Shown piece by piece: positions 1 through 64,000 of a stretch of 64,000 bases of DNA. The position numbers and the translations under genes are program-made. Each line of letters opens with the position of its first letter. The stretch's first letter is position 1. Location of the stretch: contig JARGNZ010000012.1 of assembly GCA_029209985.1 (NCBI GenBank), forward strand, positions 1-64,000, given 5' to 3'. The notes beneath the pieces are model-generated. The model did no database searches, was not told the origin of the DNA, and saw only the letters and a list, made by a program, of their open reading frames with translations. This DNA comes from Parvibaculaceae bacterium (GTDB lineage: Bacteria; Pseudomonadota; Alphaproteobacteria; Parvibaculales; Parvibaculaceae).

Positions 1-2
1 CT

Positions 3-131
3 CTCAAGTTTTTCGTTGATAAAACAAATAAGCAGTTTGTCTTAGAGCGCAGCATTTTGTCACGACCCAACACAAATGGGTTTCTGTGTCAATTGTGGAT
101 GCCAGATGGTCGATATCACAGGCTTCTTTAG
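3..131 (+). CDS. C-terminal fragment of an unknown upstream gene
   Basis: An open frame enters from the left edge and runs 42 codons to a TAG stop at 129-131; the other two forward frames stop earlier. The translation ends in QLWMPDGRYHRLL and has a balanced composition, so it may be the end of a real gene. No family is recognised and the fragment is too short to prove coding. Confidence 0.3.
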   Translation, partial: LKFFVDKTNKQFVLERSILSRPNTNGFLCQLWMPDGRYHRLL

Positions 132-333
132 AAAGGCCGTGCTGTCACCCTTTCATGATCTTGGATAACAATGAGCGTGTCGTCTTGTTCTATTCGCACG
201 ATTGGCTATCGAAAAATTGAGGTTGCATGATGTCAGGCAACCAGTCTAGTACGTGTGGGTCGGCGCCAAACCTAATGGCTGTGCTTTGCTGCGGGGATGC
301 GTTTCAATGCTATAAAATTGAGGGATCAGCATA
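132..333. other. Intergenic region upstream of the DUF262 fusion gene
   Basis: About 200 bp without a convincing gene. It should hold the promoter of the 334 gene; GAGGGA about 8 nt before that ATG is a plausible ribosome binding site. No clear repeat or operator was seen. Confidence 0.4.
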
Positions 334-2472
334 ATGAAAATTTCCAATGCATTGGAAAAAATTGACGAGCTTCAACTGTTTATTCCAGCCTTCCAGCGCG
401 AATACGTATGGAAGCGCGATGATGCTAAACAGCTTGTTGATTCTCTCATCAAGGGGTATCCGACTGGAACGATGTTGACTTGGGAGACGGCCAATCCGCC
501 TGAGTTAAAGGGGCCACACAAATATGACGAGAAGCAGGGTGCTGTCCGTATTCTTTTGGATGGTCAGCAGCGTATCACGACACTGTATATGTTGGTGCGT
601 GGCGAAATACCGCCGTATTACACTTTAACTGAAATTCTAAACGATACACGTGGCCTTCACGTAAATTTAGAAACTTTAGAACTTGCCTATTACACAAAAA
701 CGCGGATGGAAAATGACCCGTGTTGGCAAAATGTGACGGATATTTTTCAACGAAAAGTACGGGCCAAGGACATTGTTCGGCAGTTGGAGGCAAAAGGTGA
801 AATCGTCAGCCGTGATCGTGATGACCTTTTGGATGATAATACAAGAGCGATAGAGAATATTCTGGAGCGCGATTTTCCTGAACAAACTATTCCTGCAAAG
901 GCGAGCATTCGCGAAGCCATTGATATTTTCTATAAAGTGAATGCAAGTGGCGTGTCGCTCACCGACGCAGAATTGGCATTGGCGCAAATCTCAGGTTATT
1001 GGCCTGAAGCGCGAGATATATTCAAGCGTAAGCTTGCTGCGCTCGCCGAGGAAGGATTCGTATTTAAACTAGATTTCGTGGTTTTTGCCCTTCTTGGATG
1101 TCTCTACCATATCGGGTCTGACATGAAGAAACTACACGACGCAGACAACGAGGAGCGTATACGCAGTGCATGGAAGTTGTTGGATGAACAGGTCCTGGAT
1201 TACGTCGCGAGTTTGATGCGTTCGCATGCTTACGTCGACCACACGAGTGAAATCAATTCTGTATATGCGCTTATTCCGATAGTCGTCTATTGCTTCGATA
1301 AAGATGGGGAGCATTTGAATGACGTTGAGATCCGTAAGTTGATAAAGTGGTTCTACTATTCGCAAATTAGAACGCGATATGTAAGCCAGCTTCCTCAGAA
1401 GTTGGATAGAGACCTTCGCATTATTAGCGAGTCTTCCAATCCGTTTGACGAGCTTTTGGCTGTAATCAAGGAGGAACGCCAACTCGTTATTACGCCAGAT
1501 GAATTTGTTGGGCGATCAATTTCACACCCACTCTTTGGATTGTTGCGCTGGTATTTGAAGAGCCAAGGTGCGGTTTGCTTCACGACAGGTGTGGCATTAC
1601 GCCAATCTATGGGTAAAAAATACACCTTGGAGAATGATCACATTTTCCCATACTCGAAGCTCAAGGCAGAAGGGTATGGCATAGAAAATCGTCTCAAATA
1701 TTCACTGGCGCAAGAGTTTACGAACCGGGCCATTCTTACCCAGGTTGCCAATAGAAGAAAGTCGGCAAAGGACGCAAGCGCCTACCTCGCAGATGTTAAA
1801 TCCAATTTTCCGGATGCTCTAAAACTGCAGAGCGTGCCGGAAGATACTGAGCTTTGGGAGATCAACAACTATGAAGCTTTTCTTCAAGCACGACGCAAGA
1901 AATTAGCCAGCCAATTGAACGCATTTTTGAATGATATAACGGAAACAGCCCCGCCTGAAGCAGCTATCACACTCGAAGAAATGATCGTTGAGGGTGAGGG
2001 CGAGGAGCTAGAATTCAAATCGTCATTGCGCTGGGATTTCCGTGAGCAGACGACCAATAAGAAGCTTGAAGAAGTGATTGTTAAAACAATCGCTGCTTTT
2101 GGCAATGGTCAAGGCGGTACGCTTTTAATCGGTGTTGCAGATGATGGGGGAGTGCTTGGGCTTGAAGGCGATTATCACTCACTCGGCGGCGCCAATCAGG
2201 ACAAATTTCAACTTCACCTGCGAAATTTACTGCATGAGAGTTTTGGGAGAGTGTTTGTTACCAACAAAATAAAAATCCAATTCCCAGAGGTCGATGACGT
2301 CGAAATTTGTCAGCTTGATATCCAGCCAGCAGTGACGAAGCCGTTAGTGGTAACGGTCAAAGATAAGAGTGGACAGTCTCGCGAGAAAATTTATGTGCGA
2401 AGTGGAAACTCATCCCAAGAGATCCCGGTGCACGAGATGCAGTCTTTTCTGTCTGAGAGATTTCCAACATGA
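334..2472 (+). CDS. DUF262 / HNH-like / AlbA_2 (Schlafen) fusion protein, putative defence effector
   Basis: The 712-aa protein joins three modules. Residues about 5-230 are a DUF262 (GmrS-like, ParB-like fold) domain, with IPAFQREYVWKRDDAKQLVD near the start and DGQQR at 76-80. About 430-530 resembles the DUF1524/HNH nuclease half of GmrSD-type proteins: ENDHIFP at 433-439, followed by spaced Asn residues and NRRKSAKD. From about 548 to the end is an AlbA_2 (Schlafen-type) domain with GEELEFKSS and GNGQGGTLLIGVADDGG. DUF262/DUF1524 proteins act in restriction of modified phage DNA; AlbA_2 domains occur in regulators and nucleases. The gene stands alone in AT-rich DNA near a dGTPase-like gene and an AraC pseudogene. 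A defence role is inferred. GAGGGA 8 nt upstream supports the start. Confidence 0.8.
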   Translation: MKISNALEKIDELQLFIPAFQREYVWKRDDAKQLVDSLIKGYPTGTMLTWETANPPELKGPHKYDEKQGAVRILLDGQQRITTLYMLVRGEIPPYYTLTEILNDTRGLHVNLETLELAYYTKTRMENDPCWQNVTDIFQRKVRAKDIVRQLEAKGEIVSRDRDDLLDDNTRAIENILERDFPEQTIPAKASIREAIDIFYKVNASGVSLTDAELALAQISGYWPEARDIFKRKLAALAEEGFVFKLDFVVFALLGCLYHIGSDMKKLHDADNEERIRSAWKLLDEQVLDYVASLMRSHAYVDHTSEINSVYALIPIVVYCFDKDGEHLNDVEIRKLIKWFYYSQIRTRYVSQLPQKLDRDLRIISESSNPFDELLAVIKEERQLVITPDEFVGRSISHPLFGLLRWYLKSQGAVCFTTGVALRQSMGKKYTLENDHIFPYSKLKAEGYGIENRLKYSLAQEFTNRAILTQVANRRKSAKDASAYLADVKSNFPDALKLQSVPEDTELWEINNYEAFLQARRKKLASQLNAFLNDITETAPPEAAITLEEMIVEGEGEELEFKSSLRWDFREQTTNKKLEEVIVKTIAAFGNGQGGTLLIGVADDGGVLGLEGDYHSLGGANQDKFQLHLRNLLHESFGRVFVTNKIKIQFPEVDDVEICQLDIQPAVTKPLVVTVKDKSGQSREKIYVRSGNSSQEIPVHEMQSFLSERFPT

Positions 2473-2562
2473 TGGGAAAATATAAACTTGTGAGTTTGTA
2501 ACCTAAGACGGTTGTAAACCCCGCCTGCTGTCGCCAATTTCTGACTTAACAGCTCTCACAAC

Positions 2563-2775
2563 TGTCGCTTCCGCGCTGAGGGGGAGATTCTGGTCCAGCG
2601 GCGGAGTGGAAGGCGATAGCGAATTTGGCGTAGCCGACCATGGCCGCGACATCGGTGGCCGACATGTCAGTGTTCAATAGTTGTTTAGCTTTTTCCATGC
2701 GCCGCCGGGTGACATAGGCAAGGGTCGCGAAAATTATTTTTGATTGAAGGTGCCGGTAAAGCCGCGCGGTTCTAC
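2563..2775 (-). pseudogene. Decayed AraC-family regulator fragment, C-terminal HTH part
   Basis: Read on the minus strand, this stretch gives AraC-type HTH pieces (RGFTGTFNQK, a stop, then after a frame change AYVTRRRMEKAKQLL and TDVAAMVGYAKFAIAF). They match the end of the intact regulator at 7952-8815 almost word for word. At DNA level it aligns with about 7965-8175. Damage includes an in-frame TAA, a frameshift and a 9-bp deletion that removes the NPA of YANPAKFA. The N-terminal two thirds are absent. It is a dead partial duplicate. Confidence 0.85.
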
Positions 2776-3041
2776 CTCTCGGTCCGACGCCCCGTCGATG
2801 CCTTGCTTGGGCTTCTATTTGGTGTGGCTGCGTTCAAAACCCTGACCTATCAGCTCAATTAATAATCGGGCTGAGATTGGCGGGAGCAGGCAAAGAATAA
2901 GGGAAAAATAAGCGTACTCGTCAATCTTCCGCATACTGCTGAATTTTTTAATAGAGTTCTGTCCTGATTGCACTGGAAGAAAATACTTTTTAAGTAATAC
3001 GGTATTGATAGGCGATAGAGTTTTGTGCAAAAACTTCCCAC
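2776..3041. other. Intergenic remnant between AraC pseudogene and dGTPase gene
   Basis: About 265 bp with only short open frames. No further match to the AraC gene and no terminator-like hairpin was found. It is probably the 3' flank of the dGTPase gene and degenerate DNA. Confidence 0.4.
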
Positions 3042-4379
3042 TTAAATTCTGCCAGAGAGCTTCCTGTATGTTTCAGCTGCATACCTGTCTGTCATTCCTG
3101 AAATATAATCAGTAAGAAGCTGGGTTCCCGAGTATAGATCATTCACAGAATTAAAATCGATATTGGAGTAACGCATCAATTGTGCTGTAAAGTTTGGCAA
3201 CAAAGAAGGCTGCCAATCACATCGCTTTAAATCTTCAAGCATCTCTTTATATATGTCGAGCAATCCAAAAAGGATCTGATGCCCAGCAATTTCTAACTCG
3301 GTTTTACGTTGAGCCGTAAATATTCGAGTTGATGAAAGGCCCTTCATCTCTTTAACCACTTCTTTGTATTTTGTGTCCTCGATAAGGCTATTCGAATAAT
3401 TGCCCGACATGATTTCTTTATAATTATCCATGAATGCGTCAGCGCTACATTTAACAAGGTTACCTATGGAAAGTGCCCGCAAATAAGAAATTTTGTCTGC
3501 ATTATTTTGATTTTCTTTATACGCTGGCTTGCTGTCGATTAACTGGCAAAGTAGCGTTTCTACTTCTTCAAAACTCAAATCACGTGATAATACGGCATCT
3601 TCCAAATCCACAATATTATAGCAAATATCATCGGCAGCCTCGACTAAAAATGCAAGTGGGTGCCTGCACCAGTAACCTTCACTTGACGCACCTCGCTCTA
3701 TCAAGCCTACCGACTTAGCGATATCATCGAAATATTTTTTTTCAGATAATAAGTATCCATGCTTTTTTGCACCGATGTAATCATCTTGGGTAGTGCTGGG
3801 TAAATGGGCAACTCTGGGGTATTTAGAAAATGTCGCCAAAACAGCATGAGTGAGCTGGAGCCCACCATTGAAGTGTTCGTTCTCCAATTGAGTTAAGATT
3901 CGAAAGCCCTGAGCATTACCTTCAAACTCACTGAATTCTTTTTGCTGATCTACTCGCAACTTAGAAAAAAGGCTGTTTTCATTTGTGAACTCATTTGAAA
4001 ACCATTGGCTTATAGCTTTTTCCCCAGAATGCCCAAAGGGTGGATTACCAATGTCATGAGCTAAACAAGCAGCCTGAACAACATAGCCAAAATCGTCTAC
4101 CGTTATTTTACCTATGTTCTCTCGTTCAGATACTTTAGCCCCGACTATCGTTCCAATAGACCGACCAACACTTCCCGTCTCAATGCTATGGGTTAATCGA
4201 TTATGAATATGATCGTTTTCCGCCATAGGATGAACTTGAGTTTTATTTGCTAACCTTCGAAAAGAACCAGAAAAATGAATCCTATCCAAATCTTTTTGAT
4301 ATGCGTTTCGTCCTTTCTCTTCCTCATAACCTGGCCGATTTAACCTGCTTGCTGAAAACAGCTTGTTCCAGTTCATCAT
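3042..4379 (-). CDS. dgt: Deoxyguanosinetriphosphate triphosphohydrolase-like HD protein
   Basis: This is a dGTPase-family enzyme that would hydrolyse dGTP to deoxyguanosine and triphosphate. Metal-binding HD residues are visible: His in HNRLTHS near the start, AHDIGNPPFGHSGE about 45 residues later, and a downstream Asp in EAADDICYNIVD. SGSFRRLANKTQVHP is the usual N-terminal family motif. Length of about 445 aa is normal. The longest frame starts at 4385, but AAAAGGA sits 1 nt before that ATG and 7 nt before the third codon, so the third-codon ATG (4379) is preferred. The gene is AT-richer than its right-hand neighbours, which suggests transfer. Some dGTPases deplete dGTP during phage infection; the neighbourhood makes that role possible here, not proven. 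Confidence 0.88.
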   Translation of the reverse strand: MMNWNKLFSASRLNRPGYEEEKGRNAYQKDLDRIHFSGSFRRLANKTQVHPMAENDHIHNRLTHSIETGSVGRSIGTIVGAKVSERENIGKITVDDFGYVVQAACLAHDIGNPPFGHSGEKAISQWFSNEFTNENSLFSKLRVDQQKEFSEFEGNAQGFRILTQLENEHFNGGLQLTHAVLATFSKYPRVAHLPSTTQDDYIGAKKHGYLLSEKKYFDDIAKSVGLIERGASSEGYWCRHPLAFLVEAADDICYNIVDLEDAVLSRDLSFEEVETLLCQLIDSKPAYKENQNNADKISYLRALSIGNLVKCSADAFMDNYKEIMSGNYSNSLIEDTKYKEVVKEMKGLSSTRIFTAQRKTELEIAGHQILFGLLDIYKEMLEDLKRCDWQPSLLPNFTAQLMRYSNIDFNSVNDLYSGTQLLTDYISGMTDRYAAETYRKLSGRI

Positions 4380-4641
4380 TTCCATGTCCTTTTATGCTGC
4401 CTGTCAGACAGTTTAGCTATCAAGTAAATCATAGGCAAATACGAGTGCCAGTTAAACTACATTTAAAGGTATAGCGGCCCCGCACTCGAACTTTCCCCGA
4501 TGCACCATTTTCCCCGTCCGAATATTTCTACGTGTTGAAACGATATGCAATCGCTCGTTCAAAATGCAGAGACGGATGCTTCAAATCTCATCCTGCACGG
4601 ACAAATAGTTGTCCCATATGTACTGTCGAGCGTTGGCGGGG
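4380..4641. other. Intergenic region between dGTPase gene and WYL regulator gene
   Basis: About 260 bp holding the promoter side of the dGTPase gene and the 3' flank of the WYL regulator. No gene, clear terminator or repeat was recognised. Confidence 0.35.
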
Positions 4642-5361
4642 TCAGCGGGGTGCATGTTTAATGGGGCGAACATTCTCTTCGAAGGGGACATGGCGGCGTC
4701 GAAATGTTGTGTCCTCAACATATTCTGGGGCGCTGATCCGATCCATTCGAAAATGGCGGAAATCCGTGCGTGCCGGGTCCCAAGCCACCAAATACCATAG
4801 GGGAGGCAGGATCAGCATGGCTTGCGGTTCAACAAGTCGGTTGGTGATGGTGTCGCTTGCATCGCGGTATTGGAACCTCAGCTTTCGTTTTTGTAGAAAA
4901 GCTGTTTCGAAGGCGGGCAACAGGGTGGGGTCCATCTCTCCCATATCGGATATGTCTACCCGCGATGAAAGTTGGCCAACGTACAGGCAATCTAGAAACC
5001 GTCGCAGATCTTGGACTTTGTCCGACGGCAGAGCTTTTTCTATTTTGGCAAGCCCGGCATCGGCAAGACCTGAAAAAGGCAAACTGCCAGCGGCCCTCAT
5101 AGCCCCCACGCTGATGAGAAGGGCAAATACCTCTGCGACCGAAAGTTGGGCTGTAGTTTGAATCGATTGGGGGTCGAGTTGTAGGCCGCCGCCGCGTCCG
5201 GGTTCTGAATGAATGACAAACCCCTCATCGCGCAATGCACTAATGTCCCGTAACACCGTGCGCCGAGAGGCACCCACTTCCGCCGCCAACTCAGCAACTG
5301 TCGAGGTGCCGTTACGCCGAAGGCTGCGCACGATGGTGTCATGTCGGAGGCGAATGTTCAT
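4642..5361 (-). CDS. YafY-type transcriptional regulator, HTH plus WYL domain
   Basis: The 239-aa protein has an N-terminal DeoR/HTH_11-type winged helix (residues about 5-60, TVAELAAEVGASRRTVLRDI, then a GRGGG wing). Its C-terminal WYL domain carries the literal motif in PPLWYLVAWD around residue 192, and FRHFRMDRI follows. WYL domains sense ligands or nucleic acid in many regulators. It is divergently transcribed from the epoxide hydrolase gene across an 84-bp gap containing nested inverted repeats, so local autoregulation and control of the hydrolase is the simplest role. WYL proteins also occur in defence loci, but the divergent partner makes a metabolic role more likely. Confidence 0.88.
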   Translation of the reverse strand: MNIRLRHDTIVRSLRRNGTSTVAELAAEVGASRRTVLRDISALRDEGFVIHSEPGRGGGLQLDPQSIQTTAQLSVAEVFALLISVGAMRAAGSLPFSGLADAGLAKIEKALPSDKVQDLRRFLDCLYVGQLSSRVDISDMGEMDPTLLPAFETAFLQKRKLRFQYRDASDTITNRLVEPQAMLILPPLWYLVAWDPARTDFRHFRMDRISAPEYVEDTTFRRRHVPFEENVRPIKHAPR

Positions 5362-5375
5362 TTTTTGAAGTAACT

Positions 5376-5415
5376 ACTTAATGGTGACATATTTTGACAC
5401 CATTACAAATTAAGT
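5376..5415. promoter_or_regulatory. Nested inverted repeat, likely operator of the WYL regulator
   Basis: ACTTAAT (5376-5382) pairs with ATTAAGT (5409-5415), and AATGGTG (5380-5386) pairs with CACCATT (5398-5404), all between the divergent 5361 and 5446 starts. Perfect arms in this position suggest an operator for the WYL protein. The AT-rich middle could hold overlapping promoters. Confidence 0.55.
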
Positions 5416-5445
5416 AACGGTTGAACATGTCTAAAGGAGATATTT

Positions 5446-6378
5446 ATGTTGAACCGTGTCGATTTTCCCAAGCCCACCCGGATCACCGTCAATGGTGTTG
5501 AGCTTGAAGTCTTTGAAGCAGGCCGAGAAAACGCGGGAAATCCGATCGTTCTCTGCCATGGTTGGCCAGAACATGCCTTTTCTTGGCGCCACCAAATGCC
5601 CATTCTTGCTGCAGCAGGCTACCATGTCATCGTGCCCAACCAACGGGGCTACGGCAATTCATCTTGCCCAAGCGATGTCGCAGCCTACGATATTGCGCAC
5701 TTGACGGGGGACCTCGTCGCACTTCTCGAGCACTACGGATACAAGGAGGCAACCTTTGTCGGGCATGATTGGGGGGCGAGTGTTGTGTGGGGCTTGGCTT
5801 TGTTGCATCCAGAGCGGGTCAGCAAGATCATCAACCTTGCCCTTCCGTACCAAGCGCGGACTGAAAAACCTTGGATAGAGTTCATGGAAGAGTTTCTAGG
5901 CAGTGATTATTATTTTGTGCATTTCAATCGACAGCCGGGCATGGCAGACGCCGTGTTAGATGAAAATACAGCCCAATTTCTGCGCAACATGTTTCGCAAG
6001 AACGTGCCTGCGGCACTGCCCGAGCCGGGTATGATGATGATCAATCTGGCAAAAGCACAAGCGCCGCGTGGGGAGCCTCTGATGAGTGACAGTGAGCTGG
6101 ATGTGTTCGTTACGGCCTTCAAAAAAACAGGCTTCACGAGTAGCATCAATTGGTACAGGAACCTTGATCGCAATTGGCACATTTTGGCAAATGCAAATCC
6201 AATCATTCACAAACCGACACTGATGATTTACGGGGTGCGTGATTTGATTCCGAAGTCTGAAACGCTCGCCGATTTCGTACCCAATGTTGAGGTGGTCAGC
6301 CTAGAGTGTGGCCATTGCATCCAGCAAGAAAAGCCACAGGAAACGAATGAGGCGATTTTGAATTGGCTAGAACGATAG
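5446..6378 (+). CDS. Epoxide hydrolase-like alpha/beta hydrolase
   Basis: The 310-aa protein is a soluble epoxide hydrolase-type alpha/beta hydrolase. HGWP (38-41) is the oxyanion-hole motif, GHDWG supplies the Asp nucleophile (D108), and ECGHCIQQEKP supplies the catalytic His (H290). An Asp rather than Ser nucleophile separates epoxide hydrolases and haloalkane dehalogenases from esterases; HGWP followed by QRGYG favours epoxide hydrolase. No signal peptide is present, so it is cytoplasmic. AAAGGAG at 5433-5439, 6 nt before the ATG, is a strong ribosome binding site. It is probably controlled by the divergent WYL regulator. The substrate cannot be read from sequence. Confidence 0.88.
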   Translation: MLNRVDFPKPTRITVNGVELEVFEAGRENAGNPIVLCHGWPEHAFSWRHQMPILAAAGYHVIVPNQRGYGNSSCPSDVAAYDIAHLTGDLVALLEHYGYKEATFVGHDWGASVVWGLALLHPERVSKIINLALPYQARTEKPWIEFMEEFLGSDYYFVHFNRQPGMADAVLDENTAQFLRNMFRKNVPAALPEPGMMMINLAKAQAPRGEPLMSDSELDVFVTAFKKTGFTSSINWYRNLDRNWHILANANPIIHKPTLMIYGVRDLIPKSETLADFVPNVEVVSLECGHCIQQEKPQETNEAILNWLER

Positions 6379-6413
6379 AGAGTTACCTGTTCTCCGCCTT
6401 TCATAGCTGTCGC

Positions 6414-7013
6414 TTACTCTTCCCCTTTATTTTCTGTCGATAGCATCAGTTCCAGCATCTTCGCCATTTCATCCGCAGTTGTTAAAATTGGTTTTCCGCT
6501 GCGCTCAACTCGTGCCTGAATGAGAGATCCTTGGAGGGCTGAGGTGCAGAGTTGGGCGAGGCATTTGGCGTGTTCTCGAGAGAAGCCATCAGCCTTGAGT
6601 TTGGCGCACAAGATATTAATACGTGCGTTATAGGCAGTACGCCCGGCCTGTGAGATCAAACGCTCCTGTGGAGCTAGTTCAAGCAGAACAGTCGTAATCG
6701 GGCATCCATCTCGATAATTTGATTTTTTCATCCACCCAGCTAAAAGGCGCGCATGGGATTTGATTAGATCGGCAGTGGTCTGACTTTTCGAGCATAATTG
6801 CTCAAGGGTCTCGACCACGCGTTCTCCAGCTTCTGTGACAGCAGCCACGGCGATGGAGGTTTTCCCCTCGGGAAAATAATAGTAGAGCGATCCCTTGGGG
6901 GCATTGCTTGCGTCAACAATTTCGTTCAATCCGGTGCTGGCATACCCCTGTCTTCTAAACAGCGTTACGGCTGCGTTGATGATGGGTTGCCGGTGTTTTT
7001 GTTGTCTGGCCAT
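6414..7013 (-). CDS. TetR/AcrR-family regulator, YxaF/LmrA-like
   Basis: A 199-aa TetR-type repressor. The N-terminal HTH (residues about 8-55) reads IINAAVTLFRRQGYASTGLN, then APKGSLYYYFPEGK, the typical recognition-helix region. The C-terminal part with CPITTVLLELAP resembles the YxaF/LmrA subgroup. It converges on the epoxide hydrolase gene and diverges from the alpha/beta hydrolase at 7089 over a 75-bp gap, so the latter is the likely target. The ligand is unknown. Confidence 0.88.
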   Translation of the reverse strand: MARQQKHRQPIINAAVTLFRRQGYASTGLNEIVDASNAPKGSLYYYFPEGKTSIAVAAVTEAGERVVETLEQLCSKSQTTADLIKSHARLLAGWMKKSNYRDGCPITTVLLELAPQERLISQAGRTAYNARINILCAKLKADGFSREHAKCLAQLCTSALQGSLIQARVERSGKPILTTADEMAKMLELMLSTENKGEE

Positions 7014-7029
7014 TTTATTTCCAAAATTA

Positions 7030-7055
7030 TATTGATTGGTCTATTTGCTCATGAA
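7030..7055. promoter_or_regulatory. Possible TetR operator in the 6414/7089 divergent gap
   Basis: Within the 75-bp divergent gap the minus strand reads ATAGACCAATCAATAT. ATAGACC is like the half-site I recall for LmrA/YxaF-type TetR repressors; the second half is degenerate. Support is position plus a half-site only. Confidence 0.3.
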
Positions 7056-7088
7056 ACCGTGCGACGATCAAACCTATTGGAGAAGAAA

Positions 7089-7919
7089 ATGAGCTTGACT
7101 TCACAGAAAATTGAAAAAAGATCCATCAAAGACCACTCGAGCAATGACGCTTTAGACCTCGTTGCGTTCTTGAGCGCTGGATTGGGTAAGGCAAAAGTTT
7201 TGCCGCTTCGACCACAAGATGAGGCGTTGTTGAAGGGAGTAGACAGTTTTTGTTTTGGCCCAGATGGGAGCCGCAAAGCGTGGTCTATTGGAGAGGGGCC
7301 GCTAGTCGTTCTTGTGCACGGCTATTCGGGGCGGGGGGTGCAAATGGCAACCTTGGCGCGGCATTTAGCATCCAAAGGTTTTCAATGCTTATTTTTCGAC
7401 GCAGGAGGGCATGGGGAATCTCAACCTGAGAAGATTGGTTTCTCCACCTTTATTCGAGACACTCGAGATTTTTTCATCCACATTAAGACGCCCGTCTATG
7501 CACTCATCGGCCATTCCGCCGGGGCATTAGCGATGATGCGGGCCCGGGAGCTATACGGTATAAGCGCGGAAAAATACGCTATTATCAGTGCGCCCCTTTT
7601 CCCCTACGTACCATTGGAATCGATGCGCGCGACAGGGGCCCCTGAAGAGTCGATTGGATATATGAAGGCGGTTTTATCCGACCAGTTTGAAATGAGTTGG
7701 TCTTCTCTTGTGGGAGGGGAAGCTTTTGTAGTAGAGACTGACAAAGCTCTACTCGCAATTTATGACACAGAAGACCCAATGGTGAGGCATACGGATGCTG
7801 AGGTGTTGGCCGGGATATGGCCCAAGGCAACTGTCGTAAAGACCAGTGGATATGGCCACAACCGTATTTTGCAGGCTGAGGAAACATTGGCGGCTGTGGC
7901 CGGTTTCGTGAACTTATAA
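7089..7919 (+). CDS. Alpha/beta hydrolase
   Basis: The 276-aa protein has the alpha/beta hydrolase core: LVVLVHGYSGRG as oxyanion region, IGHSAGALAMM as the Ser nucleophile elbow, an acid candidate in YDTEDPMV, and a His in SGYGHNRIL near the end. The Ser nucleophile points to esterase, lipase or thioesterase chemistry, unlike the Asp of the 5446 hydrolase. A longer frame opens at 6798, but that extension is antisense to the TetR gene; GGAGA at 7079-7083 fits the ATG at 7089. It is likely repressed by the divergent TetR protein. Cytoplasmic; substrate unknown. Confidence 0.82.
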   Translation: MSLTSQKIEKRSIKDHSSNDALDLVAFLSAGLGKAKVLPLRPQDEALLKGVDSFCFGPDGSRKAWSIGEGPLVVLVHGYSGRGVQMATLARHLASKGFQCLFFDAGGHGESQPEKIGFSTFIRDTRDFFIHIKTPVYALIGHSAGALAMMRARELYGISAEKYAIISAPLFPYVPLESMRATGAPEESIGYMKAVLSDQFEMSWSSLVGGEAFVVETDKALLAIYDTEDPMVRHTDAEVLAGIWPKATVVKTSGYGHNRILQAEETLAAVAGFVNL

Positions 7920-7951
7920 CGGAGAGTGTTTCAGCTTTAAGGGGGCATAAG

Positions 7952-8815
7952 CTATTGTCGCCGCTTCCACGCGGAAGGGGAGCTTCCAACCCAGCGGCGG
8001 AAGGCGGCGGCGAATTTGGCGGGATTGGCGTAGCCGACCATGGACGCAACATCGGTGACCGACATGTCAGAGCGCAACAGTTGCTTGGCTTTTTCCATGC
8101 GTCGCCGGGTGATATAGGCAAAGGGCGTGTAAGTTGTTTCTTGCTTGAAGGCGCGGGTAAAGCTGCGCGGGTCTAGGGCGACCGCTTGAGCAAGGTCTTT
8201 AACACGAAGATCCGTATCCAGACTCTCTTCTATTAGATCGAGCGCGCGGCTCAGGCGATGGTTTTTAGGAGTGGTTTCTGGGCTTTGGGGAGAAAGTTGT
8301 GCGAGTTCTGCCAAGCGGTGGATGATGAGAGAGAGCCCATGCTCGAAGAAGGCGGTGGAGGTGCCATGCAGCTCTGCATCATGCAGCAAGGCTGTCATCA
8401 CCGAGGAGGCGAGCGGGTCGTCATATAAGCGGGTGGTGGCTTGGGCAAGGTCGTCGGAGGCGAGTTTGCGCCCATGACACGCAGGTAATTCATCCAAACA
8501 AAAGGCTACATTGAGGATGCCCATGGTGGGGGTAAAGCCGGAGGCTTCCCCGCCAGGTAAAATTAATCCGACACGCCCTGGCCGCCACACGTCGTCAAGG
8601 GTGCCGCTGCCCATCTCGCGCCGGGTACGCCCCCCGCCGGAGGTGCACATGCCCAAAACCGTATAGGGAATGCCCGGTCCATCTCCTTCAAACGCGTCAT
8701 ATTCTCCATGACGCACGAGAATAGACCCCGTGGGGTTGGATAAAGACAAGTGCGAGACATCTTCAAACTGCTTCATGCGTTTGAGATATTGATCTCGCCG
8801 TTCGCTCCATTCCAT
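7952..8815 (-). CDS. AraC-family transcriptional regulator
   Basis: A 287-aa AraC/XylS regulator. The N-terminal two thirds form a sensor part with no clear family name. The C-terminal 100 residues contain both HTH motifs: DLRVKDLAQAVALDPRSFTR and DMSVTDVASMVGYANPAKFA. It is divergent from a TonB receptor gene that has a Fur box in the shared gap. This layout is common for siderophore receptors activated by an AraC protein that senses the ferri-siderophore (as in PchR or AlcR). That role is inferred. A decayed copy of its C-terminus lies at 2563-2775. Confidence 0.88.
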   Translation of the reverse strand: MEWSERRDQYLKRMKQFEDVSHLSLSNPTGSILVRHGEYDAFEGDGPGIPYTVLGMCTSGGGRTRREMGSGTLDDVWRPGRVGLILPGGEASGFTPTMGILNVAFCLDELPACHGRKLASDDLAQATTRLYDDPLASSVMTALLHDAELHGTSTAFFEHGLSLIIHRLAELAQLSPQSPETTPKNHRLSRALDLIEESLDTDLRVKDLAQAVALDPRSFTRAFKQETTYTPFAYITRRRMEKAKQLLRSDMSVTDVASMVGYANPAKFAAAFRRWVGSSPSAWKRRQ

Positions 8816-8893
8816 CTGTTCTACCTACTCAATACGCCGCTTTTGGGGTGGTTTTACGCCTGTTTCAGAGTGGCGGACCCGCGTCACCTTATG

Positions 8894-8912
8894 GTAATTG
8901 GTAATCATTATC
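8894..8912. promoter_or_regulatory. Fur box upstream of TonB receptor
   Basis: Compared with the 19-bp Fur consensus GATAATGATAATCATTATC, this stretch matches 15 of 19 positions, including an unbroken TAATCATTATC half. It lies between the divergent AraC gene and the receptor start at 8986, so iron-dependent repression of the receptor, and perhaps of the regulator, is expected. Confidence 0.7.
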
Positions 8913-8985
8913 AACTGCAACGAGTGATGTATTGCGGTGCGCCCGACGGCACAAAGCAGCCAGCACGGGGTTTTACGAGGGTACA

Positions 8986-11103
8986 ATGAAATCCAAGATG
9001 AGTTTTGCGCGGCCAGCATTAGCTGTGTCTGTGATGTTCGGGTCTGCGATGTGCGGATCGGCGATGTGCGGATCAATGGCACTGGCCCAAGAAGCCGGAA
9101 CGCAAGGGGCTGACGTACAGAAAGCTGACGCCGCCCAAACGGTACACGCGGCATCTGCGCCTGAGATGGTGAGGCTAGACGCCATCACCGTGTCTGCTGA
9201 AAAAACAGATCGTCTCCTTAAATATACAGCCTCCAGTGTAGTGGTAACGGACGAAGAGCAGCTCACCGAGCAGGGCATCACGTCTGGGAATGAACTGCTT
9301 GAGCGTATTCCAAACATTGTATCGGTTGAACCGGGGAACGATGCGCCAACGGTGCGCGGGCTAGATGGCACTGGCCCTGCGTCCGGCGCAAACGCCTTTT
9401 TTGCAGGCACACGCCCGCGCTTCAGCTATCAAGTGGATGGTCGCACCTTAGGGTTCAATGAAGCTGTGTTTCAAAACACCAGCGTGTGGGATGTGGAGCA
9501 AGTTGAAATCTATCGCGGTCCCCAAAGCACCCTGCAAGGGCGCAATGCGATTGCGGGAACCATGGCCATTAAAACGGCAGACCCGACGTTTGAGTGGGAG
9601 AGCAAAGCGCGCGCCATTGGCGGCGGGCAAAACACACGGGTTTTCTCTGGTGTCGTTTCTGGTCCACTGATTGAAGATGTGCTGGCATTCCGGGTGGCGG
9701 CTGACTATCAAAGTCATGAGTCTGATGTTGAATTTACAGCCTATCCCGAAGAGGCAGATCCGGGCCTTTATCGCAACACGACGTTACGGGGCAAGTTGCT
9801 CTTTACCCCAACACCGGATGTGCGTTCGTTACTCACCTTCTCTCATGTGACGGGTCGCTCTCCTCAAGCAGAATATGTGGGCGTGCCTTATTCGGACGGA
9901 AATGCGAAGTTCCCAGAGCAGCCGACATTCTTGTCGCGCAATGGCTCGATAATTTCGGACACGACATGGGACGTTTCTGACCTCCTATCGCTCCAAGCCT
10001 ATCTTGCTTATACAGATTTCCGCACCATCCGGCGCACTCCCGCCGGCACAGGCAACGTGGAAATTACCGGTGATGAAATCGTCTTTGAACCTCGAATTAA
10101 TGTAGGCAATACGGGAGATCAACTATCTGGTTTCCTCGCCGCCTATATTTTCCGCACCGACCAACATGAGACAATCGACTTTTTTGGCGGTGGCCACTAT
10201 GTCGATGAAACAGAAAACAACGCTCTTTATGGGGAGGCGACGTTCAACGCAACAGACGCGATGAGCATCACCCTCGGCGCACGGTATGAAGAGGAAGAAC
10301 GCATTCGCTATGGTGCCGCAGGTCCCTTGGCTTTGAACTTTAATGAAACCTACCGAGAGTTTTTACCGCGTGCGACGGTGACGTACGACCTCAACCCAGC
10401 ATGGACAATCGGCGCGACAGTGGGGCGCGGCTACAACGGCGGCGGCGCAGGCATCACCTTTGCCCCTCCTTTCACCGCCTATACCTACGACCCAGAATAC
10501 GTATGGAACTACGAAGGTTTTGCACGCGCTGAGCTGATGGGAGGCCGTCTCGAATTGACAGGGAACCTATTTTACAACGACTACACAGACCTTCAGATGC
10601 CATTCATCCTTGGGGTGAACTCGACGGTCATTCGCAATGCAGAAAAAGCAACCACCTACGGTTTTGAAGCTGGGGCGCGGTATCTGTTTGCAGAACGCTC
10701 AGAAGTTTACATCAATGCCGGTCTGCTCCAAACCAAAGTCGATCGGTACAATGACCCACTTATTGAAGGCAATGACTTGGCACACTCACCCGCGTTTACA
10801 ACCGACATTGGGTTTTCATGGGCGGTGGATGACAGCTGGGTGATTGCGGGCGATGCGCGCTTCACAGACGCATATTATTCAGATGCAGCAAACTCATCAG
10901 CGCGGGGGAAAATTGACCCCTACGTCGTGGCCAATGCGCAAGTGTCCTACAAAATTGGGGATGCCCGTTTGTTTGTGAATGCAACCAATCTGTTCGACAA
11001 CGATAGCGTTACCAACATTGTTCAAGGCACCACAGCAGCCGATGACTACGCAACGGTGATGCAACCGCGCTTGGTCACAGCCGGTATTGAATTTAATTTC
11101 TAA
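8986..11103 (+). CDS. TonB-dependent receptor, probable ferri-siderophore receptor
   Basis: About 705 aa. A Sec signal peptide runs to about residue 36 (ends MALAQ), and LDAITVSAEKT is a TonB-box-like start of the mature part. A plug domain follows (NELLERIPNIVSVEPG, TVRGLDG, VEIYRGPQSTLQGRNAIAG), then a 22-strand-type barrel ending in Phe (AGIEFNF). The open frame begins at 8932, but the ATG at 8986 is followed at once by the signal peptide and preceded by GAGGG. With the Fur box, AraC regulator and downstream PepSY protein, ferri-siderophore uptake is the likely role. The signal peptide contains a tandem 15-bp duplication (SAMCG twice). Confidence 0.9.
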   Translation: MKSKMSFARPALAVSVMFGSAMCGSAMCGSMALAQEAGTQGADVQKADAAQTVHAASAPEMVRLDAITVSAEKTDRLLKYTASSVVVTDEEQLTEQGITSGNELLERIPNIVSVEPGNDAPTVRGLDGTGPASGANAFFAGTRPRFSYQVDGRTLGFNEAVFQNTSVWDVEQVEIYRGPQSTLQGRNAIAGTMAIKTADPTFEWESKARAIGGGQNTRVFSGVVSGPLIEDVLAFRVAADYQSHESDVEFTAYPEEADPGLYRNTTLRGKLLFTPTPDVRSLLTFSHVTGRSPQAEYVGVPYSDGNAKFPEQPTFLSRNGSIISDTTWDVSDLLSLQAYLAYTDFRTIRRTPAGTGNVEITGDEIVFEPRINVGNTGDQLSGFLAAYIFRTDQHETIDFFGGGHYVDETENNALYGEATFNATDAMSITLGARYEEEERIRYGAAGPLALNFNETYREFLPRATVTYDLNPAWTIGATVGRGYNGGGAGITFAPPFTAYTYDPEYVWNYEGFARAELMGGRLELTGNLFYNDYTDLQMPFILGVNSTVIRNAEKATTYGFEAGARYLFAERSEVYINAGLLQTKVDRYNDPLIEGNDLAHSPAFTTDIGFSWAVDDSWVIAGDARFTDAYYSDAANSSARGKIDPYVVANAQVSYKIGDARLFVNATNLFDNDSVTNIVQGTTAADDYATVMQPRLVTAGIEFNF

Positions 11104-11120
11104 GAAGGACCCCGCAGGTC

Positions 11121-12269
11121 ATGACGCAGCGAACAATCCGTAATTGGAACTTCATCCACAAATGGACAAGCCTCATTTGTACGGTGTTCCTGCTTCTCCT
11201 GTGCGTGACGGGATTGCCTCTTATATTCCATCACGAGATCGACGAGTTGACGCGGGCACCAGAACTCACCCAAGAGGTGCCAACAGGTGCCCGCGCAAAC
11301 TTAAAAGATATTGTCACTCAAGCCAAAGCAGAAGCCCCGGAAGAGTGGGTGATTATGTTTATCGCGTGGGATGATGAAAAACCGATTATTCAAGTCATCG
11401 TTGCCCCCAACATGCAAGCCACCGAAAGCGAGGTTATTATTGTCGCTTTTGATAGCCGAACGGGAAAGCGCCTTGAGGTGCCACCAAGTAATGAAGGAGT
11501 GATGTATTTTCTGCTTGACCTGCACGCAAGCCTGTTGATGGGGTTGCCCGGCATGTTCTTTTTAGGATTTATGGGCGTGCTATTTATGGTGTCCTTGGTG
11601 TCGGGCGTAGTGGTTTACGCACCCTTCATGCGCAAGATTGCCTTTGGCACGGTGCGCAAAACCCGTAGTACCCGGATTAAATGGCTAGACACGCACAACA
11701 TGGTGGGGATCGTCACCCTTGGCTGGTTGACCGTCGTGGGCTTTACCGGGTTTATTATTACGATGTCGACGCCCATTCAAATGATCTGGCGCGCCGACCA
11801 AATGGCAGAACTCACAGCTGACTATCATGACTTAACACCGCCGACACAGCTTGCAACGCCGGATGCCGCGCTGGCCTCCGTGTTGGCAGAAGTGCCAGAT
11901 GCTAAAATCGCTTTCATATCATGGCCCGGAAGCCCTTTAAGTACGCCCTATCATTATCTAGTGGCGATGAGTGGGGACACGCCGCTCACCGAACGCCTCA
12001 TTCAAATGGCTGTGGTGGACGCGACAACAGCAGAGCTGACAGATGTGCGCGACACGCCGTGGTATGTGAAAGGACTTTTCCTTTCTGTGCCGCTTCACTT
12101 TGGTGATTATGGTGGCTTACTGCTCAAAATAATTTGGGCCTTGCTCGATATCGCGGCGATCATTGTACTTGGGTCTGGGGTCTATTTATGGCTTGGCCGT
12201 CGCAGCCCGTCGCGCATAAAAACGTTAAACGACCCAACAGCCCCCTTGGCACTGGAGCCTGCAGAATGA
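11121..12269 (+). CDS. PepSY-associated TM protein, PiuB-like iron-uptake factor
   Basis: The 382-aa inner-membrane protein has about four TM segments: one near residues 12-33, two around 138-165 and 195-220, and one near 340-365. The loops are periplasmic PepSY-type. His residues near helix ends (FHH, THNM, DLHAS) could bind haem or metal. Proteins of this family follow siderophore receptors and are thought to reduce or release iron in the periplasm. Here it starts 17 nt after the receptor with AAGGACC in the gap. It overlaps the next small gene by ATGA, so the three form an operon under the Fur box. Confidence 0.85.
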   Translation: MTQRTIRNWNFIHKWTSLICTVFLLLLCVTGLPLIFHHEIDELTRAPELTQEVPTGARANLKDIVTQAKAEAPEEWVIMFIAWDDEKPIIQVIVAPNMQATESEVIIVAFDSRTGKRLEVPPSNEGVMYFLLDLHASLLMGLPGMFFLGFMGVLFMVSLVSGVVVYAPFMRKIAFGTVRKTRSTRIKWLDTHNMVGIVTLGWLTVVGFTGFIITMSTPIQMIWRADQMAELTADYHDLTPPTQLATPDAALASVLAEVPDAKIAFISWPGSPLSTPYHYLVAMSGDTPLTERLIQMAVVDATTAELTDVRDTPWYVKGLFLSVPLHFGDYGGLLLKIIWALLDIAAIIVLGSGVYLWLGRRSPSRIKTLNDPTAPLALEPAE

Positions 12270-12454
12270 AGCGCTCATCAACTGTTCAAAGCGGCTGGCA
12301 AATTTTCCGCTGGCCTCTCGTCTTAGGGATTGCCAACCTCATCGGCCTAGGCTGCGCCCTCGTCGGCAACGGCTGGCTCGACGCCCTCTCATGGGCCTGC
12401 CTCGGCGGTGCGGCTATATTGTGCGCTGTGCTTTATGTGAGAGCCCCTCAATAA
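12266..12454 (+). CDS. Small two-helix membrane protein in iron-uptake operon
   Basis: A 62-aa protein translationally coupled to the PepSY gene by an ATGA overlap (ATG 12266-12268, stop 12267-12269). A basic N-terminus is followed by two hydrophobic helices (LVLGIANLIGLGCALVG and ALSWACLGGAAILCAVLYV) joined by a short loop. Similar tiny proteins follow PepSY genes in iron operons. A role as a partner subunit of the PepSY protein is inferred. I know no characterised homologue. Confidence 0.7.
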   Translation: MKRSSTVQSGWQIFRWPLVLGIANLIGLGCALVGNGWLDALSWACLGGAAILCAVLYVRAPQ

Positions 12455-12530
12455 ACACACGTCCCTTTTTCCATCTCCCGTGATACGGTTGACGGCGTAT
12501 TCGTGCAATCGGCACGAAAGGCAGCGGGGG

Positions 12531-13358
12531 ATGAGGATGACGGGCCTTGAGATTTTAATGGGAGTGGGTGGGGGGCTTGTGTTGGCTCTTGCCGGTGGAT
12601 TGTTTTGGTTGGATCGGCAGTTTGAAGAGCCGTCGGCTAAGCGGGTGGTGTCTGTTGCGGGGGCGCTGGGGGCGAAGTCTGTGCTGGCGGTTTTTGCGCA
12701 TCCAGATGATGAGCAACTCATTGCTGGGCTGCTTATTCGGGCGGTGCAAAAAGATGGGGCGGTCACGCGCATGATTACGGCAACAAAGGGAGAAGCGGGA
12801 ACGCCGTTGCCGCAGATTAGCCGTTTGGAAGAGCTGGGTACAATACGTCATGCTGAAGTGCTCAAGAACGGTTATGCATTAGGAATCCATGAACAGCTTG
12901 TGTGGGACTATCCCGACGGGGGATTGGTGGACCAAGATTTTGAAATCTTGGTGGCGCGTGTACAGGATCAAATCAAGGCATGGCACGCAGATCTCATCAT
13001 CAGCTTTTGGCCCGCCAGCGGGTTTTCAGACCATCAAGACCATAAGACAATTGGGGCGGCCACGGTGGAGGCGGTGAAACGTATGCGGGCGATAGACCCT
13101 GACACGGCACCCAAAGCGATTGCGTATATATTAGCGCCCTGCGCCATGATGCAACGCTTAGGCGGGGCGTTGGGTAAACGAGTGGTGGCCAATCAACCAG
13201 CCCCCACCCACGCCATGCCGGGGGAAGGTTGGGCGAAAATTAGAGGATGGGACAATCACGCCTCGCAGAAAGGCTATGTGCAAAAGACATATGGTATGCC
13301 CCCATCTCTCATCCATCGGTTGTATGACAAAGAGCATTATTACGTCGAAGAGTTTTAG
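12531..13358 (+). CDS. PIG-L/LmbE-family deacetylase, membrane-anchored
   Basis: The roughly 275-aa protein has one N-terminal TM helix (EILMGVGGGLVLALAGGLFW) and then a PIG-L (LmbE) domain. FAHPDDE is the zinc and catalytic motif, and FSDHQDHKT supplies the third zinc His. The family removes N-acetyl groups from sugar-type substrates such as GlcNAc-PI or bacillithiol and mycothiol precursors. The TM helix suggests it works at the inner membrane. Start choice is ambiguous: ATG at 12531 or 12537 both sit behind a G-rich stretch, while the frame opens at 12480. Substrate unknown. Confidence 0.83.
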   Translation: MRMTGLEILMGVGGGLVLALAGGLFWLDRQFEEPSAKRVVSVAGALGAKSVLAVFAHPDDEQLIAGLLIRAVQKDGAVTRMITATKGEAGTPLPQISRLEELGTIRHAEVLKNGYALGIHEQLVWDYPDGGLVDQDFEILVARVQDQIKAWHADLIISFWPASGFSDHQDHKTIGAATVEAVKRMRAIDPDTAPKAIAYILAPCAMMQRLGGALGKRVVANQPAPTHAMPGEGWAKIRGWDNHASQKGYVQKTYGMPPSLIHRLYDKEHYYVEEF

Positions 13359-13404
13359 GCGAGGGTGAGCGTAGATAAAGGGAACTCAAAGAACCCAAAG
13401 AATG

Positions 13405-13435
13405 AAGGCCCCCGCATTAGACGTGCGGGGGCCTT
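13405..13435. terminator. Bidirectional terminator hairpin
   Basis: A perfect 12-bp stem (AAGGCCCCCGCA with TGCGGGGGCCTT) with a 7-nt loop lies between the converging PIG-L and glutathione transferase genes. It can serve both strands, although the T-tract is short. Confidence 0.8.
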
Positions 13436-13485
13436 GGATATTGGGGCAAACAGTGCGTTTGATTAATGCAGTCGATTGACGGGTG

Positions 13486-14361
13486 TTATGCGTCGCTAGA
13501 GACTTTGTCTTGTGTCTTTGTGTCGAAGTCGCTGGCATCGTGGCGTTCGATCAATTGGCTGGACGGCTCGCCCCAGCCGCGATTGACCATCCGGCCCCGT
13601 TGCACCGCTGGGCGCTCGGAAATTTGATCTGTCCAGCGAATGACGTTTTTATATTCGTGGACTTGCAAGAATTCTCCCGCTTCATAGATGAGGCCCTTCA
13701 CCAATGCCCCGTACCAAGGCCATACGGCCATGTCGGCAATGGTATATTCATCCCCGGCAAGATATTCATTGTCCGCAAGCCGACGATCGAGCACGTCGAG
13801 TTGGCGCTTCACTTCCATCGCAAAGCGGTCGATGCAATATTCAATTTTGAAAGGGGCATAGGCGTAGAAATGGCCAAAACCGCCGCCGAGATAAGGGGCG
13901 CTGCCCATTTGCCAGAACAACCAAGACATACACTCAGTGCGTTTGGCAGGGTCTTTGGGGAGAAAGGCATCAAACTTTTCCGCCAGGTGCAGCAGCATGG
14001 CCCCAGATTCAAAAATACGGGTTGGGGTGTCGCCGCTGCGATCCATCATCGCGGGGATTTTTGAGTTTGGATTAATGTCGACAAAGTCGCTGCCAAATTG
14101 ATTGCCTTCACCGATGTTGATCATCCACGCATCATATTCAGCGCCGCTGTGACCCAATGTGAGCAACTCTTCCAGCATGACGGTTACTTTAACGCCATTG
14201 GGTGTGGCAAGGGAGTAGAGTTGGAAAGGATGTTTGCCAACCGGCAGTTCCTTGTCGTGGGTTGCGCCAGCAATCGGGCGGTTAATGGCTGCAAACCGTC
14301 CGCCATTTTCTTTGTTCCACGTCCAAATTTTAGGAGGGGTATATTCTGTGCTGTCAGTCAT
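13486..14361 (-). CDS. yghU: YghU-type glutathione S-transferase / disulfide-bond oxidoreductase
   Basis: About 291 aa. The sequence follows the YghU (Nu-class GST) pattern: an N-terminal extension with YTPPKIWTWNKENGG, a thioredoxin-fold domain around 50-135 with LYSLATPNGVKVTVMLEEL, NPNSKIPAM and RIFESGAML, and a helical domain with SAPYLGGGFGHFYAYAP. Family members bind two glutathiones and reduce disulfides such as 2-hydroxyethyl disulfide. The protein is cytoplasmic. The longest frame begins at 14373 (MGRN); the ATG at 14361 has GGGACG just upstream and is preferred. It stands alone on the minus strand. Confidence 0.9.
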   Translation of the reverse strand: MTDSTEYTPPKIWTWNKENGGRFAAINRPIAGATHDKELPVGKHPFQLYSLATPNGVKVTVMLEELLTLGHSGAEYDAWMINIGEGNQFGSDFVDINPNSKIPAMMDRSGDTPTRIFESGAMLLHLAEKFDAFLPKDPAKRTECMSWLFWQMGSAPYLGGGFGHFYAYAPFKIEYCIDRFAMEVKRQLDVLDRRLADNEYLAGDEYTIADMAVWPWYGALVKGLIYEAGEFLQVHEYKNVIRWTDQISERPAVQRGRMVNRGWGEPSSQLIERHDASDFDTKTQDKVSSDA

Positions 14362-14677
14362 GTTTCGTCCCATCTATGCAATGAATGGCAATATGAGAGT
14401 TAATGTATTGAGGGGCGGACCTATATACAAGGCATGGGGAAAAGCCACGCACACCTAAGTGCCATCTATCCAGCGATTTCGGCCATTTTAGCTTCACGCT
14501 TGCGTTACCCCGCTGGGTGGCGGCGGTCGAGGTGGCGGAAAGACCAAAGCGCGATAAAAGGGCGCATTGGTTCCCCTCGACTTGAAGAGGGCTGTCCTGT
14601 ACCTAGGTTCCAAGAAGACGCTAGGGTAGTTCGTTTACCCAAGGGTTCCCCCCCCCACTATCAAGGAGCGCGATGCA
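14362..14677. other. Divergent intergenic region between yghU and the tautomerase gene
   Basis: About 315 bp with no convincing gene. It must contain two divergent promoters. A nine-C tract at 14648-14656 sits just before the AAGGAG ribosome binding site (14662-14667) of the next gene. No clear palindromic operator was found. Confidence 0.4.
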
Positions 14678-14884
14678 ATGCCCTATGTGAATTTCAAACT
14701 GACCCCTGAAGGGTTGACGCCAGAAAAGAAGAAGAAACTCATGGCGTCAGTGACAGAGCTTCTACAGGTTGAATTGGGTAAAAACCCAGAGACGACCATT
14801 GTGATTATCGAAGAGGTCGAAACCGACAATTGGGGCATTGGGGGACGCAGCGTCACCGACAGGCGTAAAGAGAGCAGCACATGA
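14678..14884 (+). CDS. 4-oxalocrotonate tautomerase-family protein
   Basis: A 68-aa member of the 4-OT family. Pro directly after Met (MPYVNF) would be the catalytic amino-terminal Pro after Met removal. The pattern LTPEKKKKLMASVTELL, then TTIVIIEEV, and NWGIGGRSVTDRR matches the beta-alpha-beta monomer. Members convert enol to keto acids in aromatic meta-cleavage pathways or act on unrelated substrates. AAGGAG precedes the start. The gene overlaps the following transporter gene by ATGA, so they are co-translated. Its link to the meta-cleavage operon 6 kb downstream is only suggestive. Confidence 0.87.
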   Translation: MPYVNFKLTPEGLTPEKKKKLMASVTELLQVELGKNPETTIVIIEEVETDNWGIGGRSVTDRRKESST

Positions 14885-15324
14885 GCCAGTCAGTTTCATA
14901 TGGGCTATTGATGTTGGTGGCCGGCATCGGCATTCCAGTTATGGCGACCCTTAATGCACGCCTTGGTATCGCATACGGAAATGTGGCCATGGCGGCGTCT
15001 ATTCTCTTTTGTGTCGCTTTGGTGTGCAGTGTGGCAACGCTCTTTGTAATGGGCCTGCCCGAAAGTAAAGCCCCCTCGCTGCCTTTTTATTATTATTTGG
15101 GTGGCGTCTTAGTCGCTTTCTATGTGCTGACCATCACCTATGTGGCACCTACATTCGGCGTCGCCAATGCAGTGTTCTTTGTGCTGCTGGGACAGATTAT
15201 CGCCTCTGTTCTAATCGATCACTTTGGCATGTTTGGCATGGCTCAAAACTCCTTGTCGTTTCAGCGTGTGCTGGGGGTTATCTTTATGGTCGTTGGTATT
15301 ATTTTGGCGCGTAAAACCATTTAA
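14881..15324 (+). CDS. DUF606/YdcZ-type small DMT-family transporter
   Basis: A 147-aa protein with five hydrophobic segments covering most of its length (LLMLVAGIGIPVMATLNARL, ILFCVALVCSVATLFVMGL, YYLGGVLVAFYVLTITYVAP, AVFFVLLGQIIASVLIDHFG, VLGVIFMVVGIILA). This is the YdcZ/DUF606 half-size drug/metabolite transporter pattern, which probably works as a dimer. It is translationally coupled to the tautomerase. Substrate unknown; export of a small metabolite is a guess. Confidence 0.83.
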   Translation: MSQSVSYGLLMLVAGIGIPVMATLNARLGIAYGNVAMAASILFCVALVCSVATLFVMGLPESKAPSLPFYYYLGGVLVAFYVLTITYVAPTFGVANAVFFVLLGQIIASVLIDHFGMFGMAQNSLSFQRVLGVIFMVVGIILARKTI

Positions 15325-15331
15325 GGAGCGC

Positions 15332-15359
15332 GCCCCATCCAACCACTGTTGGGTGGGGC
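15332..15359 (+). terminator. Strong hairpin after the YdcZ-type gene
   Basis: GCCCCATCCAAC (15332-15343) pairs with GTTGGGTGGGGC (15348-15359), 12 bp with one G.U and a 4-nt loop, starting 8 nt after the stop codon. There is no good T-run behind it, so it may work as a Rho-assisted end or RNA stabiliser. Confidence 0.6.
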
Positions 15360-15668
15360 CAACCCTCTAAATGCCCGCCAGAAACGGGCAAACTTCCCAC
15401 TTAATCGGTCCCATTGAGCGAAGTCCCAGCTTTTGCAATTAGCAAAAGTCCCTGAGAATCTGGGGCTTTACCCGCCCCATTGTGCAAAACGCGTCATGCA
15501 TTTTTCGCATTTTGCAGGGCGATATTTGTATTTTGCATAGAATCCAAATGGCACCTTCCTTTTTCCAAATATAAAAGGCCGGATTTCCGCCTTTCTGGTT
15601 AATAGGCGCACTGGTCTGTTCCCTGCATTTCCTGACAGAAATTCTCAAGTCGGTAATAGGATTTCATA
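15360..15668 (+). promoter_or_regulatory. Structured leader region upstream of hybrid kinase gene
   Basis: The gap has several hairpins: TGCCCG/CGGGCA (15372-15390) and CTTTTGC/GCAAAAG (15430-15448). The second is enclosed by CCCAG (15425-15429) with CTGGG (15460-15464). TGGGGC (15461-15466) can instead pair with GCCCCA (15474-15479), excluding the outer stem. TTTTGCA or its complement recurs at 15431, 15483, 15510 and 15531. No ORF is convincing. It holds the kinase promoter and may be a long 5' leader or encode a small RNA; neither is proven. Confidence 0.4.
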
Positions 15669-18600
15669 ATGGCGGATATTTCTCAGGGGGCCGGTATCTC
15701 CTCCAACGGGCACCCCACGGCGGAAGCCGTGTTGTCCACGCTTGTGGACGGCGTCGCGTACTATGATGAGGACGCTCATTTTGTTTTCTGCAATCCTCGA
15801 TACATGGAATTGCTCCGCTTAGACCCTGCCTTTTTGAAAGCCGGCGTTGAATGGCAGGTCGTGGCGCAGAGGCTGCAAGATGCCTGTGCCACACAGTCTC
15901 CCGATATGCCGACAGAACCGCTGCGCGATCAAGGGCCGGTGGAGTATCATTTAGATATTGAAAATTGGCGGCGGTTGGAATGGCGACCGATGCCAGAGGG
16001 CGGGTTTCTTGAAATATGTACGGATATTTCTGACTTAAAACGTCGCGAAAATTTATTACAGCGCCACGAGACGGTCATTCAAACCACGGAGAAATTGGCG
16101 CATTTGGGTTATTTTGTCATGAACCCGGAAACCCTCGAAACAACTTATATGTCGCCGGGTATTTTAGAGATCGCCCCGTCATTGGAGCCGGAGGAAGGCA
16201 AGGTCTCCTATGGCTCATTGATCGACCGAGTGCATCCAGACGACAAAGAAGAAGTGGCCTCAAAAACGATGGATGCGGTGCTCAATGGCAGCTCTATTAA
16301 ACTGGAATTTCGTGCGTTGACGCAGACCGGTGATATTCAACACTTGTGGCTTTCAAATGCAGAGATTTTCGACACTGATTTAGCACGCACCGTGCGCGTT
16401 GGCCTGGTGCAAGATATTACCGAGCGGGTCAAAAGAGAAGCTGAAGGTCGGGAGCACGAAGCTTTGCTCCGGGCGGTCACCGATACGGCCCTTGATTGTG
16501 TGGTGACCGTCGAGGCCACAGGTATTGTGCGAGAGTTCAACCCGGCTGCCGAAGCGACCTTTGGCTATAGCCGTGACCAAGCCATTGGGCAGAACCTAGC
16601 TGACCTGATTATACCGCCGCATTTGAAGGATGCTTACACTGCTGGCTTGTTGCCCTATCTCGATTCAGGGCGTCATGTGGCGCTGCAACGTCGAGTTGAG
16701 GTGACCGCGCAGAATGTTCAGGGAAAATTATTTCCGATAGAGGTGGCGTTCACGCCGGTCAGTGTGAATGGGCAACGTTTTTTTACGGTCTATCTTCGCG
16801 ATATTTCGGCACAGGTGAGCGCGCAGAGGTCGCTGGAAAAGAGTGCTAAAAACTTAAAGGTTGCTCAACGCATCGCAGCGGTGGGCAGTTGGGAGCTAGG
16901 GCGAGGCCGCAAAAGGTGTACGTGGTCTGACGAACTTTACACCATCTACGGCATGAAAAAGGGAACCGTTGAACCATCTAAAGAATTGATGTTGTCTTTG
17001 CTTCCTTTGGATGCACGCCAAGGTGTTGCAGATCGCATACAGCGCCACATCGACCAAGGAAAGCCTTTTGAGGTGAACCACACAATTGTGCGTCAAACCG
17101 GAGAGATGCGTTACGTATGTATCCGGGGGGAACCTCAGTTGGCACGAGATGGGACCATCACGAAATACGCTGGGACCATTCAGGACCAAACCGATTTACG
17201 GCTATCGCAAGAAGAATTGCGGGTGGCCAAAGAGGAAGCGGAAGCCGCTTCAGAAGCAAAGTCTGATTTTCTGGCAATGATGAGCCATGAAATAAGAACG
17301 CCCCTAAACGGCGTGTTGGGCACTTTACGTGTGCTCGAACAGTCCTCCTTAGATGAAGACCAGCGTTCGCTTGTGCATCTTGCAACCACAAGTGGTGAAA
17401 CGTTGAACCTTATCCTGTCAGACGCGCTCGATTTCGCAAAAATTGAGGCAGGTCGATTGGAGTTGGAAGCAACCCCCTTCCGACCCAGTCTTTTGATCTC
17501 AGACATTGCAGAATTTTGGCGGCCTGTGGTGGAAACTAAGGGACTTGCATTTGACGTGACAGTACAACCGGGGCTGCCTGATGTGGTCATCGGCGATACA
17601 GGCCGGATTCGCCAGATTCTCAACAATCTACTGTCAAACGCCGCCAAGTTCACCGATATTGGCAGTATCAATGTGACCCTCGCTGCGGAGAAAAAAAACG
17701 GAGGAGAAAGCTTTTTGTCCCTCTCTGTGAAGGATACCGGGCAAGGCATCTCGGATGAAGATAAGTCCAGCGTGTTTTTGGAATTTCGCCAGCTTGGCCA
17801 TCATGACCAAGAGCGTCGGGGGGGCACAGGCCTTGGCCTCGCCATATGTCGCAAGCTTGCGGAGATGATGGGCGGAAATGTTTCCTTTCAAAGTACGCCG
17901 GGAGAGGGCAGTCTATTCAAATGCGTTGTGCCATTAAAAACAGGGAACAATGAGATGCTGCCCGTCGAGAGTGAGAACACGGCTCACAATCTCAAACAAC
18001 TGACCACACGTCAGGGGGGGGCTCCTACTATTTTGGTTGTGGAGGACAACGGCACAAACCAGCTTATTGCCTCGCGGTTGTTGATGAATATGGGCTGCCA
18101 AGTTGATTGTGTGGGAGATGGGCAGCAAGCACTCGAAGCTGTGGCACGGCGAGAATATGATGTCATTTTGATGGATATCAACATGCCCGTGATGGGCGGG
18201 TTGGAAGCGACCAAGAGATTGCGCGCCTTGCCTGATATTGGCCCCAAGTTCCGCATCATTGCTTTGACAGCCTATGCCAGAGAAGAAGATGTGCAATCGG
18301 TGAAAGACGCCGGTATGGATGGTTTCACGACCAAACCGATTATTGGCGATCAATTGTATCTTGCGTTGGAAGAGGCGCTCCAAAGCTCCCCGCCACATGT
18401 ACATATGCCAGCCACAAGTGAGCCGTCGCACGCCATCATCCAACGCGAAACATTAGACGAATTGTTGGCCGAATTTTCTCTCGATGTGCAGCAACGTCTT
18501 GTGCAGTCCCTCTGTGTCGATGTAACCAAGGCGGTAAATGGCATTGTGCGAGCGGTGGAGAATAAAGACTTAACTGAAGTTGAACATCGCAGCCATACCC

Positions 18601-18785
18601 TACGCGGGGTGAGCAGTACATTTGGCGCCTTTTCTTTGCAGGCGCAGGCCGAGGAAATAAATGCACAGTGTCGGCAATCCAATAGGCTGCCCACCTATGA
18701 AGAAGCGCAGAGAGTGTTGGCCGCTTCAGAAGAGGCGCTGAAAGAATTGGAACGTATTTTTGCAGTTTTACAAGGAGGCGCGTAA
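15669..18785 (+). CDS. Hybrid sensor histidine kinase, PASx4-HisKA-HATPase-REC-HPt
   Basis: The 1038-aa protein has no TM segment, so it is a cytoplasmic sensor. Four PAS-like domains lie at about 15-120, 130-250, 260-385 and 395-510. HisKA follows with MMSHEIRTP (H540), then HATPase_c with QILNNLLSNAAKFT, VKDTGQGI and GTGLGLAI. A receiver domain has VILMDINMP (D836), and a C-terminal HPt has HRSHTLRGVSSTFGA (H976). This gives a full His-Asp-His phosphorelay whose next partner is the receiver of the following regulator; the genes overlap by 1 nt. The arrangement resembles LuxQ with a fused LuxU. The PAS domains should sense a soluble signal, light or redox state; which one is unknown. Confidence 0.92.
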   Translation: MADISQGAGISSNGHPTAEAVLSTLVDGVAYYDEDAHFVFCNPRYMELLRLDPAFLKAGVEWQVVAQRLQDACATQSPDMPTEPLRDQGPVEYHLDIENWRRLEWRPMPEGGFLEICTDISDLKRRENLLQRHETVIQTTEKLAHLGYFVMNPETLETTYMSPGILEIAPSLEPEEGKVSYGSLIDRVHPDDKEEVASKTMDAVLNGSSIKLEFRALTQTGDIQHLWLSNAEIFDTDLARTVRVGLVQDITERVKREAEGREHEALLRAVTDTALDCVVTVEATGIVREFNPAAEATFGYSRDQAIGQNLADLIIPPHLKDAYTAGLLPYLDSGRHVALQRRVEVTAQNVQGKLFPIEVAFTPVSVNGQRFFTVYLRDISAQVSAQRSLEKSAKNLKVAQRIAAVGSWELGRGRKRCTWSDELYTIYGMKKGTVEPSKELMLSLLPLDARQGVADRIQRHIDQGKPFEVNHTIVRQTGEMRYVCIRGEPQLARDGTITKYAGTIQDQTDLRLSQEELRVAKEEAEAASEAKSDFLAMMSHEIRTPLNGVLGTLRVLEQSSLDEDQRSLVHLATTSGETLNLILSDALDFAKIEAGRLELEATPFRPSLLISDIAEFWRPVVETKGLAFDVTVQPGLPDVVIGDTGRIRQILNNLLSNAAKFTDIGSINVTLAAEKKNGGESFLSLSVKDTGQGISDEDKSSVFLEFRQLGHHDQERRGGTGLGLAICRKLAEMMGGNVSFQSTPGEGSLFKCVVPLKTGNNEMLPVESENTAHNLKQLTTRQGGAPTILVVEDNGTNQLIASRLLMNMGCQVDCVGDGQQALEAVARREYDVILMDINMPVMGGLEATKRLRALPDIGPKFRIIALTAYAREEDVQSVKDAGMDGFTTKPIIGDQLYLALEEALQSSPPHVHMPATSEPSHAIIQRETLDELLAEFSLDVQQRLVQSLCVDVTKAVNGIVRAVENKDLTEVEHRSHTLRGVSSTFGAFSLQAQAEEINAQCRQSNRLPTYEEAQRVLAASEEALKELERIFAVLQGGA

Positions 18786-20326
18786 TGAAAAGTCACGCTA
18801 AAGATACAACGCCTTCGCAGGAAGAAGCGACAGAGCAAGCGTCTGTGCTTGTGGTCGAAGACACATTGTCTTTGGCAATGGTCTACATGGAACGCCTTGC
18901 GACTGAGGGGTATAAATGCGTTCACGTGGAAACCGCAGCCCAAGCTTTGCAGGCACTCGAAGAAAACGAATTTAAGCTCATCTTATTAGACCTGCAGTTA
19001 CCAGATACCAATGGCATGAGCATTCTCGAACATGTCACCGCCCAGAAAATAAAATCAGCGGTTGTGATCATTACAGCCAACGGCACAATCAACGTGGCGG
19101 TTGAAGCCATGCGCCTTGGGGCGTTTGATTTTCTAATGAAACCCTTTTCAAAAGAACGCTTGCTGACCGTCACTCATAACGCCATTGAAAGCATCACGGC
19201 CAAGCACGAAGAAACGGACTTGAGTGAGGGGGATGCCTACACGAAGTACCTTGGTTTCATCGGCAGTTCTTGGACGATGCAAAATATCTACACGACGATT
19301 GAGAATGTGGCGAACTCCCAAGCAACCGTTTTTATTACGGGAGAAAGCGGGACCGGCAAGGAACTATGCGCTGAGGCCATCCATATGCGCTCTCCACGCC
19401 GCTCGAAAGCCTTTGTGCCCCTAAACTGCGGAGCCATTCCAAAGGACCTCGTGGAATCTGAAGTCTTCGGCCATCTAAAAGGGGCTTTCACGGGGGCGCT
19501 CGCTGACAGGCTGGGGGCCGCAGGGCAGGCCGATGGCGGCACATTGTTTTTGGATGAAGTCTGTGAGATGGAGTTGAGCTTGCAGACCAAATTACTGCGC
19601 TTTCTCCAAACCAATACCATCCAACGGGTCGGGTCGTCCAAGTTGGAAAATGTTGATGTGCGCGTGATTTGCGCCACAAACAGAGACCCTGCCGAAGAGG
19701 TGCGGGCGGGCCGTTTCCGTGAAGATTTATATTATAGGCTCTTTGTCGTCCCCATTCCCCTTCCGCCTTTGAGGGCGCGGCAGGGGGACGTGATAGAGAT
19801 CGCCAATACCTTTTTACTGGCCTATGCGAAGGAAGAGAACAAGTCGTTTGTTGGCATTGCCCCAGAGGCGGAACAGCAGTTGCTGGCTTATGATTGGCCG
19901 GGGAATGTGCGCGAGCTACAAAATGTTATCCGTAACCTTGTGGTGCTCAATAATGCCGAAATCGTAACGCTTGATTTGTTGCCGGAACATATTCGGTTTG
20001 CAACCTCAATAGATATGGCGATGCATCTAGAGGGCGCAACAGGACCAAGTGCGTTGGACGGTGACGGAGTGAAACTTTCCCAAGTGCAATCAGCCCCCCA
20101 AGAGACAGGTGTGCCGGTGAGCGATCCCATGAGTGTGTCGCTGGAGGGCAAGAGCTTGGAGCAGATAGAGCGCGAAGCGATCGAAAAAGTGATCGCACAG
20201 TGTGAAGGCTCTATTCCCAAAGCAGCCAAAATACTTGATGTCAGCTCTTCCACGATCTACCGCAAGCGAGAAGCATGGGAAAAGGTGACAGGGCAAGCGA
20301 GCGAACAAAATAAAGCACCAGCCTGA
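18785..20326 (+). CDS. LuxO-like sigma-54-dependent response regulator
   Basis: The 513-aa NtrC-class regulator has a receiver (about 20-135, phospho-acceptor D69 in LILLDLQLPD), an AAA+ domain (about 160-395) and a Fis-type HTH at the C-terminus. GESGTGKE is the Walker A motif, and GAFTGA (233-238) is the sigma-54 contact loop. The HTH region (IPKAAKILDVSSSTIYRKR) is strikingly like that of LuxO. Phosphate should come from the HPt of the kinase. AAGGAGG precedes the start inside the kinase gene. Targets should have sigma-54 promoters; none was recognised nearby. Confidence 0.92.
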   Translation: MKSHAKDTTPSQEEATEQASVLVVEDTLSLAMVYMERLATEGYKCVHVETAAQALQALEENEFKLILLDLQLPDTNGMSILEHVTAQKIKSAVVIITANGTINVAVEAMRLGAFDFLMKPFSKERLLTVTHNAIESITAKHEETDLSEGDAYTKYLGFIGSSWTMQNIYTTIENVANSQATVFITGESGTGKELCAEAIHMRSPRRSKAFVPLNCGAIPKDLVESEVFGHLKGAFTGALADRLGAAGQADGGTLFLDEVCEMELSLQTKLLRFLQTNTIQRVGSSKLENVDVRVICATNRDPAEEVRAGRFREDLYYRLFVVPIPLPPLRARQGDVIEIANTFLLAYAKEENKSFVGIAPEAEQQLLAYDWPGNVRELQNVIRNLVVLNNAEIVTLDLLPEHIRFATSIDMAMHLEGATGPSALDGDGVKLSQVQSAPQETGVPVSDPMSVSLEGKSLEQIEREAIEKVIAQCEGSIPKAAKILDVSSSTIYRKREAWEKVTGQASEQNKAPA

Positions 20327-20342
20327 CCGGCTGATGCTTTAT
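20310..20342 (+). terminator. Terminator overlapping end of LuxO-like gene
   Basis: ATAAAGCACCAGCC (20310-20323) pairs with GGCTGATGCTTTAT (20329-20342), 13 of 14 bp, with the stop codon in the 5-nt loop. It lies between converging genes and can serve both strands. Confidence 0.75.
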
Positions 20343-20360
20343 GGGGTTGGTTCTAAGGGT

Positions 20361-21245
20361 CTAATCGATGAAGGCCCCGACCGGGTCCGCTTCGACTGTA
20401 TTTTCAATGTGGCCCAGTTGGTCAAATTCCACACGCACAACATCCCCCACCTTGAGCCACGGAGAGCCGGGCATAAAGGCTGCAACGCCTGAGGTGGTGC
20501 CGGTGACGATCACATCGCCCGGCTCCAATGTGAAGGCGGTGCTCAGGTGGGAAATGAGAGCGGGAATATCAAAGAGCAACTCACGGGTGTTGGAGGTTTG
20601 CCGTTCTTCTCCATTGACGAAGAGTTTGAAATCAAGCTGGCGACCATCCACCTCGTCAGGGGTAACAAGGGCCGGGCCGAGGGGGCAATGACTGTCCCAA
20701 GATTTACCCATCGTCATGGTCTGGGAGGCTAATTGCCAGTCGCGAATGGTGACGTCGTTGCAGATAGTATAGCCGGCCACGACCTCCATGGCACGCCCAA
20801 GCGGCACCCGGCGACAGCGCTTGCCAATCACCACGGCTAACTCTCCTTCGTAATCCATTTGAGCCGATTCTTCGGGCAGATAGATCGGCGCATAGGGACC
20901 CGTCACAGAGGTCGTTTGTTTATTAAAAATAATTGGCACTTTAGGTTGGGGAAAGTCTGGATTGATCGCATGTAGTTCGGCCAAGTGGTCCTTGTAGTTC
21001 AAACCCGCCGCCAAAATCTTTTGGGGATGAAGCACAGGGCTTTGCAAGGTGACATCGTTGAGTTTCACCAACGACCCCGTTGCGGCACGGGCGGTTGCCA
21101 TGGCCTCTTCACCCGCCGCGAGCAGGCCGATCATATCCGTGGGTAACGAAGGGGCTGCTTGGGACAGGTCCACGATGTTGTCGTCGTATAGAACGCCAAT
21201 ACGAGGGGTTGAGGTGGTGTCTTGTGTAAAGGTGACGAGGCGCAT
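20361..21245 (-). CDS. Fumarylacetoacetate hydrolase-family protein
   Basis: About 294 aa with the FAH C-terminal fold: KILAAGLNYKDHLAE, PIIFNKQTTSVTGP, MDYEGELAVVIGKRCR with acidic metal ligands, GYTICNDVTIRDWQ, and DVIVTGTTSGVA. The family covers acylpyruvases, isomerases and decarboxylases acting on enol/keto acids from ring cleavage. It is the last gene of the minus-strand operon with the flavin monooxygenase (10-bp gap) and extradiol dioxygenase. Hydrolysis or isomerisation of the meta-cleavage product is therefore likely. The frame extends to 21521, but the ATG at 21245 has GGAGAG 7 nt upstream and the extension overlaps the monooxygenase gene. Confidence 0.88.
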   Translation of the reverse strand: MRLVTFTQDTTSTPRIGVLYDDNIVDLSQAAPSLPTDMIGLLAAGEEAMATARAATGSLVKLNDVTLQSPVLHPQKILAAGLNYKDHLAELHAINPDFPQPKVPIIFNKQTTSVTGPYAPIYLPEESAQMDYEGELAVVIGKRCRRVPLGRAMEVVAGYTICNDVTIRDWQLASQTMTMGKSWDSHCPLGPALVTPDEVDGRQLDFKLFVNGEERQTSNTRELLFDIPALISHLSTAFTLEPGDVIVTGTTSGVAAFMPGSPWLKVGDVVRVEFDQLGHIENTVEADPVGAFID

Positions 21246-21255
21246 GAGGTCTCTC

Positions 21256-22773
21256 CTATGACTGAAAATGAATGCTAAGGCGGTCGAGCTGTTGCTCCAG
21301 AGAAGTGGTAGCGTTGACCAACCCGAAAATATATCTGTCAGGCCGTATGATGACGGCTTGATGGAAGGCGAGGAGGATGTCCATCGAGGGGCTGGCCCGC
21401 TCCGCCTCTGGGAGAATAATTTGTTTCGCCCCGATGAAGGATAGCAGCGCCTGATGAGCTGCTGAAAGCTCTGGAAGAGGGGCGGCTGAAACAATCGCAA
21501 AGTTGGCCCCGATAATATCATCCAGCAAGACAGGCCCTTGCTCTGTGTTGACTAACGCTTGCGGTGCTGGGAAGCCAGTGATGCCGTCGCTGTCGTCGTC
21601 TGCGCCTAGGGCAAGGACCCCGCTATGTAAATGGGGGAAGCCACGGCTGCCGCCATATACGGCGTCGAGTGTTTCCGGCCAGTCCCCAGTGACTTGCGCT
21701 TCTGCAAGCGTATCAATCATCCGGCCCATTTCAGCCGCATAATCCACGAGGTCTAAGGCATGGGGCAAGCGTTCTTCTTGGTACGTTTCTAATATTTTAC
21801 TGGAAGCCAGTCCCCGTTCTACAAAGTCTAATTTCCAAATGAGATTGGCCGCATCGCGCATGCCCGCGCACATGCCTTGTCCAAGAAAGGGGGGTGTTTG
21901 ATGAACGGCATCGCCCAATAGGAAAATACGCTTATCCTGCCAGTGATTGGCGGTAGCAGCGTGGAACTGATATACCGCCGAGCGTTCAATTTTGGAAATA
22001 TCTGGAGTTACCCATGGACGCAGCAGGTCCCACTGTTTGGCTTCGTTAAGCATCTCATCCCAAGTTTCCCCCTCATTAAGTTGAAACTCCCACCGACGGC
22101 GCTCGCCCACACCGGCAACAAAAGTAACCCGGCGCGCAGGGTCACAAATCTGTTGGGTGATTTTTGGTAGGTCAGCGGCCCCCGTCATAAGCACATCAAC
22201 CACCAGCCAATCCCGGTCATAGCCCAGACTATCAAACGCAAAACCTAAGTGTTTGCGGGTCGGGCTTGCCGCCCCATCGGCAGCCAGTAAATAGTTGGCT
22301 GTGAGCGTGAGGGCCTCCCCGCCTTCTACGGGGGTGGCCACGATGGAAACACCAGCAGGGGTTTGGGTCATCTCGCTGGCTTCATAGGATAAGTAGGTTG
22401 TCACTTTCCCGGTGGCTTCCGCGCAGTCGCGCAGCTGCCGTTCTAGGGTGGGCTGGTGAAAGAAACACAAGTCCGGCCAGCCACTTGGCCCCAGGGTATC
22501 GGGGGGAATATCAAACCCCTCAATGCGCTCGCCGGTTGCTTTGACGAACTCCGCCCCCAAGCTTGAGGCCGAACGGGCATGGACGTGCTTGGCAATGCCA
22601 AGCTCTTGGAAAATCCGAGAGATTTCGCCATCAAAGCAAATCGCTCGCGGAAGAGGGTAGAGGTCTGGCAACCGATCGACGACGCCAACGCGCCACCCGT
22701 GCTGTGCGAGCAAACCAGCCGCCGTGGCACCAACAGGACCATAACCAATAATCAAGGCATCAAAGTGGGTCAT
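21256..22773 (-). CDS. FAD-dependent aromatic monooxygenase, MhpA-like
   Basis: About 505 aa. The N-terminal Rossmann motif GYGPVGATAAGLLA binds FAD, YDRDWLVVDV is the DG-type region, and FLLGDAVHQTPPFLGQGM is the second FAD motif of class A flavoprotein hydroxylases. The C-terminal thioredoxin-like extension matches MhpA-type 3-(3-hydroxyphenyl)propionate hydroxylases and relatives. It would insert a hydroxyl group ortho to a phenolic OH with NAD(P)H and O2, giving the catechol for the upstream-encoded dioxygenase. Start at 22773 is set by MTHFDALIIG and GGAGAG upstream; the frame opens at 22833. Confidence 0.88.
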   Translation of the reverse strand: MTHFDALIIGYGPVGATAAGLLAQHGWRVGVVDRLPDLYPLPRAICFDGEISRIFQELGIAKHVHARSASSLGAEFVKATGERIEGFDIPPDTLGPSGWPDLCFFHQPTLERQLRDCAEATGKVTTYLSYEASEMTQTPAGVSIVATPVEGGEALTLTANYLLAADGAASPTRKHLGFAFDSLGYDRDWLVVDVLMTGAADLPKITQQICDPARRVTFVAGVGERRRWEFQLNEGETWDEMLNEAKQWDLLRPWVTPDISKIERSAVYQFHAATANHWQDKRIFLLGDAVHQTPPFLGQGMCAGMRDAANLIWKLDFVERGLASSKILETYQEERLPHALDLVDYAAEMGRMIDTLAEAQVTGDWPETLDAVYGGSRGFPHLHSGVLALGADDDSDGITGFPAPQALVNTEQGPVLLDDIIGANFAIVSAAPLPELSAAHQALLSFIGAKQIILPEAERASPSMDILLAFHQAVIIRPDRYIFGLVNATTSLEQQLDRLSIHFQS

Positions 22774-22799
22774 TATTCTCTCCGACAAAGACCAGGGGC

Positions 22800-23762
22800 T
22801 TAGGCCATTTCTGGTGGAGCACTTTTGCCCCATTGCGTATTCATCAACGCATCGACGGGTTCTAGCCCCGCTTCATGGTCGGCTCGGAAGAGGTCGCCAT
22901 CTGTCCAGTGCTCAACTTTGTGGCCCCAAGGGTCTTGCCAATAGTCGAAAACTTGGCTGCCAAGGATGTGGCGTCCCACACCCCAGACAGGCGTGTGTTC
23001 TTTTTCTTTCAGGACCTCATGGCCCAGCATGAGGTCGTCCATTCCGCTGACTTCCCAAGCCGCATGGTTGAAACCGGGGGTGCCCGTGCCTACAATAAAG
23101 AGCGTGTGATGGTCCACCGGCATGTCGCCGCGATCGCACCGCATGAACGCCCCAAACACAGCTTCTTTTTCGCCGATATAAATTTCATCAGATTTGATGA
23201 GACCTAAGTGGCGGTGATACCAAGCCGCTGATTGCGCATAGTCGATTGCCCCAATGGCGCAATGGCCCAGACGTTGCACATGGGAAGCGCCGTGCCCAAC
23301 ACGTTTAACCGCGTTGAGACGGGCTTTTGTGAATACATCATTGCTGGGCACGATGGCGCGATCATCTTGGGGCAGGGCCGGGGTGATGCCGTGCACCACT
23401 TCCACTGGAAACCCATTCGGGTCCATCAACCGCACAACCAAACCGCCGCCCGGCTCGCTGCGGTACTCAACAGGCAAGTCACAGGCATGGGCAAGCGTTT
23501 GAAGCTCTTGCTCGGTTGCCACTTGAAAAACAGGGCCGATGAAACCCGGCTCGCCCAGCTCCGTGACATGCACATAGGGATCCGTGCCTGTGCCGCGCAT
23601 ATAGAGGGCGGTGTCGGTGCGGGCAAATTCCACCATGCCAAAGTCGATCAGAAAATCTGCCATCTTTTGAAGGTCAGGCGCCCGAAAGCGCACATAGGCA
23701 ATATCGGTCACTTTAATGAGGGGCGCCGTGTCTGTGCCACTGGTTGTGGTCGGTTGGCTCAT
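22800..23762 (-). CDS. Extradiol (VOC-fold) ring-cleavage dioxygenase
   Basis: About 320 aa with two VOC modules. The C-terminal module carries the Fe(II) ligands His (LGHCAIGAID), His (GFNHAAWEV) and Glu (GHKVEHWTDG), and the end has the typical FDYWQDPWGHK of type I catechol 2,3-dioxygenases. It would cleave the catechol made by the flavin monooxygenase. The frame begins at 23768, but AGGAG is directly adjacent to that ATG and 6 nt before the third codon (23762), which is preferred. It is the first gene of the three-gene operon and divergent from the TetR gene at 23996. Confidence 0.88.
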   Translation of the reverse strand: MSQPTTTSGTDTAPLIKVTDIAYVRFRAPDLQKMADFLIDFGMVEFARTDTALYMRGTGTDPYVHVTELGEPGFIGPVFQVATEQELQTLAHACDLPVEYRSEPGGGLVVRLMDPNGFPVEVVHGITPALPQDDRAIVPSNDVFTKARLNAVKRVGHGASHVQRLGHCAIGAIDYAQSAAWYHRHLGLIKSDEIYIGEKEAVFGAFMRCDRGDMPVDHHTLFIVGTGTPGFNHAAWEVSGMDDLMLGHEVLKEKEHTPVWGVGRHILGSQVFDYWQDPWGHKVEHWTDGDLFRADHEAGLEPVDALMNTQWGKSAPPEMA

Positions 23763-23810
23763 AATCATCTCCTGTGCAGAGGGCGGAAGCCGGTTCAGAT
23801 GGGTATTAAT

Positions 23811-23857
23811 TTTGCAATTACATAAATATTGCTACACTAATTTTGTAAGATTGCAAA
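23811..23857. promoter_or_regulatory. Inverted repeat in dioxygenase/TetR divergent gap
   Basis: TTTGCAATTACA (23811-23822) and TTGTAAGATTGCAAA (23843-23857) form an imperfect inverted repeat about 20 bp apart in AT-rich DNA just upstream of the dioxygenase gene. It is a good candidate binding site for the divergently encoded TetR protein and should overlap the operon promoter. Confidence 0.5.
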
Positions 23858-23995
23858 TTTAATAATTGGAGAATAGTAGCCGCACGTCTAAAGTCTGCTA
23901 TAGGACAGCAGGCGCAGAGTGGTGGGGATCGCATCAAGCGCGTCAATTTCCTGCTGAATTGGGGCGGGTGGGGCCAGAAAAGAAGGTGGAAAACG

Positions 23996-24661
23996 ATGCA
24001 ATCAGGTTCTTCAGCGACAGGAAGCAAACGCCCAGCTGATCATACCCGCCAGCGCGCCAAGCAGGCCCGCGCGATTGAAACCCACGCCCAGATTTTGGAT
24101 GCAGCCACTTATCTTTTTTCAACCAAGGGATATGAAGGCACAAGCGTGCGCCAAATAGAAGAGCATGCAAAAACGCAACGCGGCCTTGTGGCGTACCATT
24201 TCGGCAATAAAGATAACCTGTGGCGCGCGGTGGTTGATCGCATGTTTGAAGGGCTGATGGTGGACATGACACATCGGATCGAGGTGTTGACAGACGTGTC
24301 CCAACAGGAGGCGGCCCCCGCTCTGCTGCGGGCCTTTGTGCGCTATAGTGCAACCCATCCAGAGCTTAATCGAATGATTATGCAAGAAAGTGTGAGTGCG
24401 GGATGGCGCATCGAATATTTTGTGCATGAGCATATACGGCCCATGTTGGACCGTTTCGGCATGGTGGCCGATACCCCAATGCAGACAAATGAAGAAGCGG
24501 CGCAATTTTATTATCTATTGGTCGGGGCTGGGGCGTTTATTTTTTCGGTGGAACACGAATGTGAAGCATTGTTCGGCTTTAATCCGCGTTCAGAAGAATT
24601 TGTGGAAAAATACGCCGAAAACCTTGCCAAATTGATGTACGCGCAAAAAGCGGACGGGTAA
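23996..24661 (+). CDS. TetR-family regulator of the meta-cleavage operon
   Basis: A 221-aa TetR protein with an HTH at about residues 27-75 (ILDAATYLFSTKGYEGTSVR, QRGLVAYHFGNKDNLW). The C-terminal half resembles CerR-type domains of TetR proteins (LLRAFVRYSATHPELNRM, then FVHEHIRPMLDRF). It is transcribed away from the extradiol dioxygenase operon across a 233-bp gap containing an inverted repeat, so it is probably its repressor with a pathway intermediate as inducer. A hairpin GGCGG/CCGCC at 24685-24698 may end the gene. Confidence 0.88.
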   Translation: MQSGSSATGSKRPADHTRQRAKQARAIETHAQILDAATYLFSTKGYEGTSVRQIEEHAKTQRGLVAYHFGNKDNLWRAVVDRMFEGLMVDMTHRIEVLTDVSQQEAAPALLRAFVRYSATHPELNRMIMQESVSAGWRIEYFVHEHIRPMLDRFGMVADTPMQTNEEAAQFYYLLVGAGAFIFSVEHECEALFGFNPRSEEFVEKYAENLAKLMYAQKADG

Positions 24662-24833
24662 GCCCCCTTAAAGACTACCGTCAAGGCGGTTTGCCGCCGG
24701 GGCGCGTATTTGGGTCTTAGTTGGCCAACTTCAAGTCCTTGCAGGTCGATTTCCATCCCCCAAATAAAGATCTCCAGCCCAGCATACATCCTCACTTATG
24801 AGCATGTGAAACCGGGCGGGAAAGGAGACGACG

Positions 24834-25250
24834 ATGACAAATGCCACCGACGCAGCAAGCGGTTCCGGTGACTGGACAAGACACCGTTTGGAGGAGCTTG
24901 AAAAACTCCCGAAAGGAGCATGGATCGCCATCATGGTGGTGAGTTTCATACTCTTCTGGCCTATTGGCCTTGGTGTTCTTGGTTATTTATTATGGAGTGG
25001 AAAAATGCGCTCATGGAAATCTCATTCAAGGTCTCGGGGGCGGCATCGCAGCCGTAATCGCAGCACAGGCAATTCTGCATTTGATGAGTACCGTGCAGAA
25101 ACCCTAAGACGCTTGGAAAAAGAACAAGCTGATTTTGAAGAGCATTTAGAAAACCTTCGCCGCGCGAAAGATAAAAGTGAATTCGATGAATTCATGGCGA
25201 AGAGAACCGCTCCAACACCCTCAACCTCTTCTTCAGGGGACGGGTATTAA
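24834..25250 (+). CDS. DUF2852 small membrane protein
   Basis: The 138-aa protein has a TM segment at about 28-56 (WIAIMVVSFILFWPIGLGVL). A very basic Arg/Ser stretch follows (SRSRGRHRSRNRS), then a charged helix (FDEYRAETLRRLEKEQADFE) likely to form a coiled coil, and a Ser/Thr-rich tail. This layout matches DUF2852, found mainly in Alphaproteobacteria. Function is unknown. AAAGGAG at 24821-24827 gives a strong start. It is a single-gene unit ended by the hairpin at 25287. Confidence 0.8.
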   Translation: MTNATDAASGSGDWTRHRLEELEKLPKGAWIAIMVVSFILFWPIGLGVLGYLLWSGKMRSWKSHSRSRGRHRSRNRSTGNSAFDEYRAETLRRLEKEQADFEEHLENLRRAKDKSEFDEFMAKRTAPTPSTSSSGDGY

Positions 25251-25286
25251 CGCGCAGCTAATCTTCTTCTGACAGTAGACTAGCTT

Positions 25287-25317
25287 GGCGTCCCCCACTA
25301 AACGCAAGGGGGACGCC
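25287..25317. terminator. Terminator between converging DUF2852 and hydratase genes
   Basis: GGCGTCCCCC (25287-25296) and GGGGGACGCC (25308-25317) form a perfect 10-bp stem with an 11-nt loop between two convergent genes. Confidence 0.75.
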
Positions 25318-25331
25318 TATAGCATGTGTAA

Positions 25332-26159
25332 TCAATCTTGAAAATTGGGTGCCCGTTTTTCTAAGTTTGACATAATGGATTCAACTTGATTGGGTTTGCC
25401 AATAATCTTGTCTTGCTCAACAGACTCCAACAACAAGCCCTCAGCCGGAGACAAAAGAGGGGCTTGAGTGAGCAGGTGCTTGGCACCGCGAATAGCCGAC
25501 GGGCTTTTGTTGGCAATGTCGCGCGCGGTCTCTAATGCGAGCGCACGCGGATCTTCTACGATGCGTGTTGCAAAGCCGTAGTCCAAAGCTTCTTCAGCAG
25601 AAAAAATACGGCCTGTGTACGTCAGTTCACGAACAATATCATCACGCACAAGGTGGCGCATGATTTGTGTGCCAGCCATGTCGGGCACAAGACCCCATTT
25701 AATTTCCATGACAGACATCCGCGTGCCCGGTGCCAAATACCGCATATCAGCCCCAAGGCAAATTTGCAAACCGCCACCAAATGCAACGCCGTGTACCGCC
25801 GCAATCACCGGCATGGGTAATTCACGCCATGCCCATGCGGCATATTGTGGACGATTGGCAATGCCGTGAGTGCGTTTTTCCAAACGTCCCGTATCGTCCT
25901 CTCCCGCTGACCCCGGCGTGGGGGCCTTGTCACCAGCCTCTGCCATTTTGCCAAAGTTGCCCATATCCAAGCCCGCACAAAAGGCGCGACCTTCACCCGA
26001 CAGCACCACGCAGCGCACCGACCTGTCAGCACTGAGCTGCTCGGCCGTGTCGATCAAGGCGGCAAACATTGCATCATCCAGCGCGTTCATTTTGTCGCCA
26101 CGGGTGAGAACCACATCGGCCACGCCGTGATCTATCGTTACTGAAATACGGTCGCTCAT
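25332..26159 (-). CDS. Enoyl-CoA hydratase/isomerase (crotonase) family protein
   Basis: A 275-aa crotonase. GRAFCAGLDMGNFG and VHGVAFGGGLQICLGADMRY form the CoA-thioester oxyanion hole, and MEIKWGLVPDMAGTQ holds the region of the catalytic acidic residues. EIKWGLVPD with a downstream Asp is typical of isomerase-like or hydratase-like members; the exact reaction cannot be settled. An insertion of about 20 residues rich in Gly, Asp and Pro (AGDKAPTPGSAGEDD) follows the first motif. AGAGGA before the ATG supports the start. It is divergent from the P450 gene and could act in beta-oxidation of the P450 product. Confidence 0.88.
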   Translation of the reverse strand: MSDRISVTIDHGVADVVLTRGDKMNALDDAMFAALIDTAEQLSADRSVRCVVLSGEGRAFCAGLDMGNFGKMAEAGDKAPTPGSAGEDDTGRLEKRTHGIANRPQYAAWAWRELPMPVIAAVHGVAFGGGLQICLGADMRYLAPGTRMSVMEIKWGLVPDMAGTQIMRHLVRDDIVRELTYTGRIFSAEEALDYGFATRIVEDPRALALETARDIANKSPSAIRGAKHLLTQAPLLSPAEGLLLESVEQDKIIGKPNQVESIMSNLEKRAPNFQD

Positions 26160-26380
26160 ATTTTAATCCTCTAAAATGATTTGGCGCGATGGTGACGGGC
26201 AGGAGTGAATTTGCCAAGGGTTTTTACATTTTTCTCAAGCGGGAAAGTGCAGGAAAGGCTTGCTTTCTGGCGCAAAATATCACATCTATATTAAATGGGA
26301 CAGTTGACAAGAAAAAGAAGGGCGAAGCATTTGATTTCCCCTGCGTCAACTGAATGGTCACGCGAATGGAGGCAATTTGA
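26160..26380. other. Divergent promoter region, hydratase/P450
   Basis: A 221-bp gap between divergent starts. GGAGG at 26368-26372 is the ribosome binding site for the P450 gene. AT-rich patches around 26270-26300 could be promoter. No clear operator was found. Confidence 0.35.
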
Positions 26381-27712
26381 ATGTTGAAACCGGTCACACA
26401 AACGTATCAGCAAGACGAGTATTTGCCGGACCCGGCATATGCGCCTGCTTATAATCCGCCGGCCGATTTTGACCTGACAGATGCCCTGTCCTTTACCCAA
26501 GGCCAGCCCTTTGAGTTTTTTAAGCGTCTGCGCGACAACGCGCCTGTGGCTTGGGTTCCAATTCCAAAATTGGCAGGTTTTTGGGCCCTCAGTAAATACG
26601 AAGACGTCAAGCGCGTAGAGCTGGATCCTGAAACATTCTCCTCACAAGTCGGCGGTATTTTGCAGAGTTATGGGAAAGAAGGAACCGCGCGTCACGAAAA
26701 GCTGCACAGCGCGTCCCTCAATACACTCATTTGCCTTGACCGCCCCAACCACATTCAATTGCGTATGCAGCACCGTGGGTTTTTCACCCCTGCCTATATT
26801 GCAGAGTTGCAAAAGAAGGTCGCAGTGAAGGTCGATAGCTTGCTCGACGAAATGGAGGCCAAAGGCCCCGTTGTCGACATGGTTGAGATGTTTTCTTCGC
26901 AACTGCCGCTTTTCACCTTGTGTGAAATGCTGGGGATTGAAGAAAAGGACCGCGCCAAAGTTGTCCGCTGGATGCACTACCTCGAAGTCGTCGGCTATGT
27001 CATGGCTGAACGGGAATCCGGTGGTAAAGTGAACCCCATTTTCATTGCCAAATTGCTTTGGAACGTGCGTCAGATGTTTGCCTTTGGCAAAAAGCTGATG
27101 GAAGACCGCCGCAAGAACCCGCGCGATGATTTGATCTCTGCAATCGCCAAAGCAGAAGTGGAAGGCGAGCCTCTATCGCCGGAGTTTTTGGATGGATCAT
27201 GGTTGCTGATTATCTTTGCTGGTAATGACACCACCCGCAATACGCTGTCGGGTACAATGCGTCTGCTCACTCAGTTCCCAGACGAGAAACAAAAACTGTT
27301 AGACAATCCAGACCTCATGCCAAATATGGTGCATGAAGCCATTCGCATGGTCTCCCCGGTGATGTATATGCGCCGGACATTGACCAAAGACGTTGAGATG
27401 AGCGGTCAAAAAATGGCAGCGGGCGAAAAAGTTGTCATGTATTACGGAGCAGCTAACCGCGACCCCTCAATTTTTGAGAACCCAGATCAATTTCAGGTGG
27501 AACGCGAAAATGCCAGCAAACATATTGCGTTCGGCCTTGGCCCGCACGTGTGTTTGGGGCAACGGATTGCAATGATGCAGCTTGATACCGCCTATCGTAA
27601 AATTCTTGAGCGTTTCCCCAATGCCCGCTGGACCGGCAAACAAACCATGGCACCCAATAACTTCGTGCATGCGATCAGTCATTTGGAAGTGGACTTAGGT
27701 ACCGGCTCATAA
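26381..27712 (+). CDS. Cytochrome P450
   Basis: A 443-aa class I bacterial P450. AGNDTT (280-285) is the I-helix oxygen-activation motif, EAIR is the K-helix ExxR, and FGLGPHVCLG binds haem through C391. The N-terminus is hydrophilic, so the enzyme is soluble and would need a ferredoxin and reductase, neither encoded here. The overall pattern, including CLDRPNHIQLRM in the C-helix region and HAISHLEV near the end, is close to CYP families that oxidise sterols, terpenes or fatty acids. The alcohol dehydrogenase gene 59 bp downstream could oxidise the alcohol it makes. Confidence 0.92.
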   Translation: MLKPVTQTYQQDEYLPDPAYAPAYNPPADFDLTDALSFTQGQPFEFFKRLRDNAPVAWVPIPKLAGFWALSKYEDVKRVELDPETFSSQVGGILQSYGKEGTARHEKLHSASLNTLICLDRPNHIQLRMQHRGFFTPAYIAELQKKVAVKVDSLLDEMEAKGPVVDMVEMFSSQLPLFTLCEMLGIEEKDRAKVVRWMHYLEVVGYVMAERESGGKVNPIFIAKLLWNVRQMFAFGKKLMEDRRKNPRDDLISAIAKAEVEGEPLSPEFLDGSWLLIIFAGNDTTRNTLSGTMRLLTQFPDEKQKLLDNPDLMPNMVHEAIRMVSPVMYMRRTLTKDVEMSGQKMAAGEKVVMYYGAANRDPSIFENPDQFQVERENASKHIAFGLGPHVCLGQRIAMMQLDTAYRKILERFPNARWTGKQTMAPNNFVHAISHLEVDLGTGS

Positions 27713-27771
27713 GTAGTCTCCCTGCATGAAATCAAATTGATACATTGCAGATTGTTGCGGGGAATACTTAA

Positions 27772-28812
27772 ATGAAGGCATTATTGTACCAAGGCGCTGA
27801 AGACATTCAGTACGAAGATTTTGCAGATCCTGATCTGAAAGCCGACACCGACGTGCTTGTGAAGATGACGGCATGCGGTATTTGTGGAAGTGACTTGCAT
27901 ATTTATCAGGGGCATGGCTTTACCACTGATAAGGGCTACTGCGTTGGTCATGAGGCGATTGGCGAAGTAGCTGAAGTGGGTAAGGGCGTGCGGCGCTACA
28001 AGCCCGGCGATCAGGTGATGATATCGGCCGCAGCGGGGTGTGGCAATTGCCGGAATTGTCTCGGGGGGCATACCAATCAATGTACGTCGCCGGGCGGGGC
28101 AAGCTGCTATGGCTTGAGCCATGCACTGGAAGGCTGCCAGGCTGAAGGCATCGTTGTGCCAATGGCCGATTTTAATCTGGGGCATATTCCAGAAGGCGTC
28201 ACACCAGACCAAGCTTTATTGCTGACAGACAACCTGCCGACAGCACACCTGGCGTGTAAAAATGCTGACATTGCACCGGGAAAATCAGTTGCCGTTGTGG
28301 GTCTTGGCCCCATCGGTTTGATGGCCGTCGAGATTGCCTTCGCTTTGGGGGCGACGAAAGTATATGCGATTGATTTGGTAGAGCATCGACGCAATCAAGC
28401 CGCAGAACTGGGGGCCATTCCATTGGCGGCGGATGTCGCACGTCAAACCATTGAAGAAGACACCAAAGGCATGTTCTTACCCTGTGTTGTGGAATGTGTC
28501 GGCGCAGATGCCACCATCGATATGGCCATTAAGCTGGCAAGCCGGTGGGGCACGGTGTCAGCGATCGGTGTTAATCAGAATATGAACTTCAATTTCCCAA
28601 TGGCCCTTGCTTTTGCCAAAGGACTGACCTTCCGCATTGGAACTTGCTCAATACAATCTCACTGGGATGAATTGATTGAGCTTATTCGGGGCGGACGCCT
28701 AAAGCCGGAAGCATTCATTACAAATCGCATGGGCTTGTCTGAAGGGGCTGAGGCTTACAGACTTTTCAACAATAAGATCGACAACACCCTTAAAGTGGTG
28801 ATGACCCCGTAA
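27772..28812 (+). CDS. Zinc-dependent alcohol dehydrogenase, MDR family
   Basis: A 346-aa medium-chain dehydrogenase/reductase. C38 in GICGSDLH and H60-E61 in VGHEAIGEV are catalytic-zinc ligands; C90, C93, C96 and C104 bind structural zinc. VVGLGPIGLMAVE is the NAD(P)-binding Rossmann motif, with YAIDLVEHR after it (Asp at the strand end favours NAD). It follows the P450 gene on the same strand and probably shares its transcript, so oxidation of a P450-made alcohol is likely. The large inverted repeat right after the gene could be its terminator or a leader for the next gene. Confidence 0.9.
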   Translation: MKALLYQGAEDIQYEDFADPDLKADTDVLVKMTACGICGSDLHIYQGHGFTTDKGYCVGHEAIGEVAEVGKGVRRYKPGDQVMISAAAGCGNCRNCLGGHTNQCTSPGGASCYGLSHALEGCQAEGIVVPMADFNLGHIPEGVTPDQALLLTDNLPTAHLACKNADIAPGKSVAVVGLGPIGLMAVEIAFALGATKVYAIDLVEHRRNQAAELGAIPLAADVARQTIEEDTKGMFLPCVVECVGADATIDMAIKLASRWGTVSAIGVNQNMNFNFPMALAFAKGLTFRIGTCSIQSHWDELIELIRGGRLKPEAFITNRMGLSEGAEAYRLFNNKIDNTLKVVMTP

Positions 28813-28825
28813 ATGAAGATGATTT

Positions 28826-28898
28826 AGAGTTCCCTCGTTTTGATTGGCACTAACCAACGATCAAGCTTAGATCGTAATTGCAAGAACGAGGGAACTCT
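28826..28898 (+). promoter_or_regulatory. Large stem-loop with sequestered ribosome binding site before YhiN-type gene
   Basis: AGAGTTCCCTCGTT (28826-28839) pairs perfectly over 14 bp with AACGAGGGAACTCT (28885-28898). The 45-nt loop can hold TTGG/CCAA and CGATC/GATCG hairpins, giving a three-way junction. GAGGGA in the 3' arm (28888-28893) is the only purine-rich ribosome binding site candidate for the ATG at 28907 or 28913 and is buried in the stem. It may be the terminator of the alcohol dehydrogenase gene, though no T-run follows. Confidence 0.55.
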
Positions 28899-28906
28899 GC
28901 CACACC

Positions 28907-30142
28907 ATGCCTATGGCTATAGAAACCCAATCTTTTGCAGGCGCGCCGACCACTGTTTCCTATGACGTTCTCGTGTTGGGCGCGGGGGCGGCTGGGCTGA
29001 TGTGTGCGTGGGAGGCGGCCAAACGGGGTGCGCGGGTTCTGGTGCTCGATCATGCACAAAAGGCAGCCGGGAAGATTCGTATTTCTGGCGGGGGCCGGTG
29101 TAACTTCACTAATCTTGATGTCACGCCTAAAAATTTCCTGTCACAAAACCCACGTTTTTGCATCTCCGCCTTAAAACGGTTCACGTCTCAAGATTTTATA
29201 AATCGTGTGGCAGATGCGGGCATCGCCTATCACGAAAAAACTCTGGGGCAATTATTCTGTGATGACAGCGCCCAGAAAATCATCGATTTGCTTTTGTCGG
29301 GATGTGCGGCGGCAGGCGCGCAGGTGCAAACCAAAACTAAAATCATTGCTGTGAGCCAATCGGAAAGCGGTTTCTCCGTGAACACCGACCAGGGCGCATA
29401 TAAAAGTGCGCAGGTGGTGGTGGCAACCGGCGGGCCGTCGATCCCGAAAATGGGCTCAAGTGGGTTTGGCTATAAGCTGGCAGAACAATTTGGTTTGAAA
29501 ACCATTCCGCCCCGCGCGGGCTTGGTGCCCCTGACGTTTGAAGATGAGTTGTTGGCGCGCGCCAAGGAGCTGGCCGGTGTGTCGGTGGAGGCGGAAGTCG
29601 CCTGTGGGAAGGTAAAGTTTGCGGAAGGTCTGCTGTTTACGCATAGGGGATTAAGTGGGCCCTCGATCTTGCAAATTTCTTCCTATTGGACCGAAGGTGA
29701 TGCGTTGACCATCAACTTAGCGCCCGCAATGGATATGTTTGATGTTCTCCGGGAAAGCCGGAAAGAACACCCGAAACAAGACATCCGCACAACCTTGTCG
29801 CACCACTTGCCTCGTCGGCTAGTGGAAAGCATTTGCGAGGAAGTCTCTATTGAAGGCCGTTTGGCTGACTTGTCTGACAAACGACTACGCCATGTATCAG
29901 ATCGGATTAACCAGTGGCGCGTGATCCCCAAAGGCACAGAAGGCTACCGGACCGCAGAAGTAACCTTGGGGGGAGTTGATACCGCCGAGCTGTCCTCCAA
30001 AACATTTGAGGCCAAAAAAGTCCCCGGCCTTTACTTTATTGGCGAAGTTGTGGACGTGACTGGCCACCTTGGCGGGTTTAATTTTCAGTGGGCTTGGGCC
30101 TCTGGTTTTGCGGCGGGCCAAAGCCTACGCTGTGGCATATAG
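28907..30142 (+). CDS. YhiN/HI0933-type NAD(P)/FAD-dependent oxidoreductase
   Basis: A 411-aa flavoprotein of the HI0933/BaiN family. An N-terminal FAD motif (VLGAGAAGLMCAWEA) follows about 20 extra residues, then KIRISGGGRCNFTN, the family hallmark. LFTHRGLSGPSILQ and the C-terminal GEVVDVTGHLGGFNFQWAW complete the flavin site. Members reduce bile-acid intermediates (BaiN) or are uncharacterised. The protein is cytoplasmic and possibly translated from a structured leader. A more distant paralogue lies at 39795. Confidence 0.88.
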   Translation: MPMAIETQSFAGAPTTVSYDVLVLGAGAAGLMCAWEAAKRGARVLVLDHAQKAAGKIRISGGGRCNFTNLDVTPKNFLSQNPRFCISALKRFTSQDFINRVADAGIAYHEKTLGQLFCDDSAQKIIDLLLSGCAAAGAQVQTKTKIIAVSQSESGFSVNTDQGAYKSAQVVVATGGPSIPKMGSSGFGYKLAEQFGLKTIPPRAGLVPLTFEDELLARAKELAGVSVEAEVACGKVKFAEGLLFTHRGLSGPSILQISSYWTEGDALTINLAPAMDMFDVLRESRKEHPKQDIRTTLSHHLPRRLVESICEEVSIEGRLADLSDKRLRHVSDRINQWRVIPKGTEGYRTAEVTLGGVDTAELSSKTFEAKKVPGLYFIGEVVDVTGHLGGFNFQWAWASGFAAGQSLRCGI

Positions 30143-30403
30143 GTCAGATTCTGCCTTCACAGATCACCATATTCTTGCAATATCCACCCCTAATATTTGC
30201 CAATAGGGCGTGATTAGGCCGGACTTTACCGAAAAAACATCAGCGTTTCAGCCATATTCTCTTAATGCCACACCTTTGCATGGTCTATTGCAATATTGAT
30301 AGGTCGGACTGACAACTAATCAGCTTTATGGTGTCCCCAATGAAATTTAACGATAGAGCGCGCCTGTTCATTTAGGGAAAAAGGGCGGGCTGGGGTATGT
30401 AAT
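30143..30403. other. Promoter region of the second TonB receptor
   Basis: A 261-bp gap. TTGCAATAT occurs twice (30175 and 30288), the second inside TATTGCAATATTGATAG, which contains two short palindromes. No Fur-like site was found. It may hold an operator for an unknown regulator. Confidence 0.3.
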
Positions 30404-32863
30404 ATGACACCGACATTGAAGAACGCAGGGCTGGGCGCGAGCCTTCTCCTCCTCACGACAACGGGCACAAGTTTTGCCGCCGATGAGTTGGGAAACCAAG
30501 TAGAGCAAAGTCAGCCGGTACCTGAGGTTGTTCAATTAGAGCAAATTGATGTGGCCGAAGAGCGCGACCAAGCCGGCTTCTTGGAAAAGAAACCGAGTGA
30601 CTTGCTGTTTGGGTTCAAAAAACCTCTGTCGAAAACACCGCGCTCAGCAACCTTTGTGAGTGATGAAACCGTTGAGGCATTTGGGGCGACCACCGTCAAT
30701 GATTTGATCTCCTTGGCACCCGGCACATTCACAGCTTCTTTTTACGGAGTAGAAGGCGCCCTTAACATTCGCGGAACATTGGCGGAAACATATTTTCACG
30801 GCTTTAAGCGGATTGAAAACCGCGGCACCTACCAGACTCCCATTGGGGCCTCTTCGCGGATTGATATTTTACGCGGGCCACCAACAGCCAACACCGGTCC
30901 CGGTAAAGTGGGCGGCTATTTGAACCTAGAACCCAAAACAGCCAAGCTGAATGAAGAGGGTGGCTTCCTCGATGAAATCGTGGGCGAAGTCACCGGCACA
31001 TTCGGCTCGTATGACAAAACAAATGGCACCTTCCAAGTGGGCGTGCCTTTGACTGTGGGCAAAGCGGATGGCGGTGTTTATTTCTACGGCGAGATTGAAG
31101 ATTCTAGCAGCTATTACAGAGGCATCACACCTGAGCATCAATTGGTGCAGGTGACGTCAGATTTCGACGCCAACAATGGATGGACCTTCGGTGGTGGCGC
31201 GATGATTTATGCAGCCAAAGGCTATGTGCAAACGCCCGGTTGGAACCGTTTGACGCAAGACTTGATCGACAACGGTACCTATACGACCGGCCAAAACACA
31301 GGCCTTACCGACGCAAATGGGAATGGCTATCTTGATCGCTCCGAATTGCCAAACGATGGCGCAGGCTTGGAACTCACCTCTTACCCGCAATGTTTTGGGG
31401 GGTGCGATGTTGCGCCAGTTTACACCACGCTGGACACAGGCGTCGGCACGACAAACCTATCAACCCGCGATGTACACATCTCGGATGCCGATTATTCTGA
31501 TACGACCACTTTGACCTTATTTGGCGATGTGGTGCATGAGTCTGAAAACGGGTCTCAGCTTAAATTCCAAGGCTTTTTTGATTACCTCGATAATGAACGC
31601 TTTGTGAGCTACGGCTTCCCCGCAGATTATGAGGCGTTCACGGTAGAAGGGCGTGTCAGTTATCTCTTCGATGTGGCCGTTCCCGATGCCCCGATTACTT
31701 TGCGCAACAATATTGGCGTTTCAAACCGCTATTATGATGTGACTGCAAAAGAGTCATTTAATTATGGCGGCATTGCCATTGATCGTCGCGACATTGCAGC
31801 AGGGGCTTCTTCAACTGACATTTTGGGGTCTCCCTTCCAAGCAGGCAGCGGCTACACGTGGGACCTTGATCGCGATACGCAATGGAATGATCTTGGCGTG
31901 TTCGCCATGACTGATATTGAAGTCTATGACTTTGCAACCCTGACGCTGACAGGCCGGTATGATTGGTACTCAATCGACTCAACAGAGAATGGGGCCTTGT
32001 GTTTTTGTAGCGTCACAGAGGCATCTGATGAGAAAGGCGAATTTACGTATTCGGCCATGTTGATGTTTGACACTGGCATTGGCCTGCGTCCTTACATTAC
32101 TTACGCAGACACAGCCGCGATTGAATTTAGTCAGGCTGGCGAAGTCTCCCCAACTTTAATCGCGGATGATAATTGGATTTCTGAAGGCGACTTGATCGAA
32201 GTCGGTGTGAAGGTAAATCTCATTGATGGCATCTTGAGTGGGGGCGTGGCGGCCTACCGTCAGCACCGCACAAAACTGGGTCGGACCACGGTTAATAATA
32301 CAGTGGGCGAAGGGGTAGAAGTTGAGCTGACTTATCTGGCGACAGAAAACATGAGCTTCCGCCTTGCTGCGAACGCTCAGCAAACAAAGTTTGAAGATGG
32401 CTTTGATGATTTCTATTATTTCTCACCGTCTACCTTTGGGTTGAGCGGCACCAACAGCTACGGTGGGGCCTATGCGGGCTTCAAGTTCAGCGACCTCGTG
32501 GGCATTACCGGCAGCAACTATTATGCCGGTGCCATCGAAGACCGCCGCATTCCTGAAGTTGTCGCAAGCCTTTACGGCACTTATAAAAGCGATCCGACCG
32601 ATTGGGGTTTTTACGGCGGGACCGCTGGCGTCACATACGTGTCAGAGACCGCAGGCTTGGCAGAAAATCCGGTCACCTACCCAGATTATTATCTCGTCAA
32701 TGCGTCGGCATTTGCAGACCTGTACGACTGGAAAATTTCACTCAACGTCGACAACTTGTTTGATGAAACCTATTTCACCCCCGTCGCCGACCTCTACAGC
32801 GATGTTGCAGCCTTGCCCGGAAAAGGGCGTGAATGGCGCGTAACAATGGCTTACCGGTTTTAG
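30404..32863 (+). CDS. TonB-dependent receptor with an EF-hand-like loop
   Basis: An 819-aa outer-membrane receptor. The signal peptide is residues 1-25 (ends TSFAA), a TonB box-like QLEQIDVAE follows, then a plug with RSATFVSDETVEAFGATTVN, LNIRGT, IDILRGPPTANTG and GGYLNLEPKT, and a barrel ending in MAYRF. Residues 303-314 (DANGNGYLDRSE) form a canonical EF-hand calcium-binding loop inside a predicted external loop; four Cys lie at exposed positions. No Fur box was found upstream. It shares an operon with the MFS gene 8 nt downstream, so the pair may carry an organic substrate across both membranes rather than iron. Confidence 0.88.
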   Translation: MTPTLKNAGLGASLLLLTTTGTSFAADELGNQVEQSQPVPEVVQLEQIDVAEERDQAGFLEKKPSDLLFGFKKPLSKTPRSATFVSDETVEAFGATTVNDLISLAPGTFTASFYGVEGALNIRGTLAETYFHGFKRIENRGTYQTPIGASSRIDILRGPPTANTGPGKVGGYLNLEPKTAKLNEEGGFLDEIVGEVTGTFGSYDKTNGTFQVGVPLTVGKADGGVYFYGEIEDSSSYYRGITPEHQLVQVTSDFDANNGWTFGGGAMIYAAKGYVQTPGWNRLTQDLIDNGTYTTGQNTGLTDANGNGYLDRSELPNDGAGLELTSYPQCFGGCDVAPVYTTLDTGVGTTNLSTRDVHISDADYSDTTTLTLFGDVVHESENGSQLKFQGFFDYLDNERFVSYGFPADYEAFTVEGRVSYLFDVAVPDAPITLRNNIGVSNRYYDVTAKESFNYGGIAIDRRDIAAGASSTDILGSPFQAGSGYTWDLDRDTQWNDLGVFAMTDIEVYDFATLTLTGRYDWYSIDSTENGALCFCSVTEASDEKGEFTYSAMLMFDTGIGLRPYITYADTAAIEFSQAGEVSPTLIADDNWISEGDLIEVGVKVNLIDGILSGGVAAYRQHRTKLGRTTVNNTVGEGVEVELTYLATENMSFRLAANAQQTKFEDGFDDFYYFSPSTFGLSGTNSYGGAYAGFKFSDLVGITGSNYYAGAIEDRRIPEVVASLYGTYKSDPTDWGFYGGTAGVTYVSETAGLAENPVTYPDYYLVNASAFADLYDWKISLNVDNLFDETYFTPVADLYSDVAALPGKGREWRVTMAYRF

Positions 32864-32871
32864 GAGTTTTT

Positions 32872-34236
32872 ATGTCCGCGCACGCCAATGAGGCAGAAGC
32901 GACTGGGAAGGATTTGAACCAAGCACACAGCAAAATGCTGGGTGCTTGGTTGGTTCTTTCCGCCTTTAGTTTTATGTTCTTTCTTGTGACAGCCGCCACC
33001 TTCACTTCATTGGGGGTGGCGCTGCCTTATATGATTCAAGACCTTGGCTGGGATTGGGGCGTCGCAGGTGTCGGCTTTTCCATTCTCGGGATCGCATGCG
33101 GTGTGTCTGGCTATGTCCCCGCCTATTTGATCCGAAGGTGGGGTGTCTCCTCCACCATTGTGATCGGCAGTGTATTGCTCTCCGTTGGTTTCCTCAGTCT
33201 CTTTTCTATGGGTACCATCGCAGTTCCACTGGGTGGATCTGCATGGCATGTCAGTCCCCTCATGGCCTATTACCTTGGCTGTGCGCTGACAGGTGTGGGC
33301 TTTACACTGGTGGCCACGGTCCCCGGCACATATGTCATTGCGGGGTGTTTCGAACATCGATCCTTTGCTTTTGGCGTTTATTTTACGATGGGTGGATTGG
33401 GCGGCGTGGCCGGGCCCGCTCTGGTCTATTTCGCCGCTGATATTTTAGGGGATTGGCGTTGGCATTGGTTAGCCATGTTTGGCTTTACGGTGCTTGCGGC
33501 GGTGTTTTTGCTCGCAGTGCTGAACCGTGTGGCGATCAACAATGAGCATGACGACGAAGACGAAATCGACGCGGTGCCTGAACCTTCAAACCCGGCGGTG
33601 TATCGCACCCAAGAAACATGGACCGTGGCGCAAGCTATCCGCACACCGCAGTTTATGATTTTGTGTGCCGCCTATGTAGGCTTTCTCTTTATTGGGATTG
33701 CGGTGAACACTTTTTCTGTGGGGCACTTGCAAGAGCAAGGCGTGGCGATTGGTCTGGCGGCTTTGCTTTTATCAGGTGAAGCGTTGATTAATGCACTGTC
33801 GCGTGTTGCAGGCGGCCTGGTGGGTGAATTTGTTGAACCCAAACGGCTCTTGATAATGTCTTTGTTTGCGCTCGTGCTTGGCATGGTCGCATTGACCTAC
33901 GGCACATCGGTGCCGACATTGGTGGTTTACGCCATTGGTATTGGCATTGGCTATGGGGCCACATTTTTGGCCACGTCGGTTTTATTGTTGAACTACTTCG
34001 GCCATAAACCGTATCTTCAATTGTTCGCAATTATGAATTTGGCGGCAACAGTGGGGTCCTTGGCCCCTTTTGTTGGCGGCTTCATGCGGGAAGAAACGGG
34101 AAGCTTTGAAATGCCGTTCTTGCTGTTTACCCTCGTGCCGCTTCTTATCTTGTTGGCGGTTGCGCGTATGAAACCTCCTCAACTGCGCGGCGCCGAACAT
34201 GCGTCAGATTTATCACCCACGGCCAAGGCGTCTTGA
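32872..34236 (+). CDS. MFS transporter
   Basis: About 454 aa with 12 hydrophobic segments and a hydrophilic acidic loop in the middle (NNEHDDEDEIDAVPEP). GYVPAYLIRRWGV after TM2 is a weak form of the MFS motif A region. The pattern fits monocarboxylate or OFA-type carriers. The frame opens at 32833 inside the receptor gene; the ATG at 32872 has AGGAG at 32862-32866 and is the likely start. It probably moves across the inner membrane whatever the TonB receptor delivers to the periplasm. Confidence 0.85.
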   Translation: MSAHANEAEATGKDLNQAHSKMLGAWLVLSAFSFMFFLVTAATFTSLGVALPYMIQDLGWDWGVAGVGFSILGIACGVSGYVPAYLIRRWGVSSTIVIGSVLLSVGFLSLFSMGTIAVPLGGSAWHVSPLMAYYLGCALTGVGFTLVATVPGTYVIAGCFEHRSFAFGVYFTMGGLGGVAGPALVYFAADILGDWRWHWLAMFGFTVLAAVFLLAVLNRVAINNEHDDEDEIDAVPEPSNPAVYRTQETWTVAQAIRTPQFMILCAAYVGFLFIGIAVNTFSVGHLQEQGVAIGLAALLLSGEALINALSRVAGGLVGEFVEPKRLLIMSLFALVLGMVALTYGTSVPTLVVYAIGIGIGYGATFLATSVLLLNYFGHKPYLQLFAIMNLAATVGSLAPFVGGFMREETGSFEMPFLLFTLVPLLILLAVARMKPPQLRGAEHASDLSPTAKAS

Positions 34237-34270
34237 CCGACGTGTAGAGCCAAAAATAGTTGTAAAACTC

Positions 34271-34816
34271 ATGAGCACAGCACCTGCAAATAAAAAAAAT
34301 TCAACGACTGCAGCGTCGCCTTCTTCCCAGAGCGTTTCCTCCACAGATTGGCGGGCGGCAATGGGGAGTTTTGTGGCAGGGGTCACGATCGTCACCTGTG
34401 CCGATGAAAACGGTATATATGGCACCACCGTCTCTGCCTTTTCTTCTGTTTCCATGGAGCCACCACTTTTGTTGGTGTGTATGGATATCAACAGCCGGAC
34501 ATGTGGCCGGATAGAGAAAAGCCAAAAGTTTGCCGTGAATATGCTGGCGGAAAACCAAAAAGACCTAGCGTATCAATTTGCATCCAGCAAGATAGAGCAC
34601 CAATATGACGGTGTGCCCTATGAGCTGGGCCAGCTGGGCGCGCCTCTTTTAGAGGGGGCGACCTGCCAAATTGAATGCACATTGAATGATTCTGTAACGT
34701 CAGGGGATCACCAAATTCTTATTGGGGCGCCGTCTAACGTCAAAATCCTCTCGCATCTAGCGCCTCTGGTCTATGTCCGGGGTGGTTTCCACGGTTTAGG
34801 CGAAAAAATGCCCTAG
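34271..34816 (+). CDS. Flavin reductase-domain protein
   Basis: About 181 aa of the flavin reductase (HpaC/DIM6-NTAB) family. WRAAMGSFVAGVTIVTC, GTTVSAFSSVSMEPPLLLVC and KFAVNMLAENQKDLAYQFAS are the FMN-binding barrel motifs, and FHGL is the usual end. Such proteins feed reduced FMN or FAD to a two-component monooxygenase. No oxygenase component is adjacent, so the partner is unknown. The frame starts at 34199 inside the MFS gene; the ATG at 34271 is the better start though its ribosome binding site is weak. It is probably the third gene of the receptor-MFS operon. Confidence 0.82.
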   Translation: MSTAPANKKNSTTAASPSSQSVSSTDWRAAMGSFVAGVTIVTCADENGIYGTTVSAFSSVSMEPPLLLVCMDINSRTCGRIEKSQKFAVNMLAENQKDLAYQFASSKIEHQYDGVPYELGQLGAPLLEGATCQIECTLNDSVTSGDHQILIGAPSNVKILSHLAPLVYVRGGFHGLGEKMP

Positions 34817-35006
34817 AGTGGGGCCGTATCATCAACTTTACCGAATTTGCGGTTGCACTTTTTCCTGACATCGCGAAGCTGTATTCTTAGAATGTTAGTG
34901 CGTCTGCTTAGACTCCGTGCCAAGTAGACCTAAAGTGACACGCTGGGGCAGCTTTCGGGGGCTTATACGTGTCATTGGTAATCCTATGAGCGAGTTGAGG
35001 AAATTA

Positions 35007-36035
35007 ATGGAACGGTCCAGCACCACAAAAGACTACATCGCAAAAGATCAAAGTACGTTTATCGTAGGTGGGGTGGCATTAGTCATCGGGTTGATCCTCG
35101 GCTTTGGCATATCCGCGCTCCTTGGCGGAAACGAGAATGGGTACTCGGTCACAGACGATGGCATGACACTGACCCTGATTGCGCCCAAAACAGATGATGA
35201 AGCACCCATCGCCTCCGGTAAGGAAGTGACCTTAACCGCACAGCAGCTTAAAGCCATGCTCGCACGTGTACCATTGGCCAATTTGATGGCGGCCCAACAA
35301 CGCCCCAACGGTGTGATGCGTTTGGTGCGGGAACAAATTGCGGCGCGGACTGTTTTGCGCGATGCCCTCACAACCGATTGGGCACTTAAAGATGCCGCCG
35401 TTGCCAAGGCACGCCAAGTCGCTGAAAAAACGATGATGGAAATCTATCTCAAATTCGTTTCCCAGCCAGAGCCGGGCTATCCAGAAAAAGCAAAGCTTGA
35501 AAAAGTTGTCGCCGAAAAGCCTGACCTTCTAAAAGGCCCGCGCGAAGTCAACCTTGCACAAATTTTTATTGGCTTGCCTAAAAACCCGTCCGAAGAAGAT
35601 CAATTGGCCGTGCGCAAGAAAGCCATCGCGATCCATGAGAAAGTGACCGCAGAGGGCGCAGACTTTGGGGCGCTGGCCAGCTTGCACTCTGATCACAAGG
35701 ACAGCGCCATGAAAGGCGGCGAGGCTGGTTGGATTACAGATGATAAAATCGTACCGGAATTACGTGCGGTTATTTCACAATTGAAAATCAATGAAGTGAG
35801 CCAACCTATTCAAACAGCGAAGGGTATTCACATTGTGAAGAACCAAGGCGTGCGCCCTGGGCCTGATCGGTCGGTTGAACAGGTTGTTGCACGGCTGCGT
35901 GTTGCTGTTCGTAAGAAGTCTGCTGAGCGCCGTCGTCAAGCTCTGGTAAAAGACCTTGCAAGTAAGCAATCGGTGGAAATTGATGCCGATGCCGTTAAAA
36001 AAGTAATCGCAGAAGTAATCGCCTCTCGCCAATAA
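35007..36035 (+). CDS. Membrane-anchored PpiC-type peptidyl-prolyl isomerase (parvulin)
   Basis: About 342 aa. One TM anchor near the N-terminus (FIVGGVALVIGLILGFGISA) is followed by a periplasmic helical part and a parvulin domain (about 165-275: REVNLAQIFIGLP, FGALASLHSDHKDSAMKGGE, AGWITDDKIVPELR, IQTAKGIHIVKN). It should assist folding of exported proteins, like SurA or PpiD. The frame begins at 34917 with an in-frame ATG at 34986; the ATG at 35007 has GAGG 6 nt upstream and is preferred. It stands between two TonB receptor genes, so a role in receptor assembly is attractive but inferred. Confidence 0.85.
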   Translation: MERSSTTKDYIAKDQSTFIVGGVALVIGLILGFGISALLGGNENGYSVTDDGMTLTLIAPKTDDEAPIASGKEVTLTAQQLKAMLARVPLANLMAAQQRPNGVMRLVREQIAARTVLRDALTTDWALKDAAVAKARQVAEKTMMEIYLKFVSQPEPGYPEKAKLEKVVAEKPDLLKGPREVNLAQIFIGLPKNPSEEDQLAVRKKAIAIHEKVTAEGADFGALASLHSDHKDSAMKGGEAGWITDDKIVPELRAVISQLKINEVSQPIQTAKGIHIVKNQGVRPGPDRSVEQVVARLRVAVRKKSAERRRQALVKDLASKQSVEIDADAVKKVIAEVIASRQ

Positions 36036-36065
36036 ACGCTTGGCATTGATGCGCTAGAACAAATG

Positions 36066-36093
36066 AACCCCCGAGAGCGTGCTCTCGGGGGTT
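36066..36093. terminator. Bidirectional Rho-independent terminator
   Basis: AACCCCCGAGAGC and GCTCTCGGGGGTT form a 12-13 bp stem with a minimal loop, followed by TTTT on the plus strand. It ends the parvulin gene and converging TonB receptor gene. Confidence 0.88.
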
Positions 36094-36124
36094 TTCGTGG
36101 TCATTACACAACTTTGGAAGGGTT

Positions 36125-38167
36125 TTAGAAACGTACGGTAATCGCACCTTTCCAGTTTTGACCACGGCTAGGCTCTCTGTTGAGAACTTCCGTGTACTGC
36201 TCGTTGAACAGGTTATCAACACCAAGGTTCAGCTTCACGCTTTCAGTCACTTTGTAGCTCGAGAAGACATTCACAAGGTTGTAGCTATCCGATGGCACGT
36301 CGTTGCGGTCTTGTGCGGCAACCGCATGCCATGTGACACCTGCGCGTAGAGCATTGTCAGCGGCACGAAATCCAACAGTGGTCGAAACTTTGTCTGCTGG
36401 AATGGTGTTGAGATAGTCACCCGTGTTCTCGTCCTTACCACGGATGCGGGAGTACGACACGGATCCAAAGACGTTGGTTGACTCATAGTTCAACGTCGCC
36501 TCAATCCCGCGTAGATTAGCCTCTGCGACATTAAGGAATTGATAGGTGGTGTCAGACCAGCTGAATGGGAATGACGGGCCAAAGGTCAATTCAGCATCGA
36601 TGTAATCTTCAACATCCATGTTGAAGTAATTGGCTTTGAAGGCCACCCGGTCATTTGATTGGAAGAGGTTTGAAACAGAGATATTTGTACCAAATTCCCA
36701 GTTCTGTCCGACTTCCGGTTTCAAGTTCGGGTTAGGAAGAAATTCAAAGGCCGCAGCACCAGGGTGAATGCCGCTTTGCAAGGTCTCTGTGGTGGACGGG
36801 GCTCTGAAGGCTTCGGCCCATGTCGCATAGACCGTCACGTTTTCAATAGGCGTAACCGCGACAGTTGCTTTCGGAGAGACGTGCGTATCTTCCATGGTGG
36901 CTGAAGGGGCTGTGAGTTCGTATGAATCATACCGGGCAGCCAAGATGAGATCGAGCCAAGTGGTAATGGCAATTTGGTCTTGAACAAAACCACCGTAGAT
37001 AGAGCGTTCCCCACCCGGTGTATAAATATCTGCGCCACCTGTGCTTTCATCCATAGATGTGACCGTGTCGAAGAAACCGTCTACGCCGTATGTCACTTCA
37101 TGGGTACCAAAACCACTAAGGCGGCTGGTGTTGAAGATATCAAAGCCGATGGTTTCTACTTCATTGATCTTTGTGTAGGGACCACCAGAGCTGAGTTTAC
37201 GTTCACGGGTATTTTTCGTGTTGGTGTAATAGGTAGAGGCAGACAGATCGACCCATGCATTGTCATCAGGCGCATAGCTGTAAGCAAGGGTTACTGTGTT
37301 GTCTCTGATTTCTTCGTCGTAGTCTGCTGACTCGTAATCGGACCGATTGATGAGCAAGGATGTTTTGATCGTTTGGAAATCTGTAAGAGCATAGCTTGCT
37401 TTTAGAAGCGCATTGCCATTGTCTAATTCTGTGTAGTCGACTTCATTACCGTCGCCATCTTCATAGTTGCCATTTGTGCGATATGTGATGGAACCAAACA
37501 GATCTGTTTCATCATTCGGCATCGCATAACCAGTAAGGGTGGTTAAAAAGGTGTCATCAATTGAATGGTAGCCAAACTTCGCAGTCATCCCTGAGGCGGC
37601 ACCTGGGTCAAGCAAGTCAGCGGCATCTTTGGTGATGAAATTGACAACACCGCCAATGGCGCCGGAACCGTAAACAGCCGCAGAAGGCCCACGCACGATA
37701 TCAACTTGTTTCAGCAACTCAGGTTCGATGAAAACAGCCGTATTAGCAGCATGGCCTGTGCGCTGGAAGTTTTGGCGGGTGCCGTCAATCATGACGTTGA
37801 CCCGGCCATATTCCTGCATACCGCGAATGTTGATGCCGATCCCCGGACCTTCTTCTGTTTTGGCCCCTGTGACACCGGGCACGCCGATGAGCAGCTCATC
37901 CACACTGGTTGCTTGGATGTCTTCAATGTCTTGTTCTGTGATCACGGTGGTGGACGACAGCGTTTCCAAAGCAGATTCTTTGGTCTTCGTCGCTGTGATG
38001 GTGATCGCGTCCAAGGCAACAGCCGCGACTTGGATGGGTTCGTCAGCAGAGGCGCTTGGGGCAAGCAGCCCTAAAGCAAGTGCGGCCATGCCCGTGCCAG
38101 CCAGCAAACGCTGGCGCAAGTTTGTGGGGCGAGCGCATGCGGTGCGCTCTGAAAGAATATGTGTCAT
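36125..38167 (-). CDS. TonB-dependent haem/hemoglobin-type receptor
   Basis: About 680 aa. The signal peptide ends around PSASADE. LDAITITATKTKES is the TonB box region, and the plug has VNVMIDGTRQNFQRTGHAA and VDIVRGPSAAVYGSGAIGG, the pattern of the hemoglobin/transferrin/lactoferrin receptor family (HmuR, BhuR). The barrel contains the NPNLKPE box and ends in ITVRF. GGAG 6 nt before the ATG at 38167 favours that start over 38221. A strong Fur box lies at 38305-38323, so it is iron-regulated. No haem ABC transporter or haem oxygenase is adjacent, so the haem ligand is an inference from the plug. Confidence 0.88.
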   Translation of the reverse strand: MTHILSERTACARPTNLRQRLLAGTGMAALALGLLAPSASADEPIQVAAVALDAITITATKTKESALETLSSTTVITEQDIEDIQATSVDELLIGVPGVTGAKTEEGPGIGINIRGMQEYGRVNVMIDGTRQNFQRTGHAANTAVFIEPELLKQVDIVRGPSAAVYGSGAIGGVVNFITKDAADLLDPGAASGMTAKFGYHSIDDTFLTTLTGYAMPNDETDLFGSITYRTNGNYEDGDGNEVDYTELDNGNALLKASYALTDFQTIKTSLLINRSDYESADYDEEIRDNTVTLAYSYAPDDNAWVDLSASTYYTNTKNTRERKLSSGGPYTKINEVETIGFDIFNTSRLSGFGTHEVTYGVDGFFDTVTSMDESTGGADIYTPGGERSIYGGFVQDQIAITTWLDLILAARYDSYELTAPSATMEDTHVSPKATVAVTPIENVTVYATWAEAFRAPSTTETLQSGIHPGAAAFEFLPNPNLKPEVGQNWEFGTNISVSNLFQSNDRVAFKANYFNMDVEDYIDAELTFGPSFPFSWSDTTYQFLNVAEANLRGIEATLNYESTNVFGSVSYSRIRGKDENTGDYLNTIPADKVSTTVGFRAADNALRAGVTWHAVAAQDRNDVPSDSYNLVNVFSSYKVTESVKLNLGVDNLFNEQYTEVLNREPSRGQNWKGAITVRF

Positions 38168-38304
38168 TGAAACTCCAGCCATAGTTGTGGTGCGCCCTCC
38201 CGAGTACGCGTGCAGTTTCAAGCTGGCCGGTAATAGCTGAAACGCACTGGTACAGGATCATCACCAATACATGCCCTCATGGGCACATATGCTCTAGCAA
38301 TCAT

Positions 38305-38323
38305 GATATTGATAATCAATATT
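38305..38323. promoter_or_regulatory. Fur box upstream of the haem-type receptor
   Basis: GATATTGATAATCAATATT matches the 19-bp Fur consensus at 16 of 19 positions and contains a perfect 8+1+8 palindrome (38306-38322). It lies about 140 bp upstream of the 38167 start and also upstream of the RidA gene on the other strand. Confidence 0.8.
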
Positions 38324-38452
38324 AAAACAGTCGGAAGTTTTTTGTCTGGCGCTATTGTGACTATTTAGCCACGATGCTCTTGTCGGAGCATTGGGCGATA
38401 CGGCGCTGGAGGCGGCACCTTCAGAAAAATAGCGGAAATTGGGAGAATTAAA

Positions 38453-38935
38453 GTGATAAGAACAAAAATAGGCACTGTCGCGGCATTTTTGGGTGCATTT
38501 ATTGGGAGTTTAGCGGGGGCACACGCGCAGGAAGAGGGCACAACCGGTGCTAATGTGCACTATCACCAATCTGAAGCCACAAAGACCCTCGGCCTGCCCT
38601 TCTCAGATGTGGTGCAAGTTGGGGATGTGTTCTTTTTGTCAGGTCAAATTGGGGCGTTGCCAGGCACCCTAACAATGGCGGGCGATACGATGGAGCTACA
38701 GGCGCGCCAAGCCATGGATAATATCGGTGCCGTGCTAAAAGAGCAGAACCTCAGTTTCGATCATGTCGTGAAATGCACGGTGATGATGAAAGATATGAGC
38801 CAATGGGGTGCTTTTAACAAAGTATACATCACTTATTTTAAGCCAGACCAATATCCTGCCCGCAGTGCGTTCGGCGCAAGCGGCCTAGCGATTGGGGCCT
38901 TGCTAGAAATTGAATGCATCGCGGCAAAATCGTAG
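38453..38935 (+). CDS. Exported RidA-family (YjgF/UK114) protein
   Basis: A 160-aa RidA-fold protein with an N-terminal Sec signal peptide (ends GAHAQ), unlike cytosolic RidA. The core has FFLSGQIGALPG, ARQAMDNIGAVLKEQ, VVKCTVMMKDM and PARSAFGASGLAIGALLEIE; R137 matches the Arg needed for imine/enamine deaminase activity. It would act in the periplasm. The start is GTG with GGAG 7 nt upstream. It is divergent from the haem-type receptor, with the Fur box in between, so iron control is possible. Its periplasmic substrate is unknown. Confidence 0.87.
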   Translation: MIRTKIGTVAAFLGAFIGSLAGAHAQEEGTTGANVHYHQSEATKTLGLPFSDVVQVGDVFFLSGQIGALPGTLTMAGDTMELQARQAMDNIGAVLKEQNLSFDHVVKCTVMMKDMSQWGAFNKVYITYFKPDQYPARSAFGASGLAIGALLEIECIAAKS

Positions 38936-38959
38936 CCGTGGCTCCTTTACTTGCTGTTT

Positions 38960-38998
38960 CCAAGGCTTACCTCTACACAGAAGAGAGGTAAGCCTTGG
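38960..38998 (+). promoter_or_regulatory. 15-bp perfect stem-loop between RidA and DUF599 genes
   Basis: CCAAGGCTTACCTCT (38960-38974) pairs perfectly with AGAGGTAAGCCTTGG (38984-38998) around a 9-nt loop. The stem's last bases run into GGAGG (38997-39001), the ribosome binding site of the gene at 39008. It could be the RidA terminator, but there is no T-run, and it may control access to that site. Confidence 0.6.
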
Positions 38999-39007
38999 AG
39001 GACATGA

Positions 39008-39730
39008 ATGCCGAATTTTGCACAATTTCAACAAATCTCAGAAAGCCTCAGTCTCCTAAATTGGATTGGGCTGGTGTTGCTGGTTATCTGTTGGTTGTTA
39101 TACCCGATCGTTAGTCGCAGGCTCCCAAAGTCTGATTTAACGACTGAAATTGAACGGCAACGACATAAATGGATGGCTGAAATGCTCCACCGTGAGGAGC
39201 GTATTACAGACGTGTCTTTGGCCCGTGGCCTATTCGGATCTGTATCTTTCTTTGCCTCCACCACCGTTTTGTTGATTAGTGGACTGATCGGCCTGCTTGC
39301 GTCTGCTCCCAGCTTGTATGAAAGCCTGACGCTTTCATCTGTGTTTGATGAAACGGGGCTGGCTATTTTTGAAGTAAAAATCTGTGTTCTGATTATTATC
39401 TTCATCCATGCCTTTTTTAAATTTGGCTGGTCGATGCGGTTGCATACGTATTGCATGATTTTTATTGGGGCTGCCCCCCAACGTGAGTGGCACGAAAGCG
39501 AGGAGGCTGCGAAGGTCTCCCGGCAAGCGGGGGCATTGAGTGCTTTGGCCTCCAGACACTATTTTGAGGGGATGCGGGGCTATTATTTCGGCTTAGCCAC
39601 CTTACCGTGGTTTATATCGCCTGTTCTCTTGATCATCTCTGTACTTTTGACGATGGCCGTGCTTATACGTCGGGAACATTATTCGCGTGCACTAGACATC
39701 GTGCGTCCGCCGATACCGGACAACGCATAA
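39008..39730 (+). CDS. DUF599 family membrane protein
   Basis: A 240-aa protein with four hydrophobic segments (about 18-36, 78-98, 118-140 and 198-225), matching DUF599. A conserved central part has HREERITDVSLARGLFGSVS and the last third has RGYYFGLATLPWFISP. Function is not known. GGAGG sits 6 nt upstream of the ATG, at the foot of the 15-bp hairpin. It is likely cotranscribed with the RidA gene unless the hairpin terminates. Confidence 0.82.
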   Translation: MPNFAQFQQISESLSLLNWIGLVLLVICWLLYPIVSRRLPKSDLTTEIERQRHKWMAEMLHREERITDVSLARGLFGSVSFFASTTVLLISGLIGLLASAPSLYESLTLSSVFDETGLAIFEVKICVLIIIFIHAFFKFGWSMRLHTYCMIFIGAAPQREWHESEEAAKVSRQAGALSALASRHYFEGMRGYYFGLATLPWFISPVLLIISVLLTMAVLIRREHYSRALDIVRPPIPDNA

Positions 39731-39794
39731 ACCTCTGCGCCGCCCACGCGCTAAGACGCGGATTAAATCCGCTGAACCATCGATAGGAACCAAA

Positions 39795-41117
39795 TTGACC
39801 AACGCAAAGCCTTTAGATTTGGCCATTATTGGTGGCGGCCCCGCAGGTTTGATGGCGGCTGAGGCCGCTTTGGCCGCCCGTCCTGAGTTGACCGTCTGTG
39901 TGTTTGAAGCAAAACCGAGCTTGGCCCGCAAATTCCTCATGGCAGGCAAGAGCGGCCTCAACCTCACTCATGTTGAGCAAACAAAGGCCTTTTTGTCCCG
40001 CTTTGGGCGCGCGTCTAATAAGTTAAAATCACAAATTGAAGCCTTTCCCCCTTACGAGTTGCGTCGTTGGGCCGATGACTTGGGCGCAGAGACCTTTGTG
40101 GGCAGTTCGGGCCGTATTTTCCCAGCAGTCATGAAGGCCTCCCCCTTGCTGCGTAACTGGTTGCGCCGCCTTCAACGACAAGGGGCCGACGTGCGCCTTA
40201 ACCAAAAATGGTTGGGCTGGGATGAAAAGGGACACCTCAAGTTTCGCGATGTGAAAACAGGTTATGAGCAGCTCATTGACGCCGATGCAACCATTCTCGC
40301 ACTTGGCGGTGCCAGCTGGCCCAAGCTTGGGTCTGTGGGGGACTGGGTGCCATTGCTCGAAGAAGCAGGCATTCCATGCGCCCCGTGGAAACCGGCAAAC
40401 TGTGGCTTCGACACTGACTGGACAGCTTTTTTCAAAGAAAAATTTGGCGGCGAACCGGTCAAAAATGTGCGGTTGAGCATTGGGGAAGAAGCCTTGCGCG
40501 GTGAATTTGTGGTGTCTGATAAAGGTGTTGAAGGCAGCGCCATTTATACATTGTCAGCTCCCATCCGCGATGCGCTGGAAGAGAACGGCACCGCAACAGT
40601 CTTGCTTGACCTGATGCCCGACCGAACAGCCGCCCAATTGGCCAACCGTTTGTCGGTGCCACGGGGGAAACGTAGTTTCGCCACTCACATGCGCAAGTCA
40701 GTGCGATTGGAAGGGGTGAAGGCGGCCCTTCTGCGCGAATTGGCGCCAGAGATGGCACAGGCGGCGGCTCTTGAAGATCCCCAAGCTTTGGCCCAGACGA
40801 TCAAAGCTTTGCCGTTAACGTTGTCCGGTGCGCGCCCTCTTGAAGAGGCCATTAGTGTTGCAGGCGGTGTGCGGTGGAGCGCCTTGTCCTTTGACCTATC
40901 CACGCGGGAACGCCCAGACGTATATTGCGTGGGTGAAATGGTGGATTGGGAAGCCCCAACTGGGGGTTACTTGTTGACCGCCTCTATGGCTCAAGGCCGA
41001 TGGGCAGGCAACGCAGCCGCAGAAGCCTTAATGCCAGCAGAAGTAGATGACGGTTTGAGCGATGAAGAGCGTGACTTTGCACAAGATCTACCAAGTTTTA
41101 CCCAAGAAAGTGACTGA
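39795..41117 (+). CDS. TIGR03862-type flavoprotein (YhiN/HI0933 relative)
   Basis: A 440-aa FAD protein. IIGGGPAGLMAAEAAL is the FAD motif, LARKFLMAGKSGLNLTH is the TIGR03862 variant of the HI0933 signature, and GEMVDWEAPTGGYLLTASMA is the C-terminal flavin site. The start codon is TTG with AGGAA 6 nt before it; no upstream in-frame ATG is plausible. Function is unknown; relatives are NAD(P)H/FAD reductases. It starts 64 bp after the DUF599 gene. Confidence 0.87.
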   Translation: MTNAKPLDLAIIGGGPAGLMAAEAALAARPELTVCVFEAKPSLARKFLMAGKSGLNLTHVEQTKAFLSRFGRASNKLKSQIEAFPPYELRRWADDLGAETFVGSSGRIFPAVMKASPLLRNWLRRLQRQGADVRLNQKWLGWDEKGHLKFRDVKTGYEQLIDADATILALGGASWPKLGSVGDWVPLLEEAGIPCAPWKPANCGFDTDWTAFFKEKFGGEPVKNVRLSIGEEALRGEFVVSDKGVEGSAIYTLSAPIRDALEENGTATVLLDLMPDRTAAQLANRLSVPRGKRSFATHMRKSVRLEGVKAALLRELAPEMAQAAALEDPQALAQTIKALPLTLSGARPLEEAISVAGGVRWSALSFDLSTRERPDVYCVGEMVDWEAPTGGYLLTASMAQGRWAGNAAAEALMPAEVDDGLSDEERDFAQDLPSFTQESD

Positions 41118-41219
41118 AGCTAAATTCAGCCTAGCTTGACAAAAAGCGGCATCAGCTCTACCCAACTCGCATTGATTTTCCTGAATTTTCCTGAATTTCC
41201 CCAGCGTCGAAGGTGAGCT
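41118..41219. repeat. Short direct repeat upstream of DmdC-type gene
   Basis: TTTTCCTGAA occurs twice in tandem near 41176-41198 in the 102-bp gap before the acyl-CoA dehydrogenase. It may be a binding site or chance slippage. Confidence 0.35.
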
Positions 41220-43022
41220 ATGCCCCACATCTACTCCGAGAAGGATCTCGATTTCATCCTATACGATATGCTCGATACGGAGGGTCTGTTAAAAACGGAG
41301 CGGTACGCAGAGCATAGTCGCGAAGCCTTTAATCAGATTCTCGAAACATCTACCCGCATGGCGGAAGATTTATACCAACCACATGCGGCAAAAGTAGATG
41401 CCAATGAGCCGGAATTTGACGGTGAAAAAGTCACCATCATTCCCGAAGTAAAAGAAGCCCTCGATGCCTACCGCGAGGCGGGCTTCCCCGGCGCTTTGTT
41501 TCCTTTTGAGCAAGGGGGCATGCAGCTTCCGGTCACCATTGCCCAAGCATCCGGGTTCATTTTTGGCGCAGCAAATGTTTCGACCGCAGGCTACGCCATG
41601 CTCTCCTTAGGGGCGGCAAATCTGATCAGCTCATTTGGGTCGCAAGCACAACAAGACCGGTTTCTAAGCCAAATGATTGAGGGGCGGTTCTTCGGCACCA
41701 TGTGTTTGTCTGAGCCACAAGCGGGCTCATCCTTGTCAGACATTCGCACCAAAGCTGTGCCACAAGAAGATGGCACCTACGCCATCACAGGCACCAAGAT
41801 GTGGATTTCGGGCGGCGAACACGACATGTCTGAAAACATCATTCATATGGTCATGGCGAAAATTGAAGGGGCTCCGGCGGGCGCCAAAGGTATTTCGCTC
41901 TTTATTGTGCCAAAAATCATGGTGAAAGAAGACGGCACCCTAGGCAAGCGTAACGACGTGAAGCTGGCGGGCCTTAATCACAAAATGGGCTATCGCGGCA
42001 CAGTCAATACCTTCCTCAGCTTTGGCGAAGAAGGTGGGGCAGTGGGCTATTTGGTTGGTGAGCCCAACAAGGGTCTTGCCTATATGTTCCAGATGATGAA
42101 TGAAGCCCGCATTGGTGTTGGTCTGGGGGCTACGTCTCTCGGCTATACTGGCTACCTTCATTCCCTTGATTACGCCAAAGGCCGCCCTCAAGGGCGCTTG
42201 ATTGATGGTAAAGACCCCACGACGCCGATGGTGCCGATCATTGAACATGCTGACATCAAACGCTTGATGATGCAGCAAAAGTCCTATGTCGAAGGGGCGC
42301 TCCACCTTTGTCTATATGCGGCCCGTTTGGTCGATGACATTGCGACATGCGAGGACGCAGCCGACAGGAAAGACATGGAGCTATTGCTCGATCTTTTAAC
42401 CCCGGTTGTAAAGTCATGGCCCTCAGAGTTTTGTCTCGAAGCAAATAAACTCGCGATTCAAGTACACGGTGGGTACGGCTATACCCGCGAATATCCCGTT
42501 GAACGCTTTTACCGTGATAACCGCTTGAACCCGATACATGAGGGAACGCATGGCATTCAAGGCTTGGACATTCTGGGCCGTAAGGTTTCCATGGCCAATG
42601 GCCGGGCGGTGGAATTGTTGATCGAACGGATGACGAAAACAATCGTGGCCGCTAAAGCCGAGGCCACTTTAAGCGCCCATGCAACCGCTCTTGAGGAGGC
42701 CGTCGGCGTTCTGGTCTCCACAACCCAAACCCTGTTGGGGGCGGCGATGCAGGGGGATGTGGCGCGGGCCTTTGCCAATGCAACGCTCTATTTGGATGCT
42801 TTCGGGCATGTGGTGTTGGCGTGGTTCTGGTTGCAACAGGCGCTCAAAGCACAAGAGAAATTAGCGCACGGGGCAGACGGTGATGACGCTGCTTTTTATG
42901 CAGGCAAACAAGCTGCATGTACTTATTTCATGCGCTACGAACTGCCCAAAGCCGTGTCCAGTTTACACGAACAAGCCAAGTTGGATGACACTTGCGTGTC
43001 TGCTGACCCAGCCATTTTCTAA
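41220..43022 (+). CDS. DmdC-type acyl-CoA dehydrogenase
   Basis: A 600-aa acyl-CoA dehydrogenase, longer than the usual 380 aa because of an N-terminal part (AcylCoA_DH_N-like) and a C-terminal four-helix extension, as in DmdC and FadE-like enzymes. FGTMCLSEPQAGSSLSDI and GTKMWISGGEHDM form the FAD/substrate face, and NPIHEGTHGIQGLD holds the catalytic Glu (E441). DmdC oxidises 3-methylmercaptopropionyl-CoA in DMSP degradation, but DmdB and DmdD are not next to it and many homologues act on other acyl-CoAs. It is monocistronic and ends at a strong terminator. Confidence 0.9.
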   Translation: MPHIYSEKDLDFILYDMLDTEGLLKTERYAEHSREAFNQILETSTRMAEDLYQPHAAKVDANEPEFDGEKVTIIPEVKEALDAYREAGFPGALFPFEQGGMQLPVTIAQASGFIFGAANVSTAGYAMLSLGAANLISSFGSQAQQDRFLSQMIEGRFFGTMCLSEPQAGSSLSDIRTKAVPQEDGTYAITGTKMWISGGEHDMSENIIHMVMAKIEGAPAGAKGISLFIVPKIMVKEDGTLGKRNDVKLAGLNHKMGYRGTVNTFLSFGEEGGAVGYLVGEPNKGLAYMFQMMNEARIGVGLGATSLGYTGYLHSLDYAKGRPQGRLIDGKDPTTPMVPIIEHADIKRLMMQQKSYVEGALHLCLYAARLVDDIATCEDAADRKDMELLLDLLTPVVKSWPSEFCLEANKLAIQVHGGYGYTREYPVERFYRDNRLNPIHEGTHGIQGLDILGRKVSMANGRAVELLIERMTKTIVAAKAEATLSAHATALEEAVGVLVSTTQTLLGAAMQGDVARAFANATLYLDAFGHVVLAWFWLQQALKAQEKLAHGADGDDAAFYAGKQAACTYFMRYELPKAVSSLHEQAKLDDTCVSADPAIF

Positions 43023-43042
43023 GTCGAATGATACTCGCATAG

Positions 43043-43077
43043 AAACAGGCCCGCACGAATTTCGCGCGGGCCTGTTT
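43043..43077. terminator. Bidirectional terminator between DmdC-type and MBL genes
   Basis: AAACAGGCCCGC (43043-43054) and GCGGGCCTGTTT (43066-43077) form a perfect 12-bp stem with an 11-nt loop; the arms end in T runs on both strands. Confidence 0.85.
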
Positions 43078-43092
43078 TGCAAAGGGAGCTGC

Positions 43093-45054
43093 CTAGCGCA
43101 CAGAGGCAACTTCAGGGCGCGGCGTGACAATTGGAAAACGTCGATTGAACTGATCAAAGCAGCTTGCCATATCAGCAAAAGCCAAGGCGTCCCCTTCAAA
43201 AGTAAGCCGCCCTTGCGTAAGCAGATCTTCGGCTGGTTCTAATTGCATCATCAAAAGTTTGAAGTCCACGCTGGTCATCGTCAGGCTGGCTGTCGCATTG
43301 TCCCGGCTGCGTCCGGCAAAATGATACAGCACCCCATTTTTCAACGTGAGCAAATAGGTGGTGTCGAGGTCGGTGAAGTTGAGGTTAAACGCATAGTCGC
43401 GCTCCCCCGCCCGCAATCCATTGAGACGTACCGCCATAACCTGCAACAGGTTGTCCACTGGCAAGCCTTTGGCCATGCCCGCTGACACAACTGCGCCGGT
43501 ACTTTCAGGCAGGCCGTGGCGCAACTCATGTGCGCCGCACAGATAGAAGTTGCGCCATGGGCCAGACTCAGACTGGTATCCCAGTTGCTCCAAGGCATCG
43601 GCCTGCAAAGCTTTGGCGTCTTGGTTTTCAGGGTCTGACATGACCACATGGTTGACCACTTCTGCAACCCAGCGGAAATCTCCCGCGTCAAAAGACGCAC
43701 GGGCTTTTTCCAGAACGGATTGCGCCCCTCCCATAAACTCTACGTAACGTGCCCCAGCCGCTGACGGGGGGTGAGGGTGTAAGGTCGCGGGATTGCCATC
43801 AAAGTACCCAAGATATTTGACATAAACCGCCCGCGCATTGTGGCTGACCGTGCCGTAATAATCTCGGTTATAAAATTCATGGCCCAAGCTATCTGGGAGT
43901 TTGAGTTGTTCAGCAATTTCTTCTTTGTTGAATCCCAAATTAGCCAACCGCAAGGTTTGGTCATGAATGTATTTATATAGATCACGCTGTTTGGTGAGAT
44001 ATTCAACGGCAGCGTCTCTGCCCCAAATGGGCCAATGGTGGCTGGCAAATTGAACATCCATCTTGTCGCCAAATAGGTCGATAGATTCTTGGATTTGATG
44101 CGCCCACGCTAATGCATCACGCACTTGCGCACCGCGCGGGGTATAAACATTATGCAAATGGTGCGAGGTAATCTCAGACATGCACAGGGCTTTGAATTGC
44201 GGGAAATAGAAAACCATCTCCGCCGGTGCTTCTGTGCCATGGGTCATCTGAAATTCAACGTCCACCCCATCCAATGTGCGCGTTTCTCCTGTTGTCGTCA
44301 GGCTGTCATTCGGCACCGCAAACCCGGTTGACCCCATAGAGAGCACAGCCCCAAGCCCCGTGGTCACAAAACCGTCTGGGGCATGGGGGATGAGGTTGCC
44401 ATACATATAGGTGGCGCGCCTGCCCATGACATTCCCCGCCAGAACATTTTCACTGAGCGCCTCGTGCACAAAACCTTCTGGCGCCAAAACAGGCAAGGCC
44501 CCAGAATTAATATCTGCATGAGTGGCCACCCCCAAAATACCGCCGAAGTGATCGACGTGGGAATGGGTGATGATGATGGCGGTGACCGGACGCTCACCTA
44601 AATGTTTGTTGGCAAGATCAAGAGCCGCTTTTGACGACTCCGCCGACGTGAGGGGGTCAATGATGACCCAGCCTGTGTCTCCCTTAATGAAGGTCATGTT
44701 CGCAATGTCAAAAGAGCGAACCTGATATATGCCGGGGACAACCTCAAAAAGTCCATGATGCAGGGCGTTAAGCTGCGCCTGCCGCCAGAGGCTTGGGTTG
44801 GTTTCGGCTGGGGCTTCTTCTTTTAGAAAGGCAAGCTTCTCCAAACTCATGGTGACTTTGCCATCATTTTCGCGCCGAATAGAAATGTCATCGAGCGTGG
44901 CGATGAAACCACGCGCCGCATCTTCAAAGCTGCGCCGGTCCTCAAAGGGGAGTTCCTCCAAGACGGCGTTGTTCTTTTCAGTGGTCGCTTGTGTGGCAGG
45001 CTTCTTGGCGCGCAACGCCTCCGCCAAGGGTGTTGTCCCAGAATATGTCGTCAT
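43093..45054 (-). CDS. Alkylsulfatase-like metallo-beta-lactamase fold hydrolase (SdsA/YjcS type)
   Basis: A 653-aa protein with the three-part plan of SdsA1-type alkylsulfatases. The MBL domain has THSHVDHFGG (H164, H166, D168, H169), CMSEITSHHLHNVYTPRGA and ASHHWPIWG as zinc ligands. A dimerisation region of about 400-520 and a C-terminal SCP2-like lipid-binding domain follow. There is no signal peptide, so it would act in the cytoplasm, unlike secreted SdsA1. It is the last gene of the operon with the amidohydrolase and CobW GTPase (74-bp gap, GGGAGGG before the ATG). It should cleave a sulfate or similar ester, but the real substrate is unknown. Confidence 0.88.
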   Translation of the reverse strand: MTTYSGTTPLAEALRAKKPATQATTEKNNAVLEELPFEDRRSFEDAARGFIATLDDISIRRENDGKVTMSLEKLAFLKEEAPAETNPSLWRQAQLNALHHGLFEVVPGIYQVRSFDIANMTFIKGDTGWVIIDPLTSAESSKAALDLANKHLGERPVTAIIITHSHVDHFGGILGVATHADINSGALPVLAPEGFVHEALSENVLAGNVMGRRATYMYGNLIPHAPDGFVTTGLGAVLSMGSTGFAVPNDSLTTTGETRTLDGVDVEFQMTHGTEAPAEMVFYFPQFKALCMSEITSHHLHNVYTPRGAQVRDALAWAHQIQESIDLFGDKMDVQFASHHWPIWGRDAAVEYLTKQRDLYKYIHDQTLRLANLGFNKEEIAEQLKLPDSLGHEFYNRDYYGTVSHNARAVYVKYLGYFDGNPATLHPHPPSAAGARYVEFMGGAQSVLEKARASFDAGDFRWVAEVVNHVVMSDPENQDAKALQADALEQLGYQSESGPWRNFYLCGAHELRHGLPESTGAVVSAGMAKGLPVDNLLQVMAVRLNGLRAGERDYAFNLNFTDLDTTYLLTLKNGVLYHFAGRSRDNATASLTMTSVDFKLLMMQLEPAEDLLTQGRLTFEGDALAFADMASCFDQFNRRFPIVTPRPEVASVR

Positions 45055-45128
45055 AATGCCCTCCCAAAGGCTGCCCCGTTGCGGGGTGCTTAATTTGAGA
45101 AGAGGATAAGGGGATATGACGCGCGAGG

Positions 45129-46058
45129 CTATGCCTTGCAGCTATCCAACAGGTCATTTAGGGCAGAAAAATCAAAATCTGGGTCAGGGCTTAAAAAAAC
45201 CAAACCGGAAGAGCGCGCGGCGGCATCGCGTGATGCACTCTCAGTTGCTTCTGTAATTTCAACCCTACCTTGGCTAAACTGTAGCAAACATAAGGCATTG
45301 CGTTCGTCCGTAAACCACCCTTTGGCCCGCACAAGGCCGCTTGATGCTGTCGACAATATATCGCATATCATTTTTCTTGATAGTCTTTGGGTGGCCGGGT
45401 AATGCCAGCTGACATGCGTATGGTCGACCCATGATTCTTCCGTCGTGTGATCAGCGAAGTGCCACGCGGCTTCTAAAAGAGAGAGGAGAGTAATCGGCGC
45501 TTCGGTAGCGCGCACTTGCGGCGCAGAGGATAATGTTTTGATCCAATCACTGACCGGCTCAAAGGCTGATGGATCCAGAAGGTCTTGTTTGGTAAGCAAC
45601 AAGAGGTCCGCATGCTGAATTTGGTGGCGTACTAAATGTTTGACGAATTTGTCATTGGCTTGGGTGCGTACATTGACGCAGTCCACCAAGGTGACAACCG
45701 GCCCGGGCTGTAGCAGGGGATTGCCATGGGCATAGGCTTTGAGACGCGTGGGGTCGCTTACGCCACTGGCTTCCAAAACAATATGATCAAGCTCGGCATG
45801 ACGTGCCGCAAGCATATCGACGGCATCTCCAAGGGAGTCCGTGAGCTTGCAGCAGATACACCCATTGTTGAGGCTGATGACATCATCGTCCTCAGCCTCA
45901 ATAAGGGTGGCGTCAATATTGATGGCCCCAAAGTCATTGACCAATAAGCCAATACGCGGGGCATTGGGGTCGCTGAGCATTTGATTGATCAACGTGGTTT
46001 TACCAGCCCCTAAATAGCCGCCGATGATGGTGAAGGGAAGAGCGGGATGATTAGGCAT
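45129..46058 (-). CDS. CobW/COG0523-family GTPase, putative metallochaperone 1
   Basis: A 309-aa G3E P-loop GTPase. GGYLGAGKTT is Walker A, LNNGCICCKL supplies the C67-x-C69-C70 metal site, and LLTKQDLLD is the GTP base-recognition motif. A C-terminal CobW_C domain is about 215-309. COG0523 proteins deliver zinc or other metals to client enzymes. Its start lies inside the end of the upstream amidohydrolase gene (8-bp overlap), strongly suggesting that the metal-dependent amidohydrolase is its client. It shares module layout with the pair at 52771-55408. Confidence 0.88.
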   Translation of the reverse strand: MPNHPALPFTIIGGYLGAGKTTLINQMLSDPNAPRIGLLVNDFGAINIDATLIEAEDDDVISLNNGCICCKLTDSLGDAVDMLAARHAELDHIVLEASGVSDPTRLKAYAHGNPLLQPGPVVTLVDCVNVRTQANDKFVKHLVRHQIQHADLLLLTKQDLLDPSAFEPVSDWIKTLSSAPQVRATEAPITLLSLLEAAWHFADHTTEESWVDHTHVSWHYPATQRLSRKMICDILSTASSGLVRAKGWFTDERNALCLLQFSQGRVEITEATESASRDAAARSSGLVFLSPDPDFDFSALNDLLDSCKA

Positions 46059-47730
46059 TTTTTTTCACAATTGGAAAAACAGCGCCTTCAAAAATTGTTC
46101 CCCAAATAGGAATGTCTTTAAGTGCCATTGGGTCGATGTCATATGGGTTTTGTTCCAACACAACCATGTCGGCCTTTTTGCCGGCTCGTAAGCTGCCAAC
46201 CTCATGTTCAAGCCCCATAACATAAGCCGCTTCAATGGTGATTGCTTTGAGCGCATCCTCAACGCTTAGGCATTCAGTCGGGGCCATGACAGTGCCTTGC
46301 GATGTGACGCGATTAACCGCAACCCATGCGTTGTTCAGCGGCAGGGCGGGGGCCATTGTGTAATCTGAATGAAGAGCGGTTGGGACACCTTCGCGGATAC
46401 ATGTGCCCAAGCGCCCAATTTGGGACGCGCGTTCATAGCCCACGCCTGCCTCGGCATATTGATCGCCCAATTCATGCAAATAATAGACATTGGCGGAGAC
46501 GCAGCCCCCTAAGGCTTTCAGGCGGCGGACTTGTTCAGGGGTGGAGAGCCCAAAGTGCTCAATCGTGAAGCGATGGTCAAACCGGGGGCGTTCCCACTGC
46601 AGTTTTTCCAATACATCCAAAGCCAGCTCCAACCCCATGTCACCGGTGCAGTGCACATGGATGCGGTAGCCAGATTTCCAGTAAAGCTCTGCGGCTTCCT
46701 CAAAGCTTTCAGGCGGCATCAACCATTCACCGTGGTGCCCATCCAAATAACCCGGCTCGCCAAGTTGCATAAGTTGGGAAAAGAAAGCGCCATCGGTGAA
46801 CAGCTTAACGTGATTAGAAAACCGCAACCGGTGCGTATTGCGTTCGGGGAGGGCATCAATCAGTTCGAGGGTTTTTTGATGGCTTTTGTTGGTCGCTGAT
46901 AAACCCATCGCATTGGCGATCATTTGAATACGAAAAGGGGTTTGATCATTGTCATACATCAACTTGGCCCCGGCATATTCCATGTCGAGATCAAAAATGC
47001 CAACGGCCATATCGCCCAATGTTGTATGCCCGCCAAAGTGAGCGACTTCGCGCAGGCGGTTCAACCCATCCATGGCGCGTTCTGGGGCCATCAGGTAGGG
47101 GGTTAATTTGCTGGACGCTTTGTGAAGGCCCATCTCAAAGAAGTGCCCGTCGTCAAACTTAGCTTGCGGGTGATTGCCCAAGCTTTCGCGGGTGATTTCC
47201 ATCCACTCAAGCGCCTTGCTGTTGACGATAATTTCGTGAAAAGACCGGTGCCACAAAATGACCGGGCGGTCGCCAACCACTTCATCGATCATTGGCTTGG
47301 TAATGACCCCATGCCAATTGCGATGGTATCCCCATGTGAAAAGCGGGGCATCCGGGTCTTCCATATTATCGGAAAGCTCTTTCAAGCGTGCAAAAAAGGC
47401 GTCTTGGGTGGTGACAGGCTGCACAGTGCCCCAAGGCAAGCGCCATTCCATTGCGGTTAGAAATTCCATCTGCAAAATAACAGCCGCCATGCTGGGATGA
47501 AGGTGCGGGTCGATGAACCCCGGCATCAATATTTTATCTTCAAACTGGCGGTCAACCGTGTGGGCATAACGGTCTAACCAAGGCTTGAGTGTCTCTAAAG
47601 ATCCAACTTCCAGAACCAACCCGTCACGCACCGCAACCGCTGTTGCTTCCGGTAATGTGGTATCCATGGTGATGACCTTACGGGCGGTGAAAACTGTAAT
47701 CTCGGATGCGCCCGTGTTCTGAACTGTCAT
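46051..47730 (-). CDS. YtcJ-type amidohydrolase family 3 protein 1
   Basis: About 559 aa. GFIDPHLHPS (H76, H78) holds the first metal pair, HVKLFTDGAF the Lys that can be carbamylated, HVHCTGD and FTIEHFGL the further His ligands, and ALHSDYTM the catalytic Asp. The family includes N-substituted formamide deformylases and other amide or lactone hydrolases acting on small N-linked substrates. The frame extends to 47904, but the ATG at 47730 has GAGG upstream and the extension would cover the operator. It is the first gene of the operon with CobW 1 and the MBL protein, and is divergent from the cupin-XRE regulator. Confidence 0.88.
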   Translation of the reverse strand: MTVQNTGASEITVFTARKVITMDTTLPEATAVAVRDGLVLEVGSLETLKPWLDRYAHTVDRQFEDKILMPGFIDPHLHPSMAAVILQMEFLTAMEWRLPWGTVQPVTTQDAFFARLKELSDNMEDPDAPLFTWGYHRNWHGVITKPMIDEVVGDRPVILWHRSFHEIIVNSKALEWMEITRESLGNHPQAKFDDGHFFEMGLHKASSKLTPYLMAPERAMDGLNRLREVAHFGGHTTLGDMAVGIFDLDMEYAGAKLMYDNDQTPFRIQMIANAMGLSATNKSHQKTLELIDALPERNTHRLRFSNHVKLFTDGAFFSQLMQLGEPGYLDGHHGEWLMPPESFEEAAELYWKSGYRIHVHCTGDMGLELALDVLEKLQWERPRFDHRFTIEHFGLSTPEQVRRLKALGGCVSANVYYLHELGDQYAEAGVGYERASQIGRLGTCIREGVPTALHSDYTMAPALPLNNAWVAVNRVTSQGTVMAPTECLSVEDALKAITIEAAYVMGLEHEVGSLRAGKKADMVVLEQNPYDIDPMALKDIPIWGTIFEGAVFPIVKKNA

Positions 47731-47785
47731 ATCTGCTGCCTCTATGGATATATGGGTGTGAAAATGGTGCCCATTTTTACGATCT

Positions 47786-47812
47786 CGTGAAAAATACCTT
47801 GAAATTTTCACG
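47786..47812. promoter_or_regulatory. 27-bp inverted repeat operator A (shared motif)
   Basis: CGTGAAAA, an 11-bp spacer, and TTTTCACG lie between the divergent amidohydrolase 1 and XRE-cupin genes. The same arrangement (8+11+8, core TGAAAA...TTTTCA) occurs at 55473-55499 upstream of amidohydrolase 2. Further pieces in this gap are CTTGAAA/TTTCAAG (47798 and 47827) and AAAATGG/CCATTTT at about 47761. It probably binds the adjacent regulator. Confidence 0.7.
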
Positions 47813-47887
47813 CATGTACCGCAAATTTTCAAGAGTAGAAGTGAAAAGTCTCGCTCAATGGGAGTTTTTCTTGGAAAAGGGCGTTGT

Positions 47888-48547
47888 ATGGCTGTGAAAT
47901 CCACAAAAGCGGGTGAAACAAAAACGCCTTCGTCGTCTGCGCACGCGGCTTATCAGACCTTAGAGGGGCAAATTGATTCTGCCTTGGACGCCCAAATGCA
48001 GGTGGCCATTGGACGTGATATCCGGGCCCTGCGCCAAGGGCGGCAGGTAACCTTGAGCGAATTGGCGTTGAAGACAGGCCGCTCTGTTGGATATATGAGC
48101 CAACTAGAACGCGGTATCTCCAAAATCAGTCTCAATGATCTGCGCACCCTTTCCAAATTTTTTGAAGTACCCATCAGCTTTTTTCTCGATCACCACAACA
48201 CTTCCCCGCGCGATCAAGGGGTGGTGGTGCGCAAGGAAAACCGACGTTCAGTGGGGACCAGAGAAGACGGCATGAGCGAGGAGTTGCTGTCCCCGGATAT
48301 TGCCGGAAGCTATGAGCTGATGCTGACCCGCATTGAGCCGGGCGCAAGCCTAACGGACGAAGTGCACCGCCCGACCGAAGAAACCGGCTATCTCCTCAAC
48401 GGTGAATTAGATGTGTGGATTGACGGGACGCATTTTCATTTGCGCCAAGGCGACACCTTTCGCATCGATCATAAATCCTTCCGCTGGTCCAACCTTGGCA
48501 CCACAGTCACAGAAATTGTATGGGTGACGGCCCCTCCTGTTTATTAG
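47888..48547 (+). CDS. XRE-family regulator with C-terminal cupin (PuuR-like)
   Basis: About 219 aa. The HTH_3 domain (about 45-105) reads GRDIRALRQGRQVTLSELAL, GRSVGYMSQLERGISKISLN. A cupin_2 domain (about 140-215) has EVHRPTEETGYLLNGELDVW and LRQGDTFRIDHKSFRWSN. PuuR-type regulators sense amines or related catabolites and repress neighbouring catabolic genes. Start at 47888 follows GGAAAAGGG; the frame opens at 47858. It heads the operon with the oxidoreductase, dioxygenase and amidotransferase, and is divergent from the amidohydrolase 1 operon, so it probably controls both and itself through operator A. Confidence 0.9.
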   Translation: MAVKSTKAGETKTPSSSAHAAYQTLEGQIDSALDAQMQVAIGRDIRALRQGRQVTLSELALKTGRSVGYMSQLERGISKISLNDLRTLSKFFEVPISFFLDHHNTSPRDQGVVVRKENRRSVGTREDGMSEELLSPDIAGSYELMLTRIEPGASLTDEVHRPTEETGYLLNGELDVWIDGTHFHLRQGDTFRIDHKSFRWSNLGTTVTEIVWVTAPPVY

Positions 48548-48570
48548 ATTTAGAGTGAGTTTCGAGCAGC

Positions 48571-51051
48571 ATGCGTGACGAAAAAGACCTTCCCTCAAAA
48601 GCCCGTGTCGTGATCATTGGCGGCGGCGTTATCGGATGTTCACTCGCGTATCATTTAACCGAGCTTGGATGGCGCGACGTGGTGGTGTTGGAGCGCAAGC
48701 AACTGACCTGTGGCACCACATGGCATGCGGCTGGATTGATTGCGCAGTTGCGGGCCACGCGCAACATGACCCGCTTGGCAAAATATTCCGCTGATCTTTA
48801 TGGCCGTCTTGAGGCTGAAACAGGCATCGCGACGGGCTACCGTCAAAATGGATCCGTTTCTGTTGCCCTCTCGGCAGAACGTCTAGAAGAGTTTCAACGC
48901 AACGTCTCTATGGCACGGATATTTGATGTTGAAGCCCATATGCTGACCCCCGATGAATGTATGGAGAAGTACCCCCTCCTTAACCCCGAGGGTGTGACAG
49001 GGGGCGTATGGATTCCAGAAGATGGTCAAGGTGACCCAACCAATATCACCTATGCCTTAGCGAAGGGGGCGCGCAACAGAGGGGCGCAAGTTTTTGAAAA
49101 CACCAAAGTAACCGCGATCACCCAGAAGGCGGGCCGAGTGACCGGTGTTGTGACCGAACGCGGTGCCATTGAGGCGGACGTGGTGGTCAATTGTGCGGGC
49201 ATGTGGGCGCGCGATGTTGGCGAGATGGCGGGCGTGAACGTGCCTGTGCACGCCGCAGAGCATTTTTATGTCGTGACGGAAAACATGGACGTGCTGACGC
49301 GCGGGATGCCAACTCTACGTGTGCCCGATGAAGCTGCGTATTATAAAGAAGATGCAGGCAAAATTCTGCTTGGCGCGTTTGAACCGATTGCAAAGCCGTG
49401 GGGCATGGAAGGGATTGCAGAGAACTTCTGCTTTGATGAACTGCCCGCCGACATGGACCATTTTATGCCGGTGCTGGAAAAAGCCATCAACCGGATGCCC
49501 GCTTTGGAAACCACGGGCATTGCGACGTGGTTTAATGGGCCGGAAAGCTTTACCCCAGATGACCGTTATTTGCTCGGTGAGGCCCCTGAGGTAAAGAATT
49601 TTTACGTTGCAGCAGGCTTCAACTCTGTCGGCATTCAATCTGCGGGCGGGGCTGGCAAAGCCCTTGCCGAATGGATTGTCGCAGGCGAACCTCCCTTTGA
49701 TCTGTGGGATGTCGACATTCGCCGTATGCAACCTCACCAAAACACACGGCAATATCTCTATGAACGCACAGGCGAGACACTCGGCCTCCTCTATGCCGAC
49801 CACTTTCCTTACCGCCAATATGCATCAGCACGGGGCGGGCGCCGCACACCGTTCCATAGCCAGCTAGAAAAGCACGGAGCTTGCTTTGGGGAATATGCGG
49901 GCTGGGAACGCGCCAACTGGTTTGTGCCTAAAGACGCACAAGCAAATGGCAAAAAGCCCGCGTATGAATATTCATGGCAGCGCCAAAACTGGTTTGACTA
50001 TGCCCGCGAAGAGCATAGAGCCGTGCGGGAGACAGTCGGCCTGTTCGATCTCTCAACCTTTGCCAAGTTTCGGGTGGAAGGCCCAGACGCAGAAGCTGTT
50101 TTGCAGCGGGTGTGTGCCAATGATGTGGCGGTGGAAACGGGCAAGATCGTCTATACTCAGTGGCTCAACCATAAAGGGGGCATCGAGGCAGACCTCACCG
50201 TTACACGTCTTTCTGAGACAGCTTTTCTGGTAATCACCGCCCCGGCTGTGCATGTGCGCGATTTGACGTGGTTGCGCCGTTTGCTGCCCGAAGACGCCCG
50301 GTGTGTGGTAACAGATGTGACCTCTGGCGAAGCCGTGTTAGCCGTGATGGGACCACAGGCCCGCGCGCTCTTGCAAAGCCTAACCCGCGACGATCTATCC
50401 AATGAGGCATTTCCCTTTGGCTCGGCCCGCGAGATTGAAATAGGCCATACAAAAGTACGCGCTCACCGGGTGACTTATGTTGGTGAGCTTGGATGGGAGC
50501 TTTATATTTCCGCCGACTTCGCCCAGCATATTTTTGATCTGGTGTATCAAGCCGGACAGAGTTTTGGTGCGCGGCTGGCGGGTATGCATGTGTTGGACAG
50601 TTGCCGGATGGAAAAGGGCTATCGACACTTTGGGCATGACATCAGCGACGAAGACCATGTGCTTGAGGCAGGACTTGGCTTCGCGGTGAGCGTGGATAAA
50701 GCGCCCTCAAAATTTGGTCACTTCATCGGGAGAGACGCGGTGCTGCAGGTGAAGCAGGAGGGTATCAAGCGGCGTTTGCTGCAATTTAAGTTGGCGGTGC
50801 CAGAGCCGCTTCTCTTCCATAACGAGCCAATTTTATCTGATGGTGCCTTTGTGGGATACTTAACCTCGGGCAACTATGGCCACCACCTTGGCGCATCAAT
50901 GGGGATGGGCTATGTGCCGCGCGATGCGGAAGCCAAAGTTTCTGCATTGCTTGATAAAACATATGAAATTGAAGTGGCGGGTGAACGCATTCCTGCTATT
51001 GCATCACTCAAACCTTTTTATGACCCACAAAGCGCGCGTGTGCGCAGCTAA
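48571..51051 (+). CDS. Dimethylglycine/sarcosine dehydrogenase-like FAD oxidoreductase with GcvT domain
   Basis: An 826-aa fusion. The N-terminal DAO domain (about 12-370) has VVIIGGGVIGCSLAYHL and GTTWHAAGL; H52 matches the His that binds FAD covalently in dimethylglycine dehydrogenase. The FAD-binding C-terminal cap, GcvT domain (about 430-715) and GcvT_C barrel (about 725-815) follow. The enzyme class oxidatively demethylates N-methyl amino acids and passes the one-carbon unit to tetrahydrofolate bound in the GcvT part. It is encoded 23 bp after the XRE-cupin gene. Which N-methyl compound is used cannot be read from the sequence. Confidence 0.9.
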   Translation: MRDEKDLPSKARVVIIGGGVIGCSLAYHLTELGWRDVVVLERKQLTCGTTWHAAGLIAQLRATRNMTRLAKYSADLYGRLEAETGIATGYRQNGSVSVALSAERLEEFQRNVSMARIFDVEAHMLTPDECMEKYPLLNPEGVTGGVWIPEDGQGDPTNITYALAKGARNRGAQVFENTKVTAITQKAGRVTGVVTERGAIEADVVVNCAGMWARDVGEMAGVNVPVHAAEHFYVVTENMDVLTRGMPTLRVPDEAAYYKEDAGKILLGAFEPIAKPWGMEGIAENFCFDELPADMDHFMPVLEKAINRMPALETTGIATWFNGPESFTPDDRYLLGEAPEVKNFYVAAGFNSVGIQSAGGAGKALAEWIVAGEPPFDLWDVDIRRMQPHQNTRQYLYERTGETLGLLYADHFPYRQYASARGGRRTPFHSQLEKHGACFGEYAGWERANWFVPKDAQANGKKPAYEYSWQRQNWFDYAREEHRAVRETVGLFDLSTFAKFRVEGPDAEAVLQRVCANDVAVETGKIVYTQWLNHKGGIEADLTVTRLSETAFLVITAPAVHVRDLTWLRRLLPEDARCVVTDVTSGEAVLAVMGPQARALLQSLTRDDLSNEAFPFGSAREIEIGHTKVRAHRVTYVGELGWELYISADFAQHIFDLVYQAGQSFGARLAGMHVLDSCRMEKGYRHFGHDISDEDHVLEAGLGFAVSVDKAPSKFGHFIGRDAVLQVKQEGIKRRLLQFKLAVPEPLLFHNEPILSDGAFVGYLTSGNYGHHLGASMGMGYVPRDAEAKVSALLDKTYEIEVAGERIPAIASLKPFYDPQSARVRS

Positions 51052-51098
51052 TTTTCACCCGAACCAGAAGCGCATTCCAAATGCGCATGAGGATACAT

Positions 51099-51944
51099 AT
51101 GAATACTTCATTCGACATTATTCCGCTCACAGGGTCTTTAGGCGCTAAGGTTGTGGGCGTTGATTTGGCCAATCTCTCGAATGCTGATTTTGATAAAATA
51201 TGTGCAGCATTCTTCAAGCATTCTGTTTTGGTGTTCCCGGATCAAGATATTACATTGGATGATCAGGTTGATTTTGCCCGCCGTTTTGGCACGCTCGAAG
51301 TCCATCCTATTGTTAATGGGATGGAGGGCAAGCCCGAGGTCATTAAGATGCTCAAACCCGCTGGTGAATCCGCCAGCTTTGGCGTGGGCTGGCATACAGA
51401 TAATTCTTTTTTTGAAGAACCATCCATGGGATCGATTGTGCATGCGCAAACCATTCCGCCATACGGGGGAGACACACTTTTTGCCTCTCAATATGTCGCG
51501 TATGAGCGCTTGTCCGATGGCATGAAAGCCATGCTAGAGGGCATGAAAGCCATCCACACCGCGAAGGACGCCTATACGTCTGACACGGCACAGGAAAAAT
51601 ACGAGGGCAAAACCGCCATCACCTATCGCTGGTCGGATAGTGTTTTGAACGAAGTGCTGCACCCCGTTGTGCGCACCCATCCAGAGAATGGCCGCAAGGC
51701 GCTATATGTGAATCCGATGTTCACCACGCGTTTTGAAAACATGACCGAAGAAGAAAGCCGTCCTTTGCTGGAGTATCTCTTCACGCATTGCACGCGGCCT
51801 GAATTTAGTTGCCGCATTGGTTGGGAGCCGAAACAAGTGGCGATGTGGGACAATCGCTGTGTGATGCACTATGCAGTGGATGATTATAAAGACTTTGAAC
51901 GTATGCTCTATCGCGTAACGATCAATGGTGAGAAGCCCGTTTGA
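51099..51944 (+). CDS. TauD/TfdA-family Fe(II)/2-oxoglutarate dioxygenase
   Basis: About 281 aa with the jelly-roll dioxygenase motif: H99 and D101 (GWHTDNSF), H257 (NRCVMHYAVDD), and an Arg near 271 (FERMLYRVTI) for the 2-oxoglutarate carboxylate. The family hydroxylates taurine, alkylsulfates, 2,4-D and other small substrates, usually splitting a C-S, C-O or C-N bond. GAGGA precedes the ATG at 51099 better than the 51081 opening. It lies in the XRE-cupin operon, 47 bp after the dehydrogenase. Presence of an alkylsulfatase-like enzyme in the opposite operon makes a sulfur- or N-alkyl-containing substrate plausible. Confidence 0.9.
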   Translation: MNTSFDIIPLTGSLGAKVVGVDLANLSNADFDKICAAFFKHSVLVFPDQDITLDDQVDFARRFGTLEVHPIVNGMEGKPEVIKMLKPAGESASFGVGWHTDNSFFEEPSMGSIVHAQTIPPYGGDTLFASQYVAYERLSDGMKAMLEGMKAIHTAKDAYTSDTAQEKYEGKTAITYRWSDSVLNEVLHPVVRTHPENGRKALYVNPMFTTRFENMTEEESRPLLEYLFTHCTRPEFSCRIGWEPKQVAMWDNRCVMHYAVDDYKDFERMLYRVTINGEKPV

Positions 51945-51972
51945 TACCGGCGGATGGAATGAGTGAGGCGTA

Positions 51973-52812
51973 ATGTCTAAGCGGTTTTTGATTTTAGATG
52001 GATATGATGCGCCCGGCCGGGCTGCATTGGAGCAGGCCCATTGCACACTTGCAGGCTCGCTTTATCTCAACATGCTCACAGCCGCTTTGCCCGATGCTCA
52101 GGCCGATATTTTGCATCCGGCAGATGCGACAACCACAATGCCAAGCGGCGCAGGGCTGGGCGACTATGATGCCGTGCTGTGGACAGGGTCAAGCCTCACC
52201 ATCTATCACACAACCCCGCAAGTGACCCGGCAAGTAGAGCTGGCCCGTGCGGTCTATGAGGCAGGCGTGCCTAGTTTTGGCAGTTGTTGGGCATTGCAAA
52301 TGGCGTCATTGGCTGCTGGTGGGACATGTCGTCTCAATCCAAAGGGGCGCGAGTTCGGTATTGCCCGTAAAATCTCTTTAACCGATGCAGGAAAATCGCA
52401 CGCGCTCTATCGCGGCAAGCCAGCTTGTTTCGATGGCTTTACATCGCACTTTGATGATGTCGAAGCCTTGCCGCACGGCACCCCCGTTTTGGCGAGCAAC
52501 CGGGTGACGGATATTCAGGCGGCAGCGGTGGAAAAAAACGGCACATCTTTTTGGGCGGTACAATATCACCCAGAATATGATTTGAATGAAGTCGCGGGCC
52601 TGACCCGGTTCCGGGCTGAAGGGTTAATCAACGACGGCCATTTTGCAGATCAGGCGGCTCTCGATGTTTTTGTGGCAGAATTGGAAGCCCTGCAGGCCGA
52701 TCCAACACGTAGCGATATCGCGTGGAAATTGGGCATTGATCAAGATGTTCTTGATCCCGCCATGCGTCAACTAGAGTTCCGTAATTGGTTGGACGCTGTT
52801 ATTCTCGTCTGA
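51973..52812 (+). CDS. Class I glutamine amidotransferase-like protein
   Basis: A 279-aa protein with the class I GATase triad: C105 in FGSCWALQMA, H199 and E201 in VQYHPEYD. The synthetase part of GMP synthase is absent. Stand-alone members include gamma-glutamyl amide hydrolases such as PuuD, so it may remove a gamma-glutamyl group from an amine. It has a C-terminal extension of about 70 residues. It is last in the XRE-cupin operon, and its final 42 bp overlap the end of the converging CobW 2 gene. Confidence 0.88.
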   Translation: MSKRFLILDGYDAPGRAALEQAHCTLAGSLYLNMLTAALPDAQADILHPADATTTMPSGAGLGDYDAVLWTGSSLTIYHTTPQVTRQVELARAVYEAGVPSFGSCWALQMASLAAGGTCRLNPKGREFGIARKISLTDAGKSHALYRGKPACFDGFTSHFDDVEALPHGTPVLASNRVTDIQAAAVEKNGTSFWAVQYHPEYDLNEVAGLTRFRAEGLINDGHFADQAALDVFVAELEALQADPTRSDIAWKLGIDQDVLDPAMRQLEFRNWLDAVILV

Positions 52813-53727
52813 TCCTGCCGAAGAGACGCACCATTCAAATTGCGCTGTCAGATGGACATCTGTCGGAAATGGGGACACGCCAATAATCACCAATTCGCTT
52901 GCCGCACGTTCTGGGTTGGCTTTCAAAGGGCGGCAATCAAGACGGTTGCCTGCCAGTTGAATGCTATGGGCGCAGGCATCTCCTGCAAAATAAACAATGC
53001 CTTTGGCGCGGATCACTTCATTGGGGAGGGCTTCCAAAAAGCGCTGTAGCCGTTCCCTGTCCAGAGGTTCCCCGCTTTTTCCCTGCCACGTTGTAAAAGG
53101 CAAGGCGTGCGCATGGGCCGCTGCCGGAAGTGGTGTTTCCCCATGGGTGCCAAAAAGAAGGGGGAGGGGGAGAGAGGCCTGGACTGTTTCTACAATGCGG
53201 GTATCGGGTTTGTAACCGTGCAGAATATCGGCGCACTGCGCAGCTTGGCCAGGCTTGGCAAGGTCCATTTTGTTGAGCACAAAAAGGTCTGCAGCGTTGA
53301 TTTGGCGCTCAATCGTATCCGTAAGTCGAGGGTCGTTGTATTGCTCACAAAAAGCCCCCGCATCGGCCATAACAATGATGCCGTCGAGGCAGAGGTCTTT
53401 ATCAATCTGGGCAAAGTCGGCGAGGCGGGCAGGGTCTGCCACCCCGCTGGCCTCAATCACCACATGATCAAATTGATCTGCCTGCCGCGTAAGGTCGAGC
53501 AGGGTGCTGATAAAACTATCACCAATAGTGCAGCATACGCAGCCATTCGATAGGGTCATGGTTTGCCCATCGTGCTGGTCGATCAAACCCGCATCGATGT
53601 TGATAGAGCCAAAGTCATTGACCACCATGGCATAACGTCGCCGGTTAGGTGCCCGCAGCAAATGGTTGAGCAGGGTGGTTTTGCCGCTGCCCAAAAATCC
53701 ACTTAAAATGGTGACGGGTAATGCCAT
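52771..53727 (-). CDS. CobW/COG0523-family GTPase, putative metallochaperone 2
   Basis: A 318-aa paralogue of the GTPase at 45129. GFLGSGKTT is Walker A, SNGCVCCTIG carries C63-x-C65-C66, LNKMDLAK is the base-recognition motif, and the CobW_C domain ends near 290. Two His-rich spots (PAAAHAHALPF and the tail) could bind metal. It follows amidohydrolase 2 by 43 bp, the same order as the first pair. Its 3' end overlaps that of the convergent amidotransferase gene by 42 bp. Zinc delivery to the amidohydrolase is inferred. Confidence 0.88.
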   Translation of the reverse strand: MALPVTILSGFLGSGKTTLLNHLLRAPNRRRYAMVVNDFGSINIDAGLIDQHDGQTMTLSNGCVCCTIGDSFISTLLDLTRQADQFDHVVIEASGVADPARLADFAQIDKDLCLDGIIVMADAGAFCEQYNDPRLTDTIERQINAADLFVLNKMDLAKPGQAAQCADILHGYKPDTRIVETVQASLPLPLLFGTHGETPLPAAAHAHALPFTTWQGKSGEPLDRERLQRFLEALPNEVIRAKGIVYFAGDACAHSIQLAGNRLDCRPLKANPERAASELVIIGVSPFPTDVHLTAQFEWCVSSAGSDENNSVQPITEL

Positions 53728-53770
53728 GAAATTCTATCGGTCCATTGTGCTGGCTGGGTGTCAGAAAGCA

Positions 53771-55408
53771 TTAGTCTGCATTGGAAAAAATACGTCCACC
53801 AAGTACAGTGCCCCAGACACGTATGTCTTTAAGGCGCTCCGGTCCAAGCTCATAAGGGTCGTCTTCTAACACCGCAAAGTCGGCCCATTTGCCAACTTCA
53901 ATGCTCCCAACTTCTCCATCCATTTTGAGAGACCGCGCCGCCCCCATCGTAATCGTGTAAAGCGCTTCGTCGAGGTCTAAGGTTTCTTCGTCTCCCCCCA
54001 GCACACGGCCCGATGAGGTGGTGCGATTGATGGCGCACCAAGCGGTAAAGAGAGGATCAATAGGCGTGATGGGCGCGTCTGAGTGAATGGCAAGGGGCAC
54101 ACCGTTTTTCAACGCCGCCCCCGCATTGTCAATTTTATTGGCCCGGTCTGGCCCCAGAATAGTGGAATAGTGCAGGTCGCCCCAATAGTAGATGTGATTG
54201 GAGAACAGATTGACGCCAATGCCTAAATCCGCCATGCGATTAAATTGTGCTTCATCGGCCATTTGGCAATGTTGCAATGTGTGGCGGTGGTCGCCCCACG
54301 GGCTGCCGCGTAATACTTCTTCTAAGGCTTCAATCACGGCTTCCGTGGTTTCATTGCCGTTGGTGTGGATATGAAGTTGATGGCCTGCGTCGTGATAGGT
54401 TTTGATGGTGGGCACCAGCGCGGAAGGTTCAATGTACCAAAGGCCATTGGGGTTGCCGTTAAAGTAACCCGGCCATTTAAGGCGCGCGGTGAACCCTTGG
54501 ATTGACCCATCAGCCACTAATTTGACCAACCCAAAACGGGCTTTGTCTGTGCTGCTTTTCTGGGCGGCTTGTACCCGTGCTAGCCCTTCAGCCGGGGGCA
54601 AAAGAGTGCCGCCAAAAGCCGTTACCAAGCGGCACGGATAATCTGGTTTACTGGTTTCTGCCACATAACGGGCGACAGTTTGCTCGTTCAGGTCGCTGTG
54701 CAAATCCGTTACAGTGGTGACACCAGACAGACGGCAGAGGTTGGCAAAGTTACGGAGCGACTGAGAGGACGTGGAGGCCCCCATCATATCAAAGTCGATG
54801 CCTTTGGTTGCTAAATAGATGCCCACCATGCTGGCAAATTCACCGGTTGGCTCGCCGTGCTCATCCTTAAATACAACGTCCAAATTAATAGAGCGATCAA
54901 TTTCAGAGCGGCGCAAGACTTCGCTGTTGGTATTGAGCAGATGTAAGCTTGCGTGCAGCAGCACGATCGGCCGCGTTGTGGAGACACGGTCAAGGTCGCT
55001 GGCTTTGATCCGGGTGCCCCCAAAGAAGATCGGGTCAAAGCCCCAACCCACCAACGGGGTATTCGGATCGGGAAGGGCTGCATCCAGTTCTTTGAGTTTG
55101 TCGATCACCGCCTCTAAGTCGGTCAGCCCTGTATGCGTGGTGCCATCGGGACCTAAGCGATCATAAAAGCCGATATAGGCATGGTCCCAGAGGGCGCCTT
55201 CTAAAATGTGGCTGTGCCCTTCGATCATGCCGGGCATCAAGACTTTGTCGCTAAACTGGGTATCGAGCTGATAGTCACCCCATGCAGAAACTTCTTCCAA
55301 GGTGCCAACAGACAAGACCTTGCCATCCTTCACCGCGACATGCGTGGCAATGGGGCAAGAAGGGTCCATTGTGATGATGGAACGGGCGGCATAAACCGTT
55401 ACTGACAT
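53771..55408 (-). CDS. YtcJ-type amidohydrolase family 3 protein 2
   Basis: A 545-aa amidohydrolase. MIEGHSHILE holds the first metal pair (H65, H67), LVKLVADGSI the Lys, HIHTNGN and HRHTLQHC the other His ligands, and AIHSDAPI the catalytic Asp. It is clearly related to the 46051 protein, though the two have diverged. GGGAGAG precedes the ATG. Operator B lies 65 bp upstream. It forms a two-gene unit with CobW 2. A slightly different amide or imide substrate of the same pathway is a reasonable guess. Confidence 0.88.
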   Translation of the reverse strand: MSVTVYAARSIITMDPSCPIATHVAVKDGKVLSVGTLEEVSAWGDYQLDTQFSDKVLMPGMIEGHSHILEGALWDHAYIGFYDRLGPDGTTHTGLTDLEAVIDKLKELDAALPDPNTPLVGWGFDPIFFGGTRIKASDLDRVSTTRPIVLLHASLHLLNTNSEVLRRSEIDRSINLDVVFKDEHGEPTGEFASMVGIYLATKGIDFDMMGASTSSQSLRNFANLCRLSGVTTVTDLHSDLNEQTVARYVAETSKPDYPCRLVTAFGGTLLPPAEGLARVQAAQKSSTDKARFGLVKLVADGSIQGFTARLKWPGYFNGNPNGLWYIEPSALVPTIKTYHDAGHQLHIHTNGNETTEAVIEALEEVLRGSPWGDHRHTLQHCQMADEAQFNRMADLGIGVNLFSNHIYYWGDLHYSTILGPDRANKIDNAGAALKNGVPLAIHSDAPITPIDPLFTAWCAINRTTSSGRVLGGDEETLDLDEALYTITMGAARSLKMDGEVGSIEVGKWADFAVLEDDPYELGPERLKDIRVWGTVLGGRIFSNAD

Positions 55409-55472
55409 GGTGCTCTCCCTAAATGATGATGGGGGCAGAGTGCCATGAGGGGCAGGAGGGGTCGAGGGTATT

Positions 55473-55499
55473 TATGAAAAAATACTACATATTTTCATA
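55473..55499. promoter_or_regulatory. 27-bp inverted repeat operator B (shared motif)
   Basis: TATGAAAA, an 11-bp spacer, and TTTTCATA (extendable to TTATGAAAA...TTTTCATAA, 55472-55500) lie upstream of amidohydrolase 2. Arm length, spacing and core are the same as in operator A at 47786, and ATAC occurs in both spacers. Confidence 0.7.
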
Positions 55500-55512
55500 A
55501 GCAAAGGGCGGG

Positions 55513-55552
55513 TGTGATGCCCAACCGCTCTCACGAACGGCGGGGCATCACA
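55513..55552 (-). terminator. Terminator of the DUF2855 gene
   Basis: TGTGATGCCC (55513-55522) and GGGCATCACA (55543-55552) pair over 10 bp, with an inner CCG/CGG, just after the DUF2855 stop codon. It separates that gene from operator B. Confidence 0.65.
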
Positions 55553-55556
55553 TGTA

Positions 55557-56651
55557 TTATTTGTGGAGCGTGAAGATCATGCCTTGGTCTGGGCGTGCCT
55601 GACCTTCGACAATTTGCAGCCATGCCTCTCGAAGAGTATCGACGCCGCTCAAATTGTTGATGCTCAAACCGGTCTTGGCGACATCCAGAAAAGCTGCCCA
55701 TGCTTCTGCATAGCGTGCTTGAAAACCTGAGCCTCCCCATTCTTTCAGGCGTTTGCTGGCTTGGTCTGGGGCAAAGAAGACAGTGGGTTTTGGCCCGTCA
55801 AGGTCTGCCAACCAGCCTGATTGATCCCAATGCGAGCTGCCCACAATGCAATCATACGTCAGATTTTCACCAAAGTGATCGTGCACAGATTTGCGTTGCG
55901 CCGAGCTACCGGAAAAATCCACATAGAAGGATTTGGACGTGGCGTCCAGCTGGGTGATGTCGTCATAGCTTACAACTTGGTCGTAGCAACCGAGCGCTTT
56001 TACAAAATCAATATTGCCGGGGGAGGTCAGCCCCACCACTTTGCACGTCGCCCCATGGTTCTTTTTAAGCAGGAAGGCCATGCCGAACGCTGTTTTGCTG
56101 GAGGCGCTTGAAATCACAACCTGCTCACCGCCGAAGAAGCCATTGTCCGCAATGTAATCATCCAACAAAAAGGAGGTCATAAAGAGCGGGCGCAAAAGGG
56201 CTTGAAGGTCTTCTTGATCTTCACGGTAGCCTGCATCATTGCTGGTGCGGATATATTGGTTATAGACCGTATGCAATTTAAGGCGGTGGTCCATCTCGTC
56301 GATGAATTGGCTCGGTGTGATTTGACCCGGCTTAGCCACAAGGTGCGTGGTCATGGGATAGTAGCCGTAAAAGCGTTCGCCAACTTTTACCTCAGGGCAT
56401 TTTGAGGCGACGACATTTGCAAAGCCCCACACAGGTACATTGCCCCAACCCTCTTCAGCTGGAAAATACTGCCAATAGGAAAAACGGTCGCCAACAGCTG
56501 CGTAAGTTACATTATTGGCTGTGAGAGAAAACCGATCCAATGCAAAAAGGATCTCGCCGTCTTTGAGGTCCGCCTCACTCGGCACTGGACTTTCAATAAC
56601 ACGTGTTTCGGTGATGGCGTCTTTACGCACTTGTAGCTGTGTAATCGTCAT
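55557..56651 (-). CDS. DUF2855 family protein
   Basis: A 364-aa protein matching DUF2855: FALDRFSLTANNVTYAAVGD near the N-terminus, then VPVWGFANVVASKCPEV, YGYYPMTTHLV and VVISSASSKTAFGMAFLL. The fold looks like a distant quinone-reductase/MDR relative, but the usual glycine-rich nucleotide motif and the zinc ligands are missing. No activity is known to me. It is a single minus-strand gene between the amidohydrolase 2 unit and the ton operon; a link to the former is not shown. Confidence 0.82.
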   Translation of the reverse strand: MTITQLQVRKDAITETRVIESPVPSEADLKDGEILFALDRFSLTANNVTYAAVGDRFSYWQYFPAEEGWGNVPVWGFANVVASKCPEVKVGERFYGYYPMTTHLVAKPGQITPSQFIDEMDHRLKLHTVYNQYIRTSNDAGYREDQEDLQALLRPLFMTSFLLDDYIADNGFFGGEQVVISSASSKTAFGMAFLLKKNHGATCKVVGLTSPGNIDFVKALGCYDQVVSYDDITQLDATSKSFYVDFSGSSAQRKSVHDHFGENLTYDCIVGSSHWDQSGWLADLDGPKPTVFFAPDQASKRLKEWGGSGFQARYAEAWAAFLDVAKTGLSINNLSGVDTLREAWLQIVEGQARPDQGMIFTLHK

Positions 56652-57153
56652 GGGGAGCCCTTTGAGTCAATGTCTAATGACGGCAGTATGGCGTGGGTGA
56701 CGCAGGGGTCAATTTCATTTCTTAGTGATCTGATTGTGCAGGAGTGAACACCTGTAGAGGGGGGAGGTCCTGTATTTGGTCGCTATCCTTAAAATGAAAG
56801 GAAACGTCGCGGCAAAATACCGCAAGCCCGTTATTTTGGGTGAAGGGGCCCTGATTTCAGTAGTTTTTAGCATTTGATGCCTTATTGAAGGCTTAGAGAG
56901 GGAAAATAGCTCTTATTGCTATTGTTTCTCAAGTGCATGTTGGTATGTTTGCGTAAATGTTGGGTAGAATTACGGCGACCAATCTCTAAGTTGAGCATTT
57001 GGAATAGGGACCCTCGCTGGGTGTCATTAAGCAGGTGTTCTTCAAGGCACCTATTTTGGCCTCTTGGGGTCTTCTGCCACTTGGGGAAGAAGCAGCGCAT
57101 TGACAAGAGAATGTGGTCTGAGGCGGCGCCGTGAAAAAATGGAATTTTAAGTA
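56652..57153. other. 502-bp non-coding region upstream of exbB
   Basis: Only frames overlapping exbB in antisense occur here and none looks coding. AATAGC (56905-56910) and GCTATT (56918-56923) form an inverted repeat with a 7-bp spacer that could be an operator. No Fur box match was found. The unusual length suggests a long leader or unseen regulatory elements for the ton operon. Confidence 0.4.
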
Positions 57154-58137
57154 ATGAGTGATCAGGTTCAAATGAGTTCGACTGCCCCGCAAAAGGTTGC
57201 ACGGTCGGTTTTATGTGCGTTGGTTCTGTTGTGTTCCGGGAGCGTTGCCGCTGTTGCAGAAGGCCCAACCCCTGCCGCCCAAGCAGAAAGCACCCTTGGC
57301 ATAGACGCTGCTTCCCTTGAAAAAGCGCTGGTACCAGCCAGAGACAGTGAGACCATAGCCGGGGATAGTGAAATTGTTGTCGTTGAAGACGCTGACGCGC
57401 TTCTAATAGAAGAGGCGAGCGGCGCAGACGCCACAGAGCAAACCTTGCCGCACAATTTATCCCCATGGGGCATGTTCATGGGGGCCGACATCGTTGTGAA
57501 ATTGGTCATGTTGTCCCTTGCATTTGCGTCGTTGTTGACGTGGACGATTTGGGCGACAAAAACCCTTGAGATTTCCCGTGCTAAATCACGGTTGGCAAAA
57601 GCCAATACGCGGATTGCGAAGATGGGGTCTTTGGTGGAGGCGGTGAAAGCAATAGCCAATGCAAAAAATGATGTAGGGAACCTCTTGGTGGCCGCTGATT
57701 GGGAAGTACGTCAATCTCTTTCAGATACATTTGACAAAGAAGGGGTGAAGGAACGTGTGATCTCTCACCTTGAACGCTTGGAAGCTGGCAGCGCGCGGCG
57801 CATGTCCTTTGGGACGGGCGTATTGGCAACCATCGGGTCAACTGCCCCATTTGTTGGTTTGTTCGGCACCGTGTGGGGGATCATGAATGCCTTTATCGGC
57901 ATTTCTGAAGCTCAAACCACTAACCTTGCCGTTGTGGCTCCCGGCATTGCTGAAGCATTGTTGGCAACAGCCCTTGGGTTGGTCGCGGCCATTCCAGCCG
58001 TGATGATTTACAATCACTTCTCCCGTCAACTTGCGGCCTACCGCGCCGAGTTGAGTGACGTGTCTGCTATTATTTTCCGTCTTGTCTCGCGCGATTTAGA
58101 CCGTGGGCGGGCCGATTTGTTTAACGCAGCGGAGTAG
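57154..58137 (+). CDS. exbB: TonB-system energiser ExbB
   Basis: A 327-aa ExbB. The N-terminus is a signal-peptide-like helix followed by an acidic periplasmic stretch of about 70 residues (DSETIAGDSEIVVVEDAD), the long ExbB form. The MotA/TolQ core has three TM segments: about 112-132, 215-240 (VLATIGSTAPFVGLFGTVWG) and 258-285 (GIAEALLATALGLVAAIPAV). With ExbD it forms the proton channel that drives TonB. It is the first gene of exbB-exbD-tonB. The ribosome binding site is weak (GGAA, about 9 nt upstream). Confidence 0.92.
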   Translation: MSDQVQMSSTAPQKVARSVLCALVLLCSGSVAAVAEGPTPAAQAESTLGIDAASLEKALVPARDSETIAGDSEIVVVEDADALLIEEASGADATEQTLPHNLSPWGMFMGADIVVKLVMLSLAFASLLTWTIWATKTLEISRAKSRLAKANTRIAKMGSLVEAVKAIANAKNDVGNLLVAADWEVRQSLSDTFDKEGVKERVISHLERLEAGSARRMSFGTGVLATIGSTAPFVGLFGTVWGIMNAFIGISEAQTTNLAVVAPGIAEALLATALGLVAAIPAVMIYNHFSRQLAAYRAELSDVSAIIFRLVSRDLDRGRADLFNAAE

Positions 58138-58141
58138 AACA

Positions 58142-58579
58142 ATGGGTGCACGCTTAAAATCTGGCGACGACATACAAGAGGAAATGTCAGAAATCAACGT
58201 CACACCGTTCATCGATGTGATGCTGGTTTTGCTCATTATTTTTATGGTTGCCGCCCCATTGGCCACCGTGGATATTCCCGTGGACCTGCCTTCCAGTCAG
58301 GCGCAATCACAGCCAAAGCCTGACAAACCTGTCTATCTGACCCTCAAGACTGATTTAACCTTGGCCTTGGGCGATGACTATATTGAGAGTGCTCAACTGG
58401 CGGGCGAATTGGACAAACTGACAAAGGCCAATAAAGAAGAACGAATTTTTTTACGGGCTGACGAAGAGGTGGACTACGGCGACTTGATGGGTGTGATGAA
58501 CCAGCTACGTACGGCGGGTTATCTAAAAATTGCCCTCGTGGGTCTTGATGATTTAGGGGCAAACAAAGCTCAGCCATGA
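58142..58579 (+). CDS. exbD: TonB-system component ExbD
   Basis: About 145 aa. EEMSEINVTPFIDVMLVLLI is the ExbD signature with the TM helix that carries the proton-accepting Asp in FIDVML. The periplasmic domain ends in LMGVMNQLRTAGYLKIALVG. The start at 58142 follows GGAG 7 nt upstream, in the exbB stop region; the open frame at 58103 is inside exbB. It overlaps tonB by ATGA. Confidence 0.92.
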   Translation: MGARLKSGDDIQEEMSEINVTPFIDVMLVLLIIFMVAAPLATVDIPVDLPSSQAQSQPKPDKPVYLTLKTDLTLALGDDYIESAQLAGELDKLTKANKEERIFLRADEEVDYGDLMGVMNQLRTAGYLKIALVGLDDLGANKAQP

Positions 58580-59439
58580 ATATGCAACCCTCTGACATGA
58601 CGCCTCCCGCTTCCCGCCTTGGGACTGCAAGCCCAGCTCATGGGCATGCAAGTTCAGACGTGCGGATTAATGTGGATTTGCCAAAAATTGAGCTTGGTGC
58701 AGCTCGCTGGGTCAAGGGATTGCTTGCGGGTGCCTTGCTTCATGCCGTCGTCATTGGATGCTTTTTCATCACCGTGAATCTCTATCCCGATGTCCATGAG
58801 GTGCCTCCATTGGCCCTCAATATTGACCTCATGCCTATCCAAACATCGCCCGTTGAAAAAGCAGACGATCAACCGCTGGATGTGAAAAAAACAGACTTCG
58901 TGCCAACCCCTGTGGAGCCGGAACCGGAGCCGGAAGAGGTTGAAGAGCCAATACCGGAAGTTAAGCCAGAAGTTGTTTTGCCCAAGCCGGTAAAAAAGAA
59001 AAAGAAAAAAGTCACCAAAAAGGTGGTCTTGAAGAAGCCTGTGGAGCAACGCCCACCGGAAAAAGAACGTCGCACTGCGGCCGCTCCCGTACAATCTGAG
59101 AAGGTCGAGAGCGCCGCTCAGCAAATAGGGGTATCTGCTGAGGTTCTGGCCGCCAAAGCCAGTTGGCAAAATGTGCTCCGAAGTTATTTGGAAAGCCGGA
59201 AGCGCTATCCATCTAACGCCCGCCGCCGTCATCAAGAGGGGATCGTCTCGGTATCCTTTTCTGTAGATCGCCAAGGTAAAGTCACCCGGGTGGCACTAGA
59301 AAAGTCCTCAGACCATAGATTGTTGGATGAGCACATCCTTACTTTGCTCAAACGCGCCTCGCCGTTACCAGCACCTCCAGCCGATGTGGAGGGAAATTCG
59401 TTTCCTTTCGTGCTGGCATTTGCGTTCTATATCAAATAG
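58576..59439 (+). CDS. tonB: TonB energy-transducing protein
   Basis: A 287-aa TonB. The TM anchor is at about 46-70 (WVKGLLAGALLHAVVIGCFF). A Pro/Glu then Lys-rich spacer at about 110-165 (EPEPEPEEVEEPIPEVKPE, KKKKKKVTKK) spans the periplasm, and a C-terminal TonB domain (about 195-287) has YPSNARRRHQEGIVSVSF and the usual C-terminal strand. It should energise the three TonB receptors in this window. It is translationally coupled to exbD. Confidence 0.92.
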   Translation: MNMQPSDMTPPASRLGTASPAHGHASSDVRINVDLPKIELGAARWVKGLLAGALLHAVVIGCFFITVNLYPDVHEVPPLALNIDLMPIQTSPVEKADDQPLDVKKTDFVPTPVEPEPEPEEVEEPIPEVKPEVVLPKPVKKKKKKVTKKVVLKKPVEQRPPEKERRTAAAPVQSEKVESAAQQIGVSAEVLAAKASWQNVLRSYLESRKRYPSNARRRHQEGIVSVSFSVDRQGKVTRVALEKSSDHRLLDEHILTLLKRASPLPAPPADVEGNSFPFVLAFAFYIK

Positions 59440-59724
59440 ATAGTGACTCCTGACAGGCTCATTTCGGCGGTTTCCCCGAAAGACTATTGTTGCGGCTCGT
59501 CCCATACCCCATATATCAGCTAGGCTGATCGAAGGTTTCGCAACATAATAACATTTCTTACTATTTCCGTATGTACTGCAAAATTTAGCGACGGAATGCG
59601 AGATGTGATGCGTTGAATGAGGATGGGCAAGGCGGCGGGCAGGGTGATGCTTGAATTTTGCCGCGATAGTGTAAAAAAATTAAGGTACATTCTGGCGCAG
59701 TGGACGGCGAGAGAATGGGATAAT
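59440..59724. other. Intergenic region before the RND efflux operon
   Basis: 285 bp. It contains short inverted repeats, for example ATCAGC/GCTGAT at about 59516-59530, which may end the ton operon, and AT-rich DNA for the efflux promoter. No regulator gene for the efflux operon is present. Confidence 0.35.
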
Positions 59725-61236
59725 ATGAAAAAATTTATTGGCTGTTTGCTCACATGTAGCGTGATTGGCGTGGGTGGCTGCGCGGTGGGGCCGGACTATC
59801 AGCGGGCTGGGTCATTAAACGACATCTTGGGCCTGTCAGATGATGCGGCCGATGCCGCCGATGCCTATGTCAGCGCGGCACCAAATTCGATCGCTGGACC
59901 GATGCTCACCATGTCACGCTGGTGGGAACGCTTAGATGATCCCATGCTCGGGCCATTGGTCGAAGAAATGCTCTCCAAAAATTACACCCTTGCTGCGGCT
60001 TCCGCACGGGTGATGCAATCTCAAGCACAATTAGAAAGCGCCTTTGGATCACGTCTTCCCAGTGTCTCTGTGTCACCGTCGGGCACGCGCGCATTCACTA
60101 CCGATGCGAGCGGCGACCGCCAATACGCGAATGCGTTCAGCGCGTCGGGAGCCGTTTCATGGCAAGTAGATTTATTTGGTAAGCTGCAACGCTCCCAAGG
60201 GGTTGCAGCTGCTCAGCTCAACACCTCTATTGCCTCGCAAGAAGGCCTTGTACAATCTATGATTGCTCAGGTTGTGCGCAGTCGTGTGGCCATCGCTATT
60301 TTGAATGAACGCCTTAAAGTGGCTCAGACCATTGCCCACAGTCGCAAGCTCACACTAGAGAGTGTGGAGCGCCGGTATCGTTCAGGGGCGGGGGAAACGG
60401 GTGCCGCCGATGTGCATAACGCACGACAAAACTACGCCAGTGCACAAGGCGATATACCGGACCTCAAGTCAAGCCTCGCCGTTGCAGCCCACGCGTTGGA
60501 TGTTCTCCTTGCGCGTGTGCCTGGCACCACCAGTACACAGCTAGATGATTTCCCCCTCGTGCCGCCTCCGTTAGACGTGCCAACGCAGGTGCCTGCAGAT
60601 TTACTGGAGCGCCGCCCAGATGTACGTGAAGCTGAATTTGCGTTGATCGAGGCAACTGAAACAGTCGGTGTGCGCATTGCGGACATGCTGCCTAACTTAA
60701 CGTTGAGCGGCAATCTTTCCTCCGATACGGCCAACTTGAGCGACCTATTTAGCGTTGAAACATTGGCGGGCAGCATTGTCGCACAACTCACGCAAACATT
60801 GTTTGATGGAGGCGTGAAATGGTCAGCGGTGGACGTGAGCCGAGCGCAGGTAGATGAAAAAGCAGCCGATTATGCACAAGCCATACTGGAAGCGGTGCAA
60901 GATGTTGAAGACGCGCTGGTAAGCGAAACATATTCCGCTGAGCGCGTGACGTATCTGCAGGCGGGGGTAGAGGCTGTCCGTCTTTCTGAAGGCATATCCA
61001 ACAGCCGATATATCAATGGCTTGGGGACTTTCCAAAGCCTGCTGGATGTTCAGCGCCTACGCCAACAGTCTGAGCAGACATTGTTGTTAGAACAACAAGA
61101 TCAATGGAACGCACGTATCGACTTGATGCTGGCATTGGGGGGAGATTGGCATCAAACACCCACCCAACCAGAAGAAAATAATCCGATAACACACGCCACT
61201 GCCGACAGCGCACTGACACAAGAGGATAAGCAGTAA
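59725..61236 (+). CDS. RND efflux outer-membrane lipoprotein, NodT/OprM family
   Basis: About 503 aa. The signal sequence MKKFIGCLLTCSVIGVGGC ends in a lipobox (VGGC), so the mature protein is lipid-anchored. Two OEP repeats follow: about 75-270 with WWERLDDPMLGPLVEEML and about 290-490 with LLERRPDVREAEFAL, the typical second-repeat motif. It would be the outer-membrane channel of the tripartite pump. The frame opens at 59617, but the lipoprotein signal starts at 59725. The next gene overlaps its stop by 1 nt. Confidence 0.92.
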   Translation: MKKFIGCLLTCSVIGVGGCAVGPDYQRAGSLNDILGLSDDAADAADAYVSAAPNSIAGPMLTMSRWWERLDDPMLGPLVEEMLSKNYTLAAASARVMQSQAQLESAFGSRLPSVSVSPSGTRAFTTDASGDRQYANAFSASGAVSWQVDLFGKLQRSQGVAAAQLNTSIASQEGLVQSMIAQVVRSRVAIAILNERLKVAQTIAHSRKLTLESVERRYRSGAGETGAADVHNARQNYASAQGDIPDLKSSLAVAAHALDVLLARVPGTTSTQLDDFPLVPPPLDVPTQVPADLLERRPDVREAEFALIEATETVGVRIADMLPNLTLSGNLSSDTANLSDLFSVETLAGSIVAQLTQTLFDGGVKWSAVDVSRAQVDEKAADYAQAILEAVQDVEDALVSETYSAERVTYLQAGVEAVRLSEGISNSRYINGLGTFQSLLDVQRLRQQSEQTLLLEQQDQWNARIDLMLALGGDWHQTPTQPEENNPITHATADSALTQEDKQ

Positions 61237-62555
61237 TGGGTATCTTGGATCGTTTTTCCAAACGAGATAACGAGAGCGGTTTCTCTGGGTCATTCTTTGC
61301 AGACAAAGAAAAGGGTGAAAACTTAGGCCGCTTCCAATTGGTGATGGTTGTGGTGGTTCTTGTAGGCGCGGTTCTGATTACCAGCTTATTGGGCAGTTCC
61401 CGTTCAGCCCTTGAACGATCAGGTACGAAAGAGCTTGCCCCCTTAGTGGCGACCATCGACGTGCAACCAGCCACACATAGAATTTTTGTAGAAGGAAGTG
61501 GAACGGTCGAAACTGGGGCTGACGTCAACATTGTGCCGCAAATCAGTGGGCGCATTGAATGGATGAACCCTGACATGCGCTCTGGCGGTCGGTTCGCAGC
61601 AAATGAAGTTGTCTTCCGCGTAGAGCCTGTTGAGTACAAATTGGCAGTGCAAAACCAACAAGCAAGTGTTGCTTCAGCTCAAACTGATTGGGAATTGGAA
61701 CAGGCCGAAGGTCAAGCAGCAGCTGCAGAGTGGAAACAGATTAACCCGAATGAAGCAATCCCTGAGTTGGTTGCGCGTAAGCCCCAAATTCGCCAAGCCT
61801 TGGCCAGTCTTCAATCAGCGAAGGCAAGCTTGGCCAATGCGAAACTGGACCTTGCCCGAACCAACTTTAGTTTTCCATTTTCAGGCCGTGTGCGTGCTTC
61901 CACAATTGAAGTGGGCCAATACGTGAGCGCGGGCCAATCTTACGGCACCGCCTATTCATTGGATGGGTTGGAAATTGAAGTTCCTCTTGCAGATAAAGAT
62001 TTGCGCTGGTTCGACCCTGACGGAAACACAAAAGCAGTTGTGACCACAACCTATTTGGGACGCACCTACGAGCTGCCTGCACATGTGGTACGGACCGGGG
62101 CCGAGCTGAACGCACAAACACGGTTTTCCACCGTCATTGTACGCCTTGATCAGCCAAACACTGAGAATGCCTCCGATGCTCAAGCTGCTAAATCAGCGAC
62201 TAAACCAGCGACTAAACCAGCGACTAAAGATGAGCGGAGCTATTTATTGCCCGGCGTATTCGTCAATGTGCGGTTCTTTGGTCCTGAAGTGGATGATCTG
62301 TATGAAGTGCCCGTCGAGGCCTTTCAAGAGAACAATATTTTGTGGATGGTGGTTGATGGGCGTTTGCAAAGCGTACAGCCACAAATTTTTCACCTCGGGT
62401 CTGAGACTAATCTGGTGAAAGGCTTAACCCCGGAAAGCAAGATTGTCTCTCGGGCTGTGTCAGGTGCCGTTGATGGCATGAGTGTGCGTGTGTTTGATGG
62501 CTTGGCCGCTGGCGCAGCCGCAGCCGCAGCCACAGCCACGGAGGCGGCTCAATGA
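61236..62555 (+). CDS. RND efflux periplasmic adaptor (membrane fusion protein)
   Basis: A 439-aa MFP with an inner-membrane anchor at about 36-55 (LVMVVVVLVGAVLITSLLGS). The barrel-sandwich motif (VEGSGTVETGADVNIVPQIS) and a hairpin region with QASVASAQTDWELEQAEG follow, then FSFPFSGRVRASTIEVGQYV. A low-complexity insert made by a 12-bp unit repeated three times (62193-62228, ATKPATKPATK) lies in the third domain, and the tail is Ala-rich. It links the permease to the outer-membrane channel. Overlaps of 1 and 4 nt with its neighbours show a tight operon. Confidence 0.92.
   Translation: MGILDRFSKRDNESGFSGSFFADKEKGENLGRFQLVMVVVVLVGAVLITSLLGSSRSALERSGTKELAPLVATIDVQPATHRIFVEGSGTVETGADVNIVPQISGRIEWMNPDMRSGGRFAANEVVFRVEPVEYKLAVQNQQASVASAQTDWELEQAEGQAAAAEWKQINPNEAIPELVARKPQIRQALASLQSAKASLANAKLDLARTNFSFPFSGRVRASTIEVGQYVSAGQSYGTAYSLDGLEIEVPLADKDLRWFDPDGNTKAVVTTTYLGRTYELPAHVVRTGAELNAQTRFSTVIVRLDQPNTENASDAQAAKSATKPATKPATKDERSYLLPGVFVNVRFFGPEVDDLYEVPVEAFQENNILWMVVDGRLQSVQPQIFHLGSETNLVKGLTPESKIVSRAVSGAVDGMSVRVFDGLAAGAAAAAATATEAAQ
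62193..62228 (+). repeat. 12-bp tandem repeat in adaptor gene
   Basis: Three copies of a 12-bp unit (CCAGCGACTAAA, first copy with one change) encode ATKP-type repeats. Units are in frame, so copy-number change would not disrupt the gene. Confidence 0.9.
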
Positions 62556-64000
62556 CCGACCATCAGTCTCAGCGTAATGGCCTCATCGGCTGGTTTGTGA
62601 ACAACCATGTTGCTGCCAATCTTTTGATGGCGTTCTTTTTAATCACAGGCCTTTTAGCCTTGCTCAGCATGCGGGCTGAAACATTCCCGGACATCAATAT
62701 CAAGCAGATCACTGTCTCTGTCGTCTACGCTGGAGCCACCCCCTATGAGGTGGAAGACGGTATCACGCGTCGGGTGGAAGAAGCCATTCGGAGTGTTAAT
62801 GGTGTGGAGACCATCACCTCAACAGCGGTTGAAGGTGTGGGAACTGTGGTCGCGGAGTTGGATGACTTTGCCGATGAGGATGACGCTTTAAGCGAAATCA
62901 AAGATGCGGTCGACAGCATTTCAGACTTCCCTCCCGCTGAAGCCGAAGAGCCTTCCGTCACTAAATTGACAGCAACCTCTGGCGTGATGACATTGGTTGT
63001 TTACGGTGAGGGAAGTGAGAAATCCATTCGTGAAAATGCAGAGCGCCTTCAAGACGAGTTACTTTTGCTGCCGGGCGTGTCTATTGTCAATTTGCGGGGT
63101 GTAAGGACTTATGAAATCTCTATTGAGATCAGCGAAGATGTGTTGCGCCAATACGGCTTAACACTGGCAGAAGTTTCAGACACCATCAGTAAATCTTCCT
63201 TGGATTTACCCGCTGGCTCGATCAAAACCAAGAGTGGCGAAATATTGCTGCGGACATCCGCCAAAAGCTACACAGGACAAGAGTTCGGCGACATCGTCAT
63301 TCGCAGCCAAGTGAACGGCGGCGTGTTGCGATTGCGCGATATCGCAAGCATCCGTGATAGTTTTAGCGAGGAAGATATTGTCAGCCTGTTTGAAGGAAAG
63401 CCCGCAGCTTTCATCAATGTGAATAGAACGGGTGAACAAGACTCGTTGACAATAGAAGCGTCTGTCAAAGAAATGCTGGGAGCTTTTTCTCTGCCAAAAG
63501 GCCTTGATCTGGTGATTTGGGACAACCAAACCGATATCCTACGAGATCGGATCAGCCTTCTTGTGCGCAATGCCATTCTTGGGTTTGCGTTGGTCTTCTT
63601 CTCGCTGGTCATGTTTTTGGACTTGAAGCTGGCTTTTTGGACCAGTATGGGCATTCCGATTTCCTTTCTGGGCGGATTGATGATTGCGTCGTATTTCGGC
63701 ATTACCATCAATATGGTCTCGCTTTTTGCACTCATCGTTGTGCTGGGTATCGTCGTGGACGACGCCATCGTGGCGGGTGAGAATATATTCACAGAACAAG
63801 AGTCGGGCCTCAAAGGCCCCGGTGCGGCATTGGCCGGGGTGCGGGGCATTGCCGCTCCCGTCGCCGTTGGCGTGTTCACCACCATGGCCGCCTTTGCACC
63901 GTTGCTTTTTGTGACCGGTGTTCTGGGGCAGATCATGAGTGCTGTCCCCATCATTGTGATTTGCGTGCTTTTGGTCTCGCTGTTTGAGGCCTTCTTTATT
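62552..64000 (+). CDS. RND efflux permease, AcrB-type, 3' part beyond window
   Basis: From the ATG at 62552 (ATGA overlap with the adaptor) the frame stays open for 483 codons to the window edge, so about the first half of an AcrB-family permease is present. TM1 is near residues 12-40 (NNHVAANLLMAFFLITGLL). ETFPDINIKQITVSVVYAGA and ATPYEVEDGITRRVEEAI are typical of the first porter domain, and TM2-TM4 start near 335. VVLGIVVDDAIVAGEN is the TM4 motif with the proton-relay Asp pair. The subgroup with EVEDGIT resembles proteobacterial pumps other than AcrB; the substrate is unknown. Confidence 0.92.
   Translation, partial: MTDHQSQRNGLIGWFVNNHVAANLLMAFFLITGLLALLSMRAETFPDINIKQITVSVVYAGATPYEVEDGITRRVEEAIRSVNGVETITSTAVEGVGTVVAELDDFADEDDALSEIKDAVDSISDFPPAEAEEPSVTKLTATSGVMTLVVYGEGSEKSIRENAERLQDELLLLPGVSIVNLRGVRTYEISIEISEDVLRQYGLTLAEVSDTISKSSLDLPAGSIKTKSGEILLRTSAKSYTGQEFGDIVIRSQVNGGVLRLRDIASIRDSFSEEDIVSLFEGKPAAFINVNRTGEQDSLTIEASVKEMLGAFSLPKGLDLVIWDNQTDILRDRISLLVRNAILGFALVFFSLVMFLDLKLAFWTSMGIPISFLGGLMIASYFGITINMVSLFALIVVLGIVVDDAIVAGENIFTEQESGLKGPGAALAGVRGIAAPVAVGVFTTMAAFAPLLFVTGVLGQIMSAVPIIVICVLLVSLFEAFFI

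Follow-up and report, generated by a model that had tools for sequence, protein, structure and literature searches.

As far as XRE-cupin proteins have been characterized, most are repressors that act locally and on their own gene through palindromes (PMC7901475, PMC12724383), and these palindromes are 15-25 bp long and lie near the promoter (PMC7901475, PMC12724383, PMC10965056). A second family of importance here is COG0523, in which some subgroups are linked to Zur and others to cobalamin (PMC2770081). Genes of both families occur together in the window analyzed here, i.e. the stretch of 64,000 nucleotides at positions 1 to 64,000 of contig JARGNZ010000012.1 from a Parvibaculaceae bacterium (GCA_029209985.1). 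Our main reading of the locus, to which we assign a probability of about 0.78, is that a local XRE-cupin repressor would act through two operators on three transcription units for catabolism of an N-methylated amide or amine.

Genes and putative operators of the locus

The following features, given in window positions, have been used in the analysis.

43093..45054, minus strand: alkS, SdsA-type alkylsulfatase, 74 bp after cobW1
45129..46058, minus strand: cobW1, COG0523 GTPase, 8-bp overlap with the end of amh1
46051..47730, minus strand: amh1, YtcJ-type amidohydrolase 1 (AlphaFold model pLDDT 85)
47786..47812, no strand: operator 1, 27-bp inverted repeat CGTGAAAA-ATACCTTGAAA-TTTTCACG between the divergent genes amh1 and xre
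47826..47847, no strand: half-sites TTTTCA (47826) and TGAAAA (47842), part of a block that is also conserved in the sister species
47888..48547, plus strand: xre, XRE-cupin regulator (HTH_3 and Cupin_2), alternative start 47858
48571..51051, plus strand: dmg, FAD oxidoreductase-GcvT fusion, dimethylglycine-dehydrogenase-like
51081..51944, plus strand: tauD, TauD/TfdA 2-oxoglutarate dioxygenase
51973..52812, plus strand: gat, class-I glutamine amidotransferase-like hydrolase with Cys and His-x-Glu motifs present
52771..53727, minus strand: cobW2, COG0523 GTPase, next after amh2
53771..55408, minus strand: amh2, YtcJ-type amidohydrolase 2
55473..55499, no strand: operator 2, 27-bp inverted repeat TATGAAAA-AATACTACATA-TTTTCATA, 64 bp before amh2
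55557..56651, minus strand: DUF2855 gene, which in genus g3 is the ancestral partner of amh2-cobW2

The product of xre combines an N-terminal HTH_3 and a C-terminal Cupin_2 domain in one protein, both over the Pfam cut-offs, and a palindromic site is present in the promoter region of the gene itself; the protein is a probable autorepressor. An earlier interpretation made from the window's letters (the sequence-only reading) was right in calling it an XRE-cupin protein and wrong in calling it PuuR-like: PuuR is its best NCBIfam match, and the score of 52.8 bits against a cut-off of 211 rules out this identity. The genes xre, dmg, tauD, and gat follow each other with gaps of 23-29 bp. The start of amh1 is placed near 47730, and the listed GTG start at 47904 has been discounted because an overlap with the regulator gene would result.

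The same reading had found two YtcJ-type amidohydrolase genes, each with a CobW gene behind it on the same strand, and these gene calls agree with the domain search, in which both amidohydrolases are Amidohydro_3 proteins and both GTPases carry a cobW GTPase domain plus a CobW_C domain. The two modules had also been described as duplicated. Since amh1 and amh2 are only 33% identical and each has its own counterparts (64% identity in genome G005 and 42% elsewhere in g3 for amh1; 61-63% in other genomes for amh2), they are old paralogues that have been brought together, not the result of a recent duplication. The alkylsulfatase gene alkS is a candidate regulon member by position only; no hairpin stronger than those of shuffled sequences was found between cobW1 and alkS, and because no terminator is evident there, it stays a candidate. 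Beyond alkS, a near-perfect 17-bp hairpin (43043-43077, z about -5.5) lies between the alkylsulfatase and acyl-CoA dehydrogenase genes and is probably a bidirectional terminator of these two convergent genes.

In both operators the arms are complementary at 8/8 positions and an 11-bp spacer separates them, the core being TGAAAA-N11-TTTTCA. This confirms the identical geometry reported previously, and operator 1 lies, as had been stated, between amh1 and the XRE-cupin gene heading the FAD-GcvT, TauD, and amidotransferase genes. When the whole genome of 3,090,394 bp was scanned with this core, exactly two matches were obtained, i.e. operators 1 and 2, and the reversed-pattern control gave 0 matches in the same genome; at the level of sequence, operator identity and uniqueness are thereby established. 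For the wider pattern TGAAAA-N4..20-TTTTCA, 2 sites are present in the window vs 0.23 expected, and the chance that a second random site lands within 8 kb of the first is approximately 0.005. The source genome has 28 one-mismatch sites, and most of the 13 inspected lie within genes, one being a hairpin and a few intergenic; weak extra targets of the regulator may exist among them. One such site before an aldehyde dehydrogenase gene was considered as a target and rejected as part of a hairpin. An additional TTTTCA also precedes xre in g3, at a distance similar to that of the half-sites listed above.

Conservation of the putative operator with its regulator and predicted targets

A Rhodobiaceae MAG, the sister genome L012, keeps the gene order over the length of its 10-kb contig, and both sites are present. 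The arms before amh2 have changed from TATGAAAA/TTTTCATA to TGTGAAAA/TTTTCACA, i.e. by a compensatory change, and much of the DNA flanking operator 2 has diverged more than the site. Operator 1 is conserved in this genome and upstream of xre in g3, where five genomes keep only xre-dmg-tauD-gat together and the site precedes xre in all (5/5).

For a class-wide comparison, 31 relatives of the regulator (36-100% identity) were collected from more than 12 families of Alphaproteobacteria, including several named plasmid records, and sites with a spacer of 11 or 12 bp were searched within 260 bp upstream, the expectation being obtained from dinucleotide shuffles. An exact site was found upstream of 20/31 relatives vs 0.02 expected, and a site with at most one mismatch upstream of 27/31 vs 0.25 expected; because the relatives are non-independent samples, these counts are not strict probabilities. 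The 12-bp spacer is used in some lineages. Among 560 upstream regions of the same loci, each of the 16 exact matches belongs to the promoter region of xre, to the neighbour divergent from it, or to amh2 of the window. Exact sites away from xre in ten further genomes of the class are within coding genes, and in genus g4, which is without the regulator, most exact sites are in coding DNA. This class-wide co-conservation supports the assignment of the operator to the XRE-cupin regulator. A second exact site conserved in three genomes of family f109 was considered as a second target and rejected, because it falls within a coding gene, which from its translation we take to be IHF-beta. One relative (L083 in genome G366, 10127-10188) has a tandem pair of exact operators, 39 bp apart, ahead of xre, and these are the only two in its genome.

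The site also marks amidohydrolase genes that are not linked to the regulator. A gene-blind pattern scan of the family genomes detected it before a stand-alone amh1 far from xre in three genomes (G007, G008, and G009), and amh1 of G010 has a site with one mismatch. No site was found at amh1 of G004, one of the five g3 amh1 genes examined, nor at the amh1-cobW1 module of G005 (64%/38% identity), a genome for which the search gave no orthologue of the regulator. Two genomes of other families, G377 and G415, have a cluster of xre, amh1, and cobW (with dmg in G377), and the site lies between this cluster and a divergent Opp-type transporter. Outside the class, in the betaproteobacterium Cupriavidus sp. 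P-10, two amidohydrolase operons diverge from a region with a one-mismatch site, and one of them also holds XRE-cupin and CobW genes.

The situation of amh2 is different in g3, where its orthologues in seven genomes form a DUF2855-amh2-cobW2 operon with no operator. In the source genome, a strong hairpin (55506-55552, minus strand, z -5.9, with no clear T-run) directly follows DUF2855, and this hairpin and operator 2 stand between DUF2855 and amh2; the sister species has at this place a hairpin of different sequence and comparable stability. Because of this arrangement, amh2-cobW2 looks like a unit newly recruited to the regulon, and its control by the regulator would be genus-specific. The sequence-only reading had proposed one regulator for three units with nine genes and had expected the motif upstream of their orthologues. 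This expectation is borne out for the most part: it holds for xre and for most of the unlinked amh1 genes, and it fails for amh2 in the seven g3 genomes and for amh1 of G004. The observation itself is thus confirmed, and the interpretation has partial support, with its main point strengthened. Eight genes can reasonably be regarded as predicted regulon members, the ninth being alkS.

An alternative explanation confines the regulator to itself, dmg-tauD-gat, and the divergent amh1-cobW1, and attributes the site before amh2 to another regulator or to a chance palindrome. The g3 operon without any site and the mostly local action of published XRE-cupin regulators (PMC7901475) favour this explanation, which we nevertheless consider quite unlikely, since the genome has no exact site apart from operators 1 and 2, and the latter has been kept through a compensatory arm change despite diverged flanks and accompanies a hairpin that now separates DUF2855 from amh2. 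That the repeats are nothing more than hairpins of a terminator or attenuator, or palindromes arisen by chance in AT-rich DNA, is hardly credible. Any inverted repeat can form a hairpin, and AT-rich promoters raise the number of chance matches to a core motif that is itself AT-rich, but an 11-nt loop, a weak AT stem, and an upstream position fit a hairpin poorly, and the exact sites before xre, together with control upstream regions lacking the site, contradict both versions.

Pairing of amidohydrolase and CobW genes

A further rival explanation concerns the GTPases, which might serve zinc homeostasis in general (Zur-type) or be cobalamin-related, and in either case have nothing to do with the amidohydrolases. 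Such subgroups exist in COG0523, and the CobW proteins of the window match the CobW and ZigA models, both below the curated cut-offs (106.3 and 139.9 bits against the 332.1 bits of cobalamin-synthesis CobW, TIGR02475). We judge this explanation unlikely on the basis of gene pairing: cobW is located within 1.5 kb at 22/30 amidohydrolase loci sampled over the class, and CobW is present in 48/48 genomes having this amidohydrolase subfamily vs 175/337 without it (P about 4e-13, ignoring shared ancestry). Six of the seven g3 genomes have exactly one CobW, which adjoins amh2, the seventh has two, one for each amidohydrolase module, and two family genomes without amh1 and amh2 have none.

We therefore prefer to regard cobW1 and cobW2 as putative metallochaperones, and from their genetic linkage we infer that they deliver metal to the amidohydrolases. 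The C-x-C-C metal motif is found in both translations (NNGCICCKL and SNGCVCCTI), the G-x-x-G-x-G-K-T motif is visible as well, and the amidohydrolases have the H-x-H, the additional His, and the catalytic Asp metal residues of their superfamily, H76, H78, K309, H358, H360, H392, and D456 being invariant in alignment A2. The structures nearest to the AlphaFold model of amh1 are uncharacterised Pyrococcus hydrolases (3igh and 3icj), and structure therefore does not name the substrate. Three g3 amh1 proteins (L074-L076) with no adjacent cobW have a Cys/His-rich C-terminal extension, SHCCHDVDPCGH, which is perhaps an alternative means of metal handling.

Proposed model and comparison with known systems

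The dmg product has the full-length DAO-FAO_M-GcvT order, an E value of 1e-148 to mammalian DMGDH, and an aligned TWHAAG motif, and thus has the architecture of dimethylglycine dehydrogenase, i.e. an FAD oxidoreductase fused to folate-binding GcvT domains. The tauD product scores 269.5 bits, under the equivalog cut-off of 313 bits for taurine dioxygenase TauD (NF007104). The families of dmg, tauD, and gat are broad, and the substrate assignment is therefore loose. Companions of the regulator-dmg pair are an MttB-type methyltransferase in relative L080 (Pfam-tested), a betaine transporter with ETF, purU, and folD on an Agrobacterium plasmid, and amh1-cobW with a transporter in other relatives. 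Since the companions vary in this manner, the common element is folate-linked N-demethylation with variable feeders, and the cupin may sense an N-methylated amine or amide. Downstream of xre, four relatives (L080, L081, L086, and L088) have a pair of dmg paralogues plus an MttB-type methyltransferase (Pfam test for L080 alone), which suggests use of the same regulator for quaternary-amine demethylation. Homarine and N-methyltaurine pathways were considered as the identity of the cluster and set aside because literature searches gave no match, and a paper on marine trimethylamine regulation (PMC13390433) has no XRE-cupin.

In the model that we infer, an XRE-cupin dimer would bind TGAAAA-N11-TTTTCA directly at operators 1 and 2 and would repress rather than activate. 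From operator 1 it would silence amh1-cobW1 (perhaps also alkS) and the divergent unit xre-dmg-tauD-gat, the regulator therefore being autoregulated, and from operator 2 it would silence amh2-cobW2. The DNA would be released when the cupin binds a pathway metabolite, for which an N-methylated amine or the corresponding amide is the likeliest candidate. The derepressed amh1 and amh2 would hydrolyse the amide, cobW1 and cobW2 would load these hydrolases with metal, dmg would demethylate the resulting amine oxidatively, folate accepting the one-carbon unit, and tauD and gat would process the product. On the best reading of the comparative data, the dmg-like enzyme would be the common core, and the amidohydrolase with its COG0523 metallochaperone a feeder module.

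A broader proposal, which we put forward tentatively and at somewhat less than even odds, is that amidohydrolase-CobW is a general module of an enzyme with a dedicated metallochaperone and represents a new client class of COG0523. A single XRE-cupin regulator with a conserved TGAAAA-N11/12-TTTTCA operator would connect this module, in Alphaproteobacteria and in at least one betaproteobacterium, to an undescribed folate-linked N-demethylation of an N-methylated amide. A predicted regulator-operator pair for a widespread, uncharacterised catabolic module would provide a route to its inducer and thereby to its substrate, and a specific, testable client enzyme is named for COG0523 GTPases, the clients of which are mostly unknown.

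Comparison with known systems is as follows. No match to this operator and gene set was found in the literature searched, most subscription journals being outside its scope. COG0523/CobW metallochaperones (PMC2770081) share with the window proteins the cobW and CobW_C domains and the GTPase and C-x-C-C motifs, but the pairing with YtcJ-type amidohydrolases is a difference; amidohydrolases are unmentioned in that paper, and papers containing both CobW and amidohydrolase terms are, according to their titles and abstract openings, not on such pairing. Dimethylglycine dehydrogenase/oxidase (PDB 4p9s, 5l46, and 1pj5) has the domain order and TWHAAG motif of dmg, whereas dmg, whose activity is predicted, sits with TauD, amidotransferase, and amidohydrolases. 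E. coli PuuR is, like xre, an XRE-cupin protein, and its regulon includes an FAD oxidoreductase and a class-I amidotransferase-type hydrolase as the xre cluster does, but the latter is without a PuuA-like synthetase. Pseudomonas ErfA, PauR, PsdR, DbuR, and their relatives (PMC7901475, PMC10965056, PMC12724383) have the HTH and cupin domains of xre, a gene adjoining its targets, a palindromic promoter operator, and catabolic targets related to amines or amino acids. They differ from xre in their target genes and operators (TTAAGN5CTTAA for PsdR and a 20-bp AATTCT...AGAATT for DbuR), and a common LLSP signature between HTH and cupin distinguishes the relatives of xre. Local repressors of the XRE-cupin kind are already known, and what would be new here is the regulon itself.
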